This document shows positions 1 to 64,000 of a DNA stretch of 64,000 nt, one piece after another. The stretch is from positions 1,206,001-1,270,000 of the forward strand of contig NZ_JBBKBA010000001.1 of the NCBI RefSeq assembly GCF_038404985.1, written 5' to 3'. Position 1 is the first letter of the stretch. Each line of letters starts with the position of its first letter. The notes beneath the pieces are model-generated. The model did not search any database. It was not told the origin of the DNA and worked only from the letters and a program-made list of their open reading frames with translations. Position numbers and translations under genes: made by a program. This DNA is from Ferrovibrio sp. MS7. Lineage in GTDB: Bacteria; Pseudomonadota; Alphaproteobacteria; Ferrovibrionales; Ferrovibrionaceae.

Positions 1-205
1 CCAGGGCCAGGGCTGGCGGAAAGCCGGCGCCGGTGTTGCATTTCGCCGCATTCGGCGCCGTGGTAACGGTTGGGTAAGATCGAACCGGAATACTCCCTGC
101 ACAACCTCGGCGTTGATTCCGGGGGCCTGGGCATGGCCCGGGCGATTCCGTCATTCCCGATGGGATGGCATGATGAATGCGGTGTCAGGGTAGGACAGGA
201 CAGGC
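1..205. other. Upstream region of the GT41 locus, no gene seen
   Basis: No convincing reading frame lies here. The stretch holds the 5' flank of the large glycosyltransferase gene, a small GGCCTGGGCATGGCCCGGG-like partial palindrome near 124-142, and a CCGTCATTCCCG fragment near 148-159 that resembles the ends of the dispersed palindromic repeats found elsewhere in the window. A purine-rich AGGACAGG just before the ATG at 206 can serve as ribosome binding site. I could not pick a convincing promoter. Confidence 0.4.
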
Positions 206-3200
206 ATGGCCAAGGCGGCGGCAGGCGGGGTGGTGACGGCACAGGCGGTGGTTGAGGCAGCGGTGGCTGCCTTCCAGCGCGGGGCTTATGAGGAAACCGA
301 GAAGCTCTGCCGCGTGCTGCTGAATGCCGCGCCGAATGATCCGGCGGCCTTGCAATTGCTTGGCCTTGCCGCTTTTCGCCGCGGCCAGTTGATTGATGCC
401 GAGGCGACCCTGGCCAAGGCGGCCGCCAATGCCAAGACCTCGCCGGAAATCCAGGCCAACCACGCCGCCGTGCTGCGGGCGCTGGGGCGGCTGAAGGATG
501 CCGAGGCGGCCAACCGCCGCGCCATTGCGCTGAAAGAGGATTTCCCCGAGGGGCACCAGAATCTCGGCAACACGCTGCGCGATCTCGGCCGCCATGCCGA
601 GGCCGAAGTCGCCTTCCGCCGTGCCGTCGAGCTGAAGCCGAATTTTTCCGATGCCTGGCTCAGCCTCGGCCGCCTGCTGCAACTGGTCGGCCGTCTCGCC
701 GATTCGGAAGTGGCATTCCGCAAGGTGATCGAGCTGAAGCCGGATTTCGCCGATGTGCACAGCGATCTCGGCAATTCGCTGATGGGCCTGGACCGTCTGA
801 CGGAAGCCGAGGCGTCTTTCCGCCAGGCGCTGGCACTGAAGCCGAACAGCCATGAGGCATCGGTCAATCTCGCCGCCCTGCTGCTGCGTGCCGGTCGCCC
901 GAACGATGCCGAAATCTTCGCCCGCCGTGCCCTGGCGCTGAAGCCCGATCTGCATCAGGGCTTCAACAATCTCGCCATCGCGCTGGAGGACCAGGGCCGC
1001 CTGGATGAAGCCTCCGGCGTGTTCCGCCAGGTGCTGAAGCTGAAGCCGGATTATGCCTCCGGCCATAGCAGCCTGCTGTTCTGCCTCAATTACCGCCACG
1101 ATCTTTCCGCCGAGGAAATCGCCGAGGAATACCGCACCTGGGACAAGACCCACGCGAGGCCTTTGCTGCCGCGTCCGCTGCGCCATGCCAACAGCCCGGA
1201 AGCCGGTCGCAAGCTGAAGATCGGCTATGTCTCGCCGGATTTCCGCCAGCATGCCGTTGCGTTGTTCTTCGAACCGGTACTGGAAGCGCATGACCGCGAG
1301 CAGGTCGAGATCTATCTCTATGGCGAAGTCAGCAATCCCGATGCGGTGACACAGCGGCTGAAATCCAAGGCCGATCACTGGCGCAGTACGGTGGGCCTGA
1401 GCGACGACCGCATGGCGGCGCTGATCCGCCAGGATGGCATCGATGTACTGATCGATCTTGCCGGGCACACCGCCGGCAACCGTCTACTGGTTTTCGCGCG
1501 CAAGCCGGCGCCGGTGCAGTTCAGCTACTTGATCGGCCATGGCACCACCACGGGCCTGTCCGCCATCGACGGTTTCATTTCCGATGACTTCATGGTGCCG
1601 GAAGGCTTCGAGCATCTGTTCTCGGAAAAGATCATCCGCATCCCGCGCTCGCCACTGGTCTACCGGCCGCCGGAGCATATGCCCGATGTCGGTCCGCTAC
1701 CGGCGAAGCAGTGTGGCAAGCTGCGGTTCGGCTGTTTCAGCCGCACCGTGCGCATCAACGAAGATGTCATCGCCATCTGGGCTGAATTGCTCAACCGCAT
1801 CCCGGATGCCACGCTGGTGCTTAATTCGAAGCCTTTCGCGGAAAAGTTCACGCGCCAGATGTTCGAGGAGCGTTTCGCGACGCACGGTATCGGGCCGGAG
1901 CGGCTGGAACTGATCTATACCCAACCGCAGCCCAAGACCTGGGCGCATTACAACGAAATCGATATTGCGCTGGATCCGTTCCCGCATAATGCTGGCACCA
2001 CCACCATCGAGGCGCTCTGGATGGGCGTGCCGGTGTTGAGCCTGGCGGCCAGGCCGTCGGTGGGGCGCTTCGGCGCCTCGATCCTCGGCGCGCTCGGCAT
2101 GAGCGACTGGGTGGCGGCCGATCCGGACGAGTATCTCGATATCGCCGAACGCTGGGCCAAGGACATCGATGGCCTGGCCAAGCTGCGGGCTGGCCTGCGC
2201 GACCGCTTCGAGGCTTCGGCGATGCGCGATGCGCCGGGCCTGGCGCGTGCCATCGAAACCGCCTACCGCCAGCTCTGGAACGATTGGTGCGAAAGCCGCG
2301 CGCTCGCCGGCACCGAGCCACCGGAAGCCGAGCGGCCACTGACCTATTCCGATGTCGTCGCCGCCTTCAATGTCGGTGACCGCGAACAGGCCCGCCGCAT
2401 CTGCGCCGCCCTGCTGGAGCAACAGCCAGACAATGCCGATGCGCTGCAGGCGATGGGCGTGCTGTGCTGCGACGTGAAGGATTATCCGGCGGCGATGAAA
2501 TGGCTGTCGCGCGCCGTAGCGATCAATCCGAATTTGCCGGAATACTGGTCCTCGCTCGGCGTCGTTGCCCGCGCCATGAAACTGCATGGCGATGCGGAGA
2601 ATTTCTACCGCAAGGCCATTGCGCTGCGGCCCATTTTTGCCGAGGCCTACAACAATCTCGGCAATGCGCTGCGCGATCAGGGCAAGCTGGTGGAAGCCGA
2701 GGAGGCCTTGCGCAAGGCCATCGAGCAGAAGCCGGATTTCGAGGATGCCATGGTCAATCTTGGCCTGGTGCTGCTCGCCCGCGAACGTTTCGACGATGCC
2801 GAAGTGGTGCTGCGCAAGGTGCTGGCGCTGAAGCCGGAGCGACCGGATATTCACGATGCCCTGGCGATCATGCTGATGCGTCGTGGCCGGCTCTCGGAAG
2901 CCGAGGAATTTGCCCGCTCGTCGTTGCGCCTGCGGCCCGATCATCCGGCCACGCTCGGCACGCTCGGCGTGGTGCTGGAAGACCAGGCACGCCATGACGA
3001 AGCGCTGGCGGCCCTGCGCCGCGCCGTCACCATCGCGCCCGGTGATCTCGCCGTTTCCTCCAGCCTGCTATTCTGCCAGAACTACCGCCCCGGTGCGACG
3101 GCAGAGGAAATCTTCGAGGAATACAAGCGTTGGGACGACCGCCACGGCAAGCCGCATCTGCCCAATCCGCTACGCCATGACAATGATCCGAACCCGAACC

Positions 3201-6200
3201 GCAAGCTGAAGATCGGCTATGTCTCGCCCGATCTGCGCCAGCATGTGGTGTCGCTGTTCTTCGAGCCAGTGCTGTCGGTGCATGATCGCGGCAAGTTCGA
3301 AATCTTCCTCTATGGCGAAGTGCCGAATCCGGATGCGATGACCACGCGCTTTCAGAAGATGGCTGATCACTGGCGCAGCACGGTGGGCAAGAGCGACGAT
3401 GAAGTCGCCAACATGATCCGCGCCGATGGCATCGACATCCTGATTGACCTGGCCGGCCACACGGCGGGCAACCGCCTCACTATGTTCGCGCGCAAGCCGG
3501 CGCCGGTGCAGTTCACCTATCTGATCGGCCATGGCACCACCACCGGCCTCAGTGCCATCGATGGCTTCCTGGTCGATGCCGCCATGGTGCCGGAAGGCTA
3601 TGATCATCTGTTCGCCGAGAAGGTGGTGCGCCTGCCGCGTTCGCCGCTCTGCTACATGGCGCCGCCGGCGATGCCGCTGGTGGCCCCATTGCCGGCGCTG
3701 AAAAAAGGCAAGAAGAAAAAGCCTGTCGTCACCTTCGGCTGTTTCAGCCGCACGGTGCGCATGAATGACGAGGTGATCGAGGTCTGGTCGCGGATTCTGA
3801 ATGAGATTCCGAATGCGCGCCTGGTGCTGAATTCCAAGCCCTTCACCGATGAGCCGACGCGCAAGCTGTTTCTCGACCGTTTCGCAGCCCATGGCGTCGA
3901 GCCGGAACGGCTCGACCTGATCTTCACCAACCCGCAGCCGCGCACCTGGGACTACTACGGCAATATCGATATCGCGCTGGACCCGTTCCCGCATAATGCC
4001 GGCACCACCACCATCGAAGCTTTGTGGATGGGCGTGCCGGTCCTAAGTCTGGCTGGCCGGCCCTCGGTGGGCCGTTTCGGCGCCTCGATCCTCGGCGCGC
4101 TCGGCATGGATGACTGGGTGGCGCAGAACCACGACGAATACGTCGCGATTGCCAAGAAATGGGCCAACGACCTGCCGGCCCTGGCGGAGCTGCGGCGCAA
4201 TCTGCGCGGCACATTCGAAAAGTCGCCGATGCGCGATGGCGTTTCGCTCACCCGCGCCATCGAACAGGCCTATATCCAGTTCTGGCATGACTGGTGCGCC
4301 AGCCAGGGCGCCAAGTCTGCCGTGCCGGCGGTTGCCAAGCCGGCGGCGACGCCGGCCCAGGAAGCTGCTGCCAAGGCGCAAGCCCTGCTGGATGCGGCGA
4401 TCCGGGCGTTCCAGTCCGGGCAATTGCCGCAGGCCGAGCAGGCTGCCGTGGCTTTGCTCGCCCTGGCACCGAAAAATGCCGATGCCTTGCATATCCTCGG
4501 TCTGATCGCCTATCGCCGCCGCGACTGGCAGAAAGCCGCCGATCTGATCGGCGAAGCGGTGAAGCAGCTGCCGGACATGGCGGAATTGCGCTGGAACCGC
4601 GCCGGTGCGCTGCGCCAGCTTGGCCGCCTCAAGGAAGCCGAAGCCGAATGCCGCAAGGCGGTGGCGCTGAAGCCGGATTCGGCGGAAGCGCGCAACAACC
4701 TGGCCAACACGCTCAAGGATCTCGGCAAGCTCGATGAATCCGAGCAGGAATTCCGCGAAGCGGTGCGGCTCAGGCCGAACTATCCCCATGGCTGGGCCAA
4801 TCTCGGCAACACGCTGTTCGCCATGGGCCGCTTTGTCGAGGCCGAGGAAGCCTGCCGCAAATCCATTGCGCTGGAAGCGCGCAATCCGGATGCCCATAAC
4901 AATCTCGGCAATGCCCTGCTCGGCCAGGAGCGGCTGGACGAGGCCGCGGAATCCTTCCGTGCCGCACTGGCGATCAATCCGGACTATGTGCTCAGCCATT
5001 CCAACCTGCTGTTCTGCTCGAACTACCGTGCCGATCTCACGGCGGAAGAGATCTATGCCGAATACCGGCGCTGGGATGAGCGTTTCGGCAAGCCGAAGCT
5101 GCCGAACCCGTTGCAGCATGCCAATGCCCGCGAGCCGGAACGACGGCTGAAGGTCGGCTATGTCTCGCCGGATTTCCGCAATCATGCGGTGGCGATGTTC
5201 TTCGAGCCGCTGCTGGCCTCGCGCGACAAGGCGGCTTTCGAGATTTACCTCTATGGCGAGGTGCCGACGCCGGATGCGATCACCGAGCGGCTGAAATCGC
5301 AGGCCGATCACTGGCGCGGCACTGTGGGCAAGGGCGATGACGATGTGGCGGCGATGATCCGCGCCGATGGCATCGACATCCTGGTCGATCTGGCCGGCCA
5401 TACGGCGGGCAACCGGCTCGGCGTGTTCACGCGCAAGCCGGCGCCGGTGCAGTTCAGCTACCTGATCGGCCAGGGCTATACCACCGGCCTGTCGGCGGTG
5501 GATGGCTTCTTCTCCGATGATTACATGGTGCCGCAGGGCTTCGAGCACCTGTTCTCGGAGCGCATCGTGCGGCTTGGCCGCTCGCCCCTGGTCTACCGCC
5601 CACCGGAAGCAATGCCGGAAGTGGGGCCGCTGCCGGCCTTGCGCAACGGCCATGTCACCTTCGGCAGTTTCAGCCGCACCGTGCGCCTGAACGAGAAGGT
5701 GATTGCCCTGTGGTCTCGGCTGCTGAAGCGCGTGCCGGATTCGCGCCTGGTGCTGAATTCCAAACCCTTCGCCGAGGCTGCGACGCGGGATCTGTTCCAG
5801 CAGCGCTTCGATGCCCATGGCATCACACCGGAACGGTTGGAGCTGATCTACACCTTCCCGCAGACCAAGACCTGGGCGCATTACAACGAGATCGACATTG
5901 CGCTGGATCCGTTCCCGCATAATGCCGGCACCACAACCATTGAGGCGTTGTGGATGGGTGTGCCGGTATTGAGCAAGGCAGACCGGCCTTCGGTAGGCCG
6001 CTTCGGTGCCTCGATCCTTGGCGCGTTGGAAATGCAGGATTGGGTCACCGAGGATGAGGCCGCCTATATTGAGATCGGAGCCCGCTGGGCCGGCAATCTC
6101 GAGGCTTTGGCGCAGCTCCGCGCCGGCCTGCGGCCGCGTTTCGAAGCCTCGCCGATGCGCGACGGGCCCGGCCTGGCGAAGGCCATTGAAGCCGGCTATC

Positions 6201-6232
6201 GCCAGCTCTGGCGGGAGTGGTGCGGCGGATGA
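206..6232 (+). CDS. Triple-fused TPR / GT41 (SPINDLY-type O-GlcNAc transferase-like) glycosyltransferase, 2008 aa
   Basis: Three complete TPR plus GT41 units in one chain. Unit 1 has TPRs at about residues 5-320 and a catalytic region at 336-700. Unit 2 has TPRs from about 711 and catalysis from 1000. An Ala/Pro-rich linker at about 1365-1395 leads to unit 3, with TPRs from about 1395 and catalysis from 1647. Each unit carries the GYVSPD-type motif with the base-position His (H349, H1013, H1660) and the nucleotide-binding HNAGTTTIEALWMGVPV block. The Lys that contacts the UDP diphosphate in OGT (human K842) aligns by eye with Arg in all three (R516, R1185, R1827). Such enzymes move a sugar from a nucleotide sugar to Ser/Thr of protein targets in the cytoplasm. 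The acceptor here is unknown; flagellin or another surface protein is a guess. The usual family length is 550-750 residues, so the fusion is odd. The ATG at 206 follows AGGACAGG. Confidence 0.9.
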   Translation: MAKAAAGGVVTAQAVVEAAVAAFQRGAYEETEKLCRVLLNAAPNDPAALQLLGLAAFRRGQLIDAEATLAKAAANAKTSPEIQANHAAVLRALGRLKDAEAANRRAIALKEDFPEGHQNLGNTLRDLGRHAEAEVAFRRAVELKPNFSDAWLSLGRLLQLVGRLADSEVAFRKVIELKPDFADVHSDLGNSLMGLDRLTEAEASFRQALALKPNSHEASVNLAALLLRAGRPNDAEIFARRALALKPDLHQGFNNLAIALEDQGRLDEASGVFRQVLKLKPDYASGHSSLLFCLNYRHDLSAEEIAEEYRTWDKTHARPLLPRPLRHANSPEAGRKLKIGYVSPDFRQHAVALFFEPVLEAHDREQVEIYLYGEVSNPDAVTQRLKSKADHWRSTVGLSDDRMAALIRQDGIDVLIDLAGHTAGNRLLVFARKPAPVQFSYLIGHGTTTGLSAIDGFISDDFMVPEGFEHLFSEKIIRIPRSPLVYRPPEHMPDVGPLPAKQCGKLRFGCFSRTVRINEDVIAIWAELLNRIPDATLVLNSKPFAEKFTRQMFEERFATHGIGPERLELIYTQPQPKTWAHYNEIDIALDPFPHNAGTTTIEALWMGVPVLSLAARPSVGRFGASILGALGMSDWVAADPDEYLDIAERWAKDIDGLAKLRAGLRDRFEASAMRDAPGLARAIETAYRQLWNDWCESRALAGTEPPEAERPLTYSDVVAAFNVGDREQARRICAALLEQQPDNADALQAMGVLCCDVKDYPAAMKWLSRAVAINPNLPEYWSSLGVVARAMKLHGDAENFYRKAIALRPIFAEAYNNLGNALRDQGKLVEAEEALRKAIEQKPDFEDAMVNLGLVLLARERFDDAEVVLRKVLALKPERPDIHDALAIMLMRRGRLSEAEEFARSSLRLRPDHPATLGTLGVVLEDQARHDEALAALRRAVTIAPGDLAVSSSLLFCQNYRPGATAEEIFEEYKRWDDRHGKPHLPNPLRHDNDPNPNRKLKIGYVSPDLRQHVVSLFFEPVLSVHDRGKFEIFLYGEVPNPDAMTTRFQKMADHWRSTVGKSDDEVANMIRADGIDILIDLAGHTAGNRLTMFARKPAPVQFTYLIGHGTTTGLSAIDGFLVDAAMVPEGYDHLFAEKVVRLPRSPLCYMAPPAMPLVAPLPALKKGKKKKPVVTFGCFSRTVRMNDEVIEVWSRILNEIPNARLVLNSKPFTDEPTRKLFLDRFAAHGVEPERLDLIFTNPQPRTWDYYGNIDIALDPFPHNAGTTTIEALWMGVPVLSLAGRPSVGRFGASILGALGMDDWVAQNHDEYVAIAKKWANDLPALAELRRNLRGTFEKSPMRDGVSLTRAIEQAYIQFWHDWCASQGAKSAVPAVAKPAATPAQEAAAKAQALLDAAIRAFQSGQLPQAEQAAVALLALAPKNADALHILGLIAYRRRDWQKAADLIGEAVKQLPDMAELRWNRAGALRQLGRLKEAEAECRKAVALKPDSAEARNNLANTLKDLGKLDESEQEFREAVRLRPNYPHGWANLGNTLFAMGRFVEAEEACRKSIALEARNPDAHNNLGNALLGQERLDEAAESFRAALAINPDYVLSHSNLLFCSNYRADLTAEEIYAEYRRWDERFGKPKLPNPLQHANAREPERRLKVGYVSPDFRNHAVAMFFEPLLASRDKAAFEIYLYGEVPTPDAITERLKSQADHWRGTVGKGDDDVAAMIRADGIDILVDLAGHTAGNRLGVFTRKPAPVQFSYLIGQGYTTGLSAVDGFFSDDYMVPQGFEHLFSERIVRLGRSPLVYRPPEAMPEVGPLPALRNGHVTFGSFSRTVRLNEKVIALWSRLLKRVPDSRLVLNSKPFAEAATRDLFQQRFDAHGITPERLELIYTFPQTKTWAHYNEIDIALDPFPHNAGTTTIEALWMGVPVLSKADRPSVGRFGASILGALEMQDWVTEDEAAYIEIGARWAGNLEALAQLRAGLRPRFEASPMRDGPGLAKAIEAGYRQLWREWCGG

Positions 6233-8016
6233 CATCGCCGGGCGCCAGCACGGGCGCCGATATCGGCGCATTGCTGCAGGCGTCGCTGGCTGCGGCCAAG
6301 GCGGGCGATCTCGACCGCTGCTTCGCTTTAGCCAAGCAGGTGCTGCGGCTGGATCCGGCGCATCGCGATGCGTTGCGCCTGGCCGCGCTCTCGGCGGTAC
6401 AGCGTTATAACTGGCCGATAGCCACCCGCTACCTGCAGCAGTATCTGCAGTTTTATCCCAATGATGCCGGCATGCTGGTGCATCTCACCAATGTGATGGT
6501 GAATAGCGGCGATGCGGCTGAACTTGACAGCGTGTTCCGTGCCGCCTTGGCGGCCTCGCCGCCTGGGCCGAAACTATGGCAGCGCCTGGTCTATGGCCTG
6601 ATGAGCGCCAACCGCACCGGTGATGCCCGGCGCTATGCCGAGGAAGCGCAGGCGCTATTTCCGGCCTTGCCGGATTTCGAGAGCGCGCTGGCCATAATCC
6701 TGGTGCGCGAAGGCCGCATGGATGAGGCCCGCGAGGCGTTGCGCAAAGTGGTCGAACGCTATCCGCATCTGGCGGTGCCGCATAGCAACCTGCTGTTCTG
6801 CCTCAACTACGACATGACGCTGACGCCGGAACAGCTTTTTGCCGAATACCAGCGCTACGATGAACGGCATGGCCGGCCATATCTGCCGCAGCCCTTGCAG
6901 CATGGCAACAGCCGCGATCCGGCACGACGACTGAAGGTTGGCTATGTCTCCGCCGATTTCTGCCGTCATGTGGTGCCGATGTTCTTCGAGCCGCTGCTGC
7001 GTGGCCATGACCGAGAGGCGGTGGGGGTGTATCTCTATGCCGAAGTATCCGTGCCAGACCAAGTAAGCCAGCGGCTGCGCGAACAGGCGGATCATTGGCG
7101 GGTCATAGTCGGCAAGAGCGACGATGACGTGGCAGCGATGATCCGAACCGACGGCATCGACATTCTGGTCGATCTTTCCGGCCATACGGCAGGCAACCGG
7201 CTGGGCGTGTTTGCACGCAAGCCGGCGCCGGTGCAGTTCAGCTATCTCATCGGGGCCGGCTATACCACCGGGCTTTCCGCTATCGACGGTTTCTTCGCCG
7301 ATGCCGAGATGGTGCCGCCGGGATATGAGCATCTGTTTTCGGAAAGAATTATGCGGCTTGGCCGCTCGCCGCTGGCCTATCAGCCACCCGATGATGTGCC
7401 GGCTATCGGGCCACTGCCGGCCTTGCGCAATGGCCATGTCACCTTCGGCTGCTTCAGCCGAGCGGTGCGGATCAACGACCGCGTCGTCGCGCTCTGGGCG
7501 CAATTGCTGCAGCACGTGCCAGCTTCCCGCCTGGTGCTGAACAACCGGCCCTTTGTCGATGCCGCGACGCGGCAGTTTTTTGCCGAACGCTTCGCTGCCC
7601 ATGGCATCGCGGCGGAACGGCTGGACCTGATCTTCACCTCGCCGCAGGCCAAGACCTGGGAATATTACAACGAGATCGATATCGCGCTCGATCCATTCCC
7701 GCATAATGCCGGCACCACCACGATTGAAGCCTTGTGGATGGGGGTGCCGGTGTTGAGCCGCTCGGATCGGCCATCGGTTGGCCGTTTTGGTGCCTCGATC
7801 CTCGGTGCGCTCGGCATGAGCGACTGGGTGGCGCCTGATGATGCCGGTTTCATTGCAGCGGGGATCGCCAAGGCCGGCGATCTTGCGGCGCTGGCGCAAC
7901 TTCGCGCCGGCTTGCGTCAGCGTTTTGAAGCATCGCCGATGCGCGATGGTGCCGGGCTGGCCCGCGCTATAGAAGCCGGCTATCGCCAGCTCTGGCGCGA
8001 ATGGTGTGCCGGATGA
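6229..8016 (+). CDS. TPR / GT41 O-GlcNAc transferase-like protein (fourth unit)
   Basis: A stand-alone paralogue of the fused protein just upstream. About 230 residues of degenerate TPR helices precede a GT41 catalytic region from residue 234, with His247 in the GYVSADF block, Arg414 where OGT has its diphosphate-binding Lys, and the HNAGTTTIEALWMGVPV block near residue 490. The ATG at 6229 overlaps the upstream stop as ATGA, so I prefer it to the in-frame GTG at 6217; translation is probably coupled. The chain is 595 residues. The likely role is protein glycosylation in the cytoplasm with the neighbouring units. Substrate is not visible from sequence. Confidence 0.88.
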   Translation: MTSPGASTGADIGALLQASLAAAKAGDLDRCFALAKQVLRLDPAHRDALRLAALSAVQRYNWPIATRYLQQYLQFYPNDAGMLVHLTNVMVNSGDAAELDSVFRAALAASPPGPKLWQRLVYGLMSANRTGDARRYAEEAQALFPALPDFESALAIILVREGRMDEAREALRKVVERYPHLAVPHSNLLFCLNYDMTLTPEQLFAEYQRYDERHGRPYLPQPLQHGNSRDPARRLKVGYVSADFCRHVVPMFFEPLLRGHDREAVGVYLYAEVSVPDQVSQRLREQADHWRVIVGKSDDDVAAMIRTDGIDILVDLSGHTAGNRLGVFARKPAPVQFSYLIGAGYTTGLSAIDGFFADAEMVPPGYEHLFSERIMRLGRSPLAYQPPDDVPAIGPLPALRNGHVTFGCFSRAVRINDRVVALWAQLLQHVPASRLVLNNRPFVDAATRQFFAERFAAHGIAAERLDLIFTSPQAKTWEYYNEIDIALDPFPHNAGTTTIEALWMGVPVLSRSDRPSVGRFGASILGALGMSDWVAPDDAGFIAAGIAKAGDLAALAQLRAGLRQRFEASPMRDGAGLARAIEAGYRQLWREWCAG

Positions 8017-9653
8017 CGGAAAAGACGCTTGCCGAAGCCGCGGCGGCGCTCGAGGGCGGCGACAATGATCTGGCCTTCCAGCTTGCCAAGGCGGTACTGC
8101 GGGTGGCGCCAGCTACAGTCGCGGCCCTGCGCCTGGCCGGATTGGCTGCGATGCGGAAGGGCGTCTGGCCGGTGGCATTGCGCTATTTTGATCAGGCGCT
8201 AGCGCTGGTGCCGGCGGATGCGGAGCTTGCCCGTCTGCGCGATGCCTGCCGCGACAAGGCCGGCGATCTGGCGGTGCCAACCGTGAAGCAAGAGGCCGCG
8301 CCGCCGCCGATCCGCCTGGTCAATTTGTTGCTTGCCCAGGAAAAGCTACCGCAGGCGGAAAAGCTGCTGCGGCAGATGCTGGTGTTGCAGCCGGAAGACT
8401 CCTCGGCGCATTCCAGCCTGTTGTTCTGCACCAATTACCGCATGGATCTTACGCCGGAGCAGATTTATGCCGAATACCACCGCTGGGATGAAGTGCATGG
8501 TCGGCCACGCCTGCCGAAGCCATTGGCGCATGACAACAAGCCGGAACCCGGGCGGCGCCTGAAGCTCGGCTATGTCTCGCCGGATTTCCGCCGTCATGCC
8601 GTCGCGCTGTTTTTCGAGCCGCTGCTGGCCGCCCATGACCGCGTGTCTTTCGAGATCTATCTCTACAGCGAAGTGCAGAAGCCGGACCACATCACCGAGC
8701 GGCTGAAGGCTCAGGCCGATCACTGGCGCAGCACAGTGGGTTTGAATGACGCCGCCGTGGCGGCCATGATCCGCGCTGATGGCATTGATGTGCTGGTTGA
8801 CCTTGCCGGTCATACCGGCGGCAACCGGCTGCTAACCTTCGCGCGCAAGCCGGCACCGGTGCAGTTCAGTTATCTGATCGGCGCTGGCTGCACCACCGGG
8901 CTTTCCGCCATCGATGGTTTCTTCGCCGACGATGCCATGGTGCCGCCTGGGCGCGAAAATCTTTTCTCCGAACGCGTGATGCGACTTGGCCGCGTGCCGC
9001 TGGCCTATCGTCCGCCCGAAGGTATGGCGGAGGTCGGCCCGCTGCCGGCGTTGCGCAACGGCTATGTCACGTTCGGCCATTTCGGCCGCACGGTACGGCT
9101 GAATGAAAGCGTGGTGGCGGCCTGGGCCGCATTGCTGCAGGCGGTGCCGGATGCGCGGCTGATGCTGAATGCCAAGACCTTCCTGGATGAGGGTATACGA
9201 CAGGATTTCAGCCAGCGCTTCGCCACCCATGGCATCGCGCCGGAGCGGCTCAGCCTGGTCTATACCCACCCGCAGACCGCCACCTGGGCGGCCTATAATC
9301 AGATCGATATCGCGCTGGACCCGTTTCCGCATAATGCCGGCACCACCACCATCGAGGCCCTGTGGATGGGGGTGCCGGTGGTCAGCATGGCCGCCCGTCC
9401 GCCGCTGGGGCGTTTCGGCGCCAGTATTCTGGGCGCGCTCGGCATGGGCGATTGGGTGGCCGAGGACAGGACTGGCTATCTCGGGATCGCCACCCGCTGG
9501 GCGAATGATCTCGAAGCGCTGGCCAGGATCCGTGCCGGATTGCGACCGCGCTTCGAAGCCTCGGTCCTGCGCGACGCGCCCGGGCTGGTGCAGGCCATGG
9601 AGGCCGGCTACCGCCAGCTCTGGCGTGAATGGTGTGCGTCAGCCGGCGCCTGA
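8013..9653 (+). CDS. TPR / GT41 O-GlcNAc transferase-like protein (fifth unit)
   Basis: The fifth GT41 unit in the row and the one with the shortest N-terminal region: about 180 residues, with only one or two recognisable TPRs, before catalysis begins at residue 182. His195 and Arg362 occupy the same positions as in the sister units, and the HNAGTTTIEALWMGVPV block is intact. The start ATG at 8013 overlaps the previous stop as ATGA; an in-frame ATG at 8001 is less likely. The chain is 546 residues. The stop at 9651-9653 directly abuts the stop of the convergent transporter gene (TGATCA). Function is inferred as for the other units. Confidence 0.87.
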   Translation: MTEKTLAEAAAALEGGDNDLAFQLAKAVLRVAPATVAALRLAGLAAMRKGVWPVALRYFDQALALVPADAELARLRDACRDKAGDLAVPTVKQEAAPPPIRLVNLLLAQEKLPQAEKLLRQMLVLQPEDSSAHSSLLFCTNYRMDLTPEQIYAEYHRWDEVHGRPRLPKPLAHDNKPEPGRRLKLGYVSPDFRRHAVALFFEPLLAAHDRVSFEIYLYSEVQKPDHITERLKAQADHWRSTVGLNDAAVAAMIRADGIDVLVDLAGHTGGNRLLTFARKPAPVQFSYLIGAGCTTGLSAIDGFFADDAMVPPGRENLFSERVMRLGRVPLAYRPPEGMAEVGPLPALRNGYVTFGHFGRTVRLNESVVAAWAALLQAVPDARLMLNAKTFLDEGIRQDFSQRFATHGIAPERLSLVYTHPQTATWAAYNQIDIALDPFPHNAGTTTIEALWMGVPVVSMAARPPLGRFGASILGALGMGDWVAEDRTGYLGIATRWANDLEALARIRAGLRPRFEASVLRDAPGLVQAMEAGYRQLWREWCASAGA

Positions 9654-10220
9654 TCAGGCCGGGCTGATGCCTAGGCGCTCGTCGCGGCGGCGCAGCCAAT
9701 GCACCAGCGGCAGCGCCAGCAGCACCATCCACAGCTTGCCGATCATCTGGCCACCGAGATAATTCAGGCTGCCGAAGGCGAGATAGAGAAACACCACGGA
9801 ATCGACCGCCAGGCCGACCAGGCTGGAAAGCAGCACGGCGCGCACCAGGCCGCGCTGCTGCAGCGGCGTATAGACCGCGAAGTCGGCGAGTTCGGAAAGC
9901 AGGAAGGCGATCATCGAGGCGATCACCAGGGCCGGTGGCGCCACGAAGGCGGAGAGCAGGGCGCCGATCACGATGGCACCAATGGTCCAGGCCTTGCCCA
10001 GCCGGCGCTGCAGCAGGTCACGCAGCACCAGAGCGGCGCCGATCATCAGCACGCCGCTCGGCGCGGTGATCGGCCCGTCCAGGCCCGGGGCGACCGGCAC
10101 CAGGCAGGGGCCCTTGGGGATGCAGGTGGTGCCGACATTGCCGATCAGCCAGTTCGCCGCCGGTACACAGGCGATGAAAGCGGCCAGAAACAGGTAGCCC
10201 TCGATACGCAACCGGTTCAT
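9654..10220 (-). CDS. VUT family (YhhQ-like) queuosine precursor transporter
   Basis: A 188-residue membrane protein with about six hydrophobic segments. The VUT/DUF165 pattern is visible: a polar stretch early in the chain, the LLSELADFAVYTPL block near residue 110, and the SSLVGLAVDSVVFLYLAFG block near 135. YhhQ of E. coli imports 7-cyano-7-deazaguanine and 7-aminomethyl-7-deazaguanine for tRNA queuosine synthesis. A queC homologue lies 26 kb away in the same window, which fits the pathway but shows no physical linkage. I looked for a preQ1 riboswitch upstream and saw none. A weak AGAGAA precedes the start. The gene converges on the GT41 cluster with stops abutting. Confidence 0.82.
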   Translation of the reverse strand: MNRLRIEGYLFLAAFIACVPAANWLIGNVGTTCIPKGPCLVPVAPGLDGPITAPSGVLMIGAALVLRDLLQRRLGKAWTIGAIVIGALLSAFVAPPALVIASMIAFLLSELADFAVYTPLQQRGLVRAVLLSSLVGLAVDSVVFLYLAFGSLNYLGGQMIGKLWMVLLALPLVHWLRRRDERLGISPA

Positions 10221-10308
10221 GTTTGTTCTCTTATGGGGGAGCTTCTTTCAGCCGGGTATACGGCGAAGCGGCAAGCGCCGCAAGCCAGTTTCAGGCTTGC
10301 AGCCGGGT

Positions 10309-10788
10309 TCAACCCTGAAGGCGGGCGATGGCGTGATCGAGCTGGCGGCGCAGCGCCCGGGTCTCGGTATTGCCCAGCAGGGCGCCGATTTCGCCCTGGG
10401 CCTGGTGCCACAGCGGCAGGGCGCGCTGGAAGGCGCCGCGACCTTGGGCAGTCAGTTCGATCACCCGGCGGCGGCGGTCATCCTTGGCGGTTTCCTGCCG
10501 CAACAGGCCGCGCTTTTCCAGCGGCCTGAGGATGCGGGTCAGCGTCGTCGGGTCAACGCCGACCAACTCCGCCAGTTCGCCCATGCTCAAGCCGCCATCG
10601 CGGTAGAGATAGGCCATCGGCGCGAATTGCGTGATGGCGATGCCGGCGGGTTTCAACGCCTGGTCCAGTCGCTGGGTGGCCAGCCGCATCGCCTGGCGCA
10701 GGCGCATGCCGATGCAGCCGACGCCATCCAGTTCCTGCCAGGCGGCAGTCCAGGCGGCATCGGAGGCAGAGGTTGCGCGGCGGGCCAT
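10309..10788 (-). CDS. MarR family transcriptional regulator
   Basis: A 159-residue winged-helix protein. Helix-turn-helix residues about 70-100 contain LSMGELAELVGVDPTTLTRIL, followed by the typical wing at DDRRRRVIELTAQGR. The length is normal for MarR. It is divergent from the FabF-like gene, and the 112-base gap contains a perfect 11-bp inverted repeat ending at that gene's ribosome binding site, so local repression of the ketosynthase gene is likely. MarR proteins usually respond to small aromatic or lipid ligands; the ligand here is unknown. Confidence 0.9.
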   Translation of the reverse strand: MARRATSASDAAWTAAWQELDGVGCIGMRLRQAMRLATQRLDQALKPAGIAITQFAPMAYLYRDGGLSMGELAELVGVDPTTLTRILRPLEKRGLLRQETAKDDRRRRVIELTAQGRGAFQRALPLWHQAQGEIGALLGNTETRALRRQLDHAIARLQG

Positions 10789-10863
10789 GCTTCCGGTTTA
10801 GGGTTTTTCCCGGCTTTTGCCAAGCGGTGCGGGCCTTGCCAAGCAGTGGCACAAGCCATATAT

Positions 10864-10890
10864 CTGCATATACATCTATTGTATATGCAG
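10864..10890. promoter_or_regulatory. Perfect palindromic operator between marR-type gene and fabF-like gene
   Basis: Left arm CTGCATATACA (10864-10874) and right arm TGTATATGCAG (10880-10890) are exact complements around a TCTAT spacer. The right arm runs into the AGGAG ribosome binding site of the downstream gene, whose ATG is at 10901. A dimeric MarR protein bound here would block transcription or early elongation. It is AT-rich against a very GC-rich background. Assignment to the adjacent MarR protein is inference from position. Confidence 0.75.
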
Positions 10891-10900
10891 GAGACTGGTG

Positions 10901-12166
10901 ATGCGCGAAGTCGTGATAACCGGCATGGGCCTGGTGACGCCGTTGGGCCAGGGCGTGGCGGGCAATTGGCGCCGCCTGCTGGCCGGGCTTTCCGGCATCC
11001 GCCGCATCGCGCGTTTCCCTGTGGATGACCTCGGCGCTCGCATCGCCGGCATGGTGCCGGGGCGCGAGGCGGATCCCGAACACGGCTTCGATCCGGAAAC
11101 AGCAGCGCCGGCCAAGGATCGCCGCAAGATGGACAGCTTCATCCAGTATGCCCTGGCCGCCGCCGCAGAAGCGATGCAGCAGGCCGGCTGGGCGCCGCAG
11201 GACGAGCGGGCGCGCGAACGCGCCGGCTGCATCGTTGCCACCGGCATCGGCGGCTTCCCGGCCATCGCACAAGCCACACGCACGGTGGCGCAGGATGGTC
11301 CGCGCAAGCTCTCGCCTTTCGTGATCCCGAGTTTCCTCGGCAATCTTGCTGCCGGCCATATCTCGATCCGCTGGGGCCTGGAGGGGCCGATCGGCTGCCC
11401 GGTCACCGCCTGTGCCGCTGGCGCCCAGGCGATTGGCGATGCGGCGCGCGCCATCCAGCGCGGCGAAACCGATGTGATGATCGCCGGCGGTGCCGAGGCC
11501 TGCATCGACCGGGTCAGTCTGGCCGGCTTCGGCGCGGCGCGGGCCTTGTCCACGGTGCATAACGAGGCGCCTGAGCGCGCTTCGCGGCCCTTCGATGCGG
11601 CACGCGATGGCTTCGTGATGGGCGAGGGCGCCGGCATCCTGGTGCTGGAAGCCGAGGAGCATGCAAGGGCACGCGGCGCTGAAATCCTGGCGCGCTTCGG
11701 CGGCTATGGCACCAGCGCCGACGCGCATCACATCACCGCGCCGCCGGAAGATGGCCGTGGCGCCATGCTGGCAATGCAGAAGGCGCTGGCGGAGGCCAAG
11801 CTGTCGCCGGACGCTATCGGCTATATCAACGCCCATTCAACCTCGACGCCGGTGGGCGATGCAGCGGAAGTGGCCGCCGTGCGCCGCGTTTTCGGCAATG
11901 GCATCGCGCAGCTCGCCATGTCCTCCACCAAGTCGGCCATCGGGCATCTGCTGGGTGCTGCGGGTGCGGTGGAGGCGATCTACTCGATCCTGGCGCTCCG
12001 CGATCAGGTGGCGCCGCCGACGCTGAACCTGGAGAATGTCGATCCGGCCTGCGCCGGGCCGGACCTGGTGCCGCTCACCGCTCAAGCACGCCGCTTCAGC
12101 CACGCCATGTCGAATGCTTTCGGCTTTGGCGGCGTGAATGCCGCGCTGGTGTTCGGTAAAGCGTAA
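10901..12166 (+). CDS. fabF: Beta-ketoacyl-ACP synthase II (FabF-type)
   Basis: A 421-residue condensing enzyme that extends acyl chains with malonyl-ACP. The Cys-His-His triad is visible: Cys171 in VTACAAGAQ, His312 in NAHSTSTPVGD and His349 in STKSAIGHLLGAAG, with Lys344 next to it. The N-terminus MREVVITGMGLVTPLG is typical. I chose ATG 10901, ten bases after the operator and preceded by AGGAG, rather than the upstream in-frame ATG at 10817. No acpP or other fab gene is adjacent, so this may be a secondary synthase under its own MarR control and not the housekeeping copy. Confidence 0.88.
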   Translation: MREVVITGMGLVTPLGQGVAGNWRRLLAGLSGIRRIARFPVDDLGARIAGMVPGREADPEHGFDPETAAPAKDRRKMDSFIQYALAAAAEAMQQAGWAPQDERARERAGCIVATGIGGFPAIAQATRTVAQDGPRKLSPFVIPSFLGNLAAGHISIRWGLEGPIGCPVTACAAGAQAIGDAARAIQRGETDVMIAGGAEACIDRVSLAGFGAARALSTVHNEAPERASRPFDAARDGFVMGEGAGILVLEAEEHARARGAEILARFGGYGTSADAHHITAPPEDGRGAMLAMQKALAEAKLSPDAIGYINAHSTSTPVGDAAEVAAVRRVFGNGIAQLAMSSTKSAIGHLLGAAGAVEAIYSILALRDQVAPPTLNLENVDPACAGPDLVPLTAQARRFSHAMSNAFGFGGVNAALVFGKA

Positions 12167-12173
12167 TCTTAGT

Positions 12174-12241
12174 GTCACCCTCGCGAAAGCGAGGGTCCCA
12201 TTTCAGATAGCAAATGGGATGCCCGCTTTCGCGGGCATGAC
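12174..12241. repeat. Dispersed palindromic repeat, family A, copy 1
   Basis: A 68-base element eight bases after the fabF-like stop. It contains a CCCTCGC-GAAA-GCGAGGG hairpin, a CCCATTT/AAATGGG pair and a GCCCGC-TTTC-GCGGGC hairpin. It is the near reverse complement of the element at 35947-36013. The element resembles bacterial REP/BIME sequences and may act as a bidirectional terminator or mRNA-stabilising structure. Confidence 0.8.
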
Positions 12242-12317
12242 GGACAGAGAGGTATTTCTATTCAACGCCTCACCTGTCTTCGCTACACTGCCAATCCTGG
12301 CATGGAGGCGGAGCGGG

Positions 12318-12743
12318 ATGCGGTTGCGGCTGTTCGGAATACTGCTGATGCTGCTTGTGGCGGTGCCCGCCATGGCGCAGCAGGCCGACTTGTCTGGCCG
12401 CTGGTATGGCGAGGGCTATCAGGGCCGCGTCTACCTGCATTGGCTTTCCGAGCGCCGGCCTGATGGGGGCTTCGCGGTGGAATTCCGCCGCTATGAGGAA
12501 TGCCAGATCGTGCATCGCTCACTGGAAGCCGGGCGCTGGTCGCTGCAAGGCAGCATCTATGCCACCAACACCACCATGATCGATGGTCAGCGCGTCAACT
12601 ATGCCGACCGCTACCTGCTGCTGGGCTTAAGCAATAACGAGATGAGCTATCAGCATATCGCCAGCGGCACGCTATTCCGCGCCCAGAGGGTCGCTGCGGA
12701 TTTCGACTGGCCCGGCTGCGACCCGTCGAAGCTGGTGTCTTAG
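12318..12743 (+). CDS. Small secreted protein of unknown function
   Basis: A 141-residue protein with a clear Sec signal peptide: RLR, then a hydrophobic core, then VPAMA followed by QQADLSG, with cleavage likely after residue 20. The mature part is about 120 residues and contains LSGRWYGEGYQGRVYLHW near its start, which recalls small lipocalin-like or beta-barrel periplasmic proteins. I do not recognise a family. Two mature Cys (in EECQIV and WPGCDP) could form a disulfide. The ATG at 12318 is preceded by GGAGGCGGAGCGGG. The in-frame upstream ATG at 12138 would run through the palindromic repeat and is rejected. Confidence 0.7.
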   Translation: MRLRLFGILLMLLVAVPAMAQQADLSGRWYGEGYQGRVYLHWLSERRPDGGFAVEFRRYEECQIVHRSLEAGRWSLQGSIYATNTTMIDGQRVNYADRYLLLGLSNNEMSYQHIASGTLFRAQRVAADFDWPGCDPSKLVS

Positions 12744-12760
12744 CGACTTGAATAACACAA

Positions 12761-12883
12761 TCGTCATGCGCGGACTTGATCCGCGCATCTCATGCAGAAG
12801 GCCAAAGATGCCCGGGCTCTAAGCGCGCGCCACTGAAAGCGGCGTGGGCGCAGAGGCTCGAAGGGCTGGCCCGGGCATGACGA
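12761..12883. repeat. Mosaic palindromic element (family B repeat plus a CCCGGG pair)
   Basis: Bases 12761-12793 are the exact reverse complement of 23733-23765 (33 bases), built on the core CGCGGACTTGATCCGCG. A second inverted pair follows, ATGCCCGGGC (12808-12817) with GCCCGGGCAT (12869-12878). The whole block begins TCGTCATG and ends CATGACGA, so it looks like a two-part mosaic with matching ends. It fills the gap between two convergent genes and may terminate both. Confidence 0.75.
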
Positions 12884-12899
12884 CTGGGAGGTGGCCGCC

Positions 12900-14576
12900 T
12901 CACTTCCCCAGAAACGGCAGCTTGAGGCCCTTTTCCTCGGCGCATTGCACGGCGATGTCGTAGCCGGCATCGGCATGGCGCATCACGCCGGTGGCGGGAT
13001 CGTTCCACAGCACGCGCTCCAGACGACGCGCCGCGCCCGCCGTGCCATCGGCCACGATCACCACGCCGGCATGCTGCGAATAGCCGATGCCGACGCCGCC
13101 GCCATGATGCAGCGACACCCAGGTGGCACCCGATGCGGTGTTGAGCAGGGCGTTCAGCAGCGGCCAGTCGGAGACCGCATCCGAGCCATCCTTCATCGCT
13201 TCGGTTTCGCGGTTCGGGCTCGCCACCGAGCCGGAATCGAGATGGTCACGGCCGATCACGATCGGGCCTTTCAGTTCGCCCTTGGCCACCATCTCGTTGA
13301 AGGCGAGGCCAAGGCGATGGCGCTGGCCGAGGCCGACCCAGCAGATGCGCGCCGGCAAGCCCTGGAAGCTGATGCGCTGCCGCGCCATGTCGAGCCAGTT
13401 ATGCAGGTGCGGATCGTCCGGGATCAGCTCCTTCACCTTGGCATCGGTCTTGTAGATATCCTCCGGGTCGCCTGAGAGCGCTACCCAGCGGAACGGGCCA
13501 ATGCCACGGCAGAACAATGGCCGGATATAGGCCGGCACGAAGCCGGGGAAATCGAAGGCTTCCGCGACGCCGACTTCCTTGGCCATCTGGCGGATATTGT
13601 TGCCGTAGTCGAAAGTCGGGATGCCTTGCGCCTTGAAGGCCAGCATGGCGCGCACATGCGCCGCCATGGACTCTTTCGCGGCCCGCGCCACGCCTTCCGG
13701 GTCGCTCAGCTTGGCTTCTTCCCACTTCGCCAGGCTCCAGCCGGCCGGCAGGTAGCCGTTCACCGGGTCATGGGCGCTGGTCTGGTCGGTGACGGCATCG
13801 GGGCGGATGCCGCGCTTCAGCATTTCAGGCAGAATCTCGGCGGCATTGCCGAGCAGGCCGATGGAGATTGCCCTGCCGTCGCGCTTGGCTTCTTCCAGCA
13901 TGGCCATGGCTTCATCCAGCGTCTTGGCCTGCTTGTCGAGATAGCGCGTGCGCAGCCGCATCTCGATGCGCGAGGGCTGGCATTCGATGGCGAGGATCGA
14001 GGCACCAGCCATGGTGGCAGCGAGCGCCTGGGCGCCGCCCATGCCGCCGAGGCCAGCGGTGAGAATCCAGCGGCCCTTGAGATTGCCGCCGTAATGCTGG
14101 CGGCCCATCTCGACGAAGGTTTCGTAAGTGCCCTGCACGATGCCCTGGCTGCCGATATAGATCCAGGAGCCGGCGGTCATCTGGCCATACATCATCAGGC
14201 CGGCGCGGTCGAGCTCGTGGAACTTCTCCCAGGTGCCCCAATGCGGCACCAGGTTCGAATTGGCGATCAGCACGCGCGGCGCATCCTCATGGGTGCGGAA
14301 CACGCCAACGGGTTTGCCTGATTGCACCAGCAGCGTCTCCTCCGGCCCCAGCGTCTTCAAAGCCTGCTCGATCTGGTCGAAGCTCTGCCAGTTGCGCGCG
14401 GCGCGGCCGATGCCGCCATAGACCACCAGTTCCTCCGGCTTTTCCGCGACATCGGGATCAAGGTTGTTGCGCAGCATGCGGTAGGCGGCTTCGATCTGCC
14501 AGTTCTGGGTATGCAGCGCATCGCCGTGCGGCGAGCGGATGACGCGGCTGTTGTCGCGGCGCGAGGGAGCGGACAT
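12900..14576 (-). CDS. hutU: Urocanate hydratase
   Basis: A 558-residue enzyme of histidine breakdown that hydrates urocanate to 4-imidazolone-5-propionate using tightly bound NAD+ in the cytoplasm. Family landmarks include [11 protein letters not shown] near the start, the Rossmann-type [17 protein letters not shown], and the signature [12 protein letters not shown] with the conserved Cys412. ATG 14576 is preceded by GAGGCCTCCC; an in-frame ATG at 14588 sits two bases after the hutC stop and is less well placed. hutC lies directly upstream. No hutH, hutI or hutG appears in the window, so the pathway is split in this genome. Confidence 0.96.
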
Positions 14577-14590
14577 GGGAGGCCTCATGC

Positions 14591-15337
14591 TTACAGATTG
14601 GATCGCTTCGACGTGCCGTCGGAACGGTAGGCGAAGCGGGTGGTGAAGCGGTGGCTGTTGCCGGGATATAGCAGCGTGGCGCTGGACACCACGACGCCGC
14701 CGGACCAGGTGCGGCGGCGCAGCCGCAGGCAGGGTTCGTTATCGGCCAGCCGCAGCAGGCGGCGGGTGCGGGCATCGGGCATGGCGGCTTCCACCACATG
14801 CTCGACTTCCGTCAACGGCGCCACCAGGCTCAGATGCTCGTTCGGCGTCATGCGGCTGAAATCGGCGTTCAGGTAATCCGGCGCCGCCGCCGGATTGACC
14901 CAGCGGTCTTCCAATTGCACCGGAATGCCATCGGCGGCATGCAGGATGATGGAGTGGAATACGCGGGCGCCGGTCCTGAGGCCGAGATCGCGCGCCACAT
15001 CGGCGCCGGCTTTCTCGGGCCGCAGCAGTTCCACCTTGGCGGCGTGGCGCTGGCCGCGCTCATTGATCTCGTCGGCGATATTGCGCAGCTCCACCAGATT
15101 GGCCATTGGCCGCTTTTCGGCGACGAAGGTGCCGGCACCCTGCACGCGCACGAGCAGGCCTTCATGGGTGAGTTCGCGCAAAGCACGGTTCACCGTCATG
15201 CGGCTGACCTTCAGCGTCGCCACCAGGGCGCTCTCGGAAGGCACCTGGTCGCCCGGTTTGTAGGTGCCGCTTTCGATATGGCGGACGATGAATTCCTTGA
15301 CCCGGCGATAGCGCGGGGTCGGCCCTGCACTGCTCAT
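14591..15337 (-). CDS. hutC: Histidine utilization repressor, GntR/HutC family
   Basis: A 248-residue regulator with an N-terminal winged helix (about residues 8-75, with [21 protein letters not shown]) and a C-terminal UTRA ligand domain (about 95-240). HutC proteins sense urocanate and repress hut genes. The palindrome TTGTATATACAA 20 bases upstream of its start matches the known HutC operator style, which points to autoregulation together with hutU. hutU begins within 20 bases of the hutC stop, so they are cotranscribed. Confidence 0.92.
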
Positions 15338-15357
15338 GGCGTGCAGTATAGGGTCAA

Positions 15358-15369
15358 TTGTATATACAA
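15358..15369. promoter_or_regulatory. HutC operator palindrome
   Basis: The perfect 12-bp palindrome TTGTATATACAA lies 20 bases upstream of the hutC start codon and 39 bases after the amidase stop. HutC binds CTTGTATNTACAAG-like sites in Pseudomonas (established knowledge), so this is very probably the operator for hutCU. Its position allows hutCU to be expressed independently of the upstream amidase. Confidence 0.82.
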
Positions 15370-15408
15370 GTCCAGACGGCTTTTACGTCGCCTGTTTCCG
15401 GGGCGTTT

Positions 15409-16803
15409 TTACGCGGGCGGTTGCGGCCAGGCCGGCAGGGCCGGGCGCAGCCTTTCGTAGATCGCCGCCAGCCGCAGCACGCCGAGATCATCGAAACGAT
15501 GGCCGATGATCTGCAGGCCGATGGGCAGGCCATCCTCATCCTGGCCGCAGCAGATCGAGGCCGCGGGCTGCTCCGACATGTTGAAGGGCGCGGTGAAGCA
15601 GATGTGGTGGAACGGCTTCGACACGTCGTTGCCCGGCGCGGCTTCCTCGGCTGCATAAGCCGTGATCGGCGAGGTCGGCGACAGCACCAGGTCATAGGGT
15701 TCGCAGGCGGTGCAGGCGGCTTCCCGCATCGCCATCACCTGGCCGAGCGCGCGCATCGCCTGGGCGCCAGTGATCTTCTTGCCATCGCGGCACCAGTCGG
15801 CGATGAAATGCAGCAGCTTGCCCTGCTGTTCCGGTGTCATCAGTTCGAAATCCGCCAGGGCGCGGGCCTGGAAGAAGGTGTTGAGGCCCTGCATCATCGC
15901 TTCGGTGAGGAAGGGTTGGATCGGCTCGATGATGGCGCCGTGCTTTTCCAAGAGCCGCGCCGCCGCGACCACGGCATTGCGCACCGCCGGCTGCGGCTGG
16001 CTGCCATAGCCGATATCCAGCAGCAGGCCGATGCGCAGGCCCTTGGCCTCGCCATCCAGGCTGCGCGCCCAGTCGCGGTCCTCATAGGGCAGCGCCATGT
16101 AGTCGCGCGCATCGGGCAGGGCCAGGTGATTGAGCAGCATCGCTGCATCCTGCACCGTCCGGGTCATCGGGCCGGTGACGCGGCCCAAATAGGGCGGATG
16201 GATCGGCACACGGCCAAGCGTGGGCTTCAATGCGAAGGTGCCGGTATAGGCCGCCGGCAGGCGCACCGAGCCACCGATATCGGTGCCGAGCGCCAGCGGG
16301 CCATAGCCGGCGGCGAGTGCCGCGCCGGCGCCGGATGAGGAACCGGCGGTGTTGCGCTTGAGGTTCCAGGGATTGCGGCTGATGCCGTGCAGGCTGGAAA
16401 CGCCCGATGCCAGCATGCCGAAATCCGGCATCGTGGTCTTGCCGAGAATGACACAGCCGGCTTCGCGCACCCGCGCCGCCGGCGGCGCATCAGCCGGTGC
16501 CGGTGTCATCGGGCTGGCCGCCGTGCCGATCGGGGTCGGCACGCCCTTGGTGGCGATGTTTTCCTTGATGGTGATCGGCACGCCATCCAGCAGGGAAAGC
16601 GGCTTGCCGTCGCGCCAGCGTTTCTCGGCCTCACGCGCCTGCTTCATGGCGCCGGCCATATCCACCAGATACATGGCGTTGATATGGCGCTCCCAGGATT
16701 CGATGCGGTGCAGGGCCGCCTTGGTCGCCTCGACCGGCGAGAGCTTGCGGGTGCGGAAGCCAAGCGATAGTTCGTGCGCCGTCAGGTCATGCAGCTCGGC
16801 CAT
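15409..16803 (-). CDS. Amidase signature family hydrolase
   Basis: A 464-residue amidase. The Ser-cisSer-Lys catalytic set is visible: Lys in PITIKENIATKG, cis-Ser in AGSSSGAGAAL, and the nucleophile Ser in GTDIGGSVRLPA. These enzymes hydrolyse C-N bonds in amides. The gene lies between a peptide ABC transporter (upstream, 33-base gap) and hutCU, so a nitrogenous amide or amidated peptide is a reasonable substrate class. The exact substrate is not readable. No signal peptide is seen, so it is cytoplasmic. Confidence 0.88.
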   Translation of the reverse strand: MAELHDLTAHELSLGFRTRKLSPVEATKAALHRIESWERHINAMYLVDMAGAMKQAREAEKRWRDGKPLSLLDGVPITIKENIATKGVPTPIGTAASPMTPAPADAPPAARVREAGCVILGKTTMPDFGMLASGVSSLHGISRNPWNLKRNTAGSSSGAGAALAAGYGPLALGTDIGGSVRLPAAYTGTFALKPTLGRVPIHPPYLGRVTGPMTRTVQDAAMLLNHLALPDARDYMALPYEDRDWARSLDGEAKGLRIGLLLDIGYGSQPQPAVRNAVVAAARLLEKHGAIIEPIQPFLTEAMMQGLNTFFQARALADFELMTPEQQGKLLHFIADWCRDGKKITGAQAMRALGQVMAMREAACTACEPYDLVLSPTSPITAYAAEEAAPGNDVSKPFHHICFTAPFNMSEQPAASICCGQDEDGLPIGLQIIGHRFDDLGVLRLAAIYERLRPALPAWPQPPA

Positions 16804-16836
16804 CTTGTCCTCCCGGATGTAACGAACGGTCTTGGT

Positions 16837-18459
16837 TTATTCGCCGGCCTCCAGCCAGTCTCGGCCAGGCAGGGCGGCGAAAAGCTGCCGCGTATACTCA
16901 TGCTGCGGATCGGCGAACAGGGTGGCGGTATCCGCCAGTTCGACGATGCGGCCGCGCTGCATCACCGCGATGCGGTCGCAAAGCCGTGCCGCCACGCGCA
17001 GGTCGTGGGTGATGAACAGGATCGCCAGCTTAAACCGATCCCGGATCGATTCCAGCAATTCCAGCACCTGCGCCTGCACCGAGACGTCGAGTGCCGAGAC
17101 CGCTTCATCGGCAACCAGGATTTCCGGTTCCATCGCCAGGGCGCGGGCGATGCAGAGGCGCTGGCGCTGGCCGCCGGAGAACTGGTGCGGGTAACGGCTC
17201 AAGGCTTCCGCATCCAGGCCGACCAGGCGCATCAGCTCGCGGGCCTTTTCCAGCGCCTGGGCGCGCGACACGCCATAATTCAGCGGCCCCTCGATGATCG
17301 AATCGCCCACCATGCGGCGCGGGTTCAGCGACCGGTAGGGATCCTGGAAGATCACCTGGATGCGGCGGCGGAAGGGGTGCAGGGCGCCTTCCGAAAGCTG
17401 CGCGATATCGGTGCCATCCAGGGTCACTTTGCCGCCGCTGGGGCGGATCAGGCGGGCGATGCAGCGTGCGGCGGTGGACTTGCCGGAACCGGATTCGCCG
17501 ACAATGCCGAGCGTCTGGCCCCGATAGAGCGCCAGTTCCACATCGTTCACCGCATGCACCACGCGGCCGGCCTTGAACAGGCCGCCATCGCTGTAGATCT
17601 TCTGCAGCTTCTCGGCGCGCAAAACCGGTTCGCCGCTCAAGGGCTGCGCCGCGCGCGGGGTCAGGCGCGGCACGGCATCAATCAGCAGCTTGGTATAATC
17701 ATGCTGCGGCTGGCGCAGGATCTGCGTCGTCGGTCCGGTTTCCACCACCTCGCCATGACGCATCACCACCACGCGGTCGGCGATATCCGCCACCACGCCG
17801 AAATCATGGGTGATGAACAGCACGCCGGTACCGCGCTTGCGCTGCAATTCCTTCAGCAACGACAGGATCTGCGCCTGCGTTGTCACGTCCAAAGCCGTGG
17901 TCGGCTCGTCGGCGATCAGCAGGGCCGGCTCGAGCGCCAGCGCCATGGCGATCATCACGCGCTGGCGCTGGCCGCCGGAAAGCTGATGCGGGAAGGCCTG
18001 GGCCAGGCGTTCCGGATCGGGCAGATGCACATCCTGGAACAGTTGCAGCACGCGCTCCTCGATGGAAACGCCACGGCCCTTCCAGCCATGCTGGTGCAGC
18101 ATTTCCGCCACCTGTTCACCAACCCGGTGCACTGGGTTCAGCGCCGTCATCGGCTCCTGGAAGATCATCGCCATGCGGCTGCCGCGCAATTCGCGCAAGC
18201 GTGTCTTGGAAGCGGCGAGCAGGTTCTCGCCTTCGAGCAGGATTTCGCCGCCCACCACCGGCAGGGCGCCGAGTCCCATCACCGAGAAGGCGGTGACGGA
18301 TTTACCCGAGCCGCTTTCGCCGACCAGACAGACGATTTCGCCCGGCGGCACATCCAGGCTGATGCCTTTCACGGCATGGGCGCGGTCGCCGCCCTTCGGC
18401 AGCGCCACGGCGAGATTGCGGATGCTCAGAACAGGCTGCGCGGTGTTGGCGGAGGTCAT
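16837..18459 (-). CDS. Peptide ABC transporter ATP-binding protein, two fused ATPase domains (DppD-DppF type)
   Basis: A 540-residue protein with two complete ABC domains. Domain 1 (about 1-260) has [25 protein letters not shown] and [12 protein letters not shown]. Domain 2 (about 285-540) has [28 protein letters not shown] and [12 protein letters not shown]. In most Opp/Dpp systems these are separate genes. The ATG at 18459 overlaps the upstream permease stop (ATGA). A longer open frame to 19335 exists only because the same strand stays open through the permease gene. It powers import by the adjacent permeases. Confidence 0.93.
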
Positions 18460-19304
18460 CGCACGCCCCCCAGCCGCTTCTGCAGGCGCGGATCCAGCGT
18501 ATCGCGCAGGCCGTCGCCCAGGATGTTGATGGCCAGCACGGTGACGGCGAGCAGGCCGCCGGGGAAAAAGATGATCCAGGGCGCGCGCTGAAACACGGCG
18601 CGGCCTTCCGAGATGATGTTGCCCCAAGTCGGCACTTCCGACGACAGGCCGGCGCCGAGGAAGCTCAGGATGGCTTCGGTCAGCATGGCGGACGCGCAGA
18701 TATACGTGCCTTGCACGATCAACGGCGCAATCGTGTTGGGCAGCACATGTTGCACCAGGATCTTGCGCAACGGCGTGCCGAGCCCGATGGCGGCCTCGAC
18801 ATAGGGTTCCTCGCGGATCGACAGCACGACGCTGCGCACCAGGCGGGCGACGCGCGGGATTTCCGGCACCATGATCGCCACGATCACGGTGATCAGCGAG
18901 GCGCCCGAGAGCGACACCAGGGCAATGGCGAGCAGGATGCCGGGGATTGCCATCAGGCCGTCCATGGCACGCATCACGATGCCATCCAGCCAGCGCAGAT
19001 AGCCAGCCAGCAGGCCGATCACCAGCCCGACCGACAGGGCGATGGCGGCGACGCAGGCGGCCACCAGCAGCGACACGCGGGCACCATACATGGCGCGGCT
19101 GAACACATCGCGGCCCAGGCCGTCGGTGCCCATCAGGAATTGCTCGGATGGCGCGCGCAGGCGGAAGCGCGGCGCGATGGCGGCCGGATCGGCGCTGGCC
19201 AGCAAGGGCGCGGCAATGGCGAGCAGCAGCAGCACCAGCAGCAGGCCGCCGCCGATCAGCACGGAAGGATTGCGGAAGGCGGGATGCTTGATCAGGGCGC
19301 GCAT
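18456..19304 (-). CDS. Peptide ABC transporter permease (DppC type)
   Basis: A 282-residue inner-membrane permease with an N-terminal hydrophobic segment, a periplasmic loop containing the family-typical LMGTDGLGRDVFSR, and the cytoplasmic EAA coupling loop near EPYVEAAIGLGTPLRKIL. Start and stop both overlap neighbouring genes (TGATG with dppB-like, ATGA with the ATPase), so the set is translationally coupled. The partner of the 313-residue permease. Confidence 0.92.
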   Translation of the reverse strand: MRALIKHPAFRNPSVLIGGGLLLVLLLLAIAAPLLASADPAAIAPRFRLRAPSEQFLMGTDGLGRDVFSRAMYGARVSLLVAACVAAIALSVGLVIGLLAGYLRWLDGIVMRAMDGLMAIPGILLAIALVSLSGASLITVIVAIMVPEIPRVARLVRSVVLSIREEPYVEAAIGLGTPLRKILVQHVLPNTIAPLIVQGTYICASAMLTEAILSFLGAGLSSEVPTWGNIISEGRAVFQRAPWIIFFPGGLLAVTVLAINILGDGLRDTLDPRLQKRLGGVR

Positions 19305-20245
19305 CAGTAGCGGATCCTCGGATCAAGCAGCACATAGGCGATGTCGATGGCCAGGTTGATCAGCACATAGATGCCGGAGAACAGCAGGATCACGCCCTGG
19401 ATGATCGGGTAGTCGCGCGCCAGTACCGCTTCCACCACCAGGCGGCCGATGCCGGGGATGTTGTAGACAGTCTCGGTGATCACCACGCCGCCGATCAGCA
19501 GCGCGAAGCCGATGCCGATCACCGAGACGATCGGGATGGCGGCATTGCGCAGCGCATGGCGGGTCAGCACGATATGCTCGGGCAGGCCCTTGGCATGGGC
19601 GGTGCGGATATAATCCTCACCCAGCACTTCCAGCATGGCGGCGCGGGTGATGCGGGCGAACAGCGCGATATAGATGAAGCTCAGCGTGATGGTGGGCAGC
19701 GCGATACGCTCGAGGAAGGCACCGAGGCCCTGTTTCAGCGGCGCGAAGCCCTGCACCGGGAAGAGGTCGAGCTTGATCGAGAACACGAAGATCAGCACAT
19801 AGCCGAGCACGAAGACCGGCACCGAGAAGCCGGTGACCGAGAGCGCCATGATGCCGCGGTCGAGCCAGCCGCCATGCTTCCAGGCGGCCAGGATGCCGAG
19901 CGGCACCGCGACCATGATGGCGAATAGCAGCGTGGTGAAGGCGAGGCTTAAGGTCGGCTCCAGGCGCTGGCTGATCATCATGGTGACCGGCTGGCGTGAG
20001 ATCACAGAGCGACCGAGGTCGCCCTGGATCAACTGCCCGACCCAGGTGACGAATTGCTCAGGAATGGGTTTGTCGAGGCCGAGATTGGCGCGGATCGCCG
20101 CGATGGTTTCCGGTGTGGCGGCATCGCCGGCCAGGATGGCCGCCGGGTCGCCGGGGCTCAGGCGCAGCATGAGAAAGACGAAGACCGCCACCACCCCCAT
20201 AACGGGGATGGCGGCAGCCAGACGCGACAGAACCAGACGCAGCAT
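19304..20245 (-). CDS. Peptide ABC transporter permease (DppB type)
   Basis: A 313-residue permease with about six membrane segments. It starts MLRLVLSRLAAAIPVMG, has the LSPGDPA motif after the first segment, an EAA loop around LGEDYIRTAHAKGLPE, and the typical C-terminal IDIAYVLLDPRIRY. It follows the solute-binding protein gene by 32 bases. Together with the second permease it forms the channel for di/oligopeptides or similar solutes. Confidence 0.93.
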   Translation of the reverse strand: MLRLVLSRLAAAIPVMGVVAVFVFLMLRLSPGDPAAILAGDAATPETIAAIRANLGLDKPIPEQFVTWVGQLIQGDLGRSVISRQPVTMMISQRLEPTLSLAFTTLLFAIMVAVPLGILAAWKHGGWLDRGIMALSVTGFSVPVFVLGYVLIFVFSIKLDLFPVQGFAPLKQGLGAFLERIALPTITLSFIYIALFARITRAAMLEVLGEDYIRTAHAKGLPEHIVLTRHALRNAAIPIVSVIGIGFALLIGGVVITETVYNIPGIGRLVVEAVLARDYPIIQGVILLFSGIYVLINLAIDIAYVLLDPRIRY

Positions 20246-20277
20246 GTTGTGCTGGGGATTTTATATGCTGCTTAGCT

Positions 20278-21879
20278 TCAGTTCTTTTCCACGTTCCACA
20301 GCAGGAAGGCCGGGCTCTTGAGGATGCCCTTGATGTTGCTGCGGTGGGCCGAGGGCTGGAAGTATTCGCCGAGCGGGATGTAGGTGACCATCTCGTAGGC
20401 GCGCTTCTGCACCGCGGCAGCCAGTTCCTTCTGCTTCGCCGGATCGGTCTCGCGGGCATAGAGGTCGCGCAGCTTCTCGATCTCGGCATCCTCGGTCCAG
20501 CCGAAGAAGCCACCGGTCTTCCCTAAGCCACGCACGCCGGCATTGGCAATCGGGTTCATCATGTCGGCGGTGCCCCAGGCGGTGTGGAAGATATGCCAGC
20601 CGCCCTGGTCAACCGGGTCCATCTTGGCGCGGCGGCCCACCAGGGTCTGCCAGTCCATCGACTGCACGTCGATATTCATGCCGATGGCGCGCAAAGCCGG
20701 CGCGGTGACCAGCGGCAGCTGCGAGATCGACTGCAGGTCGGTCGGCGCCATGATGACGATCTTTTCGCCCTTGTAGCCGCTCTCGGCGAGCAGCTTCTTG
20801 GCGGCGGCGATATCCGGCTTCTTGGTGCCGACGGCGCCGGCATCGGAAGCCAGCGGCGTGGAGCAGCCGAACATGGCACCGCAGATCTTGTACAGCGACG
20901 GATCGCCGATCTGGGCATCCAGGTAATCGCCCTGGTAGATGGCGTGCAGGATCGCCTGGCGCACCTTCACGTTATCCAGCGGCGGCTGCAGCCAGTTCAT
21001 GCGCATCATGTAGTTCATGCCAAGCGGGCCGTAATCGGCCACCACCACATCCTTGGCCTTCTTCACTTCCGGCAGCAGGTCGTAGGAAACCTGTTCCCAG
21101 ATGTCGATTTCGCCCTTCACCAGGGCATTCATCGCGGTCTGCGGATCGGCGATGGAATTCCACACCACGCGGTCCACCTTGGCCAGCTTGGCGCCGCTCA
21201 TGAAGCTCGGCGCTTCCTTGCGCGGCACGTAATCCGGGTTCTTCTCGTAGACCACCTTCACGCCGGGCTGGAACTCAGCCTTGACGAAGCGGAACGGGCC
21301 GGAGCCGATTTCCTCGGGCACGTTCTGGGTATGCGGCGTTTCCGCCATCTTCTTGGTCATGATGAAGGGCACGTTCGAACTCGGCTTGCCGAGCGAATCG
21401 AGCACCAGGCCGTAGGGCTCCTTGAGGATGAGCTGGAAGGTCTTGTCGTTTACCTTGGTCAGTTCCTTGGTATAGCTCATGAGCTTGATGCCCATGCCGT
21501 CGGCCTTGCCCCAGCGCTGCAGCGAGGCGATCACGTCATCCGTGGTCACCGGCGAGCCATCATGGAACTTGAGGCCATCGCGCAACGTGAAGGTATAGGT
21601 CAGCTTGTCGGCCGAGACTTCATACTTGTCGACCATCTGCGGCTGCACTTCCATCTTCTCGTTCACGCCGAACAGCGTGTCGTAGATCATGTAGCCGTGG
21701 TTGCGGCTCATGAAGGCCGTGGTGATGATCGGGTCGGTGATGCGCAAGGAGGCATGCGGCACCATCACCAGTTCCTTCTTGGCCTGGGCCTGGGCGTCGG
21801 CCATGCCGAGGCCGGTCGCCAATGCCAGCAAGGATACCAGGGTCAGGGCCCGCGAGGGCTTGGATAGGCGAATCGACAT
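20278..21879 (-). CDS. ABC transporter substrate-binding protein, family 5 (peptide/glutathione type)
   Basis: A 533-residue periplasmic binding protein. The N-terminus SIRLSKPSRAL followed by a hydrophobic core and AQAQA is a Sec signal. The family-5 block is visible around YTFTLRDGLKFHDGSPVTTDDV. I prefer ATG 21879, preceded by GGGGAAC, over the in-frame ATG at 21894. The gene is first in the operon with two permeases, fused ATPases and an amidase, and divergent from a gamma-glutamyltransferase gene, so gamma-glutamyl peptides or glutathione are plausible ligands (inference). Confidence 0.92.
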   Translation of the reverse strand: MSIRLSKPSRALTLVSLLALATGLGMADAQAQAKKELVMVPHASLRITDPIITTAFMSRNHGYMIYDTLFGVNEKMEVQPQMVDKYEVSADKLTYTFTLRDGLKFHDGSPVTTDDVIASLQRWGKADGMGIKLMSYTKELTKVNDKTFQLILKEPYGLVLDSLGKPSSNVPFIMTKKMAETPHTQNVPEEIGSGPFRFVKAEFQPGVKVVYEKNPDYVPRKEAPSFMSGAKLAKVDRVVWNSIADPQTAMNALVKGEIDIWEQVSYDLLPEVKKAKDVVVADYGPLGMNYMMRMNWLQPPLDNVKVRQAILHAIYQGDYLDAQIGDPSLYKICGAMFGCSTPLASDAGAVGTKKPDIAAAKKLLAESGYKGEKIVIMAPTDLQSISQLPLVTAPALRAIGMNIDVQSMDWQTLVGRRAKMDPVDQGGWHIFHTAWGTADMMNPIANAGVRGLGKTGGFFGWTEDAEIEKLRDLYARETDPAKQKELAAAVQKRAYEMVTYIPLGEYFQPSAHRSNIKGILKSPAFLLWNVEKN

Positions 21880-22054
21880 GGTGTTGTTCCCCATTGTTGT
21901 TTATCCCTGTTGGATCGTTTGACGACTTATGAAATTCTGACCCTATTGAAACCGTCCGGTCAAGCGGAGTCATGCGGGCGGTGCCGTAAAAAGCGGCTTG
22001 CCTTTTCCGGCGGCAGGTTGCCTAGCGCTTTTGCCCAAAGGGGAGACAATAATA

Positions 22055-23617
22055 ATGGTGCAGAATCTCAGCCGCAGCTTGCGCTATGCCAAGGATGCCG
22101 TGGTAGGCCGCAACGGCGTGGTGGCGGCGCAGAATCAGGCGGCGGCGGATATCGGCGCCCGCGTGCTGGCCGAAGGCGGCAATGCGGTGGATGCGGCGGT
22201 CGCCACCGCCTTCGCGCTGGCCGTGCTGGAGCCGTGGATGAGCGGGCTGGGCGGCGGCGGCTTCATGCAGGTTTATGATGCCCGCAACAACAAGTCGCAT
22301 TGCATCGATTTCGGCATGATCAGCCCGAAGCGGCTGGACCCCGCCACCTATCCGCTGGCCGGCGGCACGGCGGGCGACCTGTTCGGCTGGCCGGCCGTGG
22401 TCGAGGACCGCAATATCGTCGGTTATCACTCCATCGCCCTGCCGGGCCAGCCCGATGGCATGCGCCTGGCGCTGGAGCGATTCGGCACCCGGAGCTGGGC
22501 GGAATCGCTCGCTCCGGCGATTGCCGTCGCGGAAGAGGGGCTCGAGGTCGACTGGTTCTTAAGCCTGGTGGTGGCCTCTGCCGCCAAGGATCTGGCGCGC
22601 TTCCCGGCGTCTGCCGCCTATTTCCTGCCCGATGGCCTGCCACCGCCGGCGGAATGGGTCGGTGCGCCGGCCAAGCTGAAGAATGCCGCCTTGCTGGCGA
22701 CGCTGAAGCGGCTGCAGGCTGCCGGCGCGCGGGATTTCTATGAGGGCGCATTGGCGAAGAGCCTGGTCGCCGATCTGCAGGCCGGCGGCAGCACCATCGC
22801 CGCCGATGATCTGGCCGGCTATGCGGCGCGCGAAGTGGCGCCGCTGCTGGTGCAGGAAGGCGCCTATACCCTGGTGCTGCCGCCGGGTCTTACCGCCGGC
22901 CCGACCTTGGCCGATGCCTGGGCACGCTGTCGCGCCGGTCTGGAGAAAGGCGCCAAGGGGCCGGGTGCTAACAGCTTCGTCGCCTATGCCGAGGCGCTGG
23001 ATGCCGCCTATGAGCATCGCCTCGCCACCATGGGCGATACCGAAAACAACGGCGGCTGCACCACCAATTTCGCCATTGTCGACAAGCACGGCAACATGGT
23101 GACGCTGACCCAGACCCTGCTCTCGTTGTTCGGCAGCCGCGTCATGCTGCCGCAATCGGGTGTGCCGATGAATAACGGCATCATGTGGTTCGATCCGCGG
23201 CCCAATCGGCCGAATTCCATCGGCGCCGGCAAACGGCCCTTGTCCAACATGGTGCCGAGCCAGGTGCTGAAAAACGGCAAGCCGTGGCTGGCGGTCGGCG
23301 CCTCGGGCGGCCGGCGCATCCTGCCCGCCGTGATGCAGCTTATCTCCTTCGCGGTGGATTTCGGCATGGACCTGGAAACCGCCTTCCACCAGCCGCGCAT
23401 CGATGCCAGCGTGGTGGGCATGCCGGCCTATAACCCGCGCCTGCCCGCCGATGTGATCGCCGCCGTGAAGGCGCGCTTCCCGAAGGCAATGGAGCGCCGC
23501 CTCGATCCCTTCCCGCTGGCCTTCGCCTGCCCCTCTGCCGTGATGGTCAACGACGATGGCAGTCAGGTGGCGATGACCGAAATCGGCCAGCCCTGGGCGG
23601 GAGCGAGTGCGGGGTAA
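22055..23617 (+). CDS. Gamma-glutamyltransferase family protein
   Basis: A 520-residue Ntn-hydrolase. The autoprocessing/nucleophile block NNGGCTTNFAIVD places the catalytic Thr at about residue 336. The N-terminal NAVDAAVATAFALAVLEPWMSGLGGGGF and late PLSNMVPS and GASGGRRI blocks are typical. Such enzymes cleave gamma-glutamyl bonds of glutathione and related peptides. No signal peptide is visible at the chosen start, unlike many periplasmic GGTs, so a cytoplasmic location is likely, fitting import by the divergent peptide transporter. ATG 22055 follows AAGGGGAG; the upstream in-frame ATG at 21998 lacks a ribosome site. Confidence 0.88.
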   Translation: MVQNLSRSLRYAKDAVVGRNGVVAAQNQAAADIGARVLAEGGNAVDAAVATAFALAVLEPWMSGLGGGGFMQVYDARNNKSHCIDFGMISPKRLDPATYPLAGGTAGDLFGWPAVVEDRNIVGYHSIALPGQPDGMRLALERFGTRSWAESLAPAIAVAEEGLEVDWFLSLVVASAAKDLARFPASAAYFLPDGLPPPAEWVGAPAKLKNAALLATLKRLQAAGARDFYEGALAKSLVADLQAGGSTIAADDLAGYAAREVAPLLVQEGAYTLVLPPGLTAGPTLADAWARCRAGLEKGAKGPGANSFVAYAEALDAAYEHRLATMGDTENNGGCTTNFAIVDKHGNMVTLTQTLLSLFGSRVMLPQSGVPMNNGIMWFDPRPNRPNSIGAGKRPLSNMVPSQVLKNGKPWLAVGASGGRRILPAVMQLISFAVDFGMDLETAFHQPRIDASVVGMPAYNPRLPADVIAAVKARFPKAMERRLDPFPLAFACPSAVMVNDDGSQVAMTEIGQPWAGASAG

Positions 23618-23635
23618 GGAACGGGAAACAGCTTG

Positions 23636-23765
23636 ACGTCACCGCCGCCGGGCCCTTCGGGCCTGTGCGCCCACCGACGCTTTATTCGCGTCGGCGCGCT
23701 TACAGTGACACGGCGGTCTTGTCAAAACCGGGATGAGATGCGCGGATCAAGTCCGCGCATGACGA
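23636..23765. repeat. Palindromic repeat cluster with family B copy 2
   Basis: Bases 23733-23765 are the exact reverse complement of 12761-12793 (core CGCGGATCAAGTCCGCG). Just upstream, 23636-23730 carries further hairpins, GGGCCC-TTC-GGGCC and CCGACGC-TTTATTC-GCGTCGG, between GTCACCGCCG and TGACACGGCGG ends. The cluster fills the gap between two convergent genes and may terminate both. Confidence 0.75.
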
Positions 23766-23789
23766 TACTGTTTGTATGCTTTGGCCAAC

Positions 23790-25544
23790 TCAACTCAAAT
23801 CAGCGAATTGGCGCCGGGCCAGGTCGGCGAACACGCCGCCCTGTGCCACCAGTTCGTCAAAGCTGCCGCGCTCGATGATGCGGCCCTGCTGAAGTACCAG
23901 GATCATATCCGCCTTGCGGATGGTGGAGAGGCGATGTGCGATCAGAAATGTCGTGCGGCCCTGCATCAACTGCTCCAGCGCCTTCTGGATGCGCGCTTCC
24001 GTGGCGGTATCCAGCGCCGAGGTGGCTTCGTCGAGAATCAGGATCGGCGGGTTCTTCAGCAGCGCGCGGGCAATCGCCAGGCGCTGGCGTTCGCCACCCG
24101 ATAGGTTGACGCCGCGCTCGCCGACAATGGTGTCATAGCCCTGCGGCTGGCGCAGGATGAAGTCATGCGCCTCGGCCAGTTCGGCGGCGCGCTGCACCTG
24201 TTCCAGCGTCGCATCCGGCGAGCCGATGCGGATATTGTCGGCAATCGAGCGGTGGAACACGGCCGAGTCCTGGAACACCACGCCGATCTGGCGCCGCAGG
24301 CTTTCGAGCGTTACGTCGCGGATATCGGTGCCATCAATAGTGATACGGCCAGCTTGTGGATCCCAGAGCCGCGAGAGCAGCGCCATGGTGGTGCTTTTTC
24401 CTGAGCCGGTGGCACCGACCAGGGCCACCGAGGTGCCGGCTTTAACGGTGAAGCTCAGATCGCTCACCGCCGGGCGGCCGCCGTCATAGCTTAAACTGAC
24501 ATGCTCGAAGGCGACTTCGCCGCGCGGCTTTTCCAGCGGCCTGGCGCCGGGCTTGTCCATCACGCCCGAGCGGGTATCCAGCACGCCGAAGAATTCCATC
24601 AGGCTGTGCATCTGGAAGAACAGCCGGCTGACGAAACCCATGGCATGTTCCAGCCGGCCGATCAGCATGGTGGCGAAGCCCATGAAGCTGACGATCTCGC
24701 CGACACTGGCCTGGCCCTGCAGATGCAGCCAGCTTCCCAGCACGAAAATCGCGATCACCGTGATGGTGGAGGCCATGCGGCTCAACACCGTCATCAGCGC
24801 CCAGAGATTCAGCACCGGGAATTGCGCGGCGAGCAACTTCTGCATCACGCCGCCGAGTTCGCGTGCCTCCAGTGCCAGGCGCACGAAGCTCTGCACCAGG
24901 GTCACGTTGCCGAGCGCATCGCCGGCCCGGGCCGCCAGTTCGGAATGGTAATCCTCCACCTGCGACTGCGCCGTCTCGGTCTTGTGCACCACGAAGGCCG
25001 AAAGGGCGGCGAACACCACGATCAGCAGGATCAGCAAGAGGCCGAGGCGCCAGTTCATCCACAAGGCCAGCGGCAGCAGGGCCAGCACGGCGACGAGTGT
25101 GGAAAGATGTTCGCGGAAGAAGGCGAGCCAGAGGCCGAACAGGTTATCGGCGCCGCCGAGCATGATCTTGAGCAGGCGGCCGGAATGGGTGGCGCCATGG
25201 AAGGCCGCCGGCAGGCTCAGCACATGCTCGAAATACAGCGACATGGCAGCGAGCCGGCGGCGATGCGCCAGGCGGTCGGCATGCAAGGCCACCAGGATCC
25301 CGGCGGTGATGCCGACCAGGCCGGCGGCGCACCACAGGCCAAGCAGCTTCAGCGTTTCCGCCCAGGTGACATCGGGCGGGTTTTTGTCGGAAGCCGAGAG
25401 CACGTCGATGATGCGGCCGAACAGCACCGGCTCGATGAAACTGATGCCGGCCAGGCCGACATTGGCAATCGCCAGCAGCCAGCCCAGCTTCTTCTCCGGG
25501 CCGAGCAAAGCCAGCACCCGGCCATAGACGCGCATGAATTCCAT
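23790..25544 (-). CDS. ABC exporter, ATP-binding/permease fusion (NdvA/ChvA-like)
   Basis: A 584-residue half-transporter. Six membrane segments lie in about residues 15-310, followed by an ATPase with GATGSGKST, NLSGGERQRLAIARALL, ILILDEATSALD and the IAHRLST His loop. The N-terminal MEFMRVYGRVLALLGPEKKLGW resembles cyclic beta-glucan exporters NdvA/ChvA, so glucan export is the best guess; lipid or drug export is possible. No glucan synthase gene is nearby. I chose ATG 25544; an ATG at 25535 is also possible. It is divergent from a membrane protein gene with 49 bases between them. Confidence 0.85.
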   Translation of the reverse strand: MEFMRVYGRVLALLGPEKKLGWLLAIANVGLAGISFIEPVLFGRIIDVLSASDKNPPDVTWAETLKLLGLWCAAGLVGITAGILVALHADRLAHRRRLAAMSLYFEHVLSLPAAFHGATHSGRLLKIMLGGADNLFGLWLAFFREHLSTLVAVLALLPLALWMNWRLGLLLILLIVVFAALSAFVVHKTETAQSQVEDYHSELAARAGDALGNVTLVQSFVRLALEARELGGVMQKLLAAQFPVLNLWALMTVLSRMASTITVIAIFVLGSWLHLQGQASVGEIVSFMGFATMLIGRLEHAMGFVSRLFFQMHSLMEFFGVLDTRSGVMDKPGARPLEKPRGEVAFEHVSLSYDGGRPAVSDLSFTVKAGTSVALVGATGSGKSTTMALLSRLWDPQAGRITIDGTDIRDVTLESLRRQIGVVFQDSAVFHRSIADNIRIGSPDATLEQVQRAAELAEAHDFILRQPQGYDTIVGERGVNLSGGERQRLAIARALLKNPPILILDEATSALDTATEARIQKALEQLMQGRTTFLIAHRLSTIRKADMILVLQQGRIIERGSFDELVAQGGVFADLARRQFADLS

Positions 25545-25593
25545 GGCCCGATTATCGCCAATCGGGCGGCTGCGTGCTAGAGGCACAGGCATT

Positions 25594-26394
25594 ATGGAAC
25601 TGTCCCCGGAGTTGCTGGGCGCGCTGTGGCGCGGCCTGTCGGTCGCCTTGTTCGTCGGCGCGGTGGTCTATGTCATGGACCGGGCGCCGCCCTTCATCGG
25701 CGGTATCGTGCTCGCCCTGCCGATGGTGGTGGGGCCGAGCTATTTCTTCCTCGGATTGCAGCAGGATGCGCTGTTCCTGCATCAGGCCATCGTCATCGCG
25801 CTGGGCATGATTGGCGCCGTGCTGTGTTTCCTCACGCTCTATATCCGCCTGATCGGCCAGTTCAGCGCGCCGCTGTCGCTGCTCGGCGCGCTCATGGCGT
25901 GGATGCTGGCGGCTGTTCTGGTGCGGCATCTGCCGCTGCTCTGGCCGGTGATGCTGGCCTTCACGGCCGCCATTGGCCTGCTCGCCTGGCGGGTCAATCG
26001 CGGTGTGGTGCAGCTTGGTTTCAGCGACGGCAAGCGCGCCCCAGCGCCGACCTATGACGTGCTTTTGCGCGCCGCCAGTGCCGGGCTGCTGGTGGTGCTG
26101 GTGACGCTGCTGGCGAACCGCCTAGGCCCGCTCGGCTCCGGCCTGCTGGCATCCTTCCCGGTGGCGCTCAGCGTGATCTGCCTGTTCCTGCTCCGGCGCT
26201 ACAGCCGCCAGGCGGCCCGTGCCGCGCTGGCTTCGACCCAGCGCGGCCTGGTCTGCCATGTGGTGTTCTTCCTCAGCCTGCTCGGGCTTGAAGCGGCTTT
26301 GCCCGCCGTCACGCTCGGCTGGCGCTTCCTGCTGGCTGCCCTGGCCTCGGCGGCCACGGCGACCGCCGTGGCCCTGCTGACGCGGCGCGCTTAG
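25594..26394 (+). CDS. Integral membrane protein of unknown function
   Basis: A 266-residue protein made almost entirely of eight or so hydrophobic segments, with a short polar loop near residues 148-158 (SDGKRAPAPT). I do not recognise the family. It is divergent from the NdvA-like exporter and converges on the old-yellow-enzyme gene, overlapping its stop by four bases (TTAG). The in-frame ATG at 25534 lies inside the divergent gene and is rejected in favour of ATG 25594, which follows AGAGG. A role in small-molecule export or envelope function is only a guess. Confidence 0.65.
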   Translation: MELSPELLGALWRGLSVALFVGAVVYVMDRAPPFIGGIVLALPMVVGPSYFFLGLQQDALFLHQAIVIALGMIGAVLCFLTLYIRLIGQFSAPLSLLGALMAWMLAAVLVRHLPLLWPVMLAFTAAIGLLAWRVNRGVVQLGFSDGKRAPAPTYDVLLRAASAGLLVVLVTLLANRLGPLGSGLLASFPVALSVICLFLLRRYSRQAARAALASTQRGLVCHVVFFLSLLGLEAALPAVTLGWRFLLAALASAATATAVALLTRRA

Positions 26395-27497
26395 GCTTTC
26401 GCCGGAATCGTGCGCGGCGTGTCGACGCCGACGACGCGACCGCGCAGATATTGCGGCGGCACCGTCACCTTGCCGCCCAGCTTGTCGGCGGCACGCCAGG
26501 CCCAGAAGGGATCATGCAGCAGGCCGCGCGCCATGGCGATCAGGTCGGCCTGGCCATGGTCGAGGATCGCCTGCGCCTGCTCGGCCTCGGTGATCATGCC
26601 GACCGCCATGGTGACAAGCCCGGTGGCCTTGCGCACCGCATCGGCGAACGGCACCTGGTAGCCAGGGCCGGTGGTTATCTTCTGCTGCGCCGAGACGCCG
26701 CCCGAGGAGACATCGACGAAATCGCAGCCGCGCGCCTTGAGTTCACTGGCCAGCGCCACCGCATCCTCGATGCCGAGGCCGGCGACGCCGACCCAGTCGC
26801 TGCCGCCGATGCGCATGCCGAGCGGCTTATGCGCGGGCCATGCCGCGCGTACCGCCTCGAACGCTTCGAGCGGGAAACGCATGCGGTTCTCGCGGCTGCC
26901 ACCATAGCGGTCGGTGCGGCGGTTGCTCACCGGCGAGAGGAATTGATGCAGCAGGTAGCCATGGGCGCCATGCAGTTCGATCAGGTCGACGCCGATGCGG
27001 TCGGCGCGCTTGGTGGCCTGCACGAAGTCGTCGCGCACGCGCGCCAGCCCGGCCTCGTCCAGCGCCTCCGGCGCCGGCCAGTCGGCGTCATGCGGCAGGT
27101 CGCTCGGTGCTTCCGTCACCCATGAGGCGGCACCGCTCAGCGGCTTGCCGCCATTCCAGGGTGCATCGCTCGAGCCCTTGCGGCCGGCATGGGCAAGCTG
27201 CACGCCCACCGGCGGGCCGTTCAGCGCCTTGATCATGGCGACCACGCTGCCCAAAGCCTGTTCATTGGCATCGCTATACAGCCCGAGGCAATAGGGCGTG
27301 ATGCGGCCACGGGCCGAAACATGGGTGGCTTCGGTGATGATCAGGCCGAGCCCGGCGCTGGCATAGCGGCCGAGATGCACCCGGTGCCAGTCGTTGGCCG
27401 ATCCGTCCGTGGCGCTGTACTGGCACATCGGCGAAAGCACAATGCGGTTGCGCAGCGTGACGGAACGCAGGGCTAAGGGCTCGAACAACGACGGCAT
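26391..27497 (-). CDS. NADH:flavin oxidoreductase, old yellow enzyme family (YqjM/NamA type)
   Basis: A 368-residue FMN-dependent TIM barrel. YqjM-class landmarks are all present: LSPMCQYSA with the flavin-tuning Cys and Tyr, GVQLAHAGRKGSS, and ELHGAHGYLLHQFLSP with the substrate-binding His pair, then NRRTDRYGG. It reduces activated C=C bonds of enones or nitro compounds with NAD(P)H in the cytoplasm. It is divergent from a LysR gene across a 128-base gap containing palindromes, so LysR control is possible. Confidence 0.9.
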   Translation of the reverse strand: MPSLFEPLALRSVTLRNRIVLSPMCQYSATDGSANDWHRVHLGRYASAGLGLIITEATHVSARGRITPYCLGLYSDANEQALGSVVAMIKALNGPPVGVQLAHAGRKGSSDAPWNGGKPLSGAASWVTEAPSDLPHDADWPAPEALDEAGLARVRDDFVQATKRADRIGVDLIELHGAHGYLLHQFLSPVSNRRTDRYGGSRENRMRFPLEAFEAVRAAWPAHKPLGMRIGGSDWVGVAGLGIEDAVALASELKARGCDFVDVSSGGVSAQQKITTGPGYQVPFADAVRKATGLVTMAVGMITEAEQAQAILDHGQADLIAMARGLLHDPFWAWRAADKLGGKVTVPPQYLRGRVVGVDTPRTIPAKA

Positions 27498-27549
27498 GAA
27501 TGATCTCTCCGTTAAGGTCGCTCCCGGATGTAGCGCCCGGGATGGCTTA

Positions 27550-27571
27550 GGGCAAGCATTGCTTGCTGCCC
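27550..27571. promoter_or_regulatory. Palindrome in the OYE / LysR divergent region
   Basis: GCAAGCA (27552-27558) and TGCTTGC (27560-27566) are exact complements around one base, and the flanks GGGCA and TGCCC continue the symmetry. It lies 53 bases upstream of the old-yellow-enzyme start and 54 upstream of the LysR start. It may be an operator for an unknown regulator. Confidence 0.4.
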
Positions 27572-27589
27572 CATGACTGTTGGCCTAAC

Positions 27590-27604
27590 ATAAGCCAGAC
27601 TTAT
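27590..27604. promoter_or_regulatory. LysR box 1 (ATAAG-N5-CTTAT)
   Basis: A perfect inverted repeat ATAAG-CCAGA-CTTAT followed by C, 21 bases upstream of the LysR start codon. It has the T-N11-A form of LysR-type binding sites. The same arms and spacing recur at 28552-28566 ahead of the DUF1445/TRAP operon, which links this regulator to both sites. Confidence 0.7.
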
Positions 27605-27625
27605 CGCTCAATCGGAAATCGATAA

Positions 27626-28555
27626 ATGGTCGATCTGCGCAATCTCGAAACTTTCGTCTGGGTGGCGCATCTTGGCGGCTTTCGCACCGCTGCCGAGAAG
27701 CTGAATACCACCCAGCCCGCCGTGTCGCAGCGCATCGCCCAGTTGGAAGACGAACTGGCGGTGAAGCTGTTTCAGCGCGAGGCGCGCGGCGCCAAGCTGA
27801 CGGTGAAGGGCTTCGAGCTGCTCGGCTATGCCGAACGCATGCTGGCCCTGCGCGCCGACATGCTGCAGGCGTTGCGCGAGAAGAAGGCGATGCGCGGCGT
27901 GGTGCGGCTCGGAGTGGCCGAAACCATCGTGCATACCTGGCTCTCGCGGCTGATCGAGCGCATGCATGCGGTCTATCCGGCGATCACGCTGGAAATCGAG
28001 GTCGATACCACCCCGATCCTGCGCCAGTCGCTGCTCAGCCATCAGCTCGATATTGCCTTCGTGCTCGGTCCGATGAGCGAACCGCGCATGAAAAATGTCA
28101 ATCTCGGCTCCTATCCGATGGCCTGGGTGGCCAGTCCCAGCCTGGATATCGGCCCCGAGCCGGTGCGCGTCACCACGCTCGGCCGCTGGCCGATCATCAC
28201 CTATCCGCGCAACACGCGGCCCTATATCGCGGTGAATGAGATGCTGATCCGCGCCGATGTGCCCAATCGGCGTATCTACGGCAATGCCTCGCTTTCCACC
28301 ATCGTGCGCATGACCCTGGACAATATCGGCATCAGCGCGATCCCGCCGGTGGTGATTCAACGCGAACTGGCGGAAGGCCGCCTGCGCATGCTGCGCGCCG
28401 AAGCGGTGCTGCCCGACCTCACCTTCACCGCCACCTACCCAGTGAAGCCGGACAGCTACATGGCGGAGGCGGTGGCCGAACTGGCGCGTGAGGTGGCTGC
28501 CTCAGAACCGGGCCGGCTGCCCGGCAATGCGGCAGGGCGCAAGCAGAAGCGATAA
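27626..28555 (+). CDS. LysR family transcriptional regulator
   Basis: A 309-residue regulator with an N-terminal helix-turn-helix (FRTAAEKLNTTQPAVSQRIAQLEDEL, broken here by position: about residues 19-45) and a periplasmic-binding-like effector domain from about 90. The C-terminal 15 residues are basic. It precedes the DUF1445/TRAP/amidase operon on the same strand, and matching LysR boxes lie before both, so it probably controls that operon and itself. The inducer is probably the transported acid. Confidence 0.92.
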   Translation: MVDLRNLETFVWVAHLGGFRTAAEKLNTTQPAVSQRIAQLEDELAVKLFQREARGAKLTVKGFELLGYAERMLALRADMLQALREKKAMRGVVRLGVAETIVHTWLSRLIERMHAVYPAITLEIEVDTTPILRQSLLSHQLDIAFVLGPMSEPRMKNVNLGSYPMAWVASPSLDIGPEPVRVTTLGRWPIITYPRNTRPYIAVNEMLIRADVPNRRIYGNASLSTIVRMTLDNIGISAIPPVVIQRELAEGRLRMLRAEAVLPDLTFTATYPVKPDSYMAEAVAELAREVAASEPGRLPGNAAGRKQKR

Positions 28556-28567
28556 GTTTTTCTTATC
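28551..28567. promoter_or_regulatory. LysR box 2 (GATAAG-N5-CTTATC)
   Basis: GATAAG-TTTTT-CTTATC is a perfect 6-bp inverted repeat with the same ATAAG-N5-CTTAT-C core as the box before the LysR gene. It overlaps the LysR stop codon (28553-28555) and lies 96 bases before the DUF1445 start, a suitable place to activate that operon. A weak stem-loop role cannot be excluded. Confidence 0.65.
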
Positions 28568-28662
28568 AATCTCCATCCTAACTCACGATTGGACATATCA
28601 CCCCGCTTCATGCTGCCATTGTGACAGTGGTGAGACACAGTGGTTAAGGCATGGAGGGGACC

Positions 28663-29472
28663 ATGAACGCGGTGGCACGGCATGCGGATTTCCGTGGCGA
28701 GACCGGCGAAGCGGCGCGGCTGCGCGTGCGCAGCGGCGACCATCGCGGCCCCACGGCCGGCCTGGCGCCCGGCTATGTGCAGGCCAATCTGGCAATTCTG
28801 CCGCGGGCACTGGCCGCCGACTTCCAGCGCTTCTGTGCGCTGAATCCGAAGCCATGCCCGCTGCTGGCTTCCACCGAGCCGGGCGACCCGCGACTGCCGA
28901 CGCTTGGCGCCGATATCGATGTGCGCACCGACCTGCCGCTCTACCGCGTCTGGCGCAACGGCGAATTGGTCGAGGAAGTGCGCGACCTCAAGGCCTTGTG
29001 GCGCGATGATCTGGTTGCCTTCCTGATCGGCTGCTCGTTTTCCTTCGAGGAAGCGCTGCTCGAGGATGGCATTCCATTGCGCCATATTGCTTGCGGCAGC
29101 AACGTGCCGATGTACCGCACCAATATTCAGAACCAGCCCTCTGGCGCCTTCCATGGCCCGCTGGTGGTGTCGATGCGTTCGTTCAAGCCCGCCGATGCGA
29201 TCCGCGCCGTGCAGATCACCTCGCGCTTCCCGAATGTCCATGGCGCGCCGGTGCATATCGGCAAGCCGGAACTGATCGGCATCAAGGATCTCGCCAAGCC
29301 GGATTACGGCGATGCGGTGGAGGTGAAGGACGATGAGTTGCCGGTGTTCTGGGCCTGCGGCGTCACGCCCCAGGCGGTGATCGCCGCCGCCAAGCCGGAT
29401 TTCTGCATCACCCATGCGCCGGGCTACATGCTGGTCACCGATCTGAAGAACAGCCGCCTGGCGATTCTTTGA
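28663..29472 (+). CDS. DUF1445 family putative hydro-lyase (D-glutamate cyclase-like)
   Basis: A 269-residue protein of the DUF1445/UPF0317 family. Recognisable blocks are [11 protein letters not shown] near residue 35, [16 protein letters not shown] near 120, the [21 protein letters not shown] region near 150-170, and the late [11 protein letters not shown] and [15 protein letters not shown]. The mammalian homologue DGLUCY converts D-glutamate to 5-oxo-D-proline (established for that family). ATG 28663 follows GGAGGGG; the upstream in-frame ATG 28651 overlaps that site. It heads an operon with a TRAP transporter, DUF2848 and an amidase, so it likely acts on the imported acid or its product. 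Confidence 0.85.
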
Positions 29473-29505
29473 GACGTTTTCGATAGTCAACCACAGGAGG
29501 GGAAT

Positions 29506-30564
29506 ATGCGTGCCATGATGAAATCGCTGGCTTTGGCCGGCATGGTGCTGGCCGGCATGGCCGGCAGCGCCGTTGCGCAGGAAATGCCGAAGACCGCACT
29601 CAAGGTCGTCGGCGCCTGGGGCAACCTGACCCAGTACAAGAATTTCGAGCAGCCGTTCTGGACCAAGGAAATCACCGAGAAGTCCAAGGGCGCCATCACC
29701 GCTGAAATCACGCCGTTCAACGAAATGGGCCTGAAGGGCGCGGAAATCTTCCGCCTGATGCGCCTCGGCGTCATCGATTTCGGCTCCACCGTGCTTGGCT
29801 ATGTCGCCGCCGACGATGCCCGCAACGAAGCCGTCGACCTCGCCGGCCTGTCGCCGGATGTCGCCACCGCGCGCAAGGTCTCGGATGCCTACAAGCCGGT
29901 TTACGACAAGTTCTACCGCGAGCGCTTCGGCGTGCAGGTGCTGGGCATCTGGCCGTATTCGGCCCAGGTGCTGTTCTGCAACGGCGAGATCAAGGGCCTC
30001 GCCGACCTGAAGGGCAAGAAGGTGCGCACCGGCAACCGCACGCTGGCGGAATTCGTCGAAGCCTTCGGCGGTACCGGCGTGACGCTGGCCTTCAACGAAG
30101 TGGTGCCGGCGCTGCAGAACAAGGTGGTGGATTGCGCCATCACCGGCACGCTGTCGGGCAATTCGGCCAAGTGGTACGAAGTCGCCACCCATATCTATGC
30201 CCTGCCGCTGGGCTGGAGCCATGTCATGCACGCCGTGAACGTGAAGACCTGGGACAAGCTGCCGGCGCCGGTGAAGACTTTCCTGCAGGCCGAGATCGCC
30301 AGCCTGGAAGACCGCATCTGGAAGGCCGCTGCCGAAGAGACCGACCAGGGCTATGACTGCAATGCCGGCAAGGACAATTGCACCATGGGCACCAAGGCCA
30401 AGATGACCGTTGTGCCGGTGTCGGAAGCCGACAAGGCGCTGCTCAAGAAGGTGATGGCCGAGACCGTGGTGCCGAAATGGGCCGCGCGTTGTGCTGGCGA
30501 TTGCGTGCCGGCCTGGAACGACTCGATCGGCAAGATCGTCGGCATCACTGCCAAGGCCAACTAA
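29506..30564 (+). CDS. TRAP transporter substrate-binding protein (DctP type)
   Basis: A 352-residue periplasmic protein with a Sec signal (RAMMKSLALAG core, cleavage after GSAVA, then QEMPK). The DctP fold is visible in KGAEIFRLMRLGVIDFGST and LKGKKVRTGNRTLAEFVEAFGG, where the Arg normally pairs with a ligand carboxylate, so a carboxylic acid ligand is likely. Two Cys near YDCNAGKDNC and two near RCAGDC are unusual and could form disulfides. It is followed by a strong hairpin before the permease genes. Confidence 0.92.
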   Translation: MRAMMKSLALAGMVLAGMAGSAVAQEMPKTALKVVGAWGNLTQYKNFEQPFWTKEITEKSKGAITAEITPFNEMGLKGAEIFRLMRLGVIDFGSTVLGYVAADDARNEAVDLAGLSPDVATARKVSDAYKPVYDKFYRERFGVQVLGIWPYSAQVLFCNGEIKGLADLKGKKVRTGNRTLAEFVEAFGGTGVTLAFNEVVPALQNKVVDCAITGTLSGNSAKWYEVATHIYALPLGWSHVMHAVNVKTWDKLPAPVKTFLQAEIASLEDRIWKAAAEETDQGYDCNAGKDNCTMGTKAKMTVVPVSEADKALLKKVMAETVVPKWAARCAGDCVPAWNDSIGKIVGITAKAN

Positions 30565-30569
30565 GTAAA

Positions 30570-30595
30570 TTGGGGCCGGAGCGATCCGGCCCCAA
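30570..30595 (+). terminator. Intercistronic stem-loop after the DctP-type gene
   Basis: TTGGGGCCGG and CCGGCCCCAA form a perfect 10-bp stem with a six-base loop, followed by a long pyrimidine tract (TCTCTTCTCTCTCTC). There is no clean T-run, so it more likely protects the upstream transcript or attenuates read-through into the permease genes. That gives the usual excess of binding protein over permease. Confidence 0.7.
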
Positions 30596-30647
30596 TCTCT
30601 TCTCTCTCTCTTCCCATCTCAATTTCATCTGCATCGGAGGGCGGGCG

Positions 30648-31244
30648 ATGACCTTGCTCGATCGCTGGTTGGCGCTGGCCGACCGTATCTCCAGCTATGC
30701 CGTCTGGTTCGGCGGCACGCTGGTGCTGGCTTCCGCGATCCTCGTGTCGGTGGACGTGCTGCTGCGCAAGATCCTGCTGGTGTCGCTCGGCGGTGCCGAT
30801 GAACTTTCCGGCTATGCCTTCGCCATCGGCACCGCCTGGGCGCTCGGCTTCACGCTGCTACGCCGCGCCAATGTCCGCGTCGATGCCCTCTATACCCGCC
30901 TGCCAGCGCCGGTCTGCGCCGTGCTTGATCTCGTCGCCCTGGCCAGCCTCGGCCTGTTCATCGGCCTGCTCACCATCCAGGCCTGGGATGTGCTGGATAC
31001 CTCGCTGAGCTTCCAGGCCCGCGCCACCACGCCGCTGCAGACGCCGCTCTGGATCCCGCAGGTCCTGTGGGTGATCGGCCTGGGCCTGTTCCTGTTCACC
31101 CTGGCGCCGCTATTCCTGCGCAGTCTGCTGGCCCTGTTGAGCGGCGATCTCGCCACGGTGCGGCGCCTCGCCGGTGCGCGCACCATCGAGGAAGACGCCG
31201 CCGATGAATCGGCCCATACCGCTGCCCTGCGCGTGAAGGAGTAA
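30648..31244 (+). CDS. TRAP transporter small permease (DctQ type)
   Basis: A 198-residue protein with four membrane segments (about residues 20-40, 50-70, 90-110, 135-155) typical of DctQ. The family element GADELSGYAFAIGTAWALGF lies around residue 48. ATG 30648 is preceded by GGAGGGCGGG; the long open frame from 30378 is read-through of an unused frame. It partners the DctM-type permease six bases downstream. Confidence 0.9.
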   Translation: MTLLDRWLALADRISSYAVWFGGTLVLASAILVSVDVLLRKILLVSLGGADELSGYAFAIGTAWALGFTLLRRANVRVDALYTRLPAPVCAVLDLVALASLGLFIGLLTIQAWDVLDTSLSFQARATTPLQTPLWIPQVLWVIGLGLFLFTLAPLFLRSLLALLSGDLATVRRLAGARTIEEDAADESAHTAALRVKE

Positions 31245-31249
31245 GGCCC

Positions 31250-32533
31250 ATGCTTGGCACCACCCTGATCCTCCTGCTGGCCCTGCTCGCCGCCGCCCTG
31301 CCGGTAGCCGGCGCACTCGGCACCCTCGGCCTGCTGCTCGACAAGCTCTATTCCAAGATGCCGCTGAGCCTGGCGCTCGGCGAGGTCGCCTGGTCGTCGT
31401 CTAAGGATTTCCTGCTGGTCTCGATTCCGATGTTCATCCTGCTCGGCGAGATCCTGCTGCGCGCCGGTGTCGCCGAGCGCATGTATGGCGCCATGGTGAA
31501 GTGGCTGAGCTGGATTCCCGGCGGCCTGATGCATTCCAATATCGGTGCCTGCGCCATTTTCGCCGCGACTTCTGGTTCCTCGGTGGCGACGGCCGCCACG
31601 GTCGGCACCGTCGCTTTGCCGCTGGTGAAGAAGCATGGCTATAACGAGCGCCTGTTCCTCGGCACGCTGGCTGCCGGCGGCACGCTCGGGATTCTCATCC
31701 CGCCGTCGATCAACATGATCATCTACGCGGTGCTTACCGATACCTCGATCCCCAAGCTCTATCTCGCCGGCATCATTCCGGGTCTCGGTCTCGCCGGCCT
31801 GTTCATGCTGCTGGTGGCTTTGGCCTGCTTTTTCCGCCCCGCCTGGGGCGGCAGCAGCCTGAGCTATAGCTGGGGCGAGCGCGTTGCCAGCCTGGTCGAC
31901 CTGGTGCCGCCGCTCGGCATCTTCCTGGTGGTGGTCGGCTCGATCTATGCCGGCATTGCCACGCCGACCGAAGCCGCTTCGCTGGGTGTTGTCGCGGCGC
32001 TGGGCTTGGCTGCGTGGTACCGCAAACTGTCGTTTGCCATGATGCGCGAAGTGCTGGAAAACACCATGCGCACCACCGCCATGGTCATGCTGATCATCGT
32101 GGCGGCGTATTTCCTCAATTTCGTCATCTCGGCCATCGGCCTCACCACCATGCTCACCGATTTCATCTCCGGGCTGGGCCTGTCCAAATTCTCCATGCTG
32201 ATCGCCGTGGTGATCTTCTATCTGATCCTCGGCTGCTTCATGGAGACCCTCTCCATGATGATCACCACCATCCCGATCATTGCTCCAGTGATGATCGGCC
32301 TCGGCTTCGATCCGATCTGGTTCGGCATCGTCATCATCGTGCTGATCGAGATGGCGCTGATCACGCCGCCGGTGGGCCTGAACCTGTTCGTGGTGCAGTC
32401 GCTGCGCAGCCATGGTTCGCTGAACGACGTCATCGCCGGCTCGATTCCCTTCGTGCTGACCATGATCGTGCTGATCGTCCTGCTGGCGATCTTCCCCGGC
32501 CTGGCCCTGTGGCTGCCGCAGACTTTTGGGTAA
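31250..32533 (+). CDS. TRAP transporter large permease (DctM type)
   Basis: A 427-residue permease with about twelve membrane segments. DctM landmarks are VSIPMFILLGEIL, the NIGACAIFAATSGSSVATAATVG block, GTLGILIPPSINMIIYAV and the late EMALITPPVGLNLFVVQ. It drives sodium- or proton-coupled uptake of the ligand delivered by the DctP-type protein. It sits inside the LysR-linked operon. Confidence 0.94.
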   Translation: MLGTTLILLLALLAAALPVAGALGTLGLLLDKLYSKMPLSLALGEVAWSSSKDFLLVSIPMFILLGEILLRAGVAERMYGAMVKWLSWIPGGLMHSNIGACAIFAATSGSSVATAATVGTVALPLVKKHGYNERLFLGTLAAGGTLGILIPPSINMIIYAVLTDTSIPKLYLAGIIPGLGLAGLFMLLVALACFFRPAWGGSSLSYSWGERVASLVDLVPPLGIFLVVVGSIYAGIATPTEAASLGVVAALGLAAWYRKLSFAMMREVLENTMRTTAMVMLIIVAAYFLNFVISAIGLTTMLTDFISGLGLSKFSMLIAVVIFYLILGCFMETLSMMITTIPIIAPVMIGLGFDPIWFGIVIIVLIEMALITPPVGLNLFVVQSLRSHGSLNDVIAGSIPFVLTMIVLIVLLAIFPGLALWLPQTFG

Positions 32534-32543
32534 GGAGTTGACG

Positions 32544-33242
32544 ATGCTTCAGTTCACCCGCCATTGGGCCGGCCGCCAGGATCGTATCGCGGCCGAGATT
32601 ACCACCCTGATCGTTGCCGGCTGGACCGGCCGCGACAGCCACGCCATCGAGCATCACATCGAGGAACTGGCCGCCCTTGGCGTGCCGCGTCCGAGCACGA
32701 CGCCGCTATTCTATCGTCTCGGCGTCGGGCAGTTGATCCAGACCGGCAATCTGCAGGTGCTGGGGCCGGATAGCTCGGGCGAGGTCGAGCCGGTGATTGT
32801 ATCGCTGGCCGATGGCCTCTGGGTCACGCTGGGTTCCGACCATACCGACCGCAAGGCGGAAGCCGCCGGCGTCGCGCTCTCAAAGCAGATGTGCGGCAAG
32901 GTGGTGGGCGAGGAATTGTGGCGCTTCGACGAGGTGGCGCCGCATTGGGACAAGCTGATGCTACGCAGCCATGCCACCATCGACGGCCAGCGCCTGTTGT
33001 ACCAGGAAGGCAGCATTGCCGCGATCCGCGATCCGCGCGACCTGATGGCGCGCTATCTCGGCCCAGGCTCGAGCTTGGATACCGCCAGCCTGCCGCCCGG
33101 CAGCCTGATGTTCTGCGGCACGCTCGGCGCCATCGGCGGCGTGCGTCCGGCGGCGCGGTTCGAGATGGAATTGCACGACCCGGTGCTAGGCCGCAGCCTG
33201 AAGGCTGGCTACACTGTGGAAGTATTGCCCGTTATCGCCTGA
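32544..33242 (+). CDS. DUF2848 family protein
   Basis: A 232-residue protein that I recognise as DUF2848, a family often encoded beside amidases and transporters and thought to have a fumarylacetoacetate-hydrolase-like fold. Visible blocks include GWTGRD near residue 27, STTPLFYRLG near 54, LGSDHTDRKAEAAGVALSKQMC near 95, and a late PGSLMFCGTLGAIGG. No function is established. ATG 32544 follows AAGGAG, eleven bases after the permease stop. Its operon position suggests it hydrolyses or isomerises an intermediate of the imported compound. Confidence 0.8.
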   Translation: MLQFTRHWAGRQDRIAAEITTLIVAGWTGRDSHAIEHHIEELAALGVPRPSTTPLFYRLGVGQLIQTGNLQVLGPDSSGEVEPVIVSLADGLWVTLGSDHTDRKAEAAGVALSKQMCGKVVGEELWRFDEVAPHWDKLMLRSHATIDGQRLLYQEGSIAAIRDPRDLMARYLGPGSSLDTASLPPGSLMFCGTLGAIGGVRPAARFEMELHDPVLGRSLKAGYTVEVLPVIA

Positions 33243-33255
33243 GGAGCCGTTCGTT

Positions 33256-34557
33256 ATGCCTGTGTCCAGCCGTGATCGTCTCGAGGCCTGCCTCGCCCGC
33301 ATCAAGGATCCGGCCGGCGAGGGCAAGCGCGTGTTCATGCGGGTGTATGAGGAAGCGGCCTTTGAGGCCGCTACTGCTGCCGATGCGCGCAAGGCGCGCG
33401 GTCTGCCCCTGAGCCCGCTGGATGGCAGCATCGTCTCGATCAAGGACCTGTTCGACCAGCCCGGCGAAGTGACGCTGGCCGGTTCGAAGCTGCTGCGCGA
33501 TGCGGCCCCGGCGCTCGCCGAGGCACCGGCCATCGCCCGGCTGCGTGCCGCCGGTGCGGTGATCATCGGCAAGACCAACATGACCGAATTCGCCTTTTCC
33601 GGCGTTGGCATCAATCCGCATTACGGCACCCCGGGTAACCCGGCCGATCGCAGCCGCATTCCCGGCGGTTCTTCGTCGGGCGCGGCGGTGAGCGTGGCCG
33701 ACGGCATGGCGGAAATCGCCATTGGTACCGATACCGGCGGTTCAACGCGTATTCCCGCAGCGCTCTGTGGTATTACTGGCTGGAAGCCGAGCCAGCAGCG
33801 GGTGCCGCGCGATGGCGCCTTCCCGCTCTCCTTCGCGCTCGATTCCATCGGGCCGCTGGCGAAAAGCGTGACGGAATGCGCGCTGGCCGATGCCGCCATG
33901 GCCGGTGAGCCGGTGCTGCCGCCCGATGCCGCGCCTCTGGCCGGCCTGCGTTTCGGCATCCCCACCGGTCCGCTGCTCGACAACATGATGCCCGAGGTGG
34001 CGCAGGCTTTCGCGGTTGCCAAGGCCGTGCTGGAAAAGGCCGGCGCGCGCATCACCGAATGGCCGATTGCCGATCTGCTGGGGCAGGCCGGTGTGCTGAA
34101 TGCGCGCGGTGGCCTGGTGGCGCCGGAAGCCGCCCATATCCATTCGGCCTGGTTGGAAAGCAAGGCGGAAGAATTCGATCCCATGGTGCTCGGCCGCGTG
34201 CGCCGGGGCTTGGCTGTCTCAGGCCCGGATTACGTGGCGATCCAGCAGGGCCGCGCCGCCCTGGTGCATGCCATGGACCAGCGGCTGGCCGATATCGACG
34301 CGCTGCTGTTGCCCACCGTGCCGCTGCTGGCGCCGAAAATCGCCGAACTGGCCAATGATGAGGCGGCCTTCACCCGCGACAACCTGCTGCTGTTGCGCAA
34401 TACAGCAGTTATGAATTTCTTCGATCTCTGCGCCATTTCGCTGCCCATGCCGGTGGCGCTGGGCGCACTGCCCGCCGGGCTCATGCTGGCTTCCCGCAAT
34501 GGCCAGGATAAGCGCTTGTTCCGTATGGCGCTTTCGGTCGAGGCTGCCCTGGCTTAA
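33256..34557 (+). CDS. Amidase signature family hydrolase (AtzE/GatA-like)
   Basis: A 433-residue amidase, last gene of the LysR-linked operon. The catalytic set is Lys in SIVSIKDLFDQPG, cis-Ser in PGGSSSGAAVS and nucleophile Ser in GTDTGGSTRIPAALCG. It hydrolyses a C-N bond, probably opening an amide formed or imported by the products of the same operon. It is distinct in sequence from the amidase at 15.4 kb. The gap to the DUF2848 stop is 13 bases, with GAGGAG before the start. Confidence 0.88.
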   Translation: MPVSSRDRLEACLARIKDPAGEGKRVFMRVYEEAAFEAATAADARKARGLPLSPLDGSIVSIKDLFDQPGEVTLAGSKLLRDAAPALAEAPAIARLRAAGAVIIGKTNMTEFAFSGVGINPHYGTPGNPADRSRIPGGSSSGAAVSVADGMAEIAIGTDTGGSTRIPAALCGITGWKPSQQRVPRDGAFPLSFALDSIGPLAKSVTECALADAAMAGEPVLPPDAAPLAGLRFGIPTGPLLDNMMPEVAQAFAVAKAVLEKAGARITEWPIADLLGQAGVLNARGGLVAPEAAHIHSAWLESKAEEFDPMVLGRVRRGLAVSGPDYVAIQQGRAALVHAMDQRLADIDALLLPTVPLLAPKIAELANDEAAFTRDNLLLLRNTAVMNFFDLCAISLPMPVALGALPAGLMLASRNGQDKRLFRMALSVEAALA

Positions 34558-34602
34558 GGGCGGTCTAGCCAAAGCGGGGTTTTTAGCCCTATAACCCCGG
34601 CC

Positions 34603-35937
34603 ATGAGCCAGTCCCGCCCCGCCTCACAGCCCGCTAAAGTCGGTATCGTCAGCCTTGGCTGCCCCAAGGCGCTCGTCGATTCCGAACGCATCATCACCAA
34701 GCTGCGCTCGGAAGGCTATGCCATTTCCGGCGCCTATGACGATGCCGATGTGGTGCTGGTGAATACCTGCGGCTTCCTCGACAGCGCCAAGCAGGAAAGC
34801 CTGGAAGCGATCGGCGAGGCGATGCGCGAGAATGGCCGCGTCATCGTCACCGGCTGCATGGGCGTGGAGGAAGAGAAAATCCGCGGCCTGTTCCCGGATG
34901 TGCTCGCCGTCACCGGCCCGCAGCAATACGAGGCGGTGGTCAGCGCCGTGCATGAAGCGGCGCCGCCGGCCCATGATCCCTTCGTCGATCTGGTGCCGCC
35001 GCAGGGCATCAAGCTCACCCCGCGCCATTATGCCTATTTGAAGATTTCCGAAGGCTGCAACCATTCCTGCAGCTTCTGCATCATCCCCTCCATGCGCGGC
35101 AAGCTGAAGAGCCGGGCGTCGAATGATGTGCTCTACGAAGCCGAGCGGCTGGTCAAGGCCGGGGTCAAGGAACTGCTGGTGATCTCGCAGGATACCTCGG
35201 CCTATGGCGTCGATCTCAAGCATGCCGAAAGCGTATGGCGCGGCCAGAGCGTCAAGGCACGCATGACCGAGCTATGCGAGGCGATGGGCTCGCTCGGTGC
35301 CTGGGTGCGGCTGCATTACGTCTATCCCTATCCGCATGTCGATGAAGTCATCCCGCTGATGGCGGAAGGCAAGCTGCTGCCCTATCTCGATATCCCGTTC
35401 CAGCATGCCGAGCCGCGCGTGCTGAAATCGATGCGCCGCCCCGGCAACCAGGTGAAGCTGCTGCAGCGGCTGAAATCCTGGCGCGAGATCTGCCCGGATA
35501 TATCCGTGCGCTCCACCTTCATCGTCGGCTTCCCCGGCGAGACCGAAGCCGATTTCGAGTTCCTGCTCGACTGGATGCAGGAAGCCCAGCTCGACCGCGT
35601 TGGCTGCTTCAAATACGAGAATGTGGAAGGTGCCGCCGCCCGCGACCTGCCGGACCAGGTGCCGGACGAGGTGAAGCAGGAGCGCTGGGAGCGGTTCATG
35701 GCGGCGCAGCAGAAGATTTCCGCCGCCAAGCTGAAGGCCAAGATCGGCCGCACCCTGGATGTGCTGGTGGATGAGGTGAAGCGCACCACTGCTGTCGGTC
35801 GCAGTTACGCCGATGCGCCGGAAATCGACGGGCTGGTGAAGATCAAGGCAGCAAGCGGCGTCAAGGTCGGCGACATGATCAAGGTGCGCATCGACAAGGC
35901 CGACGCCTACGACCTCACGGGTACGCGGGTCGGGTAA
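34603..35937 (+). CDS. rimO: Ribosomal protein S12 methylthiotransferase RimO
   Basis: A 444-residue radical-SAM enzyme that adds a methylthio group to an Asp of ribosomal protein S12. The N-terminal cluster Cys residues are in [22 protein letters not shown] and TGCMGVEE. The radical-SAM motif CNHSCSFC gives Cys152, Cys156 and Cys159. A TRAM domain closes the chain from about residue 375. It is a housekeeping gene unrelated to the neighbouring operons. A palindromic repeat follows the stop by nine bases. Confidence 0.96.
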
Positions 35938-35946
35938 CCAACTATC

Positions 35947-36013
35947 GTCATACCCGCGAAGGCGGGTATCCCATTTTATAGTGAAATGGGACCCTCGCTT
36001 TCGCGAGGGTGAC
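35947..36013. repeat. Dispersed palindromic repeat, family A, copy 2
   Basis: A 67-base element nearly identical to the reverse complement of 12174-12241. It has CCCGCGAAGGCGGG and CCCTCGC-TTTC-GCGAGGG hairpins around a CCCATTT/AAATGGG pair. It occupies the gap between the convergent rimO and queC genes and can form terminator-like hairpins in both directions. Confidence 0.8.
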
Positions 36014-36026
36014 ACAGGTTGTCGTC

Positions 36027-36734
36027 TTAGGGCCGCCCCTTCACCGCCTGCTTCCAATACTCGGCATCCTCATACACCGTCGGATCAGGGATGCCGGCGA
36101 GATGGAAGGCTTCGGCACGCTCGACGCAGGTGCCGCAGCGGCCGCAATGATGCGCGCCACCCTTGTAGCAGCTCCAGGTTTCGGCAAACGGCACGCCCAG
36201 CATGGCCGCTTCCGTGACGATGCCGGCCTTCGTGGTGTGCACGAAGGGCGCGAAGAGTTCGACCTCCCCCATGCCTTCGAGTGCCTTCTCCTGCATGGTG
36301 CGGAAGGCATCGACGAAGGCCGGGCGGCAATCGGGGTAGATGAAATGGTCGCCGCTATGCACGGCGATGCCGACCGCCTCCGCCTTCATGCCGCTGGCGA
36401 TGCCAAACGCGATGGTCAGCATGATGGCGTTGCGGTTCGGCACGATGGTGGATTTCATCGTCTCTTGCGCGTAATGACCGTCGGGAATGGCATCCGCCGC
36501 CCCGGCGATCAGCGAGGATGACGACAGGAACTGCGCCAGGGCGCGGATATCCACCACGTCATGCCGCGCACCAAGGCGCTGGGCGGTGCGGGCGGCATAT
36601 TCCAGTTCCTTGGCATGGCGCTGGCCGTAATCGAAGGTCAGCAGCCGCACCAGTTCGCGCTCGGCAGCCACCTTATGCGCCAGCGTCACCGAGTCGATGC
36701 CGCCGGAGCAGAGGATGACGGTCTTGAGGCTCAT
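36027..36734 (-). CDS. queC: 7-cyano-7-deazaguanine synthase QueC
   Basis: A 235-residue ATP-dependent enzyme that makes preQ0 from 7-carboxy-7-deazaguanine in queuosine synthesis. The PP-loop CSGGIDS lies at residues 9-15, and the zinc-binding Cys cluster is in SCYKGGAHHCGRCGTC near residue 190. I chose ATG 36734, giving MSLKTVIL and preceded by GGGGGG, over the in-frame ATG at 36767, which lies inside the upstream gene. It starts 13 bases after the TRAP permease stop, so it may be partly cotranscribed with it. Confidence 0.95.
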   Translation of the reverse strand: MSLKTVILCSGGIDSVTLAHKVAAERELVRLLTFDYGQRHAKELEYAARTAQRLGARHDVVDIRALAQFLSSSSLIAGAADAIPDGHYAQETMKSTIVPNRNAIMLTIAFGIASGMKAEAVGIAVHSGDHFIYPDCRPAFVDAFRTMQEKALEGMGEVELFAPFVHTTKAGIVTEAAMLGVPFAETWSCYKGGAHHCGRCGTCVERAEAFHLAGIPDPTVYEDAEYWKQAVKGRP

Positions 36735-36747
36735 GCCGGCCCCCCAT

Positions 36748-39333
36748 TCATGCCGATTGTAACTCAAGTTTGCGGCGGCGCTGCTGGTTCAGCGCCAGCA
36801 GGCCGAGCAGGGCCAGTGCCGGCACATAGACCCAGTGCTTGGTCGGCCGGTCGGAGGGCAGCAGCACCTCGGTGATGACAAAGCCGTTTTCCAGGCCGAC
36901 GCGCTTCGCCGCCGAGCCGAACTTGATGCCGGCGATCTGCATGCGGTCACCGAGCTGGGTCACCGTGGCGCCGGCGGCATTCACCCGGACGCGGCCATCG
37001 CCAGGCGCAGTGAGCGGCAGCGACACCGTCTTGCGCACATCCTCGCCCTCGATATTGGTGCCTTCCACGATCATCAGCAGGCGGCCATCGGCGGGCAGTT
37101 CGCCGGCAATGCGGAACAGCTCATTGCCCGGCCGGTGGATATAGGGATCATACAGCTTGTCCCAGAAGAAGCCGGGGCGGAACAGCGCAAAGCAGATCAG
37201 CAGCAGCGCGATATTCTCCCACCAGCGGCTGCGGGTGATGAACCAGCCCATGGTGCCGGCGGAGAAGACCAGGATGGCGATGGTGGAAATCACGATCACC
37301 AGGCCGGCTTCCAGCCAGTGATCGACGTCGATCATCAGCATCTGCGGATTGAAGATGAACACGAAAGGCAGGATCGCCGTGCGCATCGAATAGACCGTGC
37401 CCTGCAGGCCGGTCTTGATCGGGTCTTCGCCGGAGATGGCGGCGGCAGCGAAGGAGGCAAGGCCGACCGGCGGCGTGACGTCGGCCATGATGCCGAAATA
37501 GAACACGAACAGATGCACCGCGATCAGCGGAATGGCGAGGCCCGATTGCGCGCCGAGTTCCACGATCACCGGCGCCATCAGGGTTGCCACCAGGATGTAG
37601 TTCGCGGTGGTGGGAATGCCCATGCCGAGGATCAGGCAGATGAAGGCGGTGAGCAGCAGCATGGCGATCAGGTTGCCGCCGGAGACGAACTCGACGAAGT
37701 CGGTCATCATCAGGCCCATGCCGGTCAGCGTCACGGTGCCGACGATAATGCCGGCGGTGGCGGTGGCGATGCCGATGCCGACCATGTTGCGGGCGCCGAG
37801 ATTGAAGCCATCCACCAGATCGGCAACGCCCACCCGGAAGGCGGCACCGATATCCTGGTGGCGGAACAGCGCGATCAGCGGCCGCTGCGTCACCACGATG
37901 GCCATGATCGAGGCGGTGGCCCAGAAAGCCGAGAGGCCGGGCGACATTTCCTCCACCATCAGGCACCACAGCAGCACGATGATCGGCAGGGTGAAATGCA
38001 GTCCGGTGCGGGCCACGGCCCAGGCCTCGGGCAGCACGGTGATCGGTGAGTTGGGATCATCGAGCTTGAGATCGGGATAGCGCGCGCCATACCACAGCGT
38101 CACCAGGTAGAGGCCAAGGCCGGCAAGGCCCACCAGCCAGGGGGCGGCAGCGCCGAACACAGCCTGGATGCCGAGGATGCCGTAATAGATCGCGCACATG
38201 GCGACGATGGTGCCGCTCCAGCCCAGCGCCAGCCGCAGCCAGCGTTGCGCCCTGGTATGCGCGGCGGAGCGCATCAGCGGCTTGGAGCCGATCTTCACCG
38301 CTTCCAGGTCGACGATGTAGAACAGCGCGATATAGGAGATGATCGCCGGCAAAGCGGCGTGCTTCACGATTTCGGAATAGGGCAGGCCGACATATTCGGT
38401 CATCAGGAAGGCGGCGGCGCCCATCACCGGCGGCATGATCTGGCCGTTCACCGAGGAGGCAGTCTCGATGGCGCCGGCCTTGATGCCGGAAAGCCCGGTA
38501 CGCTTCATCATCGGGATGGTGAAGATGCCGCCAGACACCACGTTGGACACCGAGGAACCGGAAACCACGCCGTTCAGCGCCGAGGAAACCACCGCCACCT
38601 TGGCCGGGCCGCCGCGCAGATGGCCGAGCAGGGCAACGGAAATCTGCATCATGTAATTGCCGCCGCCGGCCTTCTCCAGCAGCGAGCCGAACAGCACGAA
38701 CAGGAACACGAAGCTGGTGGAGACGCCGAGCGCGACGCCAAACACGCCTTCCGTGGTCAGCCATTGATGCTGCAGGAACTTGGTCAGCGACGAGCCTTTG
38801 TGCTGGATCACTTCCGGCATGTAGGGGCCGGCGAAGGTGAACAGGATGAAGAACAAGGCCACCACCACCATGGGCGGGCCGAGCGTGCGACGCGTTGCTT
38901 CCAGCAGCAGCAGCATGCCGATGCCGGCGATCACCAGGTCCTGCATGATCGGCGTGCCGGGGCGGGTCGAGAGCGCCACGTAATGGCTATAGAGATAGCT
39001 GGCAGCAAAAGCGCCGAGCAGGGCGAAGATCCAATCGAGCAGCGGCACGCGGTCGCGCGGCGATTTCTTCAGCGCCGGATAGGCGGTGAAGGCCAGGAAC
39101 ACCGCGAAGCCGAGATGGATGGCGCGGGCTTCGGTGTCGTTGAGGATGAATACACCGAAGATGAAGGGCAGCGGCGAGGCATACCAGACCTGGAAGACCG
39201 ACCAGGCCACGGCAACGATCAGCAGGATGCGGCCCGCCAGGCCCAGCGGCTCGCGCGCACCGGTATCGGCTTCCGCCACCAATTCATGCAATTCGGCTTC
39301 GCTTGCCGGCCGGCGCTTGCTGTCGTCGCTCAT
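36748..39333 (-). CDS. TRAP transporter fused permease, 4TM/12TM (TAXI type)
   Basis: An 861-residue membrane protein that joins small and large permease parts. About 18 hydrophobic segments are visible. Family landmarks include GVVSGSSVSNVVSGGIFTIP, ETASSVNGQIMPPVMGAAAF, ILGMGIPTTANYILVATLMAP and MADVTPPVGLASFAAAAISGEDP. The C-terminal 180 residues, after the last permease segments, are a DUF3394-like extension. ATG 39333 follows GGGGA. It partners the TAXI binding protein upstream; such systems import organic acids or amino acids such as glutamate. Confidence 0.93.
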   Translation of the reverse strand: MSDDSKRRPASEAELHELVAEADTGAREPLGLAGRILLIVAVAWSVFQVWYASPLPFIFGVFILNDTEARAIHLGFAVFLAFTAYPALKKSPRDRVPLLDWIFALLGAFAASYLYSHYVALSTRPGTPIMQDLVIAGIGMLLLLEATRRTLGPPMVVVALFFILFTFAGPYMPEVIQHKGSSLTKFLQHQWLTTEGVFGVALGVSTSFVFLFVLFGSLLEKAGGGNYMMQISVALLGHLRGGPAKVAVVSSALNGVVSGSSVSNVVSGGIFTIPMMKRTGLSGIKAGAIETASSVNGQIMPPVMGAAAFLMTEYVGLPYSEIVKHAALPAIISYIALFYIVDLEAVKIGSKPLMRSAAHTRAQRWLRLALGWSGTIVAMCAIYYGILGIQAVFGAAAPWLVGLAGLGLYLVTLWYGARYPDLKLDDPNSPITVLPEAWAVARTGLHFTLPIIVLLWCLMVEEMSPGLSAFWATASIMAIVVTQRPLIALFRHQDIGAAFRVGVADLVDGFNLGARNMVGIGIATATAGIIVGTVTLTGMGLMMTDFVEFVSGGNLIAMLLLTAFICLILGMGIPTTANYILVATLMAPVIVELGAQSGLAIPLIAVHLFVFYFGIMADVTPPVGLASFAAAAISGEDPIKTGLQGTVYSMRTAILPFVFIFNPQMLMIDVDHWLEAGLVIVISTIAILVFSAGTMGWFITRSRWWENIALLLICFALFRPGFFWDKLYDPYIHRPGNELFRIAGELPADGRLLMIVEGTNIEGEDVRKTVSLPLTAPGDGRVRVNAAGATVTQLGDRMQIAGIKFGSAAKRVGLENGFVITEVLLPSDRPTKHWVYVPALALLGLLALNQQRRRKLELQSA

Positions 39334-39363
39334 CACTGTCCCCGAAAAATCGTCACGCAATAG

Positions 39364-39393
39364 AAAACGGCCGGCCCGTTGCCGGGCCGGCCG
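39364..39393 (-). terminator. Stem-loop between TAXI binding protein and permease genes
   Basis: CGGCCGGCCCG (39368-39378) and CGGGCCGGCCG (39383-39393) form a perfect 11-bp stem with a four-base loop. On the minus strand the stem is followed by TTTT. It lies between the binding-protein stop and the permease start and is likely an intra-operon attenuator. Confidence 0.75.
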
Positions 39394-39405
39394 TGCAGGC
39401 CGGAC

Positions 39406-40386
39406 TTACATCCAGCCCTTTTCCTTGTAGTACTTGATGGCGCCCGGATGCAGCGGCGCCGAGAGGCCGTCCTTGATCATGTTCTTCGGCTCCAGCACGG
39501 CCAGTGCCGGATGCAGCTTCTTGAACTCGTCGAAGTTGTCGAAGGTGGCCTTCACCATCTGATAGACGGTCTCATCCGCAACCTTGGCCGAGGAAACCAC
39601 GGTGGCGAGCACGCCGTAGGTGGTGGTCGGCTGCGGGTTGTTGTTGTAGAGACCACCCGGGATCGTCGCCTTGGCGAAGAACGGGAAGTCAGCAACCAGC
39701 TTGTCCACGGCCGGGCCGGTCAGCGAGATCAGCTTGGCGCCGCAGCTCGTAGTCGGATCCTGGATGTTGGCGGAAGGGTGGCCGACGCCGTAGAAGAAGC
39801 CGTCGATCTTGTTGTCGCAGAGCGCCGGGCCATGCTCGTCGGCCTTCAGCTCGGAAGCCAGAGCGAAGTCCGAGAGCTTCCAGCCCATGGCGCCCATGAG
39901 CTGCTCGAACGAGTTCCGGGTGCCCGAACCCGGATTGCCGATGTTGAAGCGCTTGCCCTTGAAATCCTCGAACTTGGTCACGCCGGCTTCCTTGCGCGCC
40001 AGCACGGTGAACGGCTCGGGATGGATCGAGTAGACCGAGCGCAGGTCGGTGAACGCGCCGGCATCCTTGAACGCACCTTCGCCCTTCAGGCCGTAGTAAT
40101 GCACGTCAGACTGCGCCATGCCGAAATCCAGTTCGCCGGCCCGGATGGTGTTGACATTGAAGGCCGAGCCGCCGGTCGATTCCACCGAGCAGCGGATGCC
40201 GTGAGCCTTGCGATCCTTGTTAAGCAGGCGGCAGATCGCGCCGCCGGCCGCATAGTACACGCCGGTGACGCCGCCGGTGCCGATGGTGACGAATTTCTGC
40301 TGGGCGATGCCGGCGCCGGGCAGGGCGGCCAGCAAGGCAGCGGCGAGTGCGCCACCGGCCAGATGCTTGATTGAGAACGCGGTCAT
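39406..40386 (-). CDS. TAXI family TRAP transporter solute-binding protein
   Basis: A 326-residue periplasmic protein with a Sec signal ([11 protein letters not shown] then a hydrophobic Ala/Leu core, cleaved near GAGIAQQ). The TAXI pattern is clear in [25 protein letters not shown] and in [28 protein letters not shown] 40386 follows AAGGAGGGAC, an unusually strong ribosome site. The long open frame upstream to 40644 overlaps the LysR gene and is rejected. It works with the fused permease encoded just downstream. Confidence 0.93.
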
Positions 40387-40504
40387 ATTGTTGTCCCTCC
40401 TTGTTGAGATCGCGATAGGCACGCAAAACGGTGAAGAGTCGCGAGGCCGCTTACCGTCCTTCTGATAGCGGAAAGCGCATTGCCCCCGCCATGCGTATCG
40501 GTGC

Positions 40505-40533
40505 CGGCCCCATGCTCTTGTGTAATGGGGCCG
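40505..40533. terminator. Inverted repeat between LysR and TAXI genes
   Basis: CGGCCCCAT (40505-40513) and ATGGGGCCG (40525-40533) are perfect complements with an 11-base loop, 17 bases beyond the LysR stop on the minus strand. It probably ends the LysR transcript, though there is no T-run. An operator role for the TAXI promoter is the alternative. Confidence 0.45.
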
Positions 40534-40549
40534 TTCCAGAATGATTCCG

Positions 40550-41461
40550 TCAAGCCGCAGGGGCCGACAACATTGTAGCGATACTTTTCTCCGCCCAGGT
40601 AAGGGCTGCGCCGAATTGCCCGGCCAGCAGGCCCGGCGGGCCATGCTTGGGGCGCATCACCTGTACGGCGAAGGGAATCGAGGGCTGCAGGCGGCGGATC
40701 GCCACCTTGGCCGGATTGCGCGCTGCCGCCGTATACTGATCGACGATGGCTGCCCCGGCGCCCTTTTCCACCAGGGCCAGTGCCACCTGGTTGGTTTTCA
40801 CTTCCACGATCGGATCGAGTTTCACGCCGGCGAGGTTCAGCACCGCCGAAAATACCGAACCCAGCGGATCGTCGCTGCGCAGGCCGATGAAGGGCTGGCG
40901 CGTGAAGTAGTTCAGCTTTACCAGATGGGGCAGGTTTTTTTCCTGCGCCGCCGGAAAGGCGCCGAAGAAATGCCCCTGGGCCAGCGGCGCCAGTTCCAGG
41001 CCGGGATGCGGCGGGATATCGAAGCCGATGCCGATATCCACCTCCTGTGTCAGCACGGTGCGCACCAGGTCGGCATATTGCCGCGTCTCGACCTCGAAGG
41101 TCACATCCTTGTGCTTCTGGCGGAAGCGCGTGATCGCCAGCGGCACCAGTTCCAGGCACAGGGCCGGCGCCGCCGCGATGCGCAGATGGCCGCTGGAAGC
41201 CGTGCCGAGATTGCGCGCCAGCTTGCGCAGGTTCTCCAGGCCGGCGATCAGTTTCTCGCTTTCCGCCTGCAATATCAGGGCTTCCTTGGTCGGCAGCAGC
41301 CGTCCGCGCACGCGGTCGAACAGCTTGTAGCGCAACTGGTCCTCGGCGCGCAGCAGCAGCCGGGTTGCCGCCGGCTGCGAAATATTCATCAGCTTGGCTG
41401 CCGCCGTGATCGTGCCGGTCAGCATCACGGCGTGAAAGATTTCCAGATGGCGCAACTGCAT
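40550..41461 (-). CDS. LysR family transcriptional regulator
   Basis: A 303-residue regulator starting [14 protein letters not shown], with the helix-turn-helix at about residues 17-37 ([21 protein letters not shown]) and an effector domain from about 90. ATG 41461 follows GAGGGG; the in-frame ATG at 41491 lies in the palindromic promoter region. It stands between the TAXI-TRAP genes (downstream, same strand) and the divergent DadA-like gene, so either could be its target. Nested palindromes in the gap before dadA favour that gene. Confidence 0.9.
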
Positions 41462-41464
41462 CGC

Positions 41465-41509
41465 CGGACCCCTCGGTTTCGCCCATAACATAAAGGTATG
41501 GGTGGTCCG
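41465..41509. promoter_or_regulatory. Nested palindromes in the LysR / DadA-like divergent region
   Basis: An inner pair CCCATA (41482-41487) and TATGGG (41497-41502) with a nine-base spacer has the size of a LysR box. An outer pair CGGACC (41465-41470) and GGTCCG (41504-41509) surrounds it, and GGTCCG repeats at 41523-41528. The region sits just upstream of the LysR start and 116 bases before the DadA-like start, a usual arrangement for a LysR regulator acting on a divergent gene. Confidence 0.55.
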
Positions 41510-41624
41510 AGTAAACGCAGTGGTCCGGCCCGACCGTCGGGCGCATGCTCAGGCCTGCCTCCCCCGGCAGCAGCGCCCCCTCCGACAGCAACGGGCGCTG
41601 CGACATAGAAGAAGGAAATTTGCC

Positions 41625-42878
41625 ATGCATGTGCTGGTAATCGGCGCCGGCGTGATCGGCATGACCACGGCCTGGGCTTTGGCCCGCGATGGTCACCAGG
41701 TGACGGTGCTGGATGGCGGGCCGGAACCGGCCAGCGGCGCCAGCCATGCCAATGGCGCGCAGCTCAGCTATTCCTATGTCGCGCCGCTGGCCGGTCCCTC
41801 GATCTGGAAGGACCTGCCCAAGCTGCTCTGGGGCCGTGACGCGCCGGTGCGTTTCCGCGCCGGCTTCGATCTGCGGCAATACCGCTGGGGCCTGAAATTC
41901 CTTGCCGCCTGCACCGGCGCCAAAGCGCGCGGCACCACGGAGGCGTTGCTGAAATTGGCCTTCCTCAGCCGCGATGTGCTGGGCGGCGCCAAGGAACTCC
42001 GTGAAATCGAGTTCGATCATGTGCAGGCCGGCAAGCTGGTGGTCTATTCCACGCCCGAGAGTTTCGCGGCGGCCAAGGCGCAGACCGCTTTCCAGCGGAC
42101 GCTCGGCTGCAAGCAGGAGGTGCTCGATGCCCCGGCCTGCCTGGCGCTGGAGCCGGCTTTGCAAGCCATCGCGCATCGCCTGGTCGGCGGTATCTTCACG
42201 CCCGATGATGCCGCCGCCGATCCGCGCAAGCTCTGCCTCGGCCTGCTCAAGCTGCTGGAAGGCCATAACAGCGGCGTGCAGTTCCATTTCAACACACCGG
42301 TGATCCGGCTGCTGAAAGAGCAAGGCCGCCTGGTGGGGGCCGAAACCGCCAATGGCGTGTTCCGGGCCGATGCCTATGTGCTGGCCGGCGGCATCAGCAG
42401 CGTCGAGCTGGCGCGCGGTATCGGCCTCGACCTGCCGCTCTACCCGATCAAGGGCTACAGCCTGACGCTGGATGTCGCCAACGAGAATGCGGCGCCGCGC
42501 GTCAGCGTTACCGATTACGGCAACAAGGTGGTCTATGCCCGGCTGGGGCAGAAGCTGCGCGTCGCCGGCATGGCCGATATCGTCGGCAGCGACTTGAGCC
42601 TGGAGCCGGACCGCGTGGCGCAGCTTACCCGCCAGGCGGCGGAAACCTTCCCGGTTTCGCCGCAAGCGCCATTGCAGCAGCCCTGGTGCGGCCTGCGCCC
42701 GGCAACCCCGAGCGGCCGTCCGATCCTGGGCAAAAGCGGCATCGACGGCCTGTGGCTGAATGTCGGCCATGGCGCGCTCGGGCTTACGCTGGCTTTCGGC
42801 TCGGCGGCAGCCGTCGCCGCCGTGATCGGCGGCAAGCAAGCTCCGGTGTCGCTGGCCGATTTTTCGCTGCAAGCCTGA
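41625..42878 (+). CDS. FAD-dependent D-amino acid dehydrogenase/oxidase family protein (DadA-like)
   Basis: A 417-residue flavoprotein. The N-terminal dinucleotide-binding motif is GAGVIGMTTAWALARDGHQVTVLD, split as GAGVIG at residues 7-12 and a distal Asp near 30. Later blocks include GLRPATPSGRPILGKSG and NVGHGALGLTLAFGSA, typical of DadA. These enzymes oxidise D-amino acids to 2-oxo acids and ammonium at the membrane-facing cytoplasmic side. ATG 41625 follows GAAGGAA. It converges on the BKACE gene with an eight-base gap. The exact amino acid is not predictable. Confidence 0.85.
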   Translation: MHVLVIGAGVIGMTTAWALARDGHQVTVLDGGPEPASGASHANGAQLSYSYVAPLAGPSIWKDLPKLLWGRDAPVRFRAGFDLRQYRWGLKFLAACTGAKARGTTEALLKLAFLSRDVLGGAKELREIEFDHVQAGKLVVYSTPESFAAAKAQTAFQRTLGCKQEVLDAPACLALEPALQAIAHRLVGGIFTPDDAAADPRKLCLGLLKLLEGHNSGVQFHFNTPVIRLLKEQGRLVGAETANGVFRADAYVLAGGISSVELARGIGLDLPLYPIKGYSLTLDVANENAAPRVSVTDYGNKVVYARLGQKLRVAGMADIVGSDLSLEPDRVAQLTRQAAETFPVSPQAPLQQPWCGLRPATPSGRPILGKSGIDGLWLNVGHGALGLTLAFGSAAAVAAVIGGKQAPVSLADFSLQA

Positions 42879-42886
42879 CGCCTCCC

Positions 42887-43714
42887 TTAATTCAGGTCCC
42901 GCATCCAGGCGCGGGCGGCATCGGCATCGGCCGTCTGCCGCCCGGCGAAAGGTGCCCCGACACTGATCTGGCGTACCAGCGCGGCATTGTCGGGCGCCGA
43001 CGAGCCATCGGCGAGCAGGGTGTTGTTCTCGAAGCCGACGCGGGCATGGCCGCCAAGGCCGAGCGCCGTGACGGCACAGGCGCCTTCCAGCTTGCCGAAG
43101 GCGCAGACGGCGAATTCGCCCCAGGCCGGCTGCCATAGCTGCATGAACGGCAGCAGATCCGTCGGCTGCGATTGCTGCCCCGCCGTGTAGCGGCCGAGCA
43201 CGAACAGCACGAAATGCCTCTCGCCCGGCACGATGCCGCGCGCCACCAGGTCGCGGAATTTCTGCAGGTCCTCGGCGGAATAGAGGATGTATTGCAGCAG
43301 GGTGCCGGCCTTGTGCATATGCTTGAGGAAATCCGCCGCCGCCGCTTCATGGGCGGCATCGGGCACGATTTCGCGAATCCCTAAGCTGCAAGCCTCCGGC
43401 ATCAGCTCGCGCATTGCCGCGATCTGCTCCGGTGCGGCATAGATACCGGCGGCCTCGCTGGTGCATTGGATGATCAATTTGTCGCCCAGTGCTGCGCGGA
43501 TGCCGGCAATCGCCGGGCGGTAGAGTTCCGGCGCGATGGAATGGCGCCCACTCGGCTCGCGCACATGCAGGTGGATCATCGCCGCACCGGCCTCCAGGCA
43601 GGATACGGCGCAATCCACCAGTTCCGGCACGGTGAGCGGCACGGCGGCGTGATCGGCTTTCAGCTTGCGCGCGCCGTTCGGCGCCACGGCGATGAGGGCG
43701 GGGAGCATACTCAT
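42887..43714 (-). CDS. BKACE family beta-keto acid cleavage enzyme (DUF849)
   Basis: A 275-residue TIM-barrel enzyme of the 3-keto-5-aminohexanoate cleavage family. The zinc-binding HLH motif is at His48 and His50 in IHLHVREPSGRHS, and the C-terminal GLGGHARVGFENNTLL carries the conserved Glu-Asn. Family members condense a beta-keto acid with acetyl-CoA to give acetoacetate and a CoA ester. The start overlaps the aminotransferase stop as ATGA, so transamination followed by beta-keto acid cleavage is a natural pathway. The open frame to 44317 is read-through. Confidence 0.92.
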   Translation of the reverse strand: MSMLPALIAVAPNGARKLKADHAAVPLTVPELVDCAVSCLEAGAAMIHLHVREPSGRHSIAPELYRPAIAGIRAALGDKLIIQCTSEAAGIYAAPEQIAAMRELMPEACSLGIREIVPDAAHEAAAADFLKHMHKAGTLLQYILYSAEDLQKFRDLVARGIVPGERHFVLFVLGRYTAGQQSQPTDLLPFMQLWQPAWGEFAVCAFGKLEGACAVTALGLGGHARVGFENNTLLADGSSAPDNAALVRQISVGAPFAGRQTADADAARAWMRDLN

Positions 43715-45045
43715 GCCACTGCTCCCGCGATGGCGGCATCCACCGCATCGCCCAGCCGTTCCACGATCATGTCGATCTCGGCTGCCGTTGCTATGAAAGG
43801 TGGTGCCAGCAGCACATGGTCGCCGTGCAGGCCGTCGATGGTGCCGCCCATGGGATAGCACATCAGGCCGCGCGCCATCGCCTCGCGCTTCACCCGCGCA
43901 TGCAGTTTCAGCGCCGGATCGAAGGTGGATTTGTCGGCGCGGTCGCGCACCAGCTCGATGGCCTGGAACAGGCCGCGGCCACGGATATCGCCGACATGAT
44001 GATGGTTGCCGAAACGCGCCTGCAGCCGCGCGGTGAGGTGGCTGCCCATCGCCACCACGTTTTCCAGCAGCTTGTCGCGCTTGATCACGCGCTGCACTTC
44101 CAGCGCGGCGGCGCAGGCCACCGGATGGCCCAGATACGTGTGGCCGTGCTGGAAGAAGCCGCTGCCCTGCCGGATCGCGTCGATGATCTTGCCATGGATC
44201 AGCACGGCGCCGATCGGCTGGTAGCCGCCGCCTAAGCCCTTGGCGATCACCTCGATATCCGGCGCAATGCCTTCCTGTTCGCTGGCATGCAGCGTGCCGG
44301 TGCGGCCCATGCCGCACATCACTTCATCCAGGATCAGCAGCACATCGTATTTGTCGCAGATTTCGCGGATGCGCTTGAAATAACCGGGTGCCGCCGTCAC
44401 GGCGCCAAGCGTGGCGCCCACCACCGGCTCGGCGATGAAGCCGATCACGTTTTCGGCGCCAAGCTCCAGGATTTTGGCTTCCAGGTCGTTGGCGGCGCGC
44501 AGGCCATAGGCTTCCAGGCTTTCGCCCTCCTGGCGCTCGCGATACTCGAAGCAGGGCGCGATGTGATGCGCCTCGATCAGCAGGGGCGCGAATTGCCGCC
44601 GCCGCCAGGCATTGCCGCCGACCGCCAGCGCGCCAAGCGTGTTGCCGTGATAGCTCTGGCGCCGGGCGATGAAATGGCGTTTTTGCGGCTGGCCCTTCTC
44701 GACCCAGTATTGCCGCGCCAGCTTCAAGGCGGTCTCGATGCCTTCCGAGCCGCCGGAGATGTAATAGACATGGCTCATGCCGGCTGGCGCATCCTCGATC
44801 AGCATGTCGGCCAGGGTCTCGGCCACTTCGGTGGTGAAGAAGCCGGTATGGGCGAAGGCCAGCTTGCCGGCCTGCTCCTGCAGCGCCCGGGTCACGTCTT
44901 TATGACCATGGCCGAGGCAGCTCACGGCGGCACCGCCGGAGGCATCAATGTAACGCTTGCCGTCTTTGTCGGTCAGGTAGATGCCTTCGCCGGAAACGGC
45001 GACGGGCAGGGGGAATTGCATCTGGCGATGCAGGATGCGGCTCAT
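43711..45045 (-). CDS. Class III aminotransferase (aspartate aminotransferase family)
   Basis: A 444-residue PLP enzyme. The cofactor Lys is Lys269 in EVIAKGLGGGYQPIGAV, and the preceding LLILDEVMCGMGRTG carries the Asp that binds the pyridine nitrogen. YISGGSEGIETALKLARQYW binds the phosphate. Class III enzymes act on omega-amino acids. Coupling by ATGA overlap to both the RpiR gene upstream and the BKACE gene downstream suggests it turns an amino acid into the beta-keto acid cleaved by BKACE. Confidence 0.92.
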   Translation of the reverse strand: MSRILHRQMQFPLPVAVSGEGIYLTDKDGKRYIDASGGAAVSCLGHGHKDVTRALQEQAGKLAFAHTGFFTTEVAETLADMLIEDAPAGMSHVYYISGGSEGIETALKLARQYWVEKGQPQKRHFIARRQSYHGNTLGALAVGGNAWRRRQFAPLLIEAHHIAPCFEYRERQEGESLEAYGLRAANDLEAKILELGAENVIGFIAEPVVGATLGAVTAAPGYFKRIREICDKYDVLLILDEVMCGMGRTGTLHASEQEGIAPDIEVIAKGLGGGYQPIGAVLIHGKIIDAIRQGSGFFQHGHTYLGHPVACAAALEVQRVIKRDKLLENVVAMGSHLTARLQARFGNHHHVGDIRGRGLFQAIELVRDRADKSTFDPALKLHARVKREAMARGLMCYPMGGTIDGLHGDHVLLAPPFIATAAEIDMIVERLGDAVDAAIAGAVA

Positions 45046-45947
45046 GGTTTCCTCGTCTTACGCGCTGCCCAGTAGGTGTCGAAGGCGCCGAGCTGGGCCT
45101 CGGCGTTGCGGATGGCGTTGAGTGCCTTGTCGCCGGCACGGGCGGCGAGCAGGGCGAGCAGGGTTTCGCAGGCGGCGAAGGCCGGCGTCACGCCGTGGAA
45201 GAAGGAGGGGCCATCGGTCGGCACCAGCAAGGTGGTGGCGGCCTGGCGGGCCAGCGGCGAGAGCGGGCTGTCGGTGATGGCCAGCAGCTTGACGCGGCGT
45301 TGGGTGGCGAATTCCGCCTGTTCCACGGCGCCGCGCGTATAGGGCGCCAGGCTGATCGCCAGCAGCACATCCTGCGGCCCGGCATGGCGCAACGGGTCGC
45401 GGCCGGTGTCGCCGGGGCCATCGAGCAACTGGCCATTGTCGCGCAGCAGGCCGTAGACATAGGCGAAGTGATAGGCGACGGAAAAACAGGAGCGCAGCCC
45501 CAGCACATAGACGCGGCGTGCGGCCTCGATGGCCTCGGCGGTATCCAGCAGCGCCTGGGTGCCGTTTCTGGCGGTGAGGGCGCTTACCTGCTGCGCCTGG
45601 TGGCGCTCCATCTGTTCCGCCAGCGGCGCCGCGCCGCCCTGGCGGGCGCGTTTCTGCAGGCCGGGTACGCGCTCGGAAAACGGCGCCGACTTGCCCCCAG
45701 GTACAGGCCCGGGACGCAAAGCCTGGGCATGCACCTGGCGGAAGGCGTTGTAATCAGCGAAGCCCAATTGGCGCGCCAGGCGCAGCATGGTCACCGGCGG
45801 CACGCCGGCGCGGCGGGCCTGCTCGCGCATGGACAGCAGGGCGACATCCTGGGGATGTTCGAGCACGAAGCGGGCCGCTGCCTGCGCCTGGGGCGTGAGG
45901 CTGTCGAACTGGTCGACGATCTGCGGGCCAAGCGGGGCGTGCTCCAT
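45042..45947 (-). CDS. RpiR family transcriptional regulator (HTH plus SIS domain)
   Basis: A 301-residue regulator. The N-terminal RpiR helix-turn-helix (about residues 10-80) includes LSMREQARRAGVPPVTMLRLARQLGF; the C-terminal SIS domain (about 125-270) includes RRVYVLGLRSCFSVAYHFAYV and a nearby LLAITDSPLSPLA. SIS domains bind phosphosugars or related anions. It leads the operon with the aminotransferase and BKACE and likely controls it. I chose ATG 45947 (MEHAPLGP) over the in-frame ATG at 45965. Confidence 0.9.
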   Translation of the reverse strand: MEHAPLGPQIVDQFDSLTPQAQAAARFVLEHPQDVALLSMREQARRAGVPPVTMLRLARQLGFADYNAFRQVHAQALRPGPVPGGKSAPFSERVPGLQKRARQGGAAPLAEQMERHQAQQVSALTARNGTQALLDTAEAIEAARRVYVLGLRSCFSVAYHFAYVYGLLRDNGQLLDGPGDTGRDPLRHAGPQDVLLAISLAPYTRGAVEQAEFATQRRVKLLAITDSPLSPLARQAATTLLVPTDGPSFFHGVTPAFAACETLLALLAARAGDKALNAIRNAEAQLGAFDTYWAARKTRKP

Positions 45948-45982
45948 GGCGGCGAAGCAAACCATGGAATCGCTGTGCCTGC

Positions 45983-46019
45983 AACAAATGATTCAATTTT
46001 CTTGATCGTGAAACAAATG
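45983..46019. promoter_or_regulatory. Direct repeats upstream of rpiR-type gene and pxpB
   Basis: AACAAATG occurs at 45983-45990 and again at 46012-46019, 29 bases apart, in an AT-rich stretch between the divergent RpiR-type gene and pxpB. An imperfect inverted pair GATTCAA/TTGATC lies between them. This is a plausible RpiR binding region that could serve both directions. Confidence 0.45.
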
Positions 46020-46111
46020 CTCCGAAATACAGACAATTTATCGATAAAGTGTGATTGTTCTTGCACCCTGCGGAGCCTTGGGTAGAATTCAGCCCAGAGC
46101 AGGAGCGGGGC

Positions 46112-46870
46112 GTGAGCAACACGGAAAATCAGGCAGTGGTGGACCAGGCCCCCGTTGTCTTTCAGACAATGGGCGACACCGCCTTCAGTGTCGAATTCGC
46201 CACCAAGGTGGACCGCGCCGCCAATGCCCGCGTCATGGCTTTGCATCGCATGCTGGCTGCCGCCGCCCTGCCCGGCGTGATCGAGGCGATACCGTCGTTT
46301 GGCGCCCTGGTGATCCAGTATGATCCGCTCAGCACCAGCCGCGCCGGGCTGCAACAGGCCGTGGAAGCCATGCTGCCGCAGTTGAAGCCGGAAGCCGCCG
46401 CCGGAAGGCTGTGGTCGATTCCCTGCTGCTACGATGCCGAATTCGCGCCGGATCTCGCCGAAGTCGCCGAGCGCCGCGGCCTCAAGCCTGCCGATGTGGT
46501 GCAGGGCCACAGCCAGGGCCGCTATTTCATCTACATGCTCGGCTTCATGCCGGGGCTGGCCTATATGGGCGGGCTCAGCGAGACGCTGCAATTGCCCCGC
46601 CGCTCGGCGCCGCGCCTGAAAGTGCCGCAGGGCTCGGTGGCCATCGCCGAGGCCATGACCACGATCTATCCCTGGGAAAGCCCGGGCGGCTGGCATCTGA
46701 TCGGCCGTACCCCGGTGCGGCTGTTCGAGCAGCACCGGCCGGAGCCGATCCTGTTCGCCGCCGGCGATGAAGTGACCTTCCGCGCCGTTTCCCGTGCCGA
46801 ATTCGATAAAATAGCCGCAGAGGTCGCCGCTGGTCGCTTCAATCATGGCTCGCTCAAGGTGATGTCATGA
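46112..46870 (+). CDS. pxpB: 5-oxoprolinase subunit PxpB (KipI-like)
   Basis: A 252-residue protein of the carboxyltransferase-1 (KipI) family. Landmarks are FQTMGDTAFSVEF near the start, HSQGRYFIYMLGFMPGLAYMGGL near the middle and PQGSVAIAEAMTTIYPWESPGGWHLIGRT near the end. With PxpA and PxpC it hydrolyses 5-oxoproline to glutamate with ATP. I prefer GTG 46112, eight bases after AGGAGCGGGG, over ATG 46055, which lacks a ribosome site. It heads the pxpBCA operon. Confidence 0.9.
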   Translation: MSNTENQAVVDQAPVVFQTMGDTAFSVEFATKVDRAANARVMALHRMLAAAALPGVIEAIPSFGALVIQYDPLSTSRAGLQQAVEAMLPQLKPEAAAGRLWSIPCCYDAEFAPDLAEVAERRGLKPADVVQGHSQGRYFIYMLGFMPGLAYMGGLSETLQLPRRSAPRLKVPQGSVAIAEAMTTIYPWESPGGWHLIGRTPVRLFEQHRPEPILFAAGDEVTFRAVSRAEFDKIAAEVAAGRFNHGSLKVMS

Positions 46871-47904
46871 TTCGCGTCAAGGCACCGGGCCTGTTCACCA
46901 CATTGCAGGATCTTGGCCGCTATGGCGCGCAAGAGCAGGGCATGCCGGTGGCCGGCGCCATGGACACGCTGGGGCTGCGCATCGCCAATGTGCTTTGCGG
47001 CAATGCCCAGAATACGGCGGCGCTGGAACTTAGCTATATGGGCCCGACCCTGGTGGCCGAAGCGGATGCCGTGCAATTTGGTCTCGCCGGCAACATGGCG
47101 GTGGAATGGCTGCCCGCCGATGGCGGCAGCCCGAAAAAGCTCAATTCCTGGCGTAGTGTCACGCTGAAGCGCGGTGAAGCCTTGCGTATCGGCGTGCTGG
47201 GCGAGGCCTATACCTATGTTGCCGTGGCTGGCGGTTTCGATCTGCCGCCGCTTTTGGGCAGCCTCTCGACTTATACCCGCGCCGGCCTGGGCGGCTTCGA
47301 GGGCCGGCAGTTGCGCGAGAATGATGTGCTGCCGCTGAAATCCGTTGCGCCTGGCAGCGATCAGGAATTGGCCGCTGACGCGGCTTCACTCTATGGCGAG
47401 GGGCCGGTGCGGGTCACGCTGGGGCCGCAGGCCTATCGTTTCTCGGAAGCCGGCACGCAGGCGTTTCTGTCAGGCGAATACACCGTGAGCAAGGAAGCCG
47501 ACCGCATGGGCTTGCGGCTCGAAGGCCCGGTTATCGAGCATCTGCGCGGCGCCGACATCGCATCGGAAGGCATTGTCACCGGCGCTATCCAGGTGCCGGG
47601 CAACGGCCAGCCGATCCTGCTGCTGGCGGATCACCAGACCACCGGCGGCTATACCAAGATCGCCACGATCATTTCCGCCGACCTGCCGCGCGTCGGCCGG
47701 CTCAAGCCCGGCGCGAAACTGCGCTTCCAGGCGGTCAGCGTCGCGGAAGCTGAAAGCATCCGCCGTGCCCAGGAAGCGGCGCTGAAAAGCCTGCTCGGCA
47801 GCATGCGCCCGGCGCGGCCCGAGGGCGGGCTCGACCTCGATGCGCTCTACACGGCCAATCTGATCAGCGGTATGGTGGATGCCGCAACAGGAGCAGACGC
47901 ATGA
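46867..47904 (+). CDS. pxpC: 5-oxoprolinase subunit PxpC (KipA-like, biotin-dependent carboxyltransferase family)
   Basis: A 345-residue protein with the KipA pattern: APGLFTTLQDLGRYGAQEQGMPVAGAMD at the start and a late QPILLLADHQTTGGYTKIATII block. The start overlaps the pxpB stop as ATGA and its stop overlaps the pxpA start in the same way. It is a cytoplasmic subunit of ATP-dependent 5-oxoprolinase. Confidence 0.93.
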   Translation: MIRVKAPGLFTTLQDLGRYGAQEQGMPVAGAMDTLGLRIANVLCGNAQNTAALELSYMGPTLVAEADAVQFGLAGNMAVEWLPADGGSPKKLNSWRSVTLKRGEALRIGVLGEAYTYVAVAGGFDLPPLLGSLSTYTRAGLGGFEGRQLRENDVLPLKSVAPGSDQELAADAASLYGEGPVRVTLGPQAYRFSEAGTQAFLSGEYTVSKEADRMGLRLEGPVIEHLRGADIASEGIVTGAIQVPGNGQPILLLADHQTTGGYTKIATIISADLPRVGRLKPGAKLRFQAVSVAEAESIRRAQEAALKSLLGSMRPARPEGGLDLDALYTANLISGMVDAATGADA

Positions 47905-48668
47905 AAGTAAACCTGAACAGCGATCTCGGCGAAAGCTATGGCGCCTGGACCATGGGCGATGATCCGGCGATGCTCGGCGTCGTTGGCTCGGCCAATGTCG
48001 CCTGCGGCTTCCATGGCGGCGATTGGCTGGTGATGCGCAACACCGTGCTGGAAGCGAAGAAGAATAATGTCTCCATCGGCGCGCATCCGAGCTATCCGGA
48101 TATCCAAGGCTTCGGCCGCCGCGCCATGAATATCACCGGCGTGGAAGCCGAAGCCTTGATGGCCTATCAGATCGGCGCCCTGCAGGGCATCGCGGCGCTC
48201 GCCGGCCATAAGGTGACGCATGTGAAGCCGCATGGCGCGATCAACAACAAGGCCTGCGTCGACCGCGCCCTGGCCGATGCCCTGGCGCGCGGCTCGGCGG
48301 GCGCCGGGCGCGACCTGATCTTTCTGGCGCCGGCCGGCTCGGCCCTGGTGGCGGCGGGCAAGGCGGCGGGCATCCCGGTGGCCGAGGAAGTGTTCGCCGA
48401 CCGCAATTATGATGACGATGGCAACCTGGTGCCGCGCGGTCAGGCCAATGCCATGGTGCATGATCCGGAAGAAGCGCTGCAGAATGTGCTGCGCATGGTG
48501 CGGGAGCAGGTGATCGTTTCGGTCACCGGCAAGCGCATTCAGGCGCGTGTCGACAGCATCTGCGTGCATGGCGACAGCGACGGCGCCGTGGCGATGGCGC
48601 GGCATATCCGCTCAGGCCTCGAAGCGGCGCAGGTGCGGCTGGTGACGCTGCCCGAGATGCTGGCTTAG
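47901..48668 (+). CDS. pxpA: 5-oxoprolinase subunit PxpA (LamB/YcsF family)
   Basis: A 255-residue protein with the LamB/YcsF signature: LNSDLGESYGAWTMGDD near the start, SANVACGFHGGDW near residue 35, and GAHPSYPDIQGFGRR near 60, with KPHGAINNK later. It is the catalytic-type subunit of 5-oxoprolinase. The order pxpB-pxpC-pxpA differs from the E. coli order but is common. It converges on the AraC gene with a four-base TTAG overlap. Confidence 0.95.
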   Translation: MKVNLNSDLGESYGAWTMGDDPAMLGVVGSANVACGFHGGDWLVMRNTVLEAKKNNVSIGAHPSYPDIQGFGRRAMNITGVEAEALMAYQIGALQGIAALAGHKVTHVKPHGAINNKACVDRALADALARGSAGAGRDLIFLAPAGSALVAAGKAAGIPVAEEVFADRNYDDDGNLVPRGQANAMVHDPEEALQNVLRMVREQVIVSVTGKRIQARVDSICVHGDSDGAVAMARHIRSGLEAAQVRLVTLPEMLA

Positions 48669-49657
48669 CCTTTCTGTTTTGTCGGCAGACGCCGGAAGTC
48701 CGCCGTTGCCAGGCCTTCCGCCGCTTGGCCGGCAAAACGGCCGGGCGGTTCGCCATAGCGTGCCTTGAAGGCACTGATGAAATTGGTGACGTGATTGTAG
48801 CCGACGCGGAAGGCCACCTGTTTCAGCGGTGCGCCGGCTTCCAGCGCGATGCGCGCATGTTCCAGCCGCTGGTTGCGCAGCACGTCGAACACCGTGCCGC
48901 CGAATTCATGGCGGAAACAGGCATTCAGCCGTTTTTCGCTCAGGCCCACTGCCGCAGCCAGGTCGCCCAGGCCCGGCGGATTCCGCATATCGGCCAGCAG
49001 CCGCTCGCGTGCCGCCATCACCGCGTCGCGCTCGCGCAACGTGATTGGCCGGCCTTGCCGGGTCTTGGCGGCGAGCTGTGTCGCCAGCAGTTGCAGCACC
49101 GTGCCTTCCATGAACAGCAAGCGCAGCGGGCCGTTCAGGCCCGGCGCGAACAGGCCGGCCGCCAGCCGGCGCAGGCGCTGGTCCGCCGGCATGGTGATGA
49201 AGCGGCTGACGGTGAATTCGCGCGCCAGCATCGGGCGCAGGGCCGCCGGCAGGTCGCCATCGAAAATGCGTTCCAGCCGATCCAGCCGCAGCGCATAGCC
49301 GGCCAGCCGCAGATGCTGCGGCGCCTTGACGTGATAGCGCGGGTTGCGGTCGGAGGGGCGGAACAGCAGGGCCTGATCAGTACCGGAGGTGGCGAGCTGG
49401 CCATCGGGCATTTCGATCTCGACCTTGCCTGAAACCGTGATGTTGCTGCTGATCCAGGGCTCGGATTCGGTATCGCGGGGTTGCACGGTGATGTCGTTGC
49501 GGACCTCGGCGCTGGTGAGGAAGATGCGCAATCCCGGGCCGGTCTCGATCCGCTCGATTTCCGCCTTCCACTGGCTGTCATCCAGTTTCATGCGCGCACT
49601 GACTTGCAGCGGCCGTTCGCTGCCCGCCTCATGCAGCAACCAGTCGATATTGTTCAT
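48665..49657 (-). CDS. AraC family transcriptional regulator
   Basis: A 330-residue regulator. The N-terminal 220 residues are a sensing domain of no recognised type; the C-terminal double helix-turn-helix runs from about residue 235, with GLGDLAAAVGLSEKRLNACF and LKQVAFRVGYNHVTNFISAF. The layout resembles PchR-type regulators. I chose ATG 49657 after GGGGGC over the in-frame ATG at 49732. It is divergent from the inverse autotransporter pair and converges on pxpA. Ten-base direct repeats lie about 50 bases upstream. Confidence 0.88.
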   Translation of the reverse strand: MNNIDWLLHEAGSERPLQVSARMKLDDSQWKAEIERIETGPGLRIFLTSAEVRNDITVQPRDTESEPWISSNITVSGKVEIEMPDGQLATSGTDQALLFRPSDRNPRYHVKAPQHLRLAGYALRLDRLERIFDGDLPAALRPMLAREFTVSRFITMPADQRLRRLAAGLFAPGLNGPLRLLFMEGTVLQLLATQLAAKTRQGRPITLRERDAVMAARERLLADMRNPPGLGDLAAAVGLSEKRLNACFRHEFGGTVFDVLRNQRLEHARIALEAGAPLKQVAFRVGYNHVTNFISAFKARYGEPPGRFAGQAAEGLATADFRRLPTKQKG

Positions 49658-49929
49658 TCGCCCCCGTTCGCGCCCCACCGCGATTCTTTCCATACCCTGT
49701 GGCTGTTTCGCATAGCACCACCGGTTGCGCATAGCACGCGCTTTGCGGCGATTTGCTCGCCGAAATGGCTTCTTTTCAATTGGAAATTGACATTGTCGAT
49801 CCGGAAATCTCTGGCGCCGCGTAAATCCTGCCCTCCCGCATAATTGCGGCTTTTTCCCATATACCGCCCTGCTTGATCCATCCCGATGCCGCCGGAATAA
49901 GGAATGAAATCAAGGGATTTGGGGGTGTA
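49658..49929. promoter_or_regulatory. Divergent control region between AraC gene and inverse autotransporters
   Basis: A 272-base gap, less GC-rich than its surroundings. The 10-mer CGCATAGCAC occurs at 49709-49718 and 49728-49737, spaced 19 bases, with TT a base or two before each copy. Tandem half-sites about two helical turns apart are typical of AraC proteins. A TTGACA (49787-49792) lies further down, but I see no good -10 with it. The region could serve both the AraC gene and the outer-membrane protein genes. Confidence 0.5.
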
Positions 49930-51564
49930 ATGCGGGGCATTGGAACGGGTACAGGGCTGTGGCGGGCGGCGACTGTCGCCGCAGGGGTGGTGTTGCTATT
50001 CGCCAGCATGCCTGCCCAGGCGCAGGACCTGAAATGGGGGCCGCATATCGACCTTGAGGCCAAGCCGGGCAGCAAGCGCAGCCTGGGCGAGGCCGATCTG
50101 TTCGTGCCGCTGCTGCAGAATGCCGACACGCTGCTGTTTGGCAGCTTCCGTGCGCGGATGGATGATCAAGAGAGCAGCGAAGGCAATTACGGCCTCGGCC
50201 TGCGCCACATGCTGAGCAGTGGCTGGAATCTTGGCGCCTATGGCTATTTCGACCGGCGCCGCACGGAATATGGCAACCATTTCCACCAGGCGACCTTCGG
50301 CATTGAGGCGCTGTCGCAGGATTGGGATCTGCGCGCCAATTACTATGCCCCGGTCGGGCGGCGCAGCCACCGGATCGACAGCCTGAACGCGGCGTCGATC
50401 TCTGGCGCCACGGTGGTCGTGCGCGGCGGTGAGGAACGCAGCCTGGGCGGCTTCGATGCCGAGGTCGGCTGGCGTGTGCCGCTGTTCGATGCCAAGGCGG
50501 AGCAGCAGTTGCGCGTCTATGGTGGCGGCTACCGCTTCAGCGAAAGCGGCGTGCCGGATATCAGTGGCCCGCGCGCCCGCGCCGAACTCACCTTTGATTC
50601 TATTCCCGCTCTGTGGGACGGGTCGCGCTTCTCGCTCGGTGCGGAATGGCAGCATGACGAGCCTCGCGGCAGCCAGGGCTTTCTCACCGCGCGGTTGCGC
50701 ATCCCTCTTCAGGTTTACGGAAAACCTGCATCGCGGCTGACGCCGATGGAACGCCGCATGGCCGATCCGGTGATGCGCGATGTCGATGTCGTCACCCGGG
50801 CCGGTACCTTCGGTGCGCCGGAGGTGGCGACGGCCACGAATGGCAACCCGATCAGTGTGATCAGCAGCACGCAGAATACGGGCGCGACGCTGAGCGATGA
50901 ACTGGCGGCTGCGGGAGCGAACTCCACTGTCATCCTTTCCGGCACTTTCAATACGACCGCAACAACCACCATGCAGGTCGGCCAGACCGTTATGGGCTCC
51001 GGTACGCTGCGGGTGCGTAGTTCCTCTGGCCGCACGGCAATTCTGACCACGCCGACGGCAACGATTTCGGGCGCAATCGATTCCGGGATAACCCTGGTGG
51101 CCAACGCCGATGGTGCCGTGACAGGTCTTGCCATCAGCAATACGCACAGCGCGAGCGGCTCCGCCGCGAGTCTGAGCGTCGAAGGCAATAATGTCAGGGT
51201 TGCAAATAATGTGATCACTGCGGGCAGGTTGGATGCAGTCAACAGCAACACGGCTGTTGCCCTTCGGGTCCAGGCGGATAACGCCGTAATTGATGGCAAT
51301 GTCATCACGACAACAAATGTCGGCGGCGGTGCTGCGATCGGCCTTGTTCTGGATGCAGCGAACAATGCCCAGGTTACGGGAAATACGCTCAGTGCATCCG
51401 GCGGGGCTAGTAACTGGCACACGATGTTTTTTGGCGGAGTGAATGTTTCGACCGGTTCTGTCGGTAACAGACTCGGCACCGGGAACACAGGTAGTTGCAA
51501 CACGCAGAACAATGGCAGCGGTTTTGTGGGCTATGCCAATGCGCCCGACTGCAACGCCTTCTGA
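49930..51564 (+). CDS. Inverse autotransporter (intimin/invasin-type barrel) with beta-helix passenger, copy 1
   Basis: A 544-residue outer-membrane protein. A Sec signal (cleavage near SMPAQA-QDLKW) leads to an inverse-autotransporter barrel at about residues 33-290, with alternating aromatic strands such as NLGAYGYFDRRRTEYGNHFHQ and the linker LTPMERRMADPVMRDVDVV. The passenger (about 295-544) has short repeats such as VRVANNVITAG, AVIDGNVITTT and AQVTGNTLSASG, typical of a right-handed beta-helix, and ends with a Cys pair (GSCNT and PDCNAF). In type Ve secretion the barrel exports its own C-terminal passenger. The passenger is less GC-rich than the barrel. ATG 49930 follows GGGGG. Confidence 0.82.
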   Translation: MRGIGTGTGLWRAATVAAGVVLLFASMPAQAQDLKWGPHIDLEAKPGSKRSLGEADLFVPLLQNADTLLFGSFRARMDDQESSEGNYGLGLRHMLSSGWNLGAYGYFDRRRTEYGNHFHQATFGIEALSQDWDLRANYYAPVGRRSHRIDSLNAASISGATVVVRGGEERSLGGFDAEVGWRVPLFDAKAEQQLRVYGGGYRFSESGVPDISGPRARAELTFDSIPALWDGSRFSLGAEWQHDEPRGSQGFLTARLRIPLQVYGKPASRLTPMERRMADPVMRDVDVVTRAGTFGAPEVATATNGNPISVISSTQNTGATLSDELAAAGANSTVILSGTFNTTATTTMQVGQTVMGSGTLRVRSSSGRTAILTTPTATISGAIDSGITLVANADGAVTGLAISNTHSASGSAASLSVEGNNVRVANNVITAGRLDAVNSNTAVALRVQADNAVIDGNVITTTNVGGGAAIGLVLDAANNAQVTGNTLSASGGASNWHTMFFGGVNVSTGSVGNRLGTGNTGSCNTQNNGSGFVGYANAPDCNAF

Positions 51565-51575
51565 TGGGGAAACGA

Positions 51576-53192
51576 ATGAAAACCACGGCAAGAATTACCG
51601 CGGTGCTCTTTGTGTTCGCCAGCATGCCCGCCCTGGCGCAGGACCTGAAATGGGGTCCGCATATCGACCTTGAGGCCAAGCCAGGCAGCAAGCGCAGCCT
51701 GGGCGAGGCCGATCTGTTCGTGCCGCTGCTGCAGAATGCCGACACGCTGCTGTTTGGCAGCTTCCGTGCGCGGATGGATGATCAAGAGAGCAGCGAAGGC
51801 AATTACGGCCTCGGCCTCCGCCACATGCTGGGCAGTGGCTGGAACCTCGGTGCCTATGGCTATTTCGACCGCCGCCGCACTGAGTATGGCAACCATTTCC
51901 ATCAGGCGACCTTCGGCCTTGAAGCCTTGTCGCAGGATTGGGACCTGCGCGCCAATTACTATGCCCCGGTAGGGCGGCGCAGCCACCGGATCGACAGCCT
52001 GAACACGGCGACAATCTCAGGTGCCACGGTGATGGTCCGTGGCGGCGAGGAGCGCAGCCTGGGCGGCTTCGATGCCGAGATCGGCTGGCGTGTACCGCTG
52101 TTCGATGCCAAGGCGGAGCAGCAATTCCGCGTCTATGGCGGCGGCTATCGCTTCAGCGAAAGCGGCGTGCCGGATATCAGCGGCCCGCGCGCCCGCGCCG
52201 AACTCACCTTCGACAGCGTGCCGGGCCTTTGGGAAGGGTCGCGCTTCTCGCTCGGTGCGGAATGGCAGCATGACGAGCCTCGCGGCAGCCAGGGCTTTCT
52301 CACCGCGCGGTTGCGCATCCCTCTTCAGGTTTACGGAAAACCTGCATCGCGGCTGACGCCGATGGAACGCCGCATGGCCGATCCGGTGATGCGCGATGTC
52401 GATGTCGTCACCCGTGCCGGCAGTTTCGGTGCGCCTGAAGTGGCGACGCAGACGACGGGCGGCCAGACGCTTGCCGTGGTCAACAGCAGCTTGACGGCCG
52501 GTACGGCCCTGGCGGGCGAGGTAACCGCCGCCGGTGCGAATTCCACTGTCATCCTGGTCGGCAGTTTCAATACCGGCACCAACGCTGTGACGCTGAACAG
52601 CGGCCAGACGGTCATGGGCGCCGGCACGCTGGGCGTGCGCACCGCCACGGGGCGCACGGCGTCGCTCACCACGGCATCGGCCACGATCAATGGCCAGGTC
52701 GCCGCTGGCGTTGCCGCCGCTGTTTCCATGGGCAGCAACAGCACATTGAGCGGCATGACCGTCACCAACACGACGGCCGGCGGCAGCGGCGCCAGCGGCG
52801 TCGTCATCGATGGTGGCGTCAGCGGCGCAACCATTGCCAACAGCACGCTCACCGGCATTTCCAACGGCTTCGATGCCGCGGGCATCCTGTTGCTGAACGG
52901 CACGAATATTACAATCCGGAACAACACCATTACCGGCACCAGCAATGGCGGCACGAATGCCATCGGCCTGAATGTGTCGCCGACTGCCACCAGCAGCGCG
53001 CTGCTGGCCGGCAATACGGTCAGCGCTTCGGGCGGCACGACCAACCTGCATACCGCCGTCGTTTCAAATACCGGCGCGGTCACCATCCTGGGCGGATCGA
53101 CCGGCAATGTAATCGGCAGCGGCACCTGCTTCAGTTCCGGCGGCTCCACCACGGGCTCGATCAGCTATAACGGCGGCAGCACCTGCCCGTAA
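51576..53192 (+). CDS. Inverse autotransporter with beta-helix passenger, copy 2
   Basis: A 538-residue tandem paralogue, eleven bases after copy 1. Signal peptide MKTTARITAVLFVFASMPALA (read as a short basic start, hydrophobic core and ALA cleavage) precedes a barrel at about residues 24-282 nearly identical to copy 1; 179 bases are identical (50620-50798 and 52236-52414). The passenger (283-538) is a different beta-helix sequence with Thr/Ser/Gly-rich turns such as VIDGGVSGATIANSTL and ITIRNNTITGTSNG, ending in a Cys pair (GTCFS and STCP). The likely role is adhesion or surface display. GGGGAA precedes ATG 51576. Confidence 0.82.
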   Translation: MKTTARITAVLFVFASMPALAQDLKWGPHIDLEAKPGSKRSLGEADLFVPLLQNADTLLFGSFRARMDDQESSEGNYGLGLRHMLGSGWNLGAYGYFDRRRTEYGNHFHQATFGLEALSQDWDLRANYYAPVGRRSHRIDSLNTATISGATVMVRGGEERSLGGFDAEIGWRVPLFDAKAEQQFRVYGGGYRFSESGVPDISGPRARAELTFDSVPGLWEGSRFSLGAEWQHDEPRGSQGFLTARLRIPLQVYGKPASRLTPMERRMADPVMRDVDVVTRAGSFGAPEVATQTTGGQTLAVVNSSLTAGTALAGEVTAAGANSTVILVGSFNTGTNAVTLNSGQTVMGAGTLGVRTATGRTASLTTASATINGQVAAGVAAAVSMGSNSTLSGMTVTNTTAGGSGASGVVIDGGVSGATIANSTLTGISNGFDAAGILLLNGTNITIRNNTITGTSNGGTNAIGLNVSPTATSSALLAGNTVSASGGTTNLHTAVVSNTGAVTILGGSTGNVIGSGTCFSSGGSTTGSISYNGGSTCP

Positions 53193-53220
53193 GGCCGGTT
53201 GCCCCGGCTTGACGCCGCCC

Positions 53221-53269
53221 CCCCTCGCCCGGCAAGACTGCCTCTTGCCCGCCAAGACTGGGCGAGGGG
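53221..53269 (+). promoter_or_regulatory. Long hairpin that covers the TetR-gene ribosome binding site
   Basis: CCCCTCGCCC (53221-53230) and GGGCGAGGGG (53260-53269) are perfect complements. The right arm is the ribosome binding site of the TetR gene (ATG 53279). The loop holds two copies of a CAAGACTG repeat. If formed in mRNA the stem would hide the ribosome site of read-through transcripts from the autotransporter genes; it may also act as their terminator. Confidence 0.5.
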
Positions 53270-53278
53270 AGTCCGTCC

Positions 53279-53989
53279 ATGACCAAGTCCAAAGCCGCCA
53301 AGCCTGCTGCTGCAAAGCCCGGCCCCGCAAAGCCTGGCCCGGTGAAATCAGAGGCCGTGAAATCAGGGACCGCCAAACCGCGCCAGCCGGACGTGACGCG
53401 GCGCAACATCCTGGATGCGGCCTTGGTCGAATTCGCCGCCCATGGCCTGGCCGGCGCGCGGGTGGATGAGATCGCGGCGCGGTCCGGCTCCAACAAGCGC
53501 ATGATCTATGAGTATTTCGGCAACAAGGAGGGCCTCTGGCTCACCGTGCTGGAAGGCGCCTATGCGCGGATGCGCGAGGAGGAGCACACCATCGATGTGG
53601 CGCGCATGAAGCCGGTGGACGGCATGCGCTACCTGATGGAATTCAATTTCCGCTTCTGCGCCCGCAACCCGGAATTCATCGCCCTGTTGAGCGCGGAAAA
53701 CCTGAATAAATCCAGCTATCTGCGCGGCTCGGAAAAGATCCAGCAGCTCTATTCGCCGCTGCTGGCGGTAATCCGCGACCTGCTGGATCGCGGCCAGCGC
53801 GAAGGCGTGTTCCGCAAGGGCGTCGATCCGGTGCATGTCTATCTCACCATTGCTTCGCTCGGCACCTGCTACTTTTCCAATATCCACACGCTTTCCACCA
53901 TTTTCGACCGCGACCTCGGCTCGGCGGCGGAGCTGAAGAGCCGCACCGAGCATTGCGTCAACGTGCTGCTGGGCTATCTGCGGGCCTGA
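53279..53989 (+). CDS. TetR family transcriptional regulator
   Basis: A 236-residue regulator. An unusual 38-residue Lys/Ala/Pro-rich tail (repeats of AKP and PGP) precedes the helix-turn-helix at about residues 40-90, with DEIAARSGSNKRMIYEYFGNKEGLW. The ligand domain follows and includes FRFCARNPEFIALLSAENL. It is directly upstream of a TctCBA transporter operon, and two GTAAC-N6-GTTAC operators lie before that operon and the enzyme operon after it, so both are its likely targets. No such site lies before its own gene. Confidence 0.9.
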   Translation: MTKSKAAKPAAAKPGPAKPGPVKSEAVKSGTAKPRQPDVTRRNILDAALVEFAAHGLAGARVDEIAARSGSNKRMIYEYFGNKEGLWLTVLEGAYARMREEEHTIDVARMKPVDGMRYLMEFNFRFCARNPEFIALLSAENLNKSSYLRGSEKIQQLYSPLLAVIRDLLDRGQREGVFRKGVDPVHVYLTIASLGTCYFSNIHTLSTIFDRDLGSAAELKSRTEHCVNVLLGYLRA

Positions 53990-54009
53990 GAGCCGTCCGC
54001 AACAAATTC

Positions 54010-54025
54010 GTAACCGTTCAGTTAC
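54010..54025. promoter_or_regulatory. TetR operator 1 (GTAAC-N6-GTTAC) before the tct operon
   Basis: GTAAC (54010-54014) and GTTAC (54021-54025) with a six-base spacer, followed by TT. A consensus -35 hexamer TTGACA lies at 54033-54038, just downstream. Bound repressor would overlap the promoter of the tctC-type gene at 54117. The same arms and spacing occur at 57336-57351. Confidence 0.75.
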
Positions 54026-54116
54026 TTAGCCGTTGACAACCGCTGTGCGGAACGGAATGCTGTGCGCCACAAAGAACGAGGCCCCGTCCGGGGCCCGATA
54101 AACGGAGGAGCGCACG

Positions 54117-55136
54117 ATGACTACCCTTATTCTGAGGTCGGCTATGGCTGGCCTGGCGCTTGGCGCCGCTGCCCTGATGGCTGTTCCGGCGGCCCAGGCG
54201 CAGGATTGGAAGCCGACCAAGCCGATCACCGTGATCGTGCCATGGGCTGCCGGCGGCTCCACCGACCAGGTGATTCGCGTCACCGCCTCCGAACTCGAAA
54301 CCGCCCTGGGCCAGAAGGTCGTTGTCGTGAACCAGCCCGGCGCCTCGGGCTCGATCGGCTCCAAGACCGCGCTTGAAGCCCCGAAGGACGGCTATACCTG
54401 GACCTCTGGCGCGGCCAAGGATATCGGCACCTATGCGGTTTCCGGCCTGCTCGACACCAAGATGGATGACTGGAATTTCTATCTCACGGTGGCGAATCAG
54501 TCGGTGGTCTCGGTGAATGCCAATTCGCCCTACAAGACGCTGGCCGACCTGATCGCGGCGATGAAGGCGAAGCCGGGCCAGATCACCATTGCCACCGCCG
54601 GCGTGAATTCCTCGGGCCATTTCGGCTCGGAGGCGCTGGCCCGTGGCGCCGGCGTCACCTACAAGCATGTGTCCTATGATGGCGGCAACCCGGCGGTGAT
54701 CTCCACCGTTTCCGGCGAGACCGAAGTCACCACCCAGCTCGGCGTCGAGCAGGTGGAAATGATCCGCGCCAAGCGCCTGCGCCCGCTGGCGGTGCTGGCC
54801 TCCAAGCCGCTGGAAGTGGATGGCATCCCGGCGATCGAGCCGGTGACCAAGACGCTGCCGAATTTCCGCACCGAGACCAACTATTTCGGCATCTTCGTGC
54901 CGAAGAGTGTCCCGGCGGAAGTCACCGCGACGCTGAACAAGGTGTGGCAGGAAAAGATCGCCAATTCGGCGGCGCTGAAGAAGTATGCCACCGACAAGGG
55001 CGCGCTGTTCGATCCGTCCTATGGCGATGCCGCGAAGAAGGCGGCCTTCCCGGCGATCCAGGGCGCGGCCTGGATTCTGCAGGAAGGCGGCAAGGCCAAG
55101 GTTTCGCCCGATACGCTGGGCATCCCGAAGCCGTAA
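54117..55136 (+). CDS. Tripartite tricarboxylate transporter substrate-binding protein (TctC/Bug family)
   Basis: A 339-residue periplasmic protein with a Sec signal (cleavage near AQAQDW). Bug-family features are ITVIVPWAAGGSTDQVIRV, VVNQPGASGSIGSKTAL and the later KPGQITIATAGVNSSGHFG. It captures an organic acid for the TctB/TctA permease encoded downstream. It is the first gene under the TetR operator. A 12-bp hairpin follows the stop. Confidence 0.93.
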   Translation: MTTLILRSAMAGLALGAAALMAVPAAQAQDWKPTKPITVIVPWAAGGSTDQVIRVTASELETALGQKVVVVNQPGASGSIGSKTALEAPKDGYTWTSGAAKDIGTYAVSGLLDTKMDDWNFYLTVANQSVVSVNANSPYKTLADLIAAMKAKPGQITIATAGVNSSGHFGSEALARGAGVTYKHVSYDGGNPAVISTVSGETEVTTQLGVEQVEMIRAKRLRPLAVLASKPLEVDGIPAIEPVTKTLPNFRTETNYFGIFVPKSVPAEVTATLNKVWQEKIANSAALKKYATDKGALFDPSYGDAAKKAAFPAIQGAAWILQEGGKAKVSPDTLGIPKP

Positions 55137-55153
55137 TCAGTCACGCGTAACGG

Positions 55154-55184
55154 GCCGCCCGGCTTTCAAATGAAGCCGGGCGGC
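55154..55184 (+). terminator. Intercistronic stem-loop after the TctC-type gene
   Basis: GCCGCCCGGCTT (55154-55165) and AAGCCGGGCGGC (55173-55184) form a perfect 12-bp stem with a seven-base loop, followed by TCATTTGCTTT. It probably stabilises or attenuates the transcript between the binding protein and permease genes. Confidence 0.7.
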
Positions 55185-55209
55185 TCATTTGCTTTAAGGA
55201 GAGCATGCC

Positions 55210-55761
55210 ATGGCCGACGCCACGCCGACACCGCAGGATGCAGCCGCGCCCGAGCTGGCCGCGGATCAGGTCGCGCCGCGCGCCGATTTCTGGTCCGGCC
55301 TGCTCTGGATCGCCTTTGGCCTCGCCATTGTCGTGATCTCCTGGAACATGGACCGCATGGAGCGGTTCCAGGCCAGTGTCTATACCGCGCCGGGCCTGGT
55401 GCCGGGTCTGCTCGGCCTCTGCATCGCCATCATGGGCGCCCTGCTGATGCTGCGCGCCGTCAAGGCCGGCGGCCTCAAGCCGGTGCAGCGCCAGAAGCTG
55501 GTGCTGGCCGAGCATTGGCGCCTGATCTTCTCGCTTGGCTGGTCGCTGGTCTACGCCCTGGTGATCGTTGCCAGTGCCCTGCCTTTCTGGCTCGTCACCG
55601 CCGCCTATGTCGCGGTGTTCGTCGTTGTCTTCCAGTACGAGGAACGTCGCGCCAAGGGCCAGATTCGGCGCGGCATCGTTGTTGCTGTTGTGCACGGGCT
55701 GATTTCCGGCCTGCTGATCCAGTATGTGTTCGAGGAATTGTTCCTCGTGCGGCTGCCGTGA
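55210..55761 (+). CDS. Tripartite tricarboxylate transporter small permease (TctB family)
   Basis: A 183-residue membrane protein with four hydrophobic segments (about residues 28-45, 65-85, 110-130, 135-150 plus a C-terminal one) and the TctB-like PGLVPGLLGLCIAIMGALLM. It is followed ten bases later by the TctA-type permease and forms the small membrane subunit of the transporter. Confidence 0.88.
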   Translation: MADATPTPQDAAAPELAADQVAPRADFWSGLLWIAFGLAIVVISWNMDRMERFQASVYTAPGLVPGLLGLCIAIMGALLMLRAVKAGGLKPVQRQKLVLAEHWRLIFSLGWSLVYALVIVASALPFWLVTAAYVAVFVVVFQYEERRAKGQIRRGIVVAVVHGLISGLLIQYVFEELFLVRLP

Positions 55762-55771
55762 GGGCGTGAGC

Positions 55772-57295
55772 ATGTTTGACGGTCTCATCGGTTTCGCCAC
55801 CGCGATTGGCCATTTCGCCAGCCCGCAGACGATTCTCTACGCGCTTGGCGCCTCGCTGGTCGGCCTGATCATCGGTGCGCTGCCCGGCCTCACCGCCACC
55901 ATGGGTGTGGCGCTGATGACCACGCTGACGCTCAAGCTGCCATCCGGCGAGGCATTGCTGATCCTGATCTGCACCTATGTCGGCGCCATCTATGGCGGCA
56001 GCCGCAGCGCCATCCTGCTCAATATTCCCGGCACGCCGGCTTCCGCCGCTTCCTGCCTCGATGGCTATGCCCTGGCCAAGCAGGGCCTGGCCGGTCGCGC
56101 CATGGGCATCGCTACCTCCGGCTCGATCCTCGGCACCTGGATCGGCATGTTCTTCCTGGCGCTGTTCACGCCGATCCTCGGCGAGATGGCGCTGAAATTC
56201 GGCGCCTATGAATTCTTCTGGCTGGCGGTGTTCGGTGTCGTGATCTCGGGCAACCTCACCGGCACCGATCCGCTGAAAGGCTGGATCGCCGGTTTCATCG
56301 GCCTGTTCATCGCCGCCATCGGCCAGGAAGGCATGTATGCCTATGATCGCTTTACCTTTGGCGTACACGATCTCTCCGGTGGCATTTCGCTGATTCCGGC
56401 GCTGGTTGGCGTGTTTGGTTTCGCCGAGGTGCTCAGCGTGATGAAGGACAAGCCGCAGAAATTCATCATCAACGCCTATGACACGGTGATCCCGAAAATC
56501 CGCGATGTGCTGCAATACTGGCGCACCGTGATCCGCTCAGGGCTTATCGGCACCTTTATCGGTATCGTGCCGGGTGTTGGCGAGGATGTCGCCGCCTGGT
56601 CCTCCTATGCCGCCGCGCGCCGCGCCAGCAAGGAGAAGGAAAAATTCGGCAAGGGTTCGGTGGAAGGCCTGATGGCCGCTGAAACCGGCGACAATGCCTG
56701 CGTGCCGGGCGCGGTGATTCCGGTGTTGACCTTGGCCGTGCCGGGCTCGGCGCCGGCCGCCGTGCTGCTCGCCGCCATGCTGATCCATGGTGTGCGCCCC
56801 GGCCCGCTGATCATGGTGGAGAATCCGCAGTTTGTTTACGACGTGGTGGCGATGATGCTGTTCGCCTCCATCGGCATCCTGATCTATGGCCTGGTGCTGA
56901 CCAAGCTGCTGGTCAAGGTGCTGCTGGTGCCGCGTCCGCTGATCATGCCGGTGATCTTCGTGCTCTGCGCCGTCGGCTCCTATGCCATCGCCTCGCGCCC
57001 GTTCGATATCCTGGTGATGCTGTGCTTCGGCATCCTCGGCCTGATCCTGCGCGGCCTGAATTATCCGATGGCGCCGCTGGTGCTTGGCATTGTGCTCGGC
57101 GACCTGCTCGACAAGAGCCTGCGCCGTGGCCTCAACCTCTCGGATGGCGACCTGACGCCGTTTTTCTCCCGGCCGATTTCGCTGGTGATGTTCCTGCTGG
57201 TGCTGCTCACCGTGCTGATGAACATCCCGCCAGCGCGCCGCGCCATGGGCCAGGGACTCGGCTTGCTGCTCAAACCCTTCGGCCGCAGCGCCTGA
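55772..57295 (+). CDS. Tripartite tricarboxylate transporter large permease (TctA family)
   Basis: A 507-residue permease with about twelve membrane segments. TctA landmarks are GALPGLTATMGVALM, YGGSRSAILLNIPGTPASAA, FIGIVPGVGEDVAAWSSYA and AVPGSAPAAVLLAAML. It imports a carboxylate with protons or sodium. ATG 55772 follows GAGGG. The downstream enzyme operon starts 66 bases later from its own promoter. Confidence 0.94.
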   Translation: MFDGLIGFATAIGHFASPQTILYALGASLVGLIIGALPGLTATMGVALMTTLTLKLPSGEALLILICTYVGAIYGGSRSAILLNIPGTPASAASCLDGYALAKQGLAGRAMGIATSGSILGTWIGMFFLALFTPILGEMALKFGAYEFFWLAVFGVVISGNLTGTDPLKGWIAGFIGLFIAAIGQEGMYAYDRFTFGVHDLSGGISLIPALVGVFGFAEVLSVMKDKPQKFIINAYDTVIPKIRDVLQYWRTVIRSGLIGTFIGIVPGVGEDVAAWSSYAAARRASKEKEKFGKGSVEGLMAAETGDNACVPGAVIPVLTLAVPGSAPAAVLLAAMLIHGVRPGPLIMVENPQFVYDVVAMMLFASIGILIYGLVLTKLLVKVLLVPRPLIMPVIFVLCAVGSYAIASRPFDILVMLCFGILGLILRGLNYPMAPLVLGIVLGDLLDKSLRRGLNLSDGDLTPFFSRPISLVMFLLVLLTVLMNIPPARRAMGQGLGLLLKPFGRSA

Positions 57296-57306
57296 GCCTT
57301 TGCCGA

Positions 57307-57353
57307 TTGACGGCGAAGGCGGCTCGCGGCTATAAGTAACCAGATAGTTACTT
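57307..57353 (+). promoter_or_regulatory. Promoter with overlapping TetR operator 2
   Basis: A -35 TTGACG (57307-57312), an 18-base spacer and a -10 TATAAG (57331-57336) form a good sigma-70 promoter. The operator AAGTAAC (57334-57340) and GTTACTT (57347-57353) is a perfect 7-bp inverted repeat with a six-base spacer that overlaps the -10 and start site. It matches operator 1 in arms and spacing, so the adjacent TetR protein should repress the operon that starts at 57361. Confidence 0.78.
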
Positions 57354-57360
57354 GGAACGA

Positions 57361-58185
57361 ATGATGCGACTGAGCCTGTGCAACGAAGTGCTGGCGCCTC
57401 TGCCCCTGGCGGAGCAATGCCGCATGGCCGCCGAACTCGGCTATGCCGGGCTGGAAATCGCCCCGTTCACATTGGGCGAGGATCCGCTGGCACTTAGCGG
57501 TGCCGAGCGCCGCACCGTGCGCCGCACGGTGGAAGCCGCCGGCCTGGTCGTCACCGGGCTGCATTGGCTGTTGGTCGCGCCCAAGGGCCTTTCGCTAACC
57601 GATCCGAGCGAAACGGTGCGGCGGCGCACGCAATCGGCGATGCAGCAGCTTACCGGCCTCTGCGCCGAGCTTGGCGGCCGCTATCTGGTGCATGGCTCGC
57701 CAGCGCAGCGCAAGCTGCCGGAAGACAAGCCGGCCACCGCGCGCGCCTGGGCGATGGAGGCTTTTGCCGCCGCCGCCGATGCCGCCAAGCGCAATGGCGT
57801 GGTCTATTGCCTGGAGCCGCTCTCGCGGCACGAAACCAATTTCGTCAACACCGTGGCGGAAGCCGCCGAGATCGTGCGCGAGATCGGCAATCCGAATTTC
57901 CGCACCATGGTCGATTGCAGCGCGGCCGGCCTCACCGAATCGGTCAGCGTGCCGACCCTGCTGCAGAAATGGCTGCCCTCGGGCCTTATCGCCCATGTGC
58001 AGGTGAATGATCCGAACCGCAAGGCGCCGGGTCAGGGCGAGATGGATTTCGCGCCGATACTGAAGGCCCTGAAAGCCGGTGGCTATCAGGGCGATATCGC
58101 TGTCGAGCCGTTCATCTATCAGCCGGATGGGCCGGGTGCGGCCAAGTTCGCCATCGACTACCTGCGCCGGATGATGCCGCAATGA
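57361..58185 (+). CDS. Sugar phosphate isomerase/epimerase family TIM-barrel protein
   Basis: A 274-residue TIM barrel of the xylose-isomerase-like / AP endonuclease 2 fold. Metal-binding candidates are Glu in YCLEPLSRHETNF, Asp in FRTMVDCSAAG, His in LIAHVQVNDPN and Glu in DIAVEPFIY. It is the first gene of a five-enzyme operon under the TetR operator. ATG 57361 or ATG 57364 could be the start; GGAAC nearby is a weak ribosome site. Probable reaction: isomerisation or epimerisation of a sugar-like intermediate, or dehydration. Confidence 0.85.
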   Translation: MMRLSLCNEVLAPLPLAEQCRMAAELGYAGLEIAPFTLGEDPLALSGAERRTVRRTVEAAGLVVTGLHWLLVAPKGLSLTDPSETVRRRTQSAMQQLTGLCAELGGRYLVHGSPAQRKLPEDKPATARAWAMEAFAAAADAAKRNGVVYCLEPLSRHETNFVNTVAEAAEIVREIGNPNFRTMVDCSAAGLTESVSVPTLLQKWLPSGLIAHVQVNDPNRKAPGQGEMDFAPILKALKAGGYQGDIAVEPFIYQPDGPGAAKFAIDYLRRMMPQ

Positions 58186-59639
58186 GCGCGCCCAGCTTCC
58201 GCCTGCGCGATATCGAGCTTTATGAGCGGCCCGTCGAACTGCGCCTGCCGTTCCGTTTTGGCGTCGTCACCTTGCGCGCTGCGCCTCAGGCCTTCGTGAA
58301 GCTGCGCATCGAAACCGCCGATGGCCGCTCAAGTATCGGCATGGCCGCCGAACTGATGGTGCCGAAATGGTTCGACAAGAACCCGGACCTGAGCAACGAG
58401 CAGAATTTCGCCCAGCTCCGCCTGTCGCTGCGGCACGCCGTCGATGCCTACAGCGACAAGGCGCTGCGCAGTGCTTTCGGCCATTCCGCCGCGCATCACC
58501 GCGCGCTGGTCGATCAGGGGGCAGGGCGCGGCCTCAATCCGCTGGTGGCAAGCTATGGTCCGGCCTTGCTCGACCGCGCGGTGATTGATGCGCTCTGCCG
58601 CCTCAGCAATCAGCCTTTCGCTCAAGGCTTGCGCCGCAACCTGTTCGGCATCGAGGCAACGGCGCTCACCCCCGATCTTGCCGGCTTCGACCTGGCTGCC
58701 TATCTCGGCGAACTGACGCCGGCCCGGCGCATCGCCGCGCGCCACACTGTCGGCATGCTCGACCCGCTCACCGAGGCCGGGCTGGCGGCGGCCGAGCGCC
58801 TGAATGATGGCCTGCCGGAGACGCTGGAAGGCGCCATCCGCCGCTATGGCCTGCGCTGGTTCAAGCTCAAGGTGGGCGGCGATATCGCCGCCGATCTAGC
58901 CCGCCTCAAGGCCATCGCCGCCGTGCTGGATAAAGCGCCCGAGCCCTATCGGGCCAGCCTGGATGGCAATGAGCAGTATGATGATGCCGATGGCATCGCG
59001 GCGCTTTGGCGGGCGATGCGGGCAGAGCCCGATCTGCGCCGGCTCTGCGCCTCGATCCAGTATATCGAGCAGCCGATCAAGCGCGCCGCCGCGCTCGACA
59101 AACCGGTGGCCTCCCTGGCCGGCGAAATCCCGCTGATCGTCGATGAATCGGATGCCGATTATGATGTCTTCCCACGCGCGCGGCGCCTGGGTTATGGCGG
59201 CATCTCGTCGAAAACCTGCAAGGGCGTCTATCGCGCCATCCTCAATGCCGCTCGTACCAAGCACTGGAATCGGCAGATGGGGCGGGAGGACTGCTTCGTC
59301 ACCGGCGAGGATCTCACCTGCCAGGCGGGCCTCAGCGTGCAACAGGATCTGGCGCTGGTCGCCGCTCTCGGCCTCTATCATGTCGAGCGCAACGGGCATC
59401 ACTATGTCGATGGCTTCGGCGCCGCGCCGCAATCGGAGCAGGCTGCTTTCGCCGCCGCCCATCCTGACCTCTATGACATATCCTCCGGCCGGCCGCGCCT
59501 GCGTATAGCAGGGGGCGATATTGCGCTCGGCAGCCTGCTGGATGCACCGAGTTTCGCCAGCAATGCGGCGCCCGACTGGGCCAGCCTGGCGGCCATGAAT
59601 TTCACCGCTACAGCAGTTCTTGAAGGGAGCACAGCATGA
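58182..59639 (+). CDS. Mandelate racemase/enolase superfamily protein
   Basis: A 485-residue protein, larger than the usual 370-400. Enolase-superfamily residues are visible in order: FKLKVGGD (catalytic KxK), SLDGNEQYDD (first metal Asp and Asn/Glu), IEQPIKR (second metal Glu), and VDESDADYD (third metal), then GGISSKTCKG with a catalytic-type Lys. Extra sequence lies in the N-terminal 190 residues. Family members abstract a proton alpha to a carboxylate, usually to dehydrate sugar acids. The start overlaps the upstream stop as ATGA. It probably acts on an imported sugar acid. Confidence 0.82.
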   Translation: MSAPSFRLRDIELYERPVELRLPFRFGVVTLRAAPQAFVKLRIETADGRSSIGMAAELMVPKWFDKNPDLSNEQNFAQLRLSLRHAVDAYSDKALRSAFGHSAAHHRALVDQGAGRGLNPLVASYGPALLDRAVIDALCRLSNQPFAQGLRRNLFGIEATALTPDLAGFDLAAYLGELTPARRIAARHTVGMLDPLTEAGLAAAERLNDGLPETLEGAIRRYGLRWFKLKVGGDIAADLARLKAIAAVLDKAPEPYRASLDGNEQYDDADGIAALWRAMRAEPDLRRLCASIQYIEQPIKRAAALDKPVASLAGEIPLIVDESDADYDVFPRARRLGYGGISSKTCKGVYRAILNAARTKHWNRQMGREDCFVTGEDLTCQAGLSVQQDLALVAALGLYHVERNGHHYVDGFGAAPQSEQAAFAAAHPDLYDISSGRPRLRIAGGDIALGSLLDAPSFASNAAPDWASLAAMNFTATAVLEGSTA

Positions 59640-60790
59640 GCAAGGAAGTCCGCCTCGGCATCATCATGAACGGCGTCACCGGCCGCATGGGCATGAACCA
59701 GCACCTGATCCGGTCGATTGTCGCCATCCGCCAGGATGGGGGCGTGGTGCTGAAGGATGGCCGTCGCGTGATGCCCGATCCGATCCTGGTCGGCCGCAAC
59801 AAGGACAAGGTCGGCCGCCTGGCCAAGACCTATGGCATCGAGCGTTTCACCGATGATCTCGATGCCGCGCTGAAGAACAAGGAAGACACGCTGTTCTTCG
59901 ATGCCGCCACCACCCAGGCCCGTGCCGGCCTGCTCAAGAAGGCGATGGCGGCGGGCAAGGATGTCTATTGCGAGAAGCCGACCGCCGAGACCCTGGCGGT
60001 GGCGCTCGATCTGGTGAAGGCGGCGAAGAAGGCCGGCGTGAAGCATGGCGTGGTGCAGGACAAGCTGTTCCTGCCCGGCCTGCAGAAGATCAAGATGCTG
60101 ATCGACAGCGGCTTCTTCGGCGATATCCTCTCGGTGCGCGGCGAGTTCGGCTACTGGGTGTTCGAGGGCGACTGGCAGCCGGCGCAGCGCCCGTCCTGGA
60201 ATTACCGCTACAAGGATGGCGGCGGCATCATCCTGGATATGCTCTGCCACTGGCGCTATGTGCTGGATAACCTGTTCGGCGAAGTCGAGAGTGTCTCCTG
60301 CCTTGGCGCCACCCATATCAAGAAGCGCTGGGACGAGAATGGCAAAGCCTACAAGGCCGATGCCGATGATGCCGCCTATGCCACCTTCCAGCTTAAAGGC
60401 GGCGTGATCGCGCAGATCAATTCCTCCTGGGTGACGCGCGTGCGCCGCGATGATCTCGTCACCTTCCATGTCGATGGCACGCTCGGCTCGGCGGTGGCCG
60501 GCCTCACCAAGTGCCGCACCCAGTCGCGCGTCAACACGCCGAAGCCGGTATGGAATCCCGATGTGCCGCAGACCATCGATTTCTTCGGCGGCTGGCAGGA
60601 AGTGCCGGACAATGTGGTGCACATCAACGGCTTCCGCGCCCAGTGGGAAATGTTCATCCGCCATCTGATGGAGGATGCGCCGTTCAAGTGGACTTTGCTG
60701 GAAGGCGCCAAGGGTGTGCAGCTTGCCGAAGCCGGCCTCAAGAGCTGGAAGGAACGCCGCTGGGTCGATCTGCCCGAATTGAAGGTCTGA
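59636..60790 (+). CDS. Gfo/Idh/MocA family oxidoreductase
   Basis: A 384-residue NAD(P)-dependent dehydrogenase. An N-terminal Rossmann domain starts LGIIMNGVTGRMGMNQH, an unusual dinucleotide loop for the family; the EKP motif is intact in DVYCEKPTAET. The C-terminal domain includes DGGGIILDMLCHWRYVLDNLFG with the conserved Asp/His positions. It probably oxidises a sugar or polyol carbon. It overlaps the enolase-type gene by ATGA and is one base from the next gene. Confidence 0.9.
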   Translation: MSKEVRLGIIMNGVTGRMGMNQHLIRSIVAIRQDGGVVLKDGRRVMPDPILVGRNKDKVGRLAKTYGIERFTDDLDAALKNKEDTLFFDAATTQARAGLLKKAMAAGKDVYCEKPTAETLAVALDLVKAAKKAGVKHGVVQDKLFLPGLQKIKMLIDSGFFGDILSVRGEFGYWVFEGDWQPAQRPSWNYRYKDGGGIILDMLCHWRYVLDNLFGEVESVSCLGATHIKKRWDENGKAYKADADDAAYATFQLKGGVIAQINSSWVTRVRRDDLVTFHVDGTLGSAVAGLTKCRTQSRVNTPKPVWNPDVPQTIDFFGGWQEVPDNVVHINGFRAQWEMFIRHLMEDAPFKWTLLEGAKGVQLAEAGLKSWKERRWVDLPELKV

Positions 60791-60791
60791 G

Positions 60792-61982
60792 ATGCCAACA
60801 CTTAATCTGCCCGTCGCCGCCGGCAAACTGGTGCCCTACACGCTGCAGCAGCCGAAGGCGTTTCCGGTATCCCAGAATTTGATTGAAGGGCCCCCCTTCA
60901 GCCGCATCGCCTTTGCCGCCGCCCATGTGGTGGCGGACCCGCTGGCCGACCATGATCCCTGGCTGACGCCGGCGGTGGACTGGGACCGCACCATCGCCTT
61001 CCGCCGGCATCTCTGGTCGCTCGGTTTCGGCGTGGCGGAAGCCATGGACACGGCGCAGCGCGGCATGGGCCTGGACTGGAAAGATGCGCTGGAACTGGTG
61101 CGCCGCTCGCTCGATGCTGCCAAGGATGTGCCGGGCGCCGTGGTTGCCTCGGGTGCCGGCACCGATCACCTGGCGCCGGGCGCGGGCGTTACCATCGACA
61201 AGGTGATCGCCGCCTATGAAGAGCAGATCGAAGCCATCGAGAAGCTCGGCGGCCGCATCATCCTGATGGCCTCGCGTGCACTCGCCGCCGTTGCCAAGTC
61301 GCCGGATGACTACATCAAGGTCTATGGCCGCATTCTCTCCCAGGTGAAGCAGCCGGTGGTGATGCACTGGTTGGGTGAGATGTTCGATCCGGCTCTGGCC
61401 GGATATTGGGGCAATGCCGATCACATGCGGGCGATGGATACCTGCCTGGAGGTGATCAAGGCCAATGCCGCCAAGGTCGATGGCATCAAGATTTCGCTGC
61501 TCGACAAGGACAAGGAAATCGTCATGCGGCGCAAGCTGCCGCAGAACGGCTCCGGGGGCGTGCGCATGTATACCGGCGACGACTTCAATTACGCCGAACT
61601 GATCGCCGGCGACGCACAGGGCTATTCCGATGCGCTGCTCGGCATCTTCGATGCCATCGCGCCGGCAGCTTCGGCGGCTTTGGGTGCGTTGACGCGCGGC
61701 GACGAGAAGACCTTCCACGCGATTCTCGCGCCCACCGTGCCGCTGTCGCGCCATATCTTCAAGGCGCCGACCCGCTTCTACAAGACCGGCGTGGTGTTCA
61801 TGGCCTATCTCAACGGCCACCAGGATCACTTCGTCATGGTCGGCGGCCAGCAGAGCACGCGCTCGGCCTTGCATCTGGCGGAACTGTTCCGCCTCGCCGA
61901 TGCCGCCGGCCTGCTCAGCGATCCGGAGCGTGCCGCTGCCCGCATGAAGGCAGTGCTGACCGTGCAGGGCATCGCGGCATGA
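60792..61982 (+). CDS. DUF993 family, dihydrodipicolinate synthase-like aldolase
   Basis: A 396-residue protein of the DUF993 group, a branch of the DHDPS-like TIM barrels. The Schiff-base Lys candidate is in VDGIKISLLDKDKE near residue 235. Other blocks are GAGTDHLAPGAG, VVMHWLGEMFDPALAGYWG and RMYTGDDFNYAEL. Relatives cleave or form C-C bonds with pyruvate-like products; the function of DUF993 itself is not established. It overlaps the next gene by ATGA, so it acts in the same pathway. Confidence 0.85.
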   Translation: MPTLNLPVAAGKLVPYTLQQPKAFPVSQNLIEGPPFSRIAFAAAHVVADPLADHDPWLTPAVDWDRTIAFRRHLWSLGFGVAEAMDTAQRGMGLDWKDALELVRRSLDAAKDVPGAVVASGAGTDHLAPGAGVTIDKVIAAYEEQIEAIEKLGGRIILMASRALAAVAKSPDDYIKVYGRILSQVKQPVVMHWLGEMFDPALAGYWGNADHMRAMDTCLEVIKANAAKVDGIKISLLDKDKEIVMRRKLPQNGSGGVRMYTGDDFNYAELIAGDAQGYSDALLGIFDAIAPAASAALGALTRGDEKTFHAILAPTVPLSRHIFKAPTRFYKTGVVFMAYLNGHQDHFVMVGGQQSTRSALHLAELFRLADAAGLLSDPERAAARMKAVLTVQGIAA

Positions 61983-62800
61983 AGAAGCCCGGACCTCTGT
62001 CGCTCAATACCATCACCGTGCGCGAGCAGTGGTCGCTGAAGGACTGCATCGAGGGCTGCGCGCGCCATGGCATCACCGGCATTTCGCCCTGGCGCGACAA
62101 GCTGGCGGAATACGGCGTTGCCAATGCCGCGAAGCATATCCGCGATACCGGCCTGACGGTGACCGGCCTGTGCCGTGGCGGCATGTTTCCGGCGGCTGAC
62201 GCCGCCGGGCGCCAGGCCAATATCGCCGAGAACAAGCGCGCCATCGACGAGGCGGCAGCGCTTGGCGCGCAATGCCTGGTGCTGGTGGTGGGCGGCATGC
62301 CATCTGGTTCCAGGGACTTGGCTGGTGCGCAGATGCAGGTACGCGATGGCATCGCCGCCGTGCGCGACTATGCGCTTGCGGCCAAGGTGCCGCTGGCCAT
62401 CGAGCCGCTGCATCCGATGTTTGCCGCCGACCGCGCCTGTGTGAACACGCTTGGCCATGCGCTCGATCTTTGTGACGAGTTAGGCGAAGGCGTGGGCGTT
62501 GCCGTCGATGTCTACCATGTCTGGTGGGACCCGCAGCTAAGCCAGCAGATCAAGCGCGCCGGCAAACGCATCCTGGCCTTCCATATCTGCGACTGGCTGG
62601 TGCCGACCACCGACCTGCTGCTGGATCGCGGCATGATGGGCGATGGCGTGATCGACATTCCCGGCATCCGTGCCCAGGTCGAAGCCCAGGGCTATGCCGG
62701 CTTCTGCGAGGTCGAGATCATGTCGGCCAACAATTGGTGGAAGAAGCCGGCCGACGAGGTGCTGCGCACCTGCATCGAGCGGCACGCTACGGTCGTTTAA
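61979..62800 (+). CDS. Sugar phosphate isomerase/epimerase family TIM-barrel protein
   Basis: A 273-residue TIM barrel, the second isomerase-like enzyme of the operon. Metal-binding candidates are Glu in PLAIEPLHPMFA, Asp in VAVDVYHVWWDP, His in ILAFHICDWL and Glu in GFCEVEIMSANNWW. ATG 61979 overlaps the DUF993 stop. The longer open frame from 61406 is read-through. It differs clearly in sequence from the first TIM-barrel gene, so the two likely catalyse different steps. Confidence 0.87.
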   Translation: MKKPGPLSLNTITVREQWSLKDCIEGCARHGITGISPWRDKLAEYGVANAAKHIRDTGLTVTGLCRGGMFPAADAAGRQANIAENKRAIDEAAALGAQCLVLVVGGMPSGSRDLAGAQMQVRDGIAAVRDYALAAKVPLAIEPLHPMFAADRACVNTLGHALDLCDELGEGVGVAVDVYHVWWDPQLSQQIKRAGKRILAFHICDWLVPTTDLLLDRGMMGDGVIDIPGIRAQVEAQGYAGFCEVEIMSANNWWKKPADEVLRTCIERHATVV

Positions 62801-62907
62801 TTGTCGCGGGTATACGCCAGGCCTGAGGATTGACCGCAGCGGGTGCGCGCCGCAGAATGCCGGCGTTAACCATAAGCACCCATAACCATAAGAATCGGGC
62901 ATAGAAT

Positions 62908-63471
62908 ATGACCGCGCTGCTGGATGTCGTCTCGTTAGCCCTGCCGGGCGTCAAGCTGATCCGCCCCACCTTCTTCATGGATGAGCGCGGCTATTTCGGC
63001 GAGGTGTTTCAGACCAGCCGCTTCGCCGCTGCCGGCGTCGACACCGTGTTCGTGCAGGATAACCAGATCTATTCCGAGAAGCGCTTCACGCTGCGCGGCC
63101 TGCATTACCAGGCACCGCCGGCGGCGCAGGCCAAGCTGGTGCGGGCGCTGCGCGGTCGCGCCTATGTGGTGGCGGTGGATATCCGCCGCGGCAGTCCCAG
63201 CTTCGGCCAGCATGTCGGGCAGGAGATTTCCGCCATGGGCGGCGAGCAGCTTTTCATTCCCGCCGGTTTCGCCGATGGGTTTCTCACACTCGATCCGCAG
63301 ACCGAAATGCTGTTCCGCGTCGATCAGTTCTACGATCCGGCGTCAGAGCGCGGCGTCAACTGGCGCGATCCGGCGCTCGGCATCAAATGGCCAGTGCCGC
63401 TGGGCCAGGCGGTGCTTTCGGTGCGTGATGTCGAAGAACTGATGCTCGCCGAGCAGCCCGACCTGCTTTAG
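62908..63471 (+). CDS. rfbC: dTDP-4-dehydrorhamnose 3,5-epimerase
   Basis: A 187-residue cupin-fold enzyme (RmlC/RfbC) of dTDP-L-rhamnose synthesis. The catalytic His is His66 in LRGLHYQAPP, and the family blocks FMDERGYFGEVFQTSRF and VVAVDIRRGSPSFGQ are present. The usual FAHGF motif reads FADGF here (Asp123 for His), a variant near the active site. Tyr in DQFYDPASERGVNW fits the catalytic Tyr. No rfbA, B or D appears in the window; the rest of the set may lie beyond the right edge. Confidence 0.92.
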   Translation: MTALLDVVSLALPGVKLIRPTFFMDERGYFGEVFQTSRFAAAGVDTVFVQDNQIYSEKRFTLRGLHYQAPPAAQAKLVRALRGRAYVVAVDIRRGSPSFGQHVGQEISAMGGEQLFIPAGFADGFLTLDPQTEMLFRVDQFYDPASERGVNWRDPALGIKWPVPLGQAVLSVRDVEELMLAEQPDLL

Positions 63472-64000
63472 AGCAGTACATCCTGCAAAATCGCATCGAG
63501 GTCGCTGCGCGGGCGCCAGCCGGTCGCTTCATGCAGCCGGGCGATGGTAGGCACGCGGATGGTGGCCTCGGCAAAGCCGCTGCCGAATACCTGCGCCACC
63601 GGCACGAAACGCGGCGGCTTGTCACTGCCGGCGGCATGCAATGCGCGCTCGGCGACATGGCGGATGCTGACGCCGGTATCATGGCCGAGATTGACCGGCC
63701 GACCGATCAGCGCGGCGCTTTGCGGGATCAGCAGCAGGGCTTCCACTGCATCCAGCACATGCAGGAAGGCGCGGCGCTGGCTGCCATCACCATGCACTTC
63801 CGGCACATCGCCTTGTTTCAGCGCGGCGGCGAAAGCAGCGATGCATAACCCGGTTTCGGGTCGCTGGCGTGGGCCGGCGATGTTGAACGGACGGATGATC
63901 CAGGTGGCGAGGCCGGCTTCCCCGGCAAGCCCGGCACAAAGCTGCTCCAGCACCATCTTGCCTGCCGCATAGCCCCAGCGCGGCGCAATGCCGAAGCCGC
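63468..64000 (-). CDS. NAD-dependent epimerase/dehydratase, 5' end beyond the window
   Basis: The C-terminal part (about 176 residues) of an extended short-chain dehydrogenase, cut by the right edge. The frame stays open to 64000, and the catalytic YxxxK motif appears as YAAGK at the edge. RPFNIAGPRQRPETG and QRRAFLHVLDAVEALL follow, typical of nucleotide-sugar epimerases such as UDP-glucose 4-epimerase or dehydratases. The ATG at 63956 is internal, not the start. It converges on rfbC with a four-base TTAG overlap and probably belongs to a surface polysaccharide locus. Confidence 0.85.
   Translation of the reverse strand, partial: GFGIAPRWGYAAGKMVLEQLCAGLAGEAGLATWIIRPFNIAGPRQRPETGLCIAAFAAALKQGDVPEVHGDGSQRRAFLHVLDAVEALLLIPQSAALIGRPVNLGHDTGVSIRHVAERALHAAGSDKPPRFVPVAQVFGSGFAEATIRVPTIARLHEATGWRPRSDLDAILQDVLL

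Follow-up and report, generated by a model that had tools for sequence, protein, structure and literature searches.

The window analysed here, a 64,000-nucleotide stretch of contig C1 in the genome of Ferrovibrio sp. MS7 (G000), contains between positions 206 and 9653 five heads made of a TPR region and a GT41 catalytic domain, all of which are free of stop codons. The features of this array and of the genes to its left are as follows (window coordinates unless the contig is named).

C1:1190705-1192465, left of the window: PrtD-type type I secretion (T1SS) ABC protein (TIGR01842, 660 bits, cut-off 510)
C1:1192462-1193868, left of the window: HlyD-type adaptor (TIGR01843, 381 bits, cut-off 209)
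C1:1194249-1205930, left of the window, stop 275 bp before the array: giant protein of 3893 aa with an RTX match (PF00353)
1..205, no strand: portion of the 275-bp gap between the giant gene, whose stop ends at C1:1205930, and the array start (C1:1206206)
206..6232, + strand: protein of 2008 aa, a head-to-tail fusion of three TPR-GT41 units (open reading frame, PF13844 matches, orthologous frames)
1067..2290, + strand: GT41 catalytic domain of head 1, preceded by a TPR region of 287 aa (profile match)
3059..4300, + strand: GT41 catalytic domain of head 2 (profile match)
5000..6223, + strand: GT41 catalytic domain of head 3 (profile match)
6229..8016, + strand: head 4, a TPR-GT41 gene of its own with its catalytic domain at 6784-8007 (ATGA overlap with the preceding gene)
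8013..9653, + strand: head 5, a TPR-GT41 gene of its own with its catalytic domain at 8412-9635 (ATGA overlap with the preceding gene)

The PF13844 matches of the three array proteins are far beyond chance (E = 4.8e-118, 2.4e-34 and 3.3e-36), and both lobes of all five heads score above the Pfam cut-off. The architecture described in the first-pass annotation, with five modules in about 9.4 kb, the first three in one open frame and the last two joined by ATGA overlaps, is borne out by these data. The true overlaps lie at 6229-6232 and 8013-8016, head 4 starting at the ATG at 6229 (an in-frame GTG is also present at 6217) and the head 5 gene having an additional in-frame ATG at 8001; the separation of heads 4 and 5 into genes of their own is based on a single assembly, that of the window's genome. 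The recurring coding block also holds up, since HNAGTTTIEALW is found once per head, at 1985, 3992, 5918, 7702 and 9330, no more than 5 bases from the positions given earlier, and the 36-nt block is identical at 29-33 of 36 positions among the five heads. The catalytic domains of heads 2-5 share 66-72% identity with that of head 1, and the segment ahead of the catalytic domain shrinks stepwise from head 1 to head 5 (287, 256, 233, 189 and 137 aa).

The fused triple is present in four of the ten genomes of the genus, in one of which it is ended by a contig edge inside head 3 (orthologous frames L018, L060/L020 and L063+L064/L019, the last being the one at the contig edge). Heads 1-3 are under purifying selection, with dN/dS values of 0.12-0.15 per head that indicate strong constraint; the two comparison sequences, L018 and L060, are closely related to one another. 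Because the frame is open in three more assemblies and dN/dS is well below 1 where measured, a false fusion or assembly collapse is ruled out. In the tree of the heads, heads 1, 2 and 3 each cluster with their own orthologs, so that head order is kept across species, and L060 has the same stepwise shortening ahead of heads 1-3 (285, 256 and 222 aa). Head 4 is closest to head 3, and no orthologs of heads 4 and 5 were seen outside the window's genome among the ten genomes. A 586-aa GT41 protein at the start of a G006 contig (L065, G006:C47) was considered as an ortholog of head 4 and rejected, as it has a SPY-like pocket and only 35-37% identity. The heads probably arose by tandem duplication, with the triple common to several species and heads 4 and 5 known only from this genome.

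The genes to the left of the array have the features of a T1SS exporting an RTX giant, namely a PrtD-type ABC protein, an HlyD adaptor and a C-terminal RTX match in the giant (PF00353, residues 3747-3781). The giant has a mass of 375 kDa, a pI of 4.05, 964 Ser/Thr residues and repeats of 46-47 aa. A 279-aa repeat segment is predicted to be all-beta (pLDDT 91.8, with 12 segments of this protein aligned as input), and its best match in the PDB, 3p4g (E = 0.012, TM 0.30), gives a weak hint of a resemblance to RTX or antifreeze beta-rolls. Four of the ten genus genomes combine the fused triple with the giant and an ortholog of the ABC gene (79-100% identity), and five have none of the three. ABC, adaptor, giant and array are consecutive in G000, G004 and G006; the G002 copy of the giant is spread over two contigs, one holding the ABC gene and the other the array. 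The remaining genome, G001, is of the same species and 72% complete, and has giants, with neither an ABC ortholog nor a GT41 match. Three array-less genomes (G003, G005 and G009) carry a lone GT41 gene amid other giant repeat genes. The four array-bearing genomes may represent one gain.

Like the array, the Arabidopsis protein O-fucosyltransferase SPINDLY (SPY) combines a TPR superhelix with a GT41 domain, and it ranks first among the PDB sequence matches of the 2008-aa protein (7y4i, 3.6e-103) and also in a Foldseek search with the head-1 model. The TPR part of this model is good, whereas its catalytic N-lobe is poor (long stretches of residues 317-484 under pLDDT 50), and we therefore left active-site geometry unused. 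SPINDLY differs from the array in having a single head and in its donor-pocket residues, which are replaced in the array. The bacterial TPR-GT41 enzymes of Thermobaculum terrenum (TtOGT, 5djs, the top profile match of the array at 6.1e-99) and Xanthomonas (XcOGT) also differ by having a single head, and we know of no T1SS partner for either. The GT41 enzymes HMW1C/NGT of Haemophilus and Actinobacillus, to our knowledge single-headed and lacking a TPR array, match the array weakly (5e-7 to 8e-6), and with the HMW1C-like NGT model NF049992 the fused protein scores 75 bits and head 5 21 bits, below the cut-off of 1000, and head 4 does not match. They are described as cytoplasmic enzymes with a large secreted adhesin as substrate (PMC3012730, PMC10507012), and are unlike the array in transferring N-linked hexose and in using two-partner secretion (PMC3012730).

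The donor pocket is of one type throughout the five heads. The Lys that is essential in GT41 enzymes (hOGT K842, SPY K665) is replaced by Arg in each of them, as it is in all seven orthologous heads that could be scored; native TtOGT, as reported in PMC4683255, keeps this catalytic Lys (K341). In place of SPY K665, K689, H728, Y744, T747 and S496 the array has Arg, Asn, Thr, His, Gly and Ala/Val, so that the GDP-fucose pocket formed by the first five is unmatched. Of the hOGT pocket residues L866, R904 and C917, the first and third correspond to SPY K689 and Y744, where the Asn and His of the array agree with neither OGT nor SPY. At the scored donor-pocket places, the SPY or hOGT residue is thus absent from every head. 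The proposal of OGT-like HexNAc transfer made in the first-pass annotation is therefore not upheld, as the Lys and other donor-pocket residues are changed in every head.

Since the essential Lys is replaced in all five heads, activity is not assured, and the heads could instead be pseudo-glycosyltransferases acting as non-catalytic TPR scaffolds or chaperones for the giant, all the more so as the K665A and K665M substitutions are described as abolishing SPY activity. We regard this as unlikely, because the equivalents of T748 and E752 are retained and a second Arg, at the N662 place, is uniform in all five heads, because heads 1-3 are strongly constrained, and because Arg at the Lys place is shared by 16 of the 128 scored domains, spread over four families, a distribution that favours a functional variant over decay.

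An equally improbable alternative is that the array glycosylates flagellin and that the T1SS giant beside it is incidental. FlmG of Caulobacter is described as a soluble TPR+GT enzyme whose target, flagellin, is a surface protein that it modifies ahead of its export (PMC7591256), and by that description it is set apart from the array by its single head, its flagellin substrate and its pseudaminic acid donor. In G052, a relative of the same R-type adjoins genes for flagellin and for a dehydratase of polysaccharide biosynthesis, and G000 has three matches to the flagellin N-terminal domain (PF00669). These G000 genes, however, are distant from the array (C1:1714115, 2412188 and 2584816), a separate TPR-GT41 gene is present near C1:605 kb, and within the genus it is the array, the T1SS and the giant that co-vary. 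Moreover, FlmG requires pseudaminic acid, and NeuB (PF03102), the marker of the nonulosonate donor pathway, has no match in G000 (99.89% complete) or in the less complete G002 (83%) and G004 (87%). A nonulosonic-acid donor, an idea that came from the extra Arg and the flagellin neighbour in G052, was for this reason rejected for G000; among eight R-type genomes, NeuB is absent from four (G000, G002, G004 and G052) and present in G006, G151, G332 and G144.

Our reading of the locus is that the array is probably a cytoplasmic multi-headed GT41 O-glycosyltransferase dedicated to giant RTX-type substrates of the adjacent T1SS. We infer three things here: the giant serves as the acceptor, the heads have activity, and the sugars are added ahead of export. 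The TPR superhelices would grip the long Thr/Ser-rich chain ahead of export, several heads with one type of pocket would modify many acceptor sites in parallel, and the ABC/HlyD pair would afterwards export the glycosylated giant. The earlier suggestion that serial duplication built a multi-headed enzyme for an acceptor with many sites fits the tree, the dN/dS values and the neighbouring giant, and only its OGT/HexNAc component is unsupported.

Frames with at least two GT41 heads, or parts of such frames, were found in G278, G200, G143, G407 and G151/G332, so that the architecture recurs in five other alphaproteobacterial genera; one catalytic domain is indeed usual, as had been stated, and fused heads are not unique to the window. 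One separate lineage is G278, where a TPR-GT41-TPR-GT41-FkbM-FkbM fusion, an unrelated Ser/Thr-repeat giant, an ABC gene and an adaptor lie in a row, adjoined by genes for a GDP-mannose dehydratase, a GDP-fucose synthase and a phosphomannomutase-type protein. Its heads have 10 and 9 of the 11 scored SPY donor-site residues, head 1 matching all five of K665, K689, H728, Y744 and T747 and head 2 all except H728 (Asn), which amounts by sequence to a nearly complete SPINDLY GDP-fucose pocket. The GT41-methyltransferase proteins described in enterobacterial flagellin glycosylation islands (PMC4875605) likewise have methyltransferase domains and a nearby exported substrate, but this is flagellin rather than a T1SS giant, and multi-headed GT41 proteins are unmentioned in the parts of that paper covered here. 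In G144:C29, a giant of the window's repeat family is found with an ABC gene and an adaptor, and two GT41 genes lie about 5 kb away on the opposite strand.

Of 60 loci of the class that carry a GT41, each the best hit in its genome and 8 of them shorter than 10 kb owing to contig ends, only L130 combines a T1SS with a giant, and L125 shows a repeat-rich frame but no T1SS; neither T1SS nor giant lies near the fused heads in three of the five lineages with readable flanks (G200, G143 and G407). T1SS similarity was rejected as a predictor of GT41, as only 1 of the 20 next-closest T1SS ABC loci has a GT41-like gene, a weak one, and the top rank of G278 and G144 is circular because both were in the T1SS alignment used for ranking. 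GT41 is found in four of the five class genomes bearing the giant family and in 118 of 380 others (p = 0.037, or 0.094 when the genus counts once), with a threshold for the family (E <= 1e-15) that was chosen after the list was seen. R-type GT41 is not invariably paired with this family, which among four R-type genomes outside the genus is strong in G144, weak in G052 (2e-13) and without a match at 1e-8 in G151 and G332. The comparison of T1SS adjacency between fused heads and other loci (2/4 vs 0/57, Fisher p = 0.003) is post hoc and carries no weight here, the 57 including the multi-headed L082 and L083 and the addition of G407 turning the first figure into 2/5. That the duplicated heads merely raise enzyme dosage for general intracellular substrates would agree with fused heads occurring without T1SS and with arrays of at least four separate GT41 genes in 4 of the 60 class loci (L112 with 6, L126 with 4, L148 with 6 and L157 with 7), yet is very unlikely given the T1SS and giant synteny in the genus and separately again in G278, and given that head order and the shortening ahead of heads 1-3 are conserved between species.

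More tentatively, and with somewhat less confidence than we place in the function of the array itself, we propose a recurrent, undescribed alphaproteobacterial 'glyco-T1SS', in which multi-headed TPR-GT41 proteins encoded beside the exporter would densely O-glycosylate Thr/Ser-rich giants in the cytoplasm, with O-fucose, possibly methylated, in G278 and a different sugar for the R-N-H pocket of the genus. Titles and abstract openings of the matches listed in the open-licence PMC literature mention neither GT41 with T1SS giants nor multi-headed GT41 proteins. If this proposal is true, the product in G278 would be a bacterial O-fucosylated giant, and the proposal yields testable predictions of donor and acceptor, foremost GDP-fucose in G278. 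Several active heads per chain would offer a means to modify hundreds of sites per polypeptide before export, and the Lys-to-Arg pocket raises the question of whether the essential-Lys rule is valid across GT41. The many orphan bacterial OGT/SPINDLY-like enzymes would, if our reading of the array is true, gain a concrete class of substrates, exported giant repeat proteins.

Our analysis bears out the multi-headed array proposed by the first-pass annotation, since its five TPR-GT41 units lie in one 2008-aa frame and two ATGA-linked genes, and the catalytic domains of all five match PF13844. The genome that carries them (Ferrovibrio sp. MS7, G000), in which the window spans C1:1206001-1270000, is 4.58 Mb and 99.89% complete. 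The same protein appears in named records from three MAGs, two of Ferrovibrio and one carrying the label Alphaproteobacteria bacterium UBA7691. The catalytic domain of head 1 is 66-72% identical to those of heads 2-5, and the region preceding the catalytic domain becomes stepwise shorter from head 1 to head 5 (287, 256, 233, 189 and 137 aa). The features on which the argument rests are as follows.

Left of the window: LpxR, a PrtD-type type I secretion (T1SS) ABC transporter, an HlyD adaptor and a 3893-aa RTX-type giant
206-6232: fused triple, heads 1-3, one 2008-aa frame
After the fused triple (ATGA overlaps at 6229 and 8013): two further TPR-GT41 genes, heads 4 and 5
G000 C4, near 139-155 kb: 5359-aa giant
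G000 C1, near 65-71 kb: 2256-aa giant
G000 C1, near 1973-1980 kb: 2532-aa giant
L168:5031-8432 (another alphaproteobacterium, G278): predicted GDP-fucose synthesis genes, beside a T1SS giant

The rest of the window includes a urocanase with a GntR/UTRA regulator (12900-15337), probably for histidine utilisation and ordinary, and a 917-aa minus-strand frame (40383-43136) with no Pfam match, which may not be the real gene because plus-strand frames overlap it.

The stop codon of the 3893-aa giant lies 275 bp before the array start. This protein is rich in Thr (16.7%) and Ser (8.1%; 964 residues together), has a pI of 4.05 and a repeat unit of 46-47 aa, and matches RTX at its C-terminus. A 279-aa segment, modelled from an alignment of 12 segments of the same protein, is predicted to be all-beta (pLDDT 91.8), and the predicted structure bears a weak likeness to RTX/antifreeze beta-rolls in the PDB. 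The genome encodes three more giants of this family at other sites, with lengths of 2532, 5359 and 2256 aa; two of them have their C-terminal end in common with the giant beside the array. Because no T1SS pair was found in the fetched flanks of these three, all four giants may be served by one exporter and one array.

Within the genus, the fused triple is present in four of ten genomes, own included (G000, G002, G004 and G006, where a contig end falls inside head 3), and these are the only ones with an orthologous ABC (79-100% identity). The giant family occurs in the same four and in G001, a 72% complete genome of the same species in which the genome search found no GT41. The other five (G003, G005, G007, G008, G009) have single-headed GT41 frames only; neither the orthologous ABC nor the giant family was found in them, and their ABC relatives are at most 29-31% identical. 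The four array-bearing genomes may reflect a single evolutionary gain. Three genomes of the genus that lack the array show a second GT41-giant pairing (L068 in G005, L075 in G009, L077 in G003), in which a 684-aa GT41 gene is flanked by giants with 'ALTTxQI'-like repeats.

Across 385 genomes of the class, the giant family reaches E <= 1e-15 in five (G000, G006, G144, G147, G117), with a weaker match in G052 (2e-13). GT41 genes at E <= 1e-50 occur in 4/5 giant-bearing genomes versus 118/380 others (p = 0.037, or 0.094 with the genus counted once), a weak class-wide association; among 40 GT41-bearing genomes searched, the giant family was strong only in G144.

Each of heads 1-3 has a dN/dS of 0.12-0.15 against the orthologous fused triples of two mutually close loci, L018 and L060. 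In both loci a Vut-like gene directly follows the triple, which means that they lack heads 4 and 5. The tree of the five domains suggested earlier, built here with 24 domains, places all array heads in a single clade (support 100/99), with long branches flagged outside it. Heads 1, 2 and 3 each cluster with their own orthologs (100/100, 100/100 and 97/96), and therefore triplication and fusion took place before these species diverged. Inside the array clade, heads 4 and 5 have no firm position, the row nearest head 4 being head 3; they are either later additions or were lost in the other species.

Pocket residues, as named in PMC9715652 and PMC10027727, were placed by profile alignment onto Arabidopsis SPINDLY (SPY) in 128 of 131 aligned domains from fetched loci, each covering at least 300 positions. 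At SPY K665 (human OGT K842), where Ala or Met is described as abolishing SPY activity, 112/128 domains have Lys and 16 have Arg. The Arg domains span four families and comprise the 12 scorable array heads (five here and seven orthologs) and one each in G151, G332, G052 and G144; 15 of the 16 also carry Asn at K689 and His at Y744. Array heads have these two changes together with H728 to Thr and T747 to Gly, and retain T748 and E752. At the positions scored in this alignment, the array pocket is different from both the SPY and OGT pockets. Since all five heads share one pocket type, a single donor is suggested; no NeuB was found in the window's genome, which argues against a nonulosonate donor. 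In G052, the stretch L110:5970-13371 holds an Arg-type TPR-GT41 gene next to genes for flagellin and a polysaccharide-biosynthesis dehydratase, along with others that are flagellar-like.

A class survey took the best GT41 hit per genome, omitting our genus, and covered the best 60 by score of 122 genomes with a hit (8/60 loci were shorter than 10 kb). One locus, L130 (G278:C3), has a giant repeat gene, a T1SS ABC (47%) and an adaptor (46%) adjoining a fused GT41 protein of 2146 aa, in which two FkbM methyltransferase domains come after a TPR-GT41-TPR-GT41 part. Its Ser/Thr-repeat giant, in pieces of 1555 and 2404 aa, is unrelated to the array's. Divergent from it lie genes for GDP-mannose 4,6-dehydratase (610 bits, cut-off 415) and GDP-L-fucose synthase (505 bits, cut-off 500), with a phosphoglucomutase/phosphomannomutase next on the other strand (685 bits, cut-off 600). 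Of the 11 SPY residues scored, head 1 retains 10, the exception being N662, and head 2 retains nine, differing at N662 and H728. As donor genes, pocket and acceptor all point to GDP-fucose, this is possibly a bacterial O-fucosylated giant. Further repeat giants lie nearby (L169:13318-19299, L168:13415-18298). At G144:C29, located through the giant search, a giant end, ABC and adaptor lie about 5 kb from two GT41 genes on the other strand, both Lys-type. The 20 next-closest T1SS loci contain one weak GT41-like gene in total.

The premise that OGT/SPINDLY enzymes usually have one catalytic domain stands, but the array is not alone in having fused heads: our search also found them in G278, G200, G143 and G407. 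Around the last three, the flanks that could be read showed neither a T1SS nor a giant. Parts of multi-headed frames occur in G151 and G332, whose short contigs (L082, G151:C55; L083, G332:C5) hold parts of two and three heads, the full head being Arg-type. By eye, each whole contig is one open frame with a head tail first and then a full head, and L083 additionally ends in the start of another head; because the contigs break within the frame, a longer multi-headed GT41 gene is suggested. Four of the 60 surveyed loci (L112, L126, L148, L157) have four or more tandem GT41 genes.

The open-access PMC literature searched on this question yielded no description of a GT41 array combined with a T1SS giant, or of the array pocket. 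We propose that the array probably modifies giant T1SS substrates ahead of their export; the component parts are of known kinds, and it is this probable job of the array that is new.
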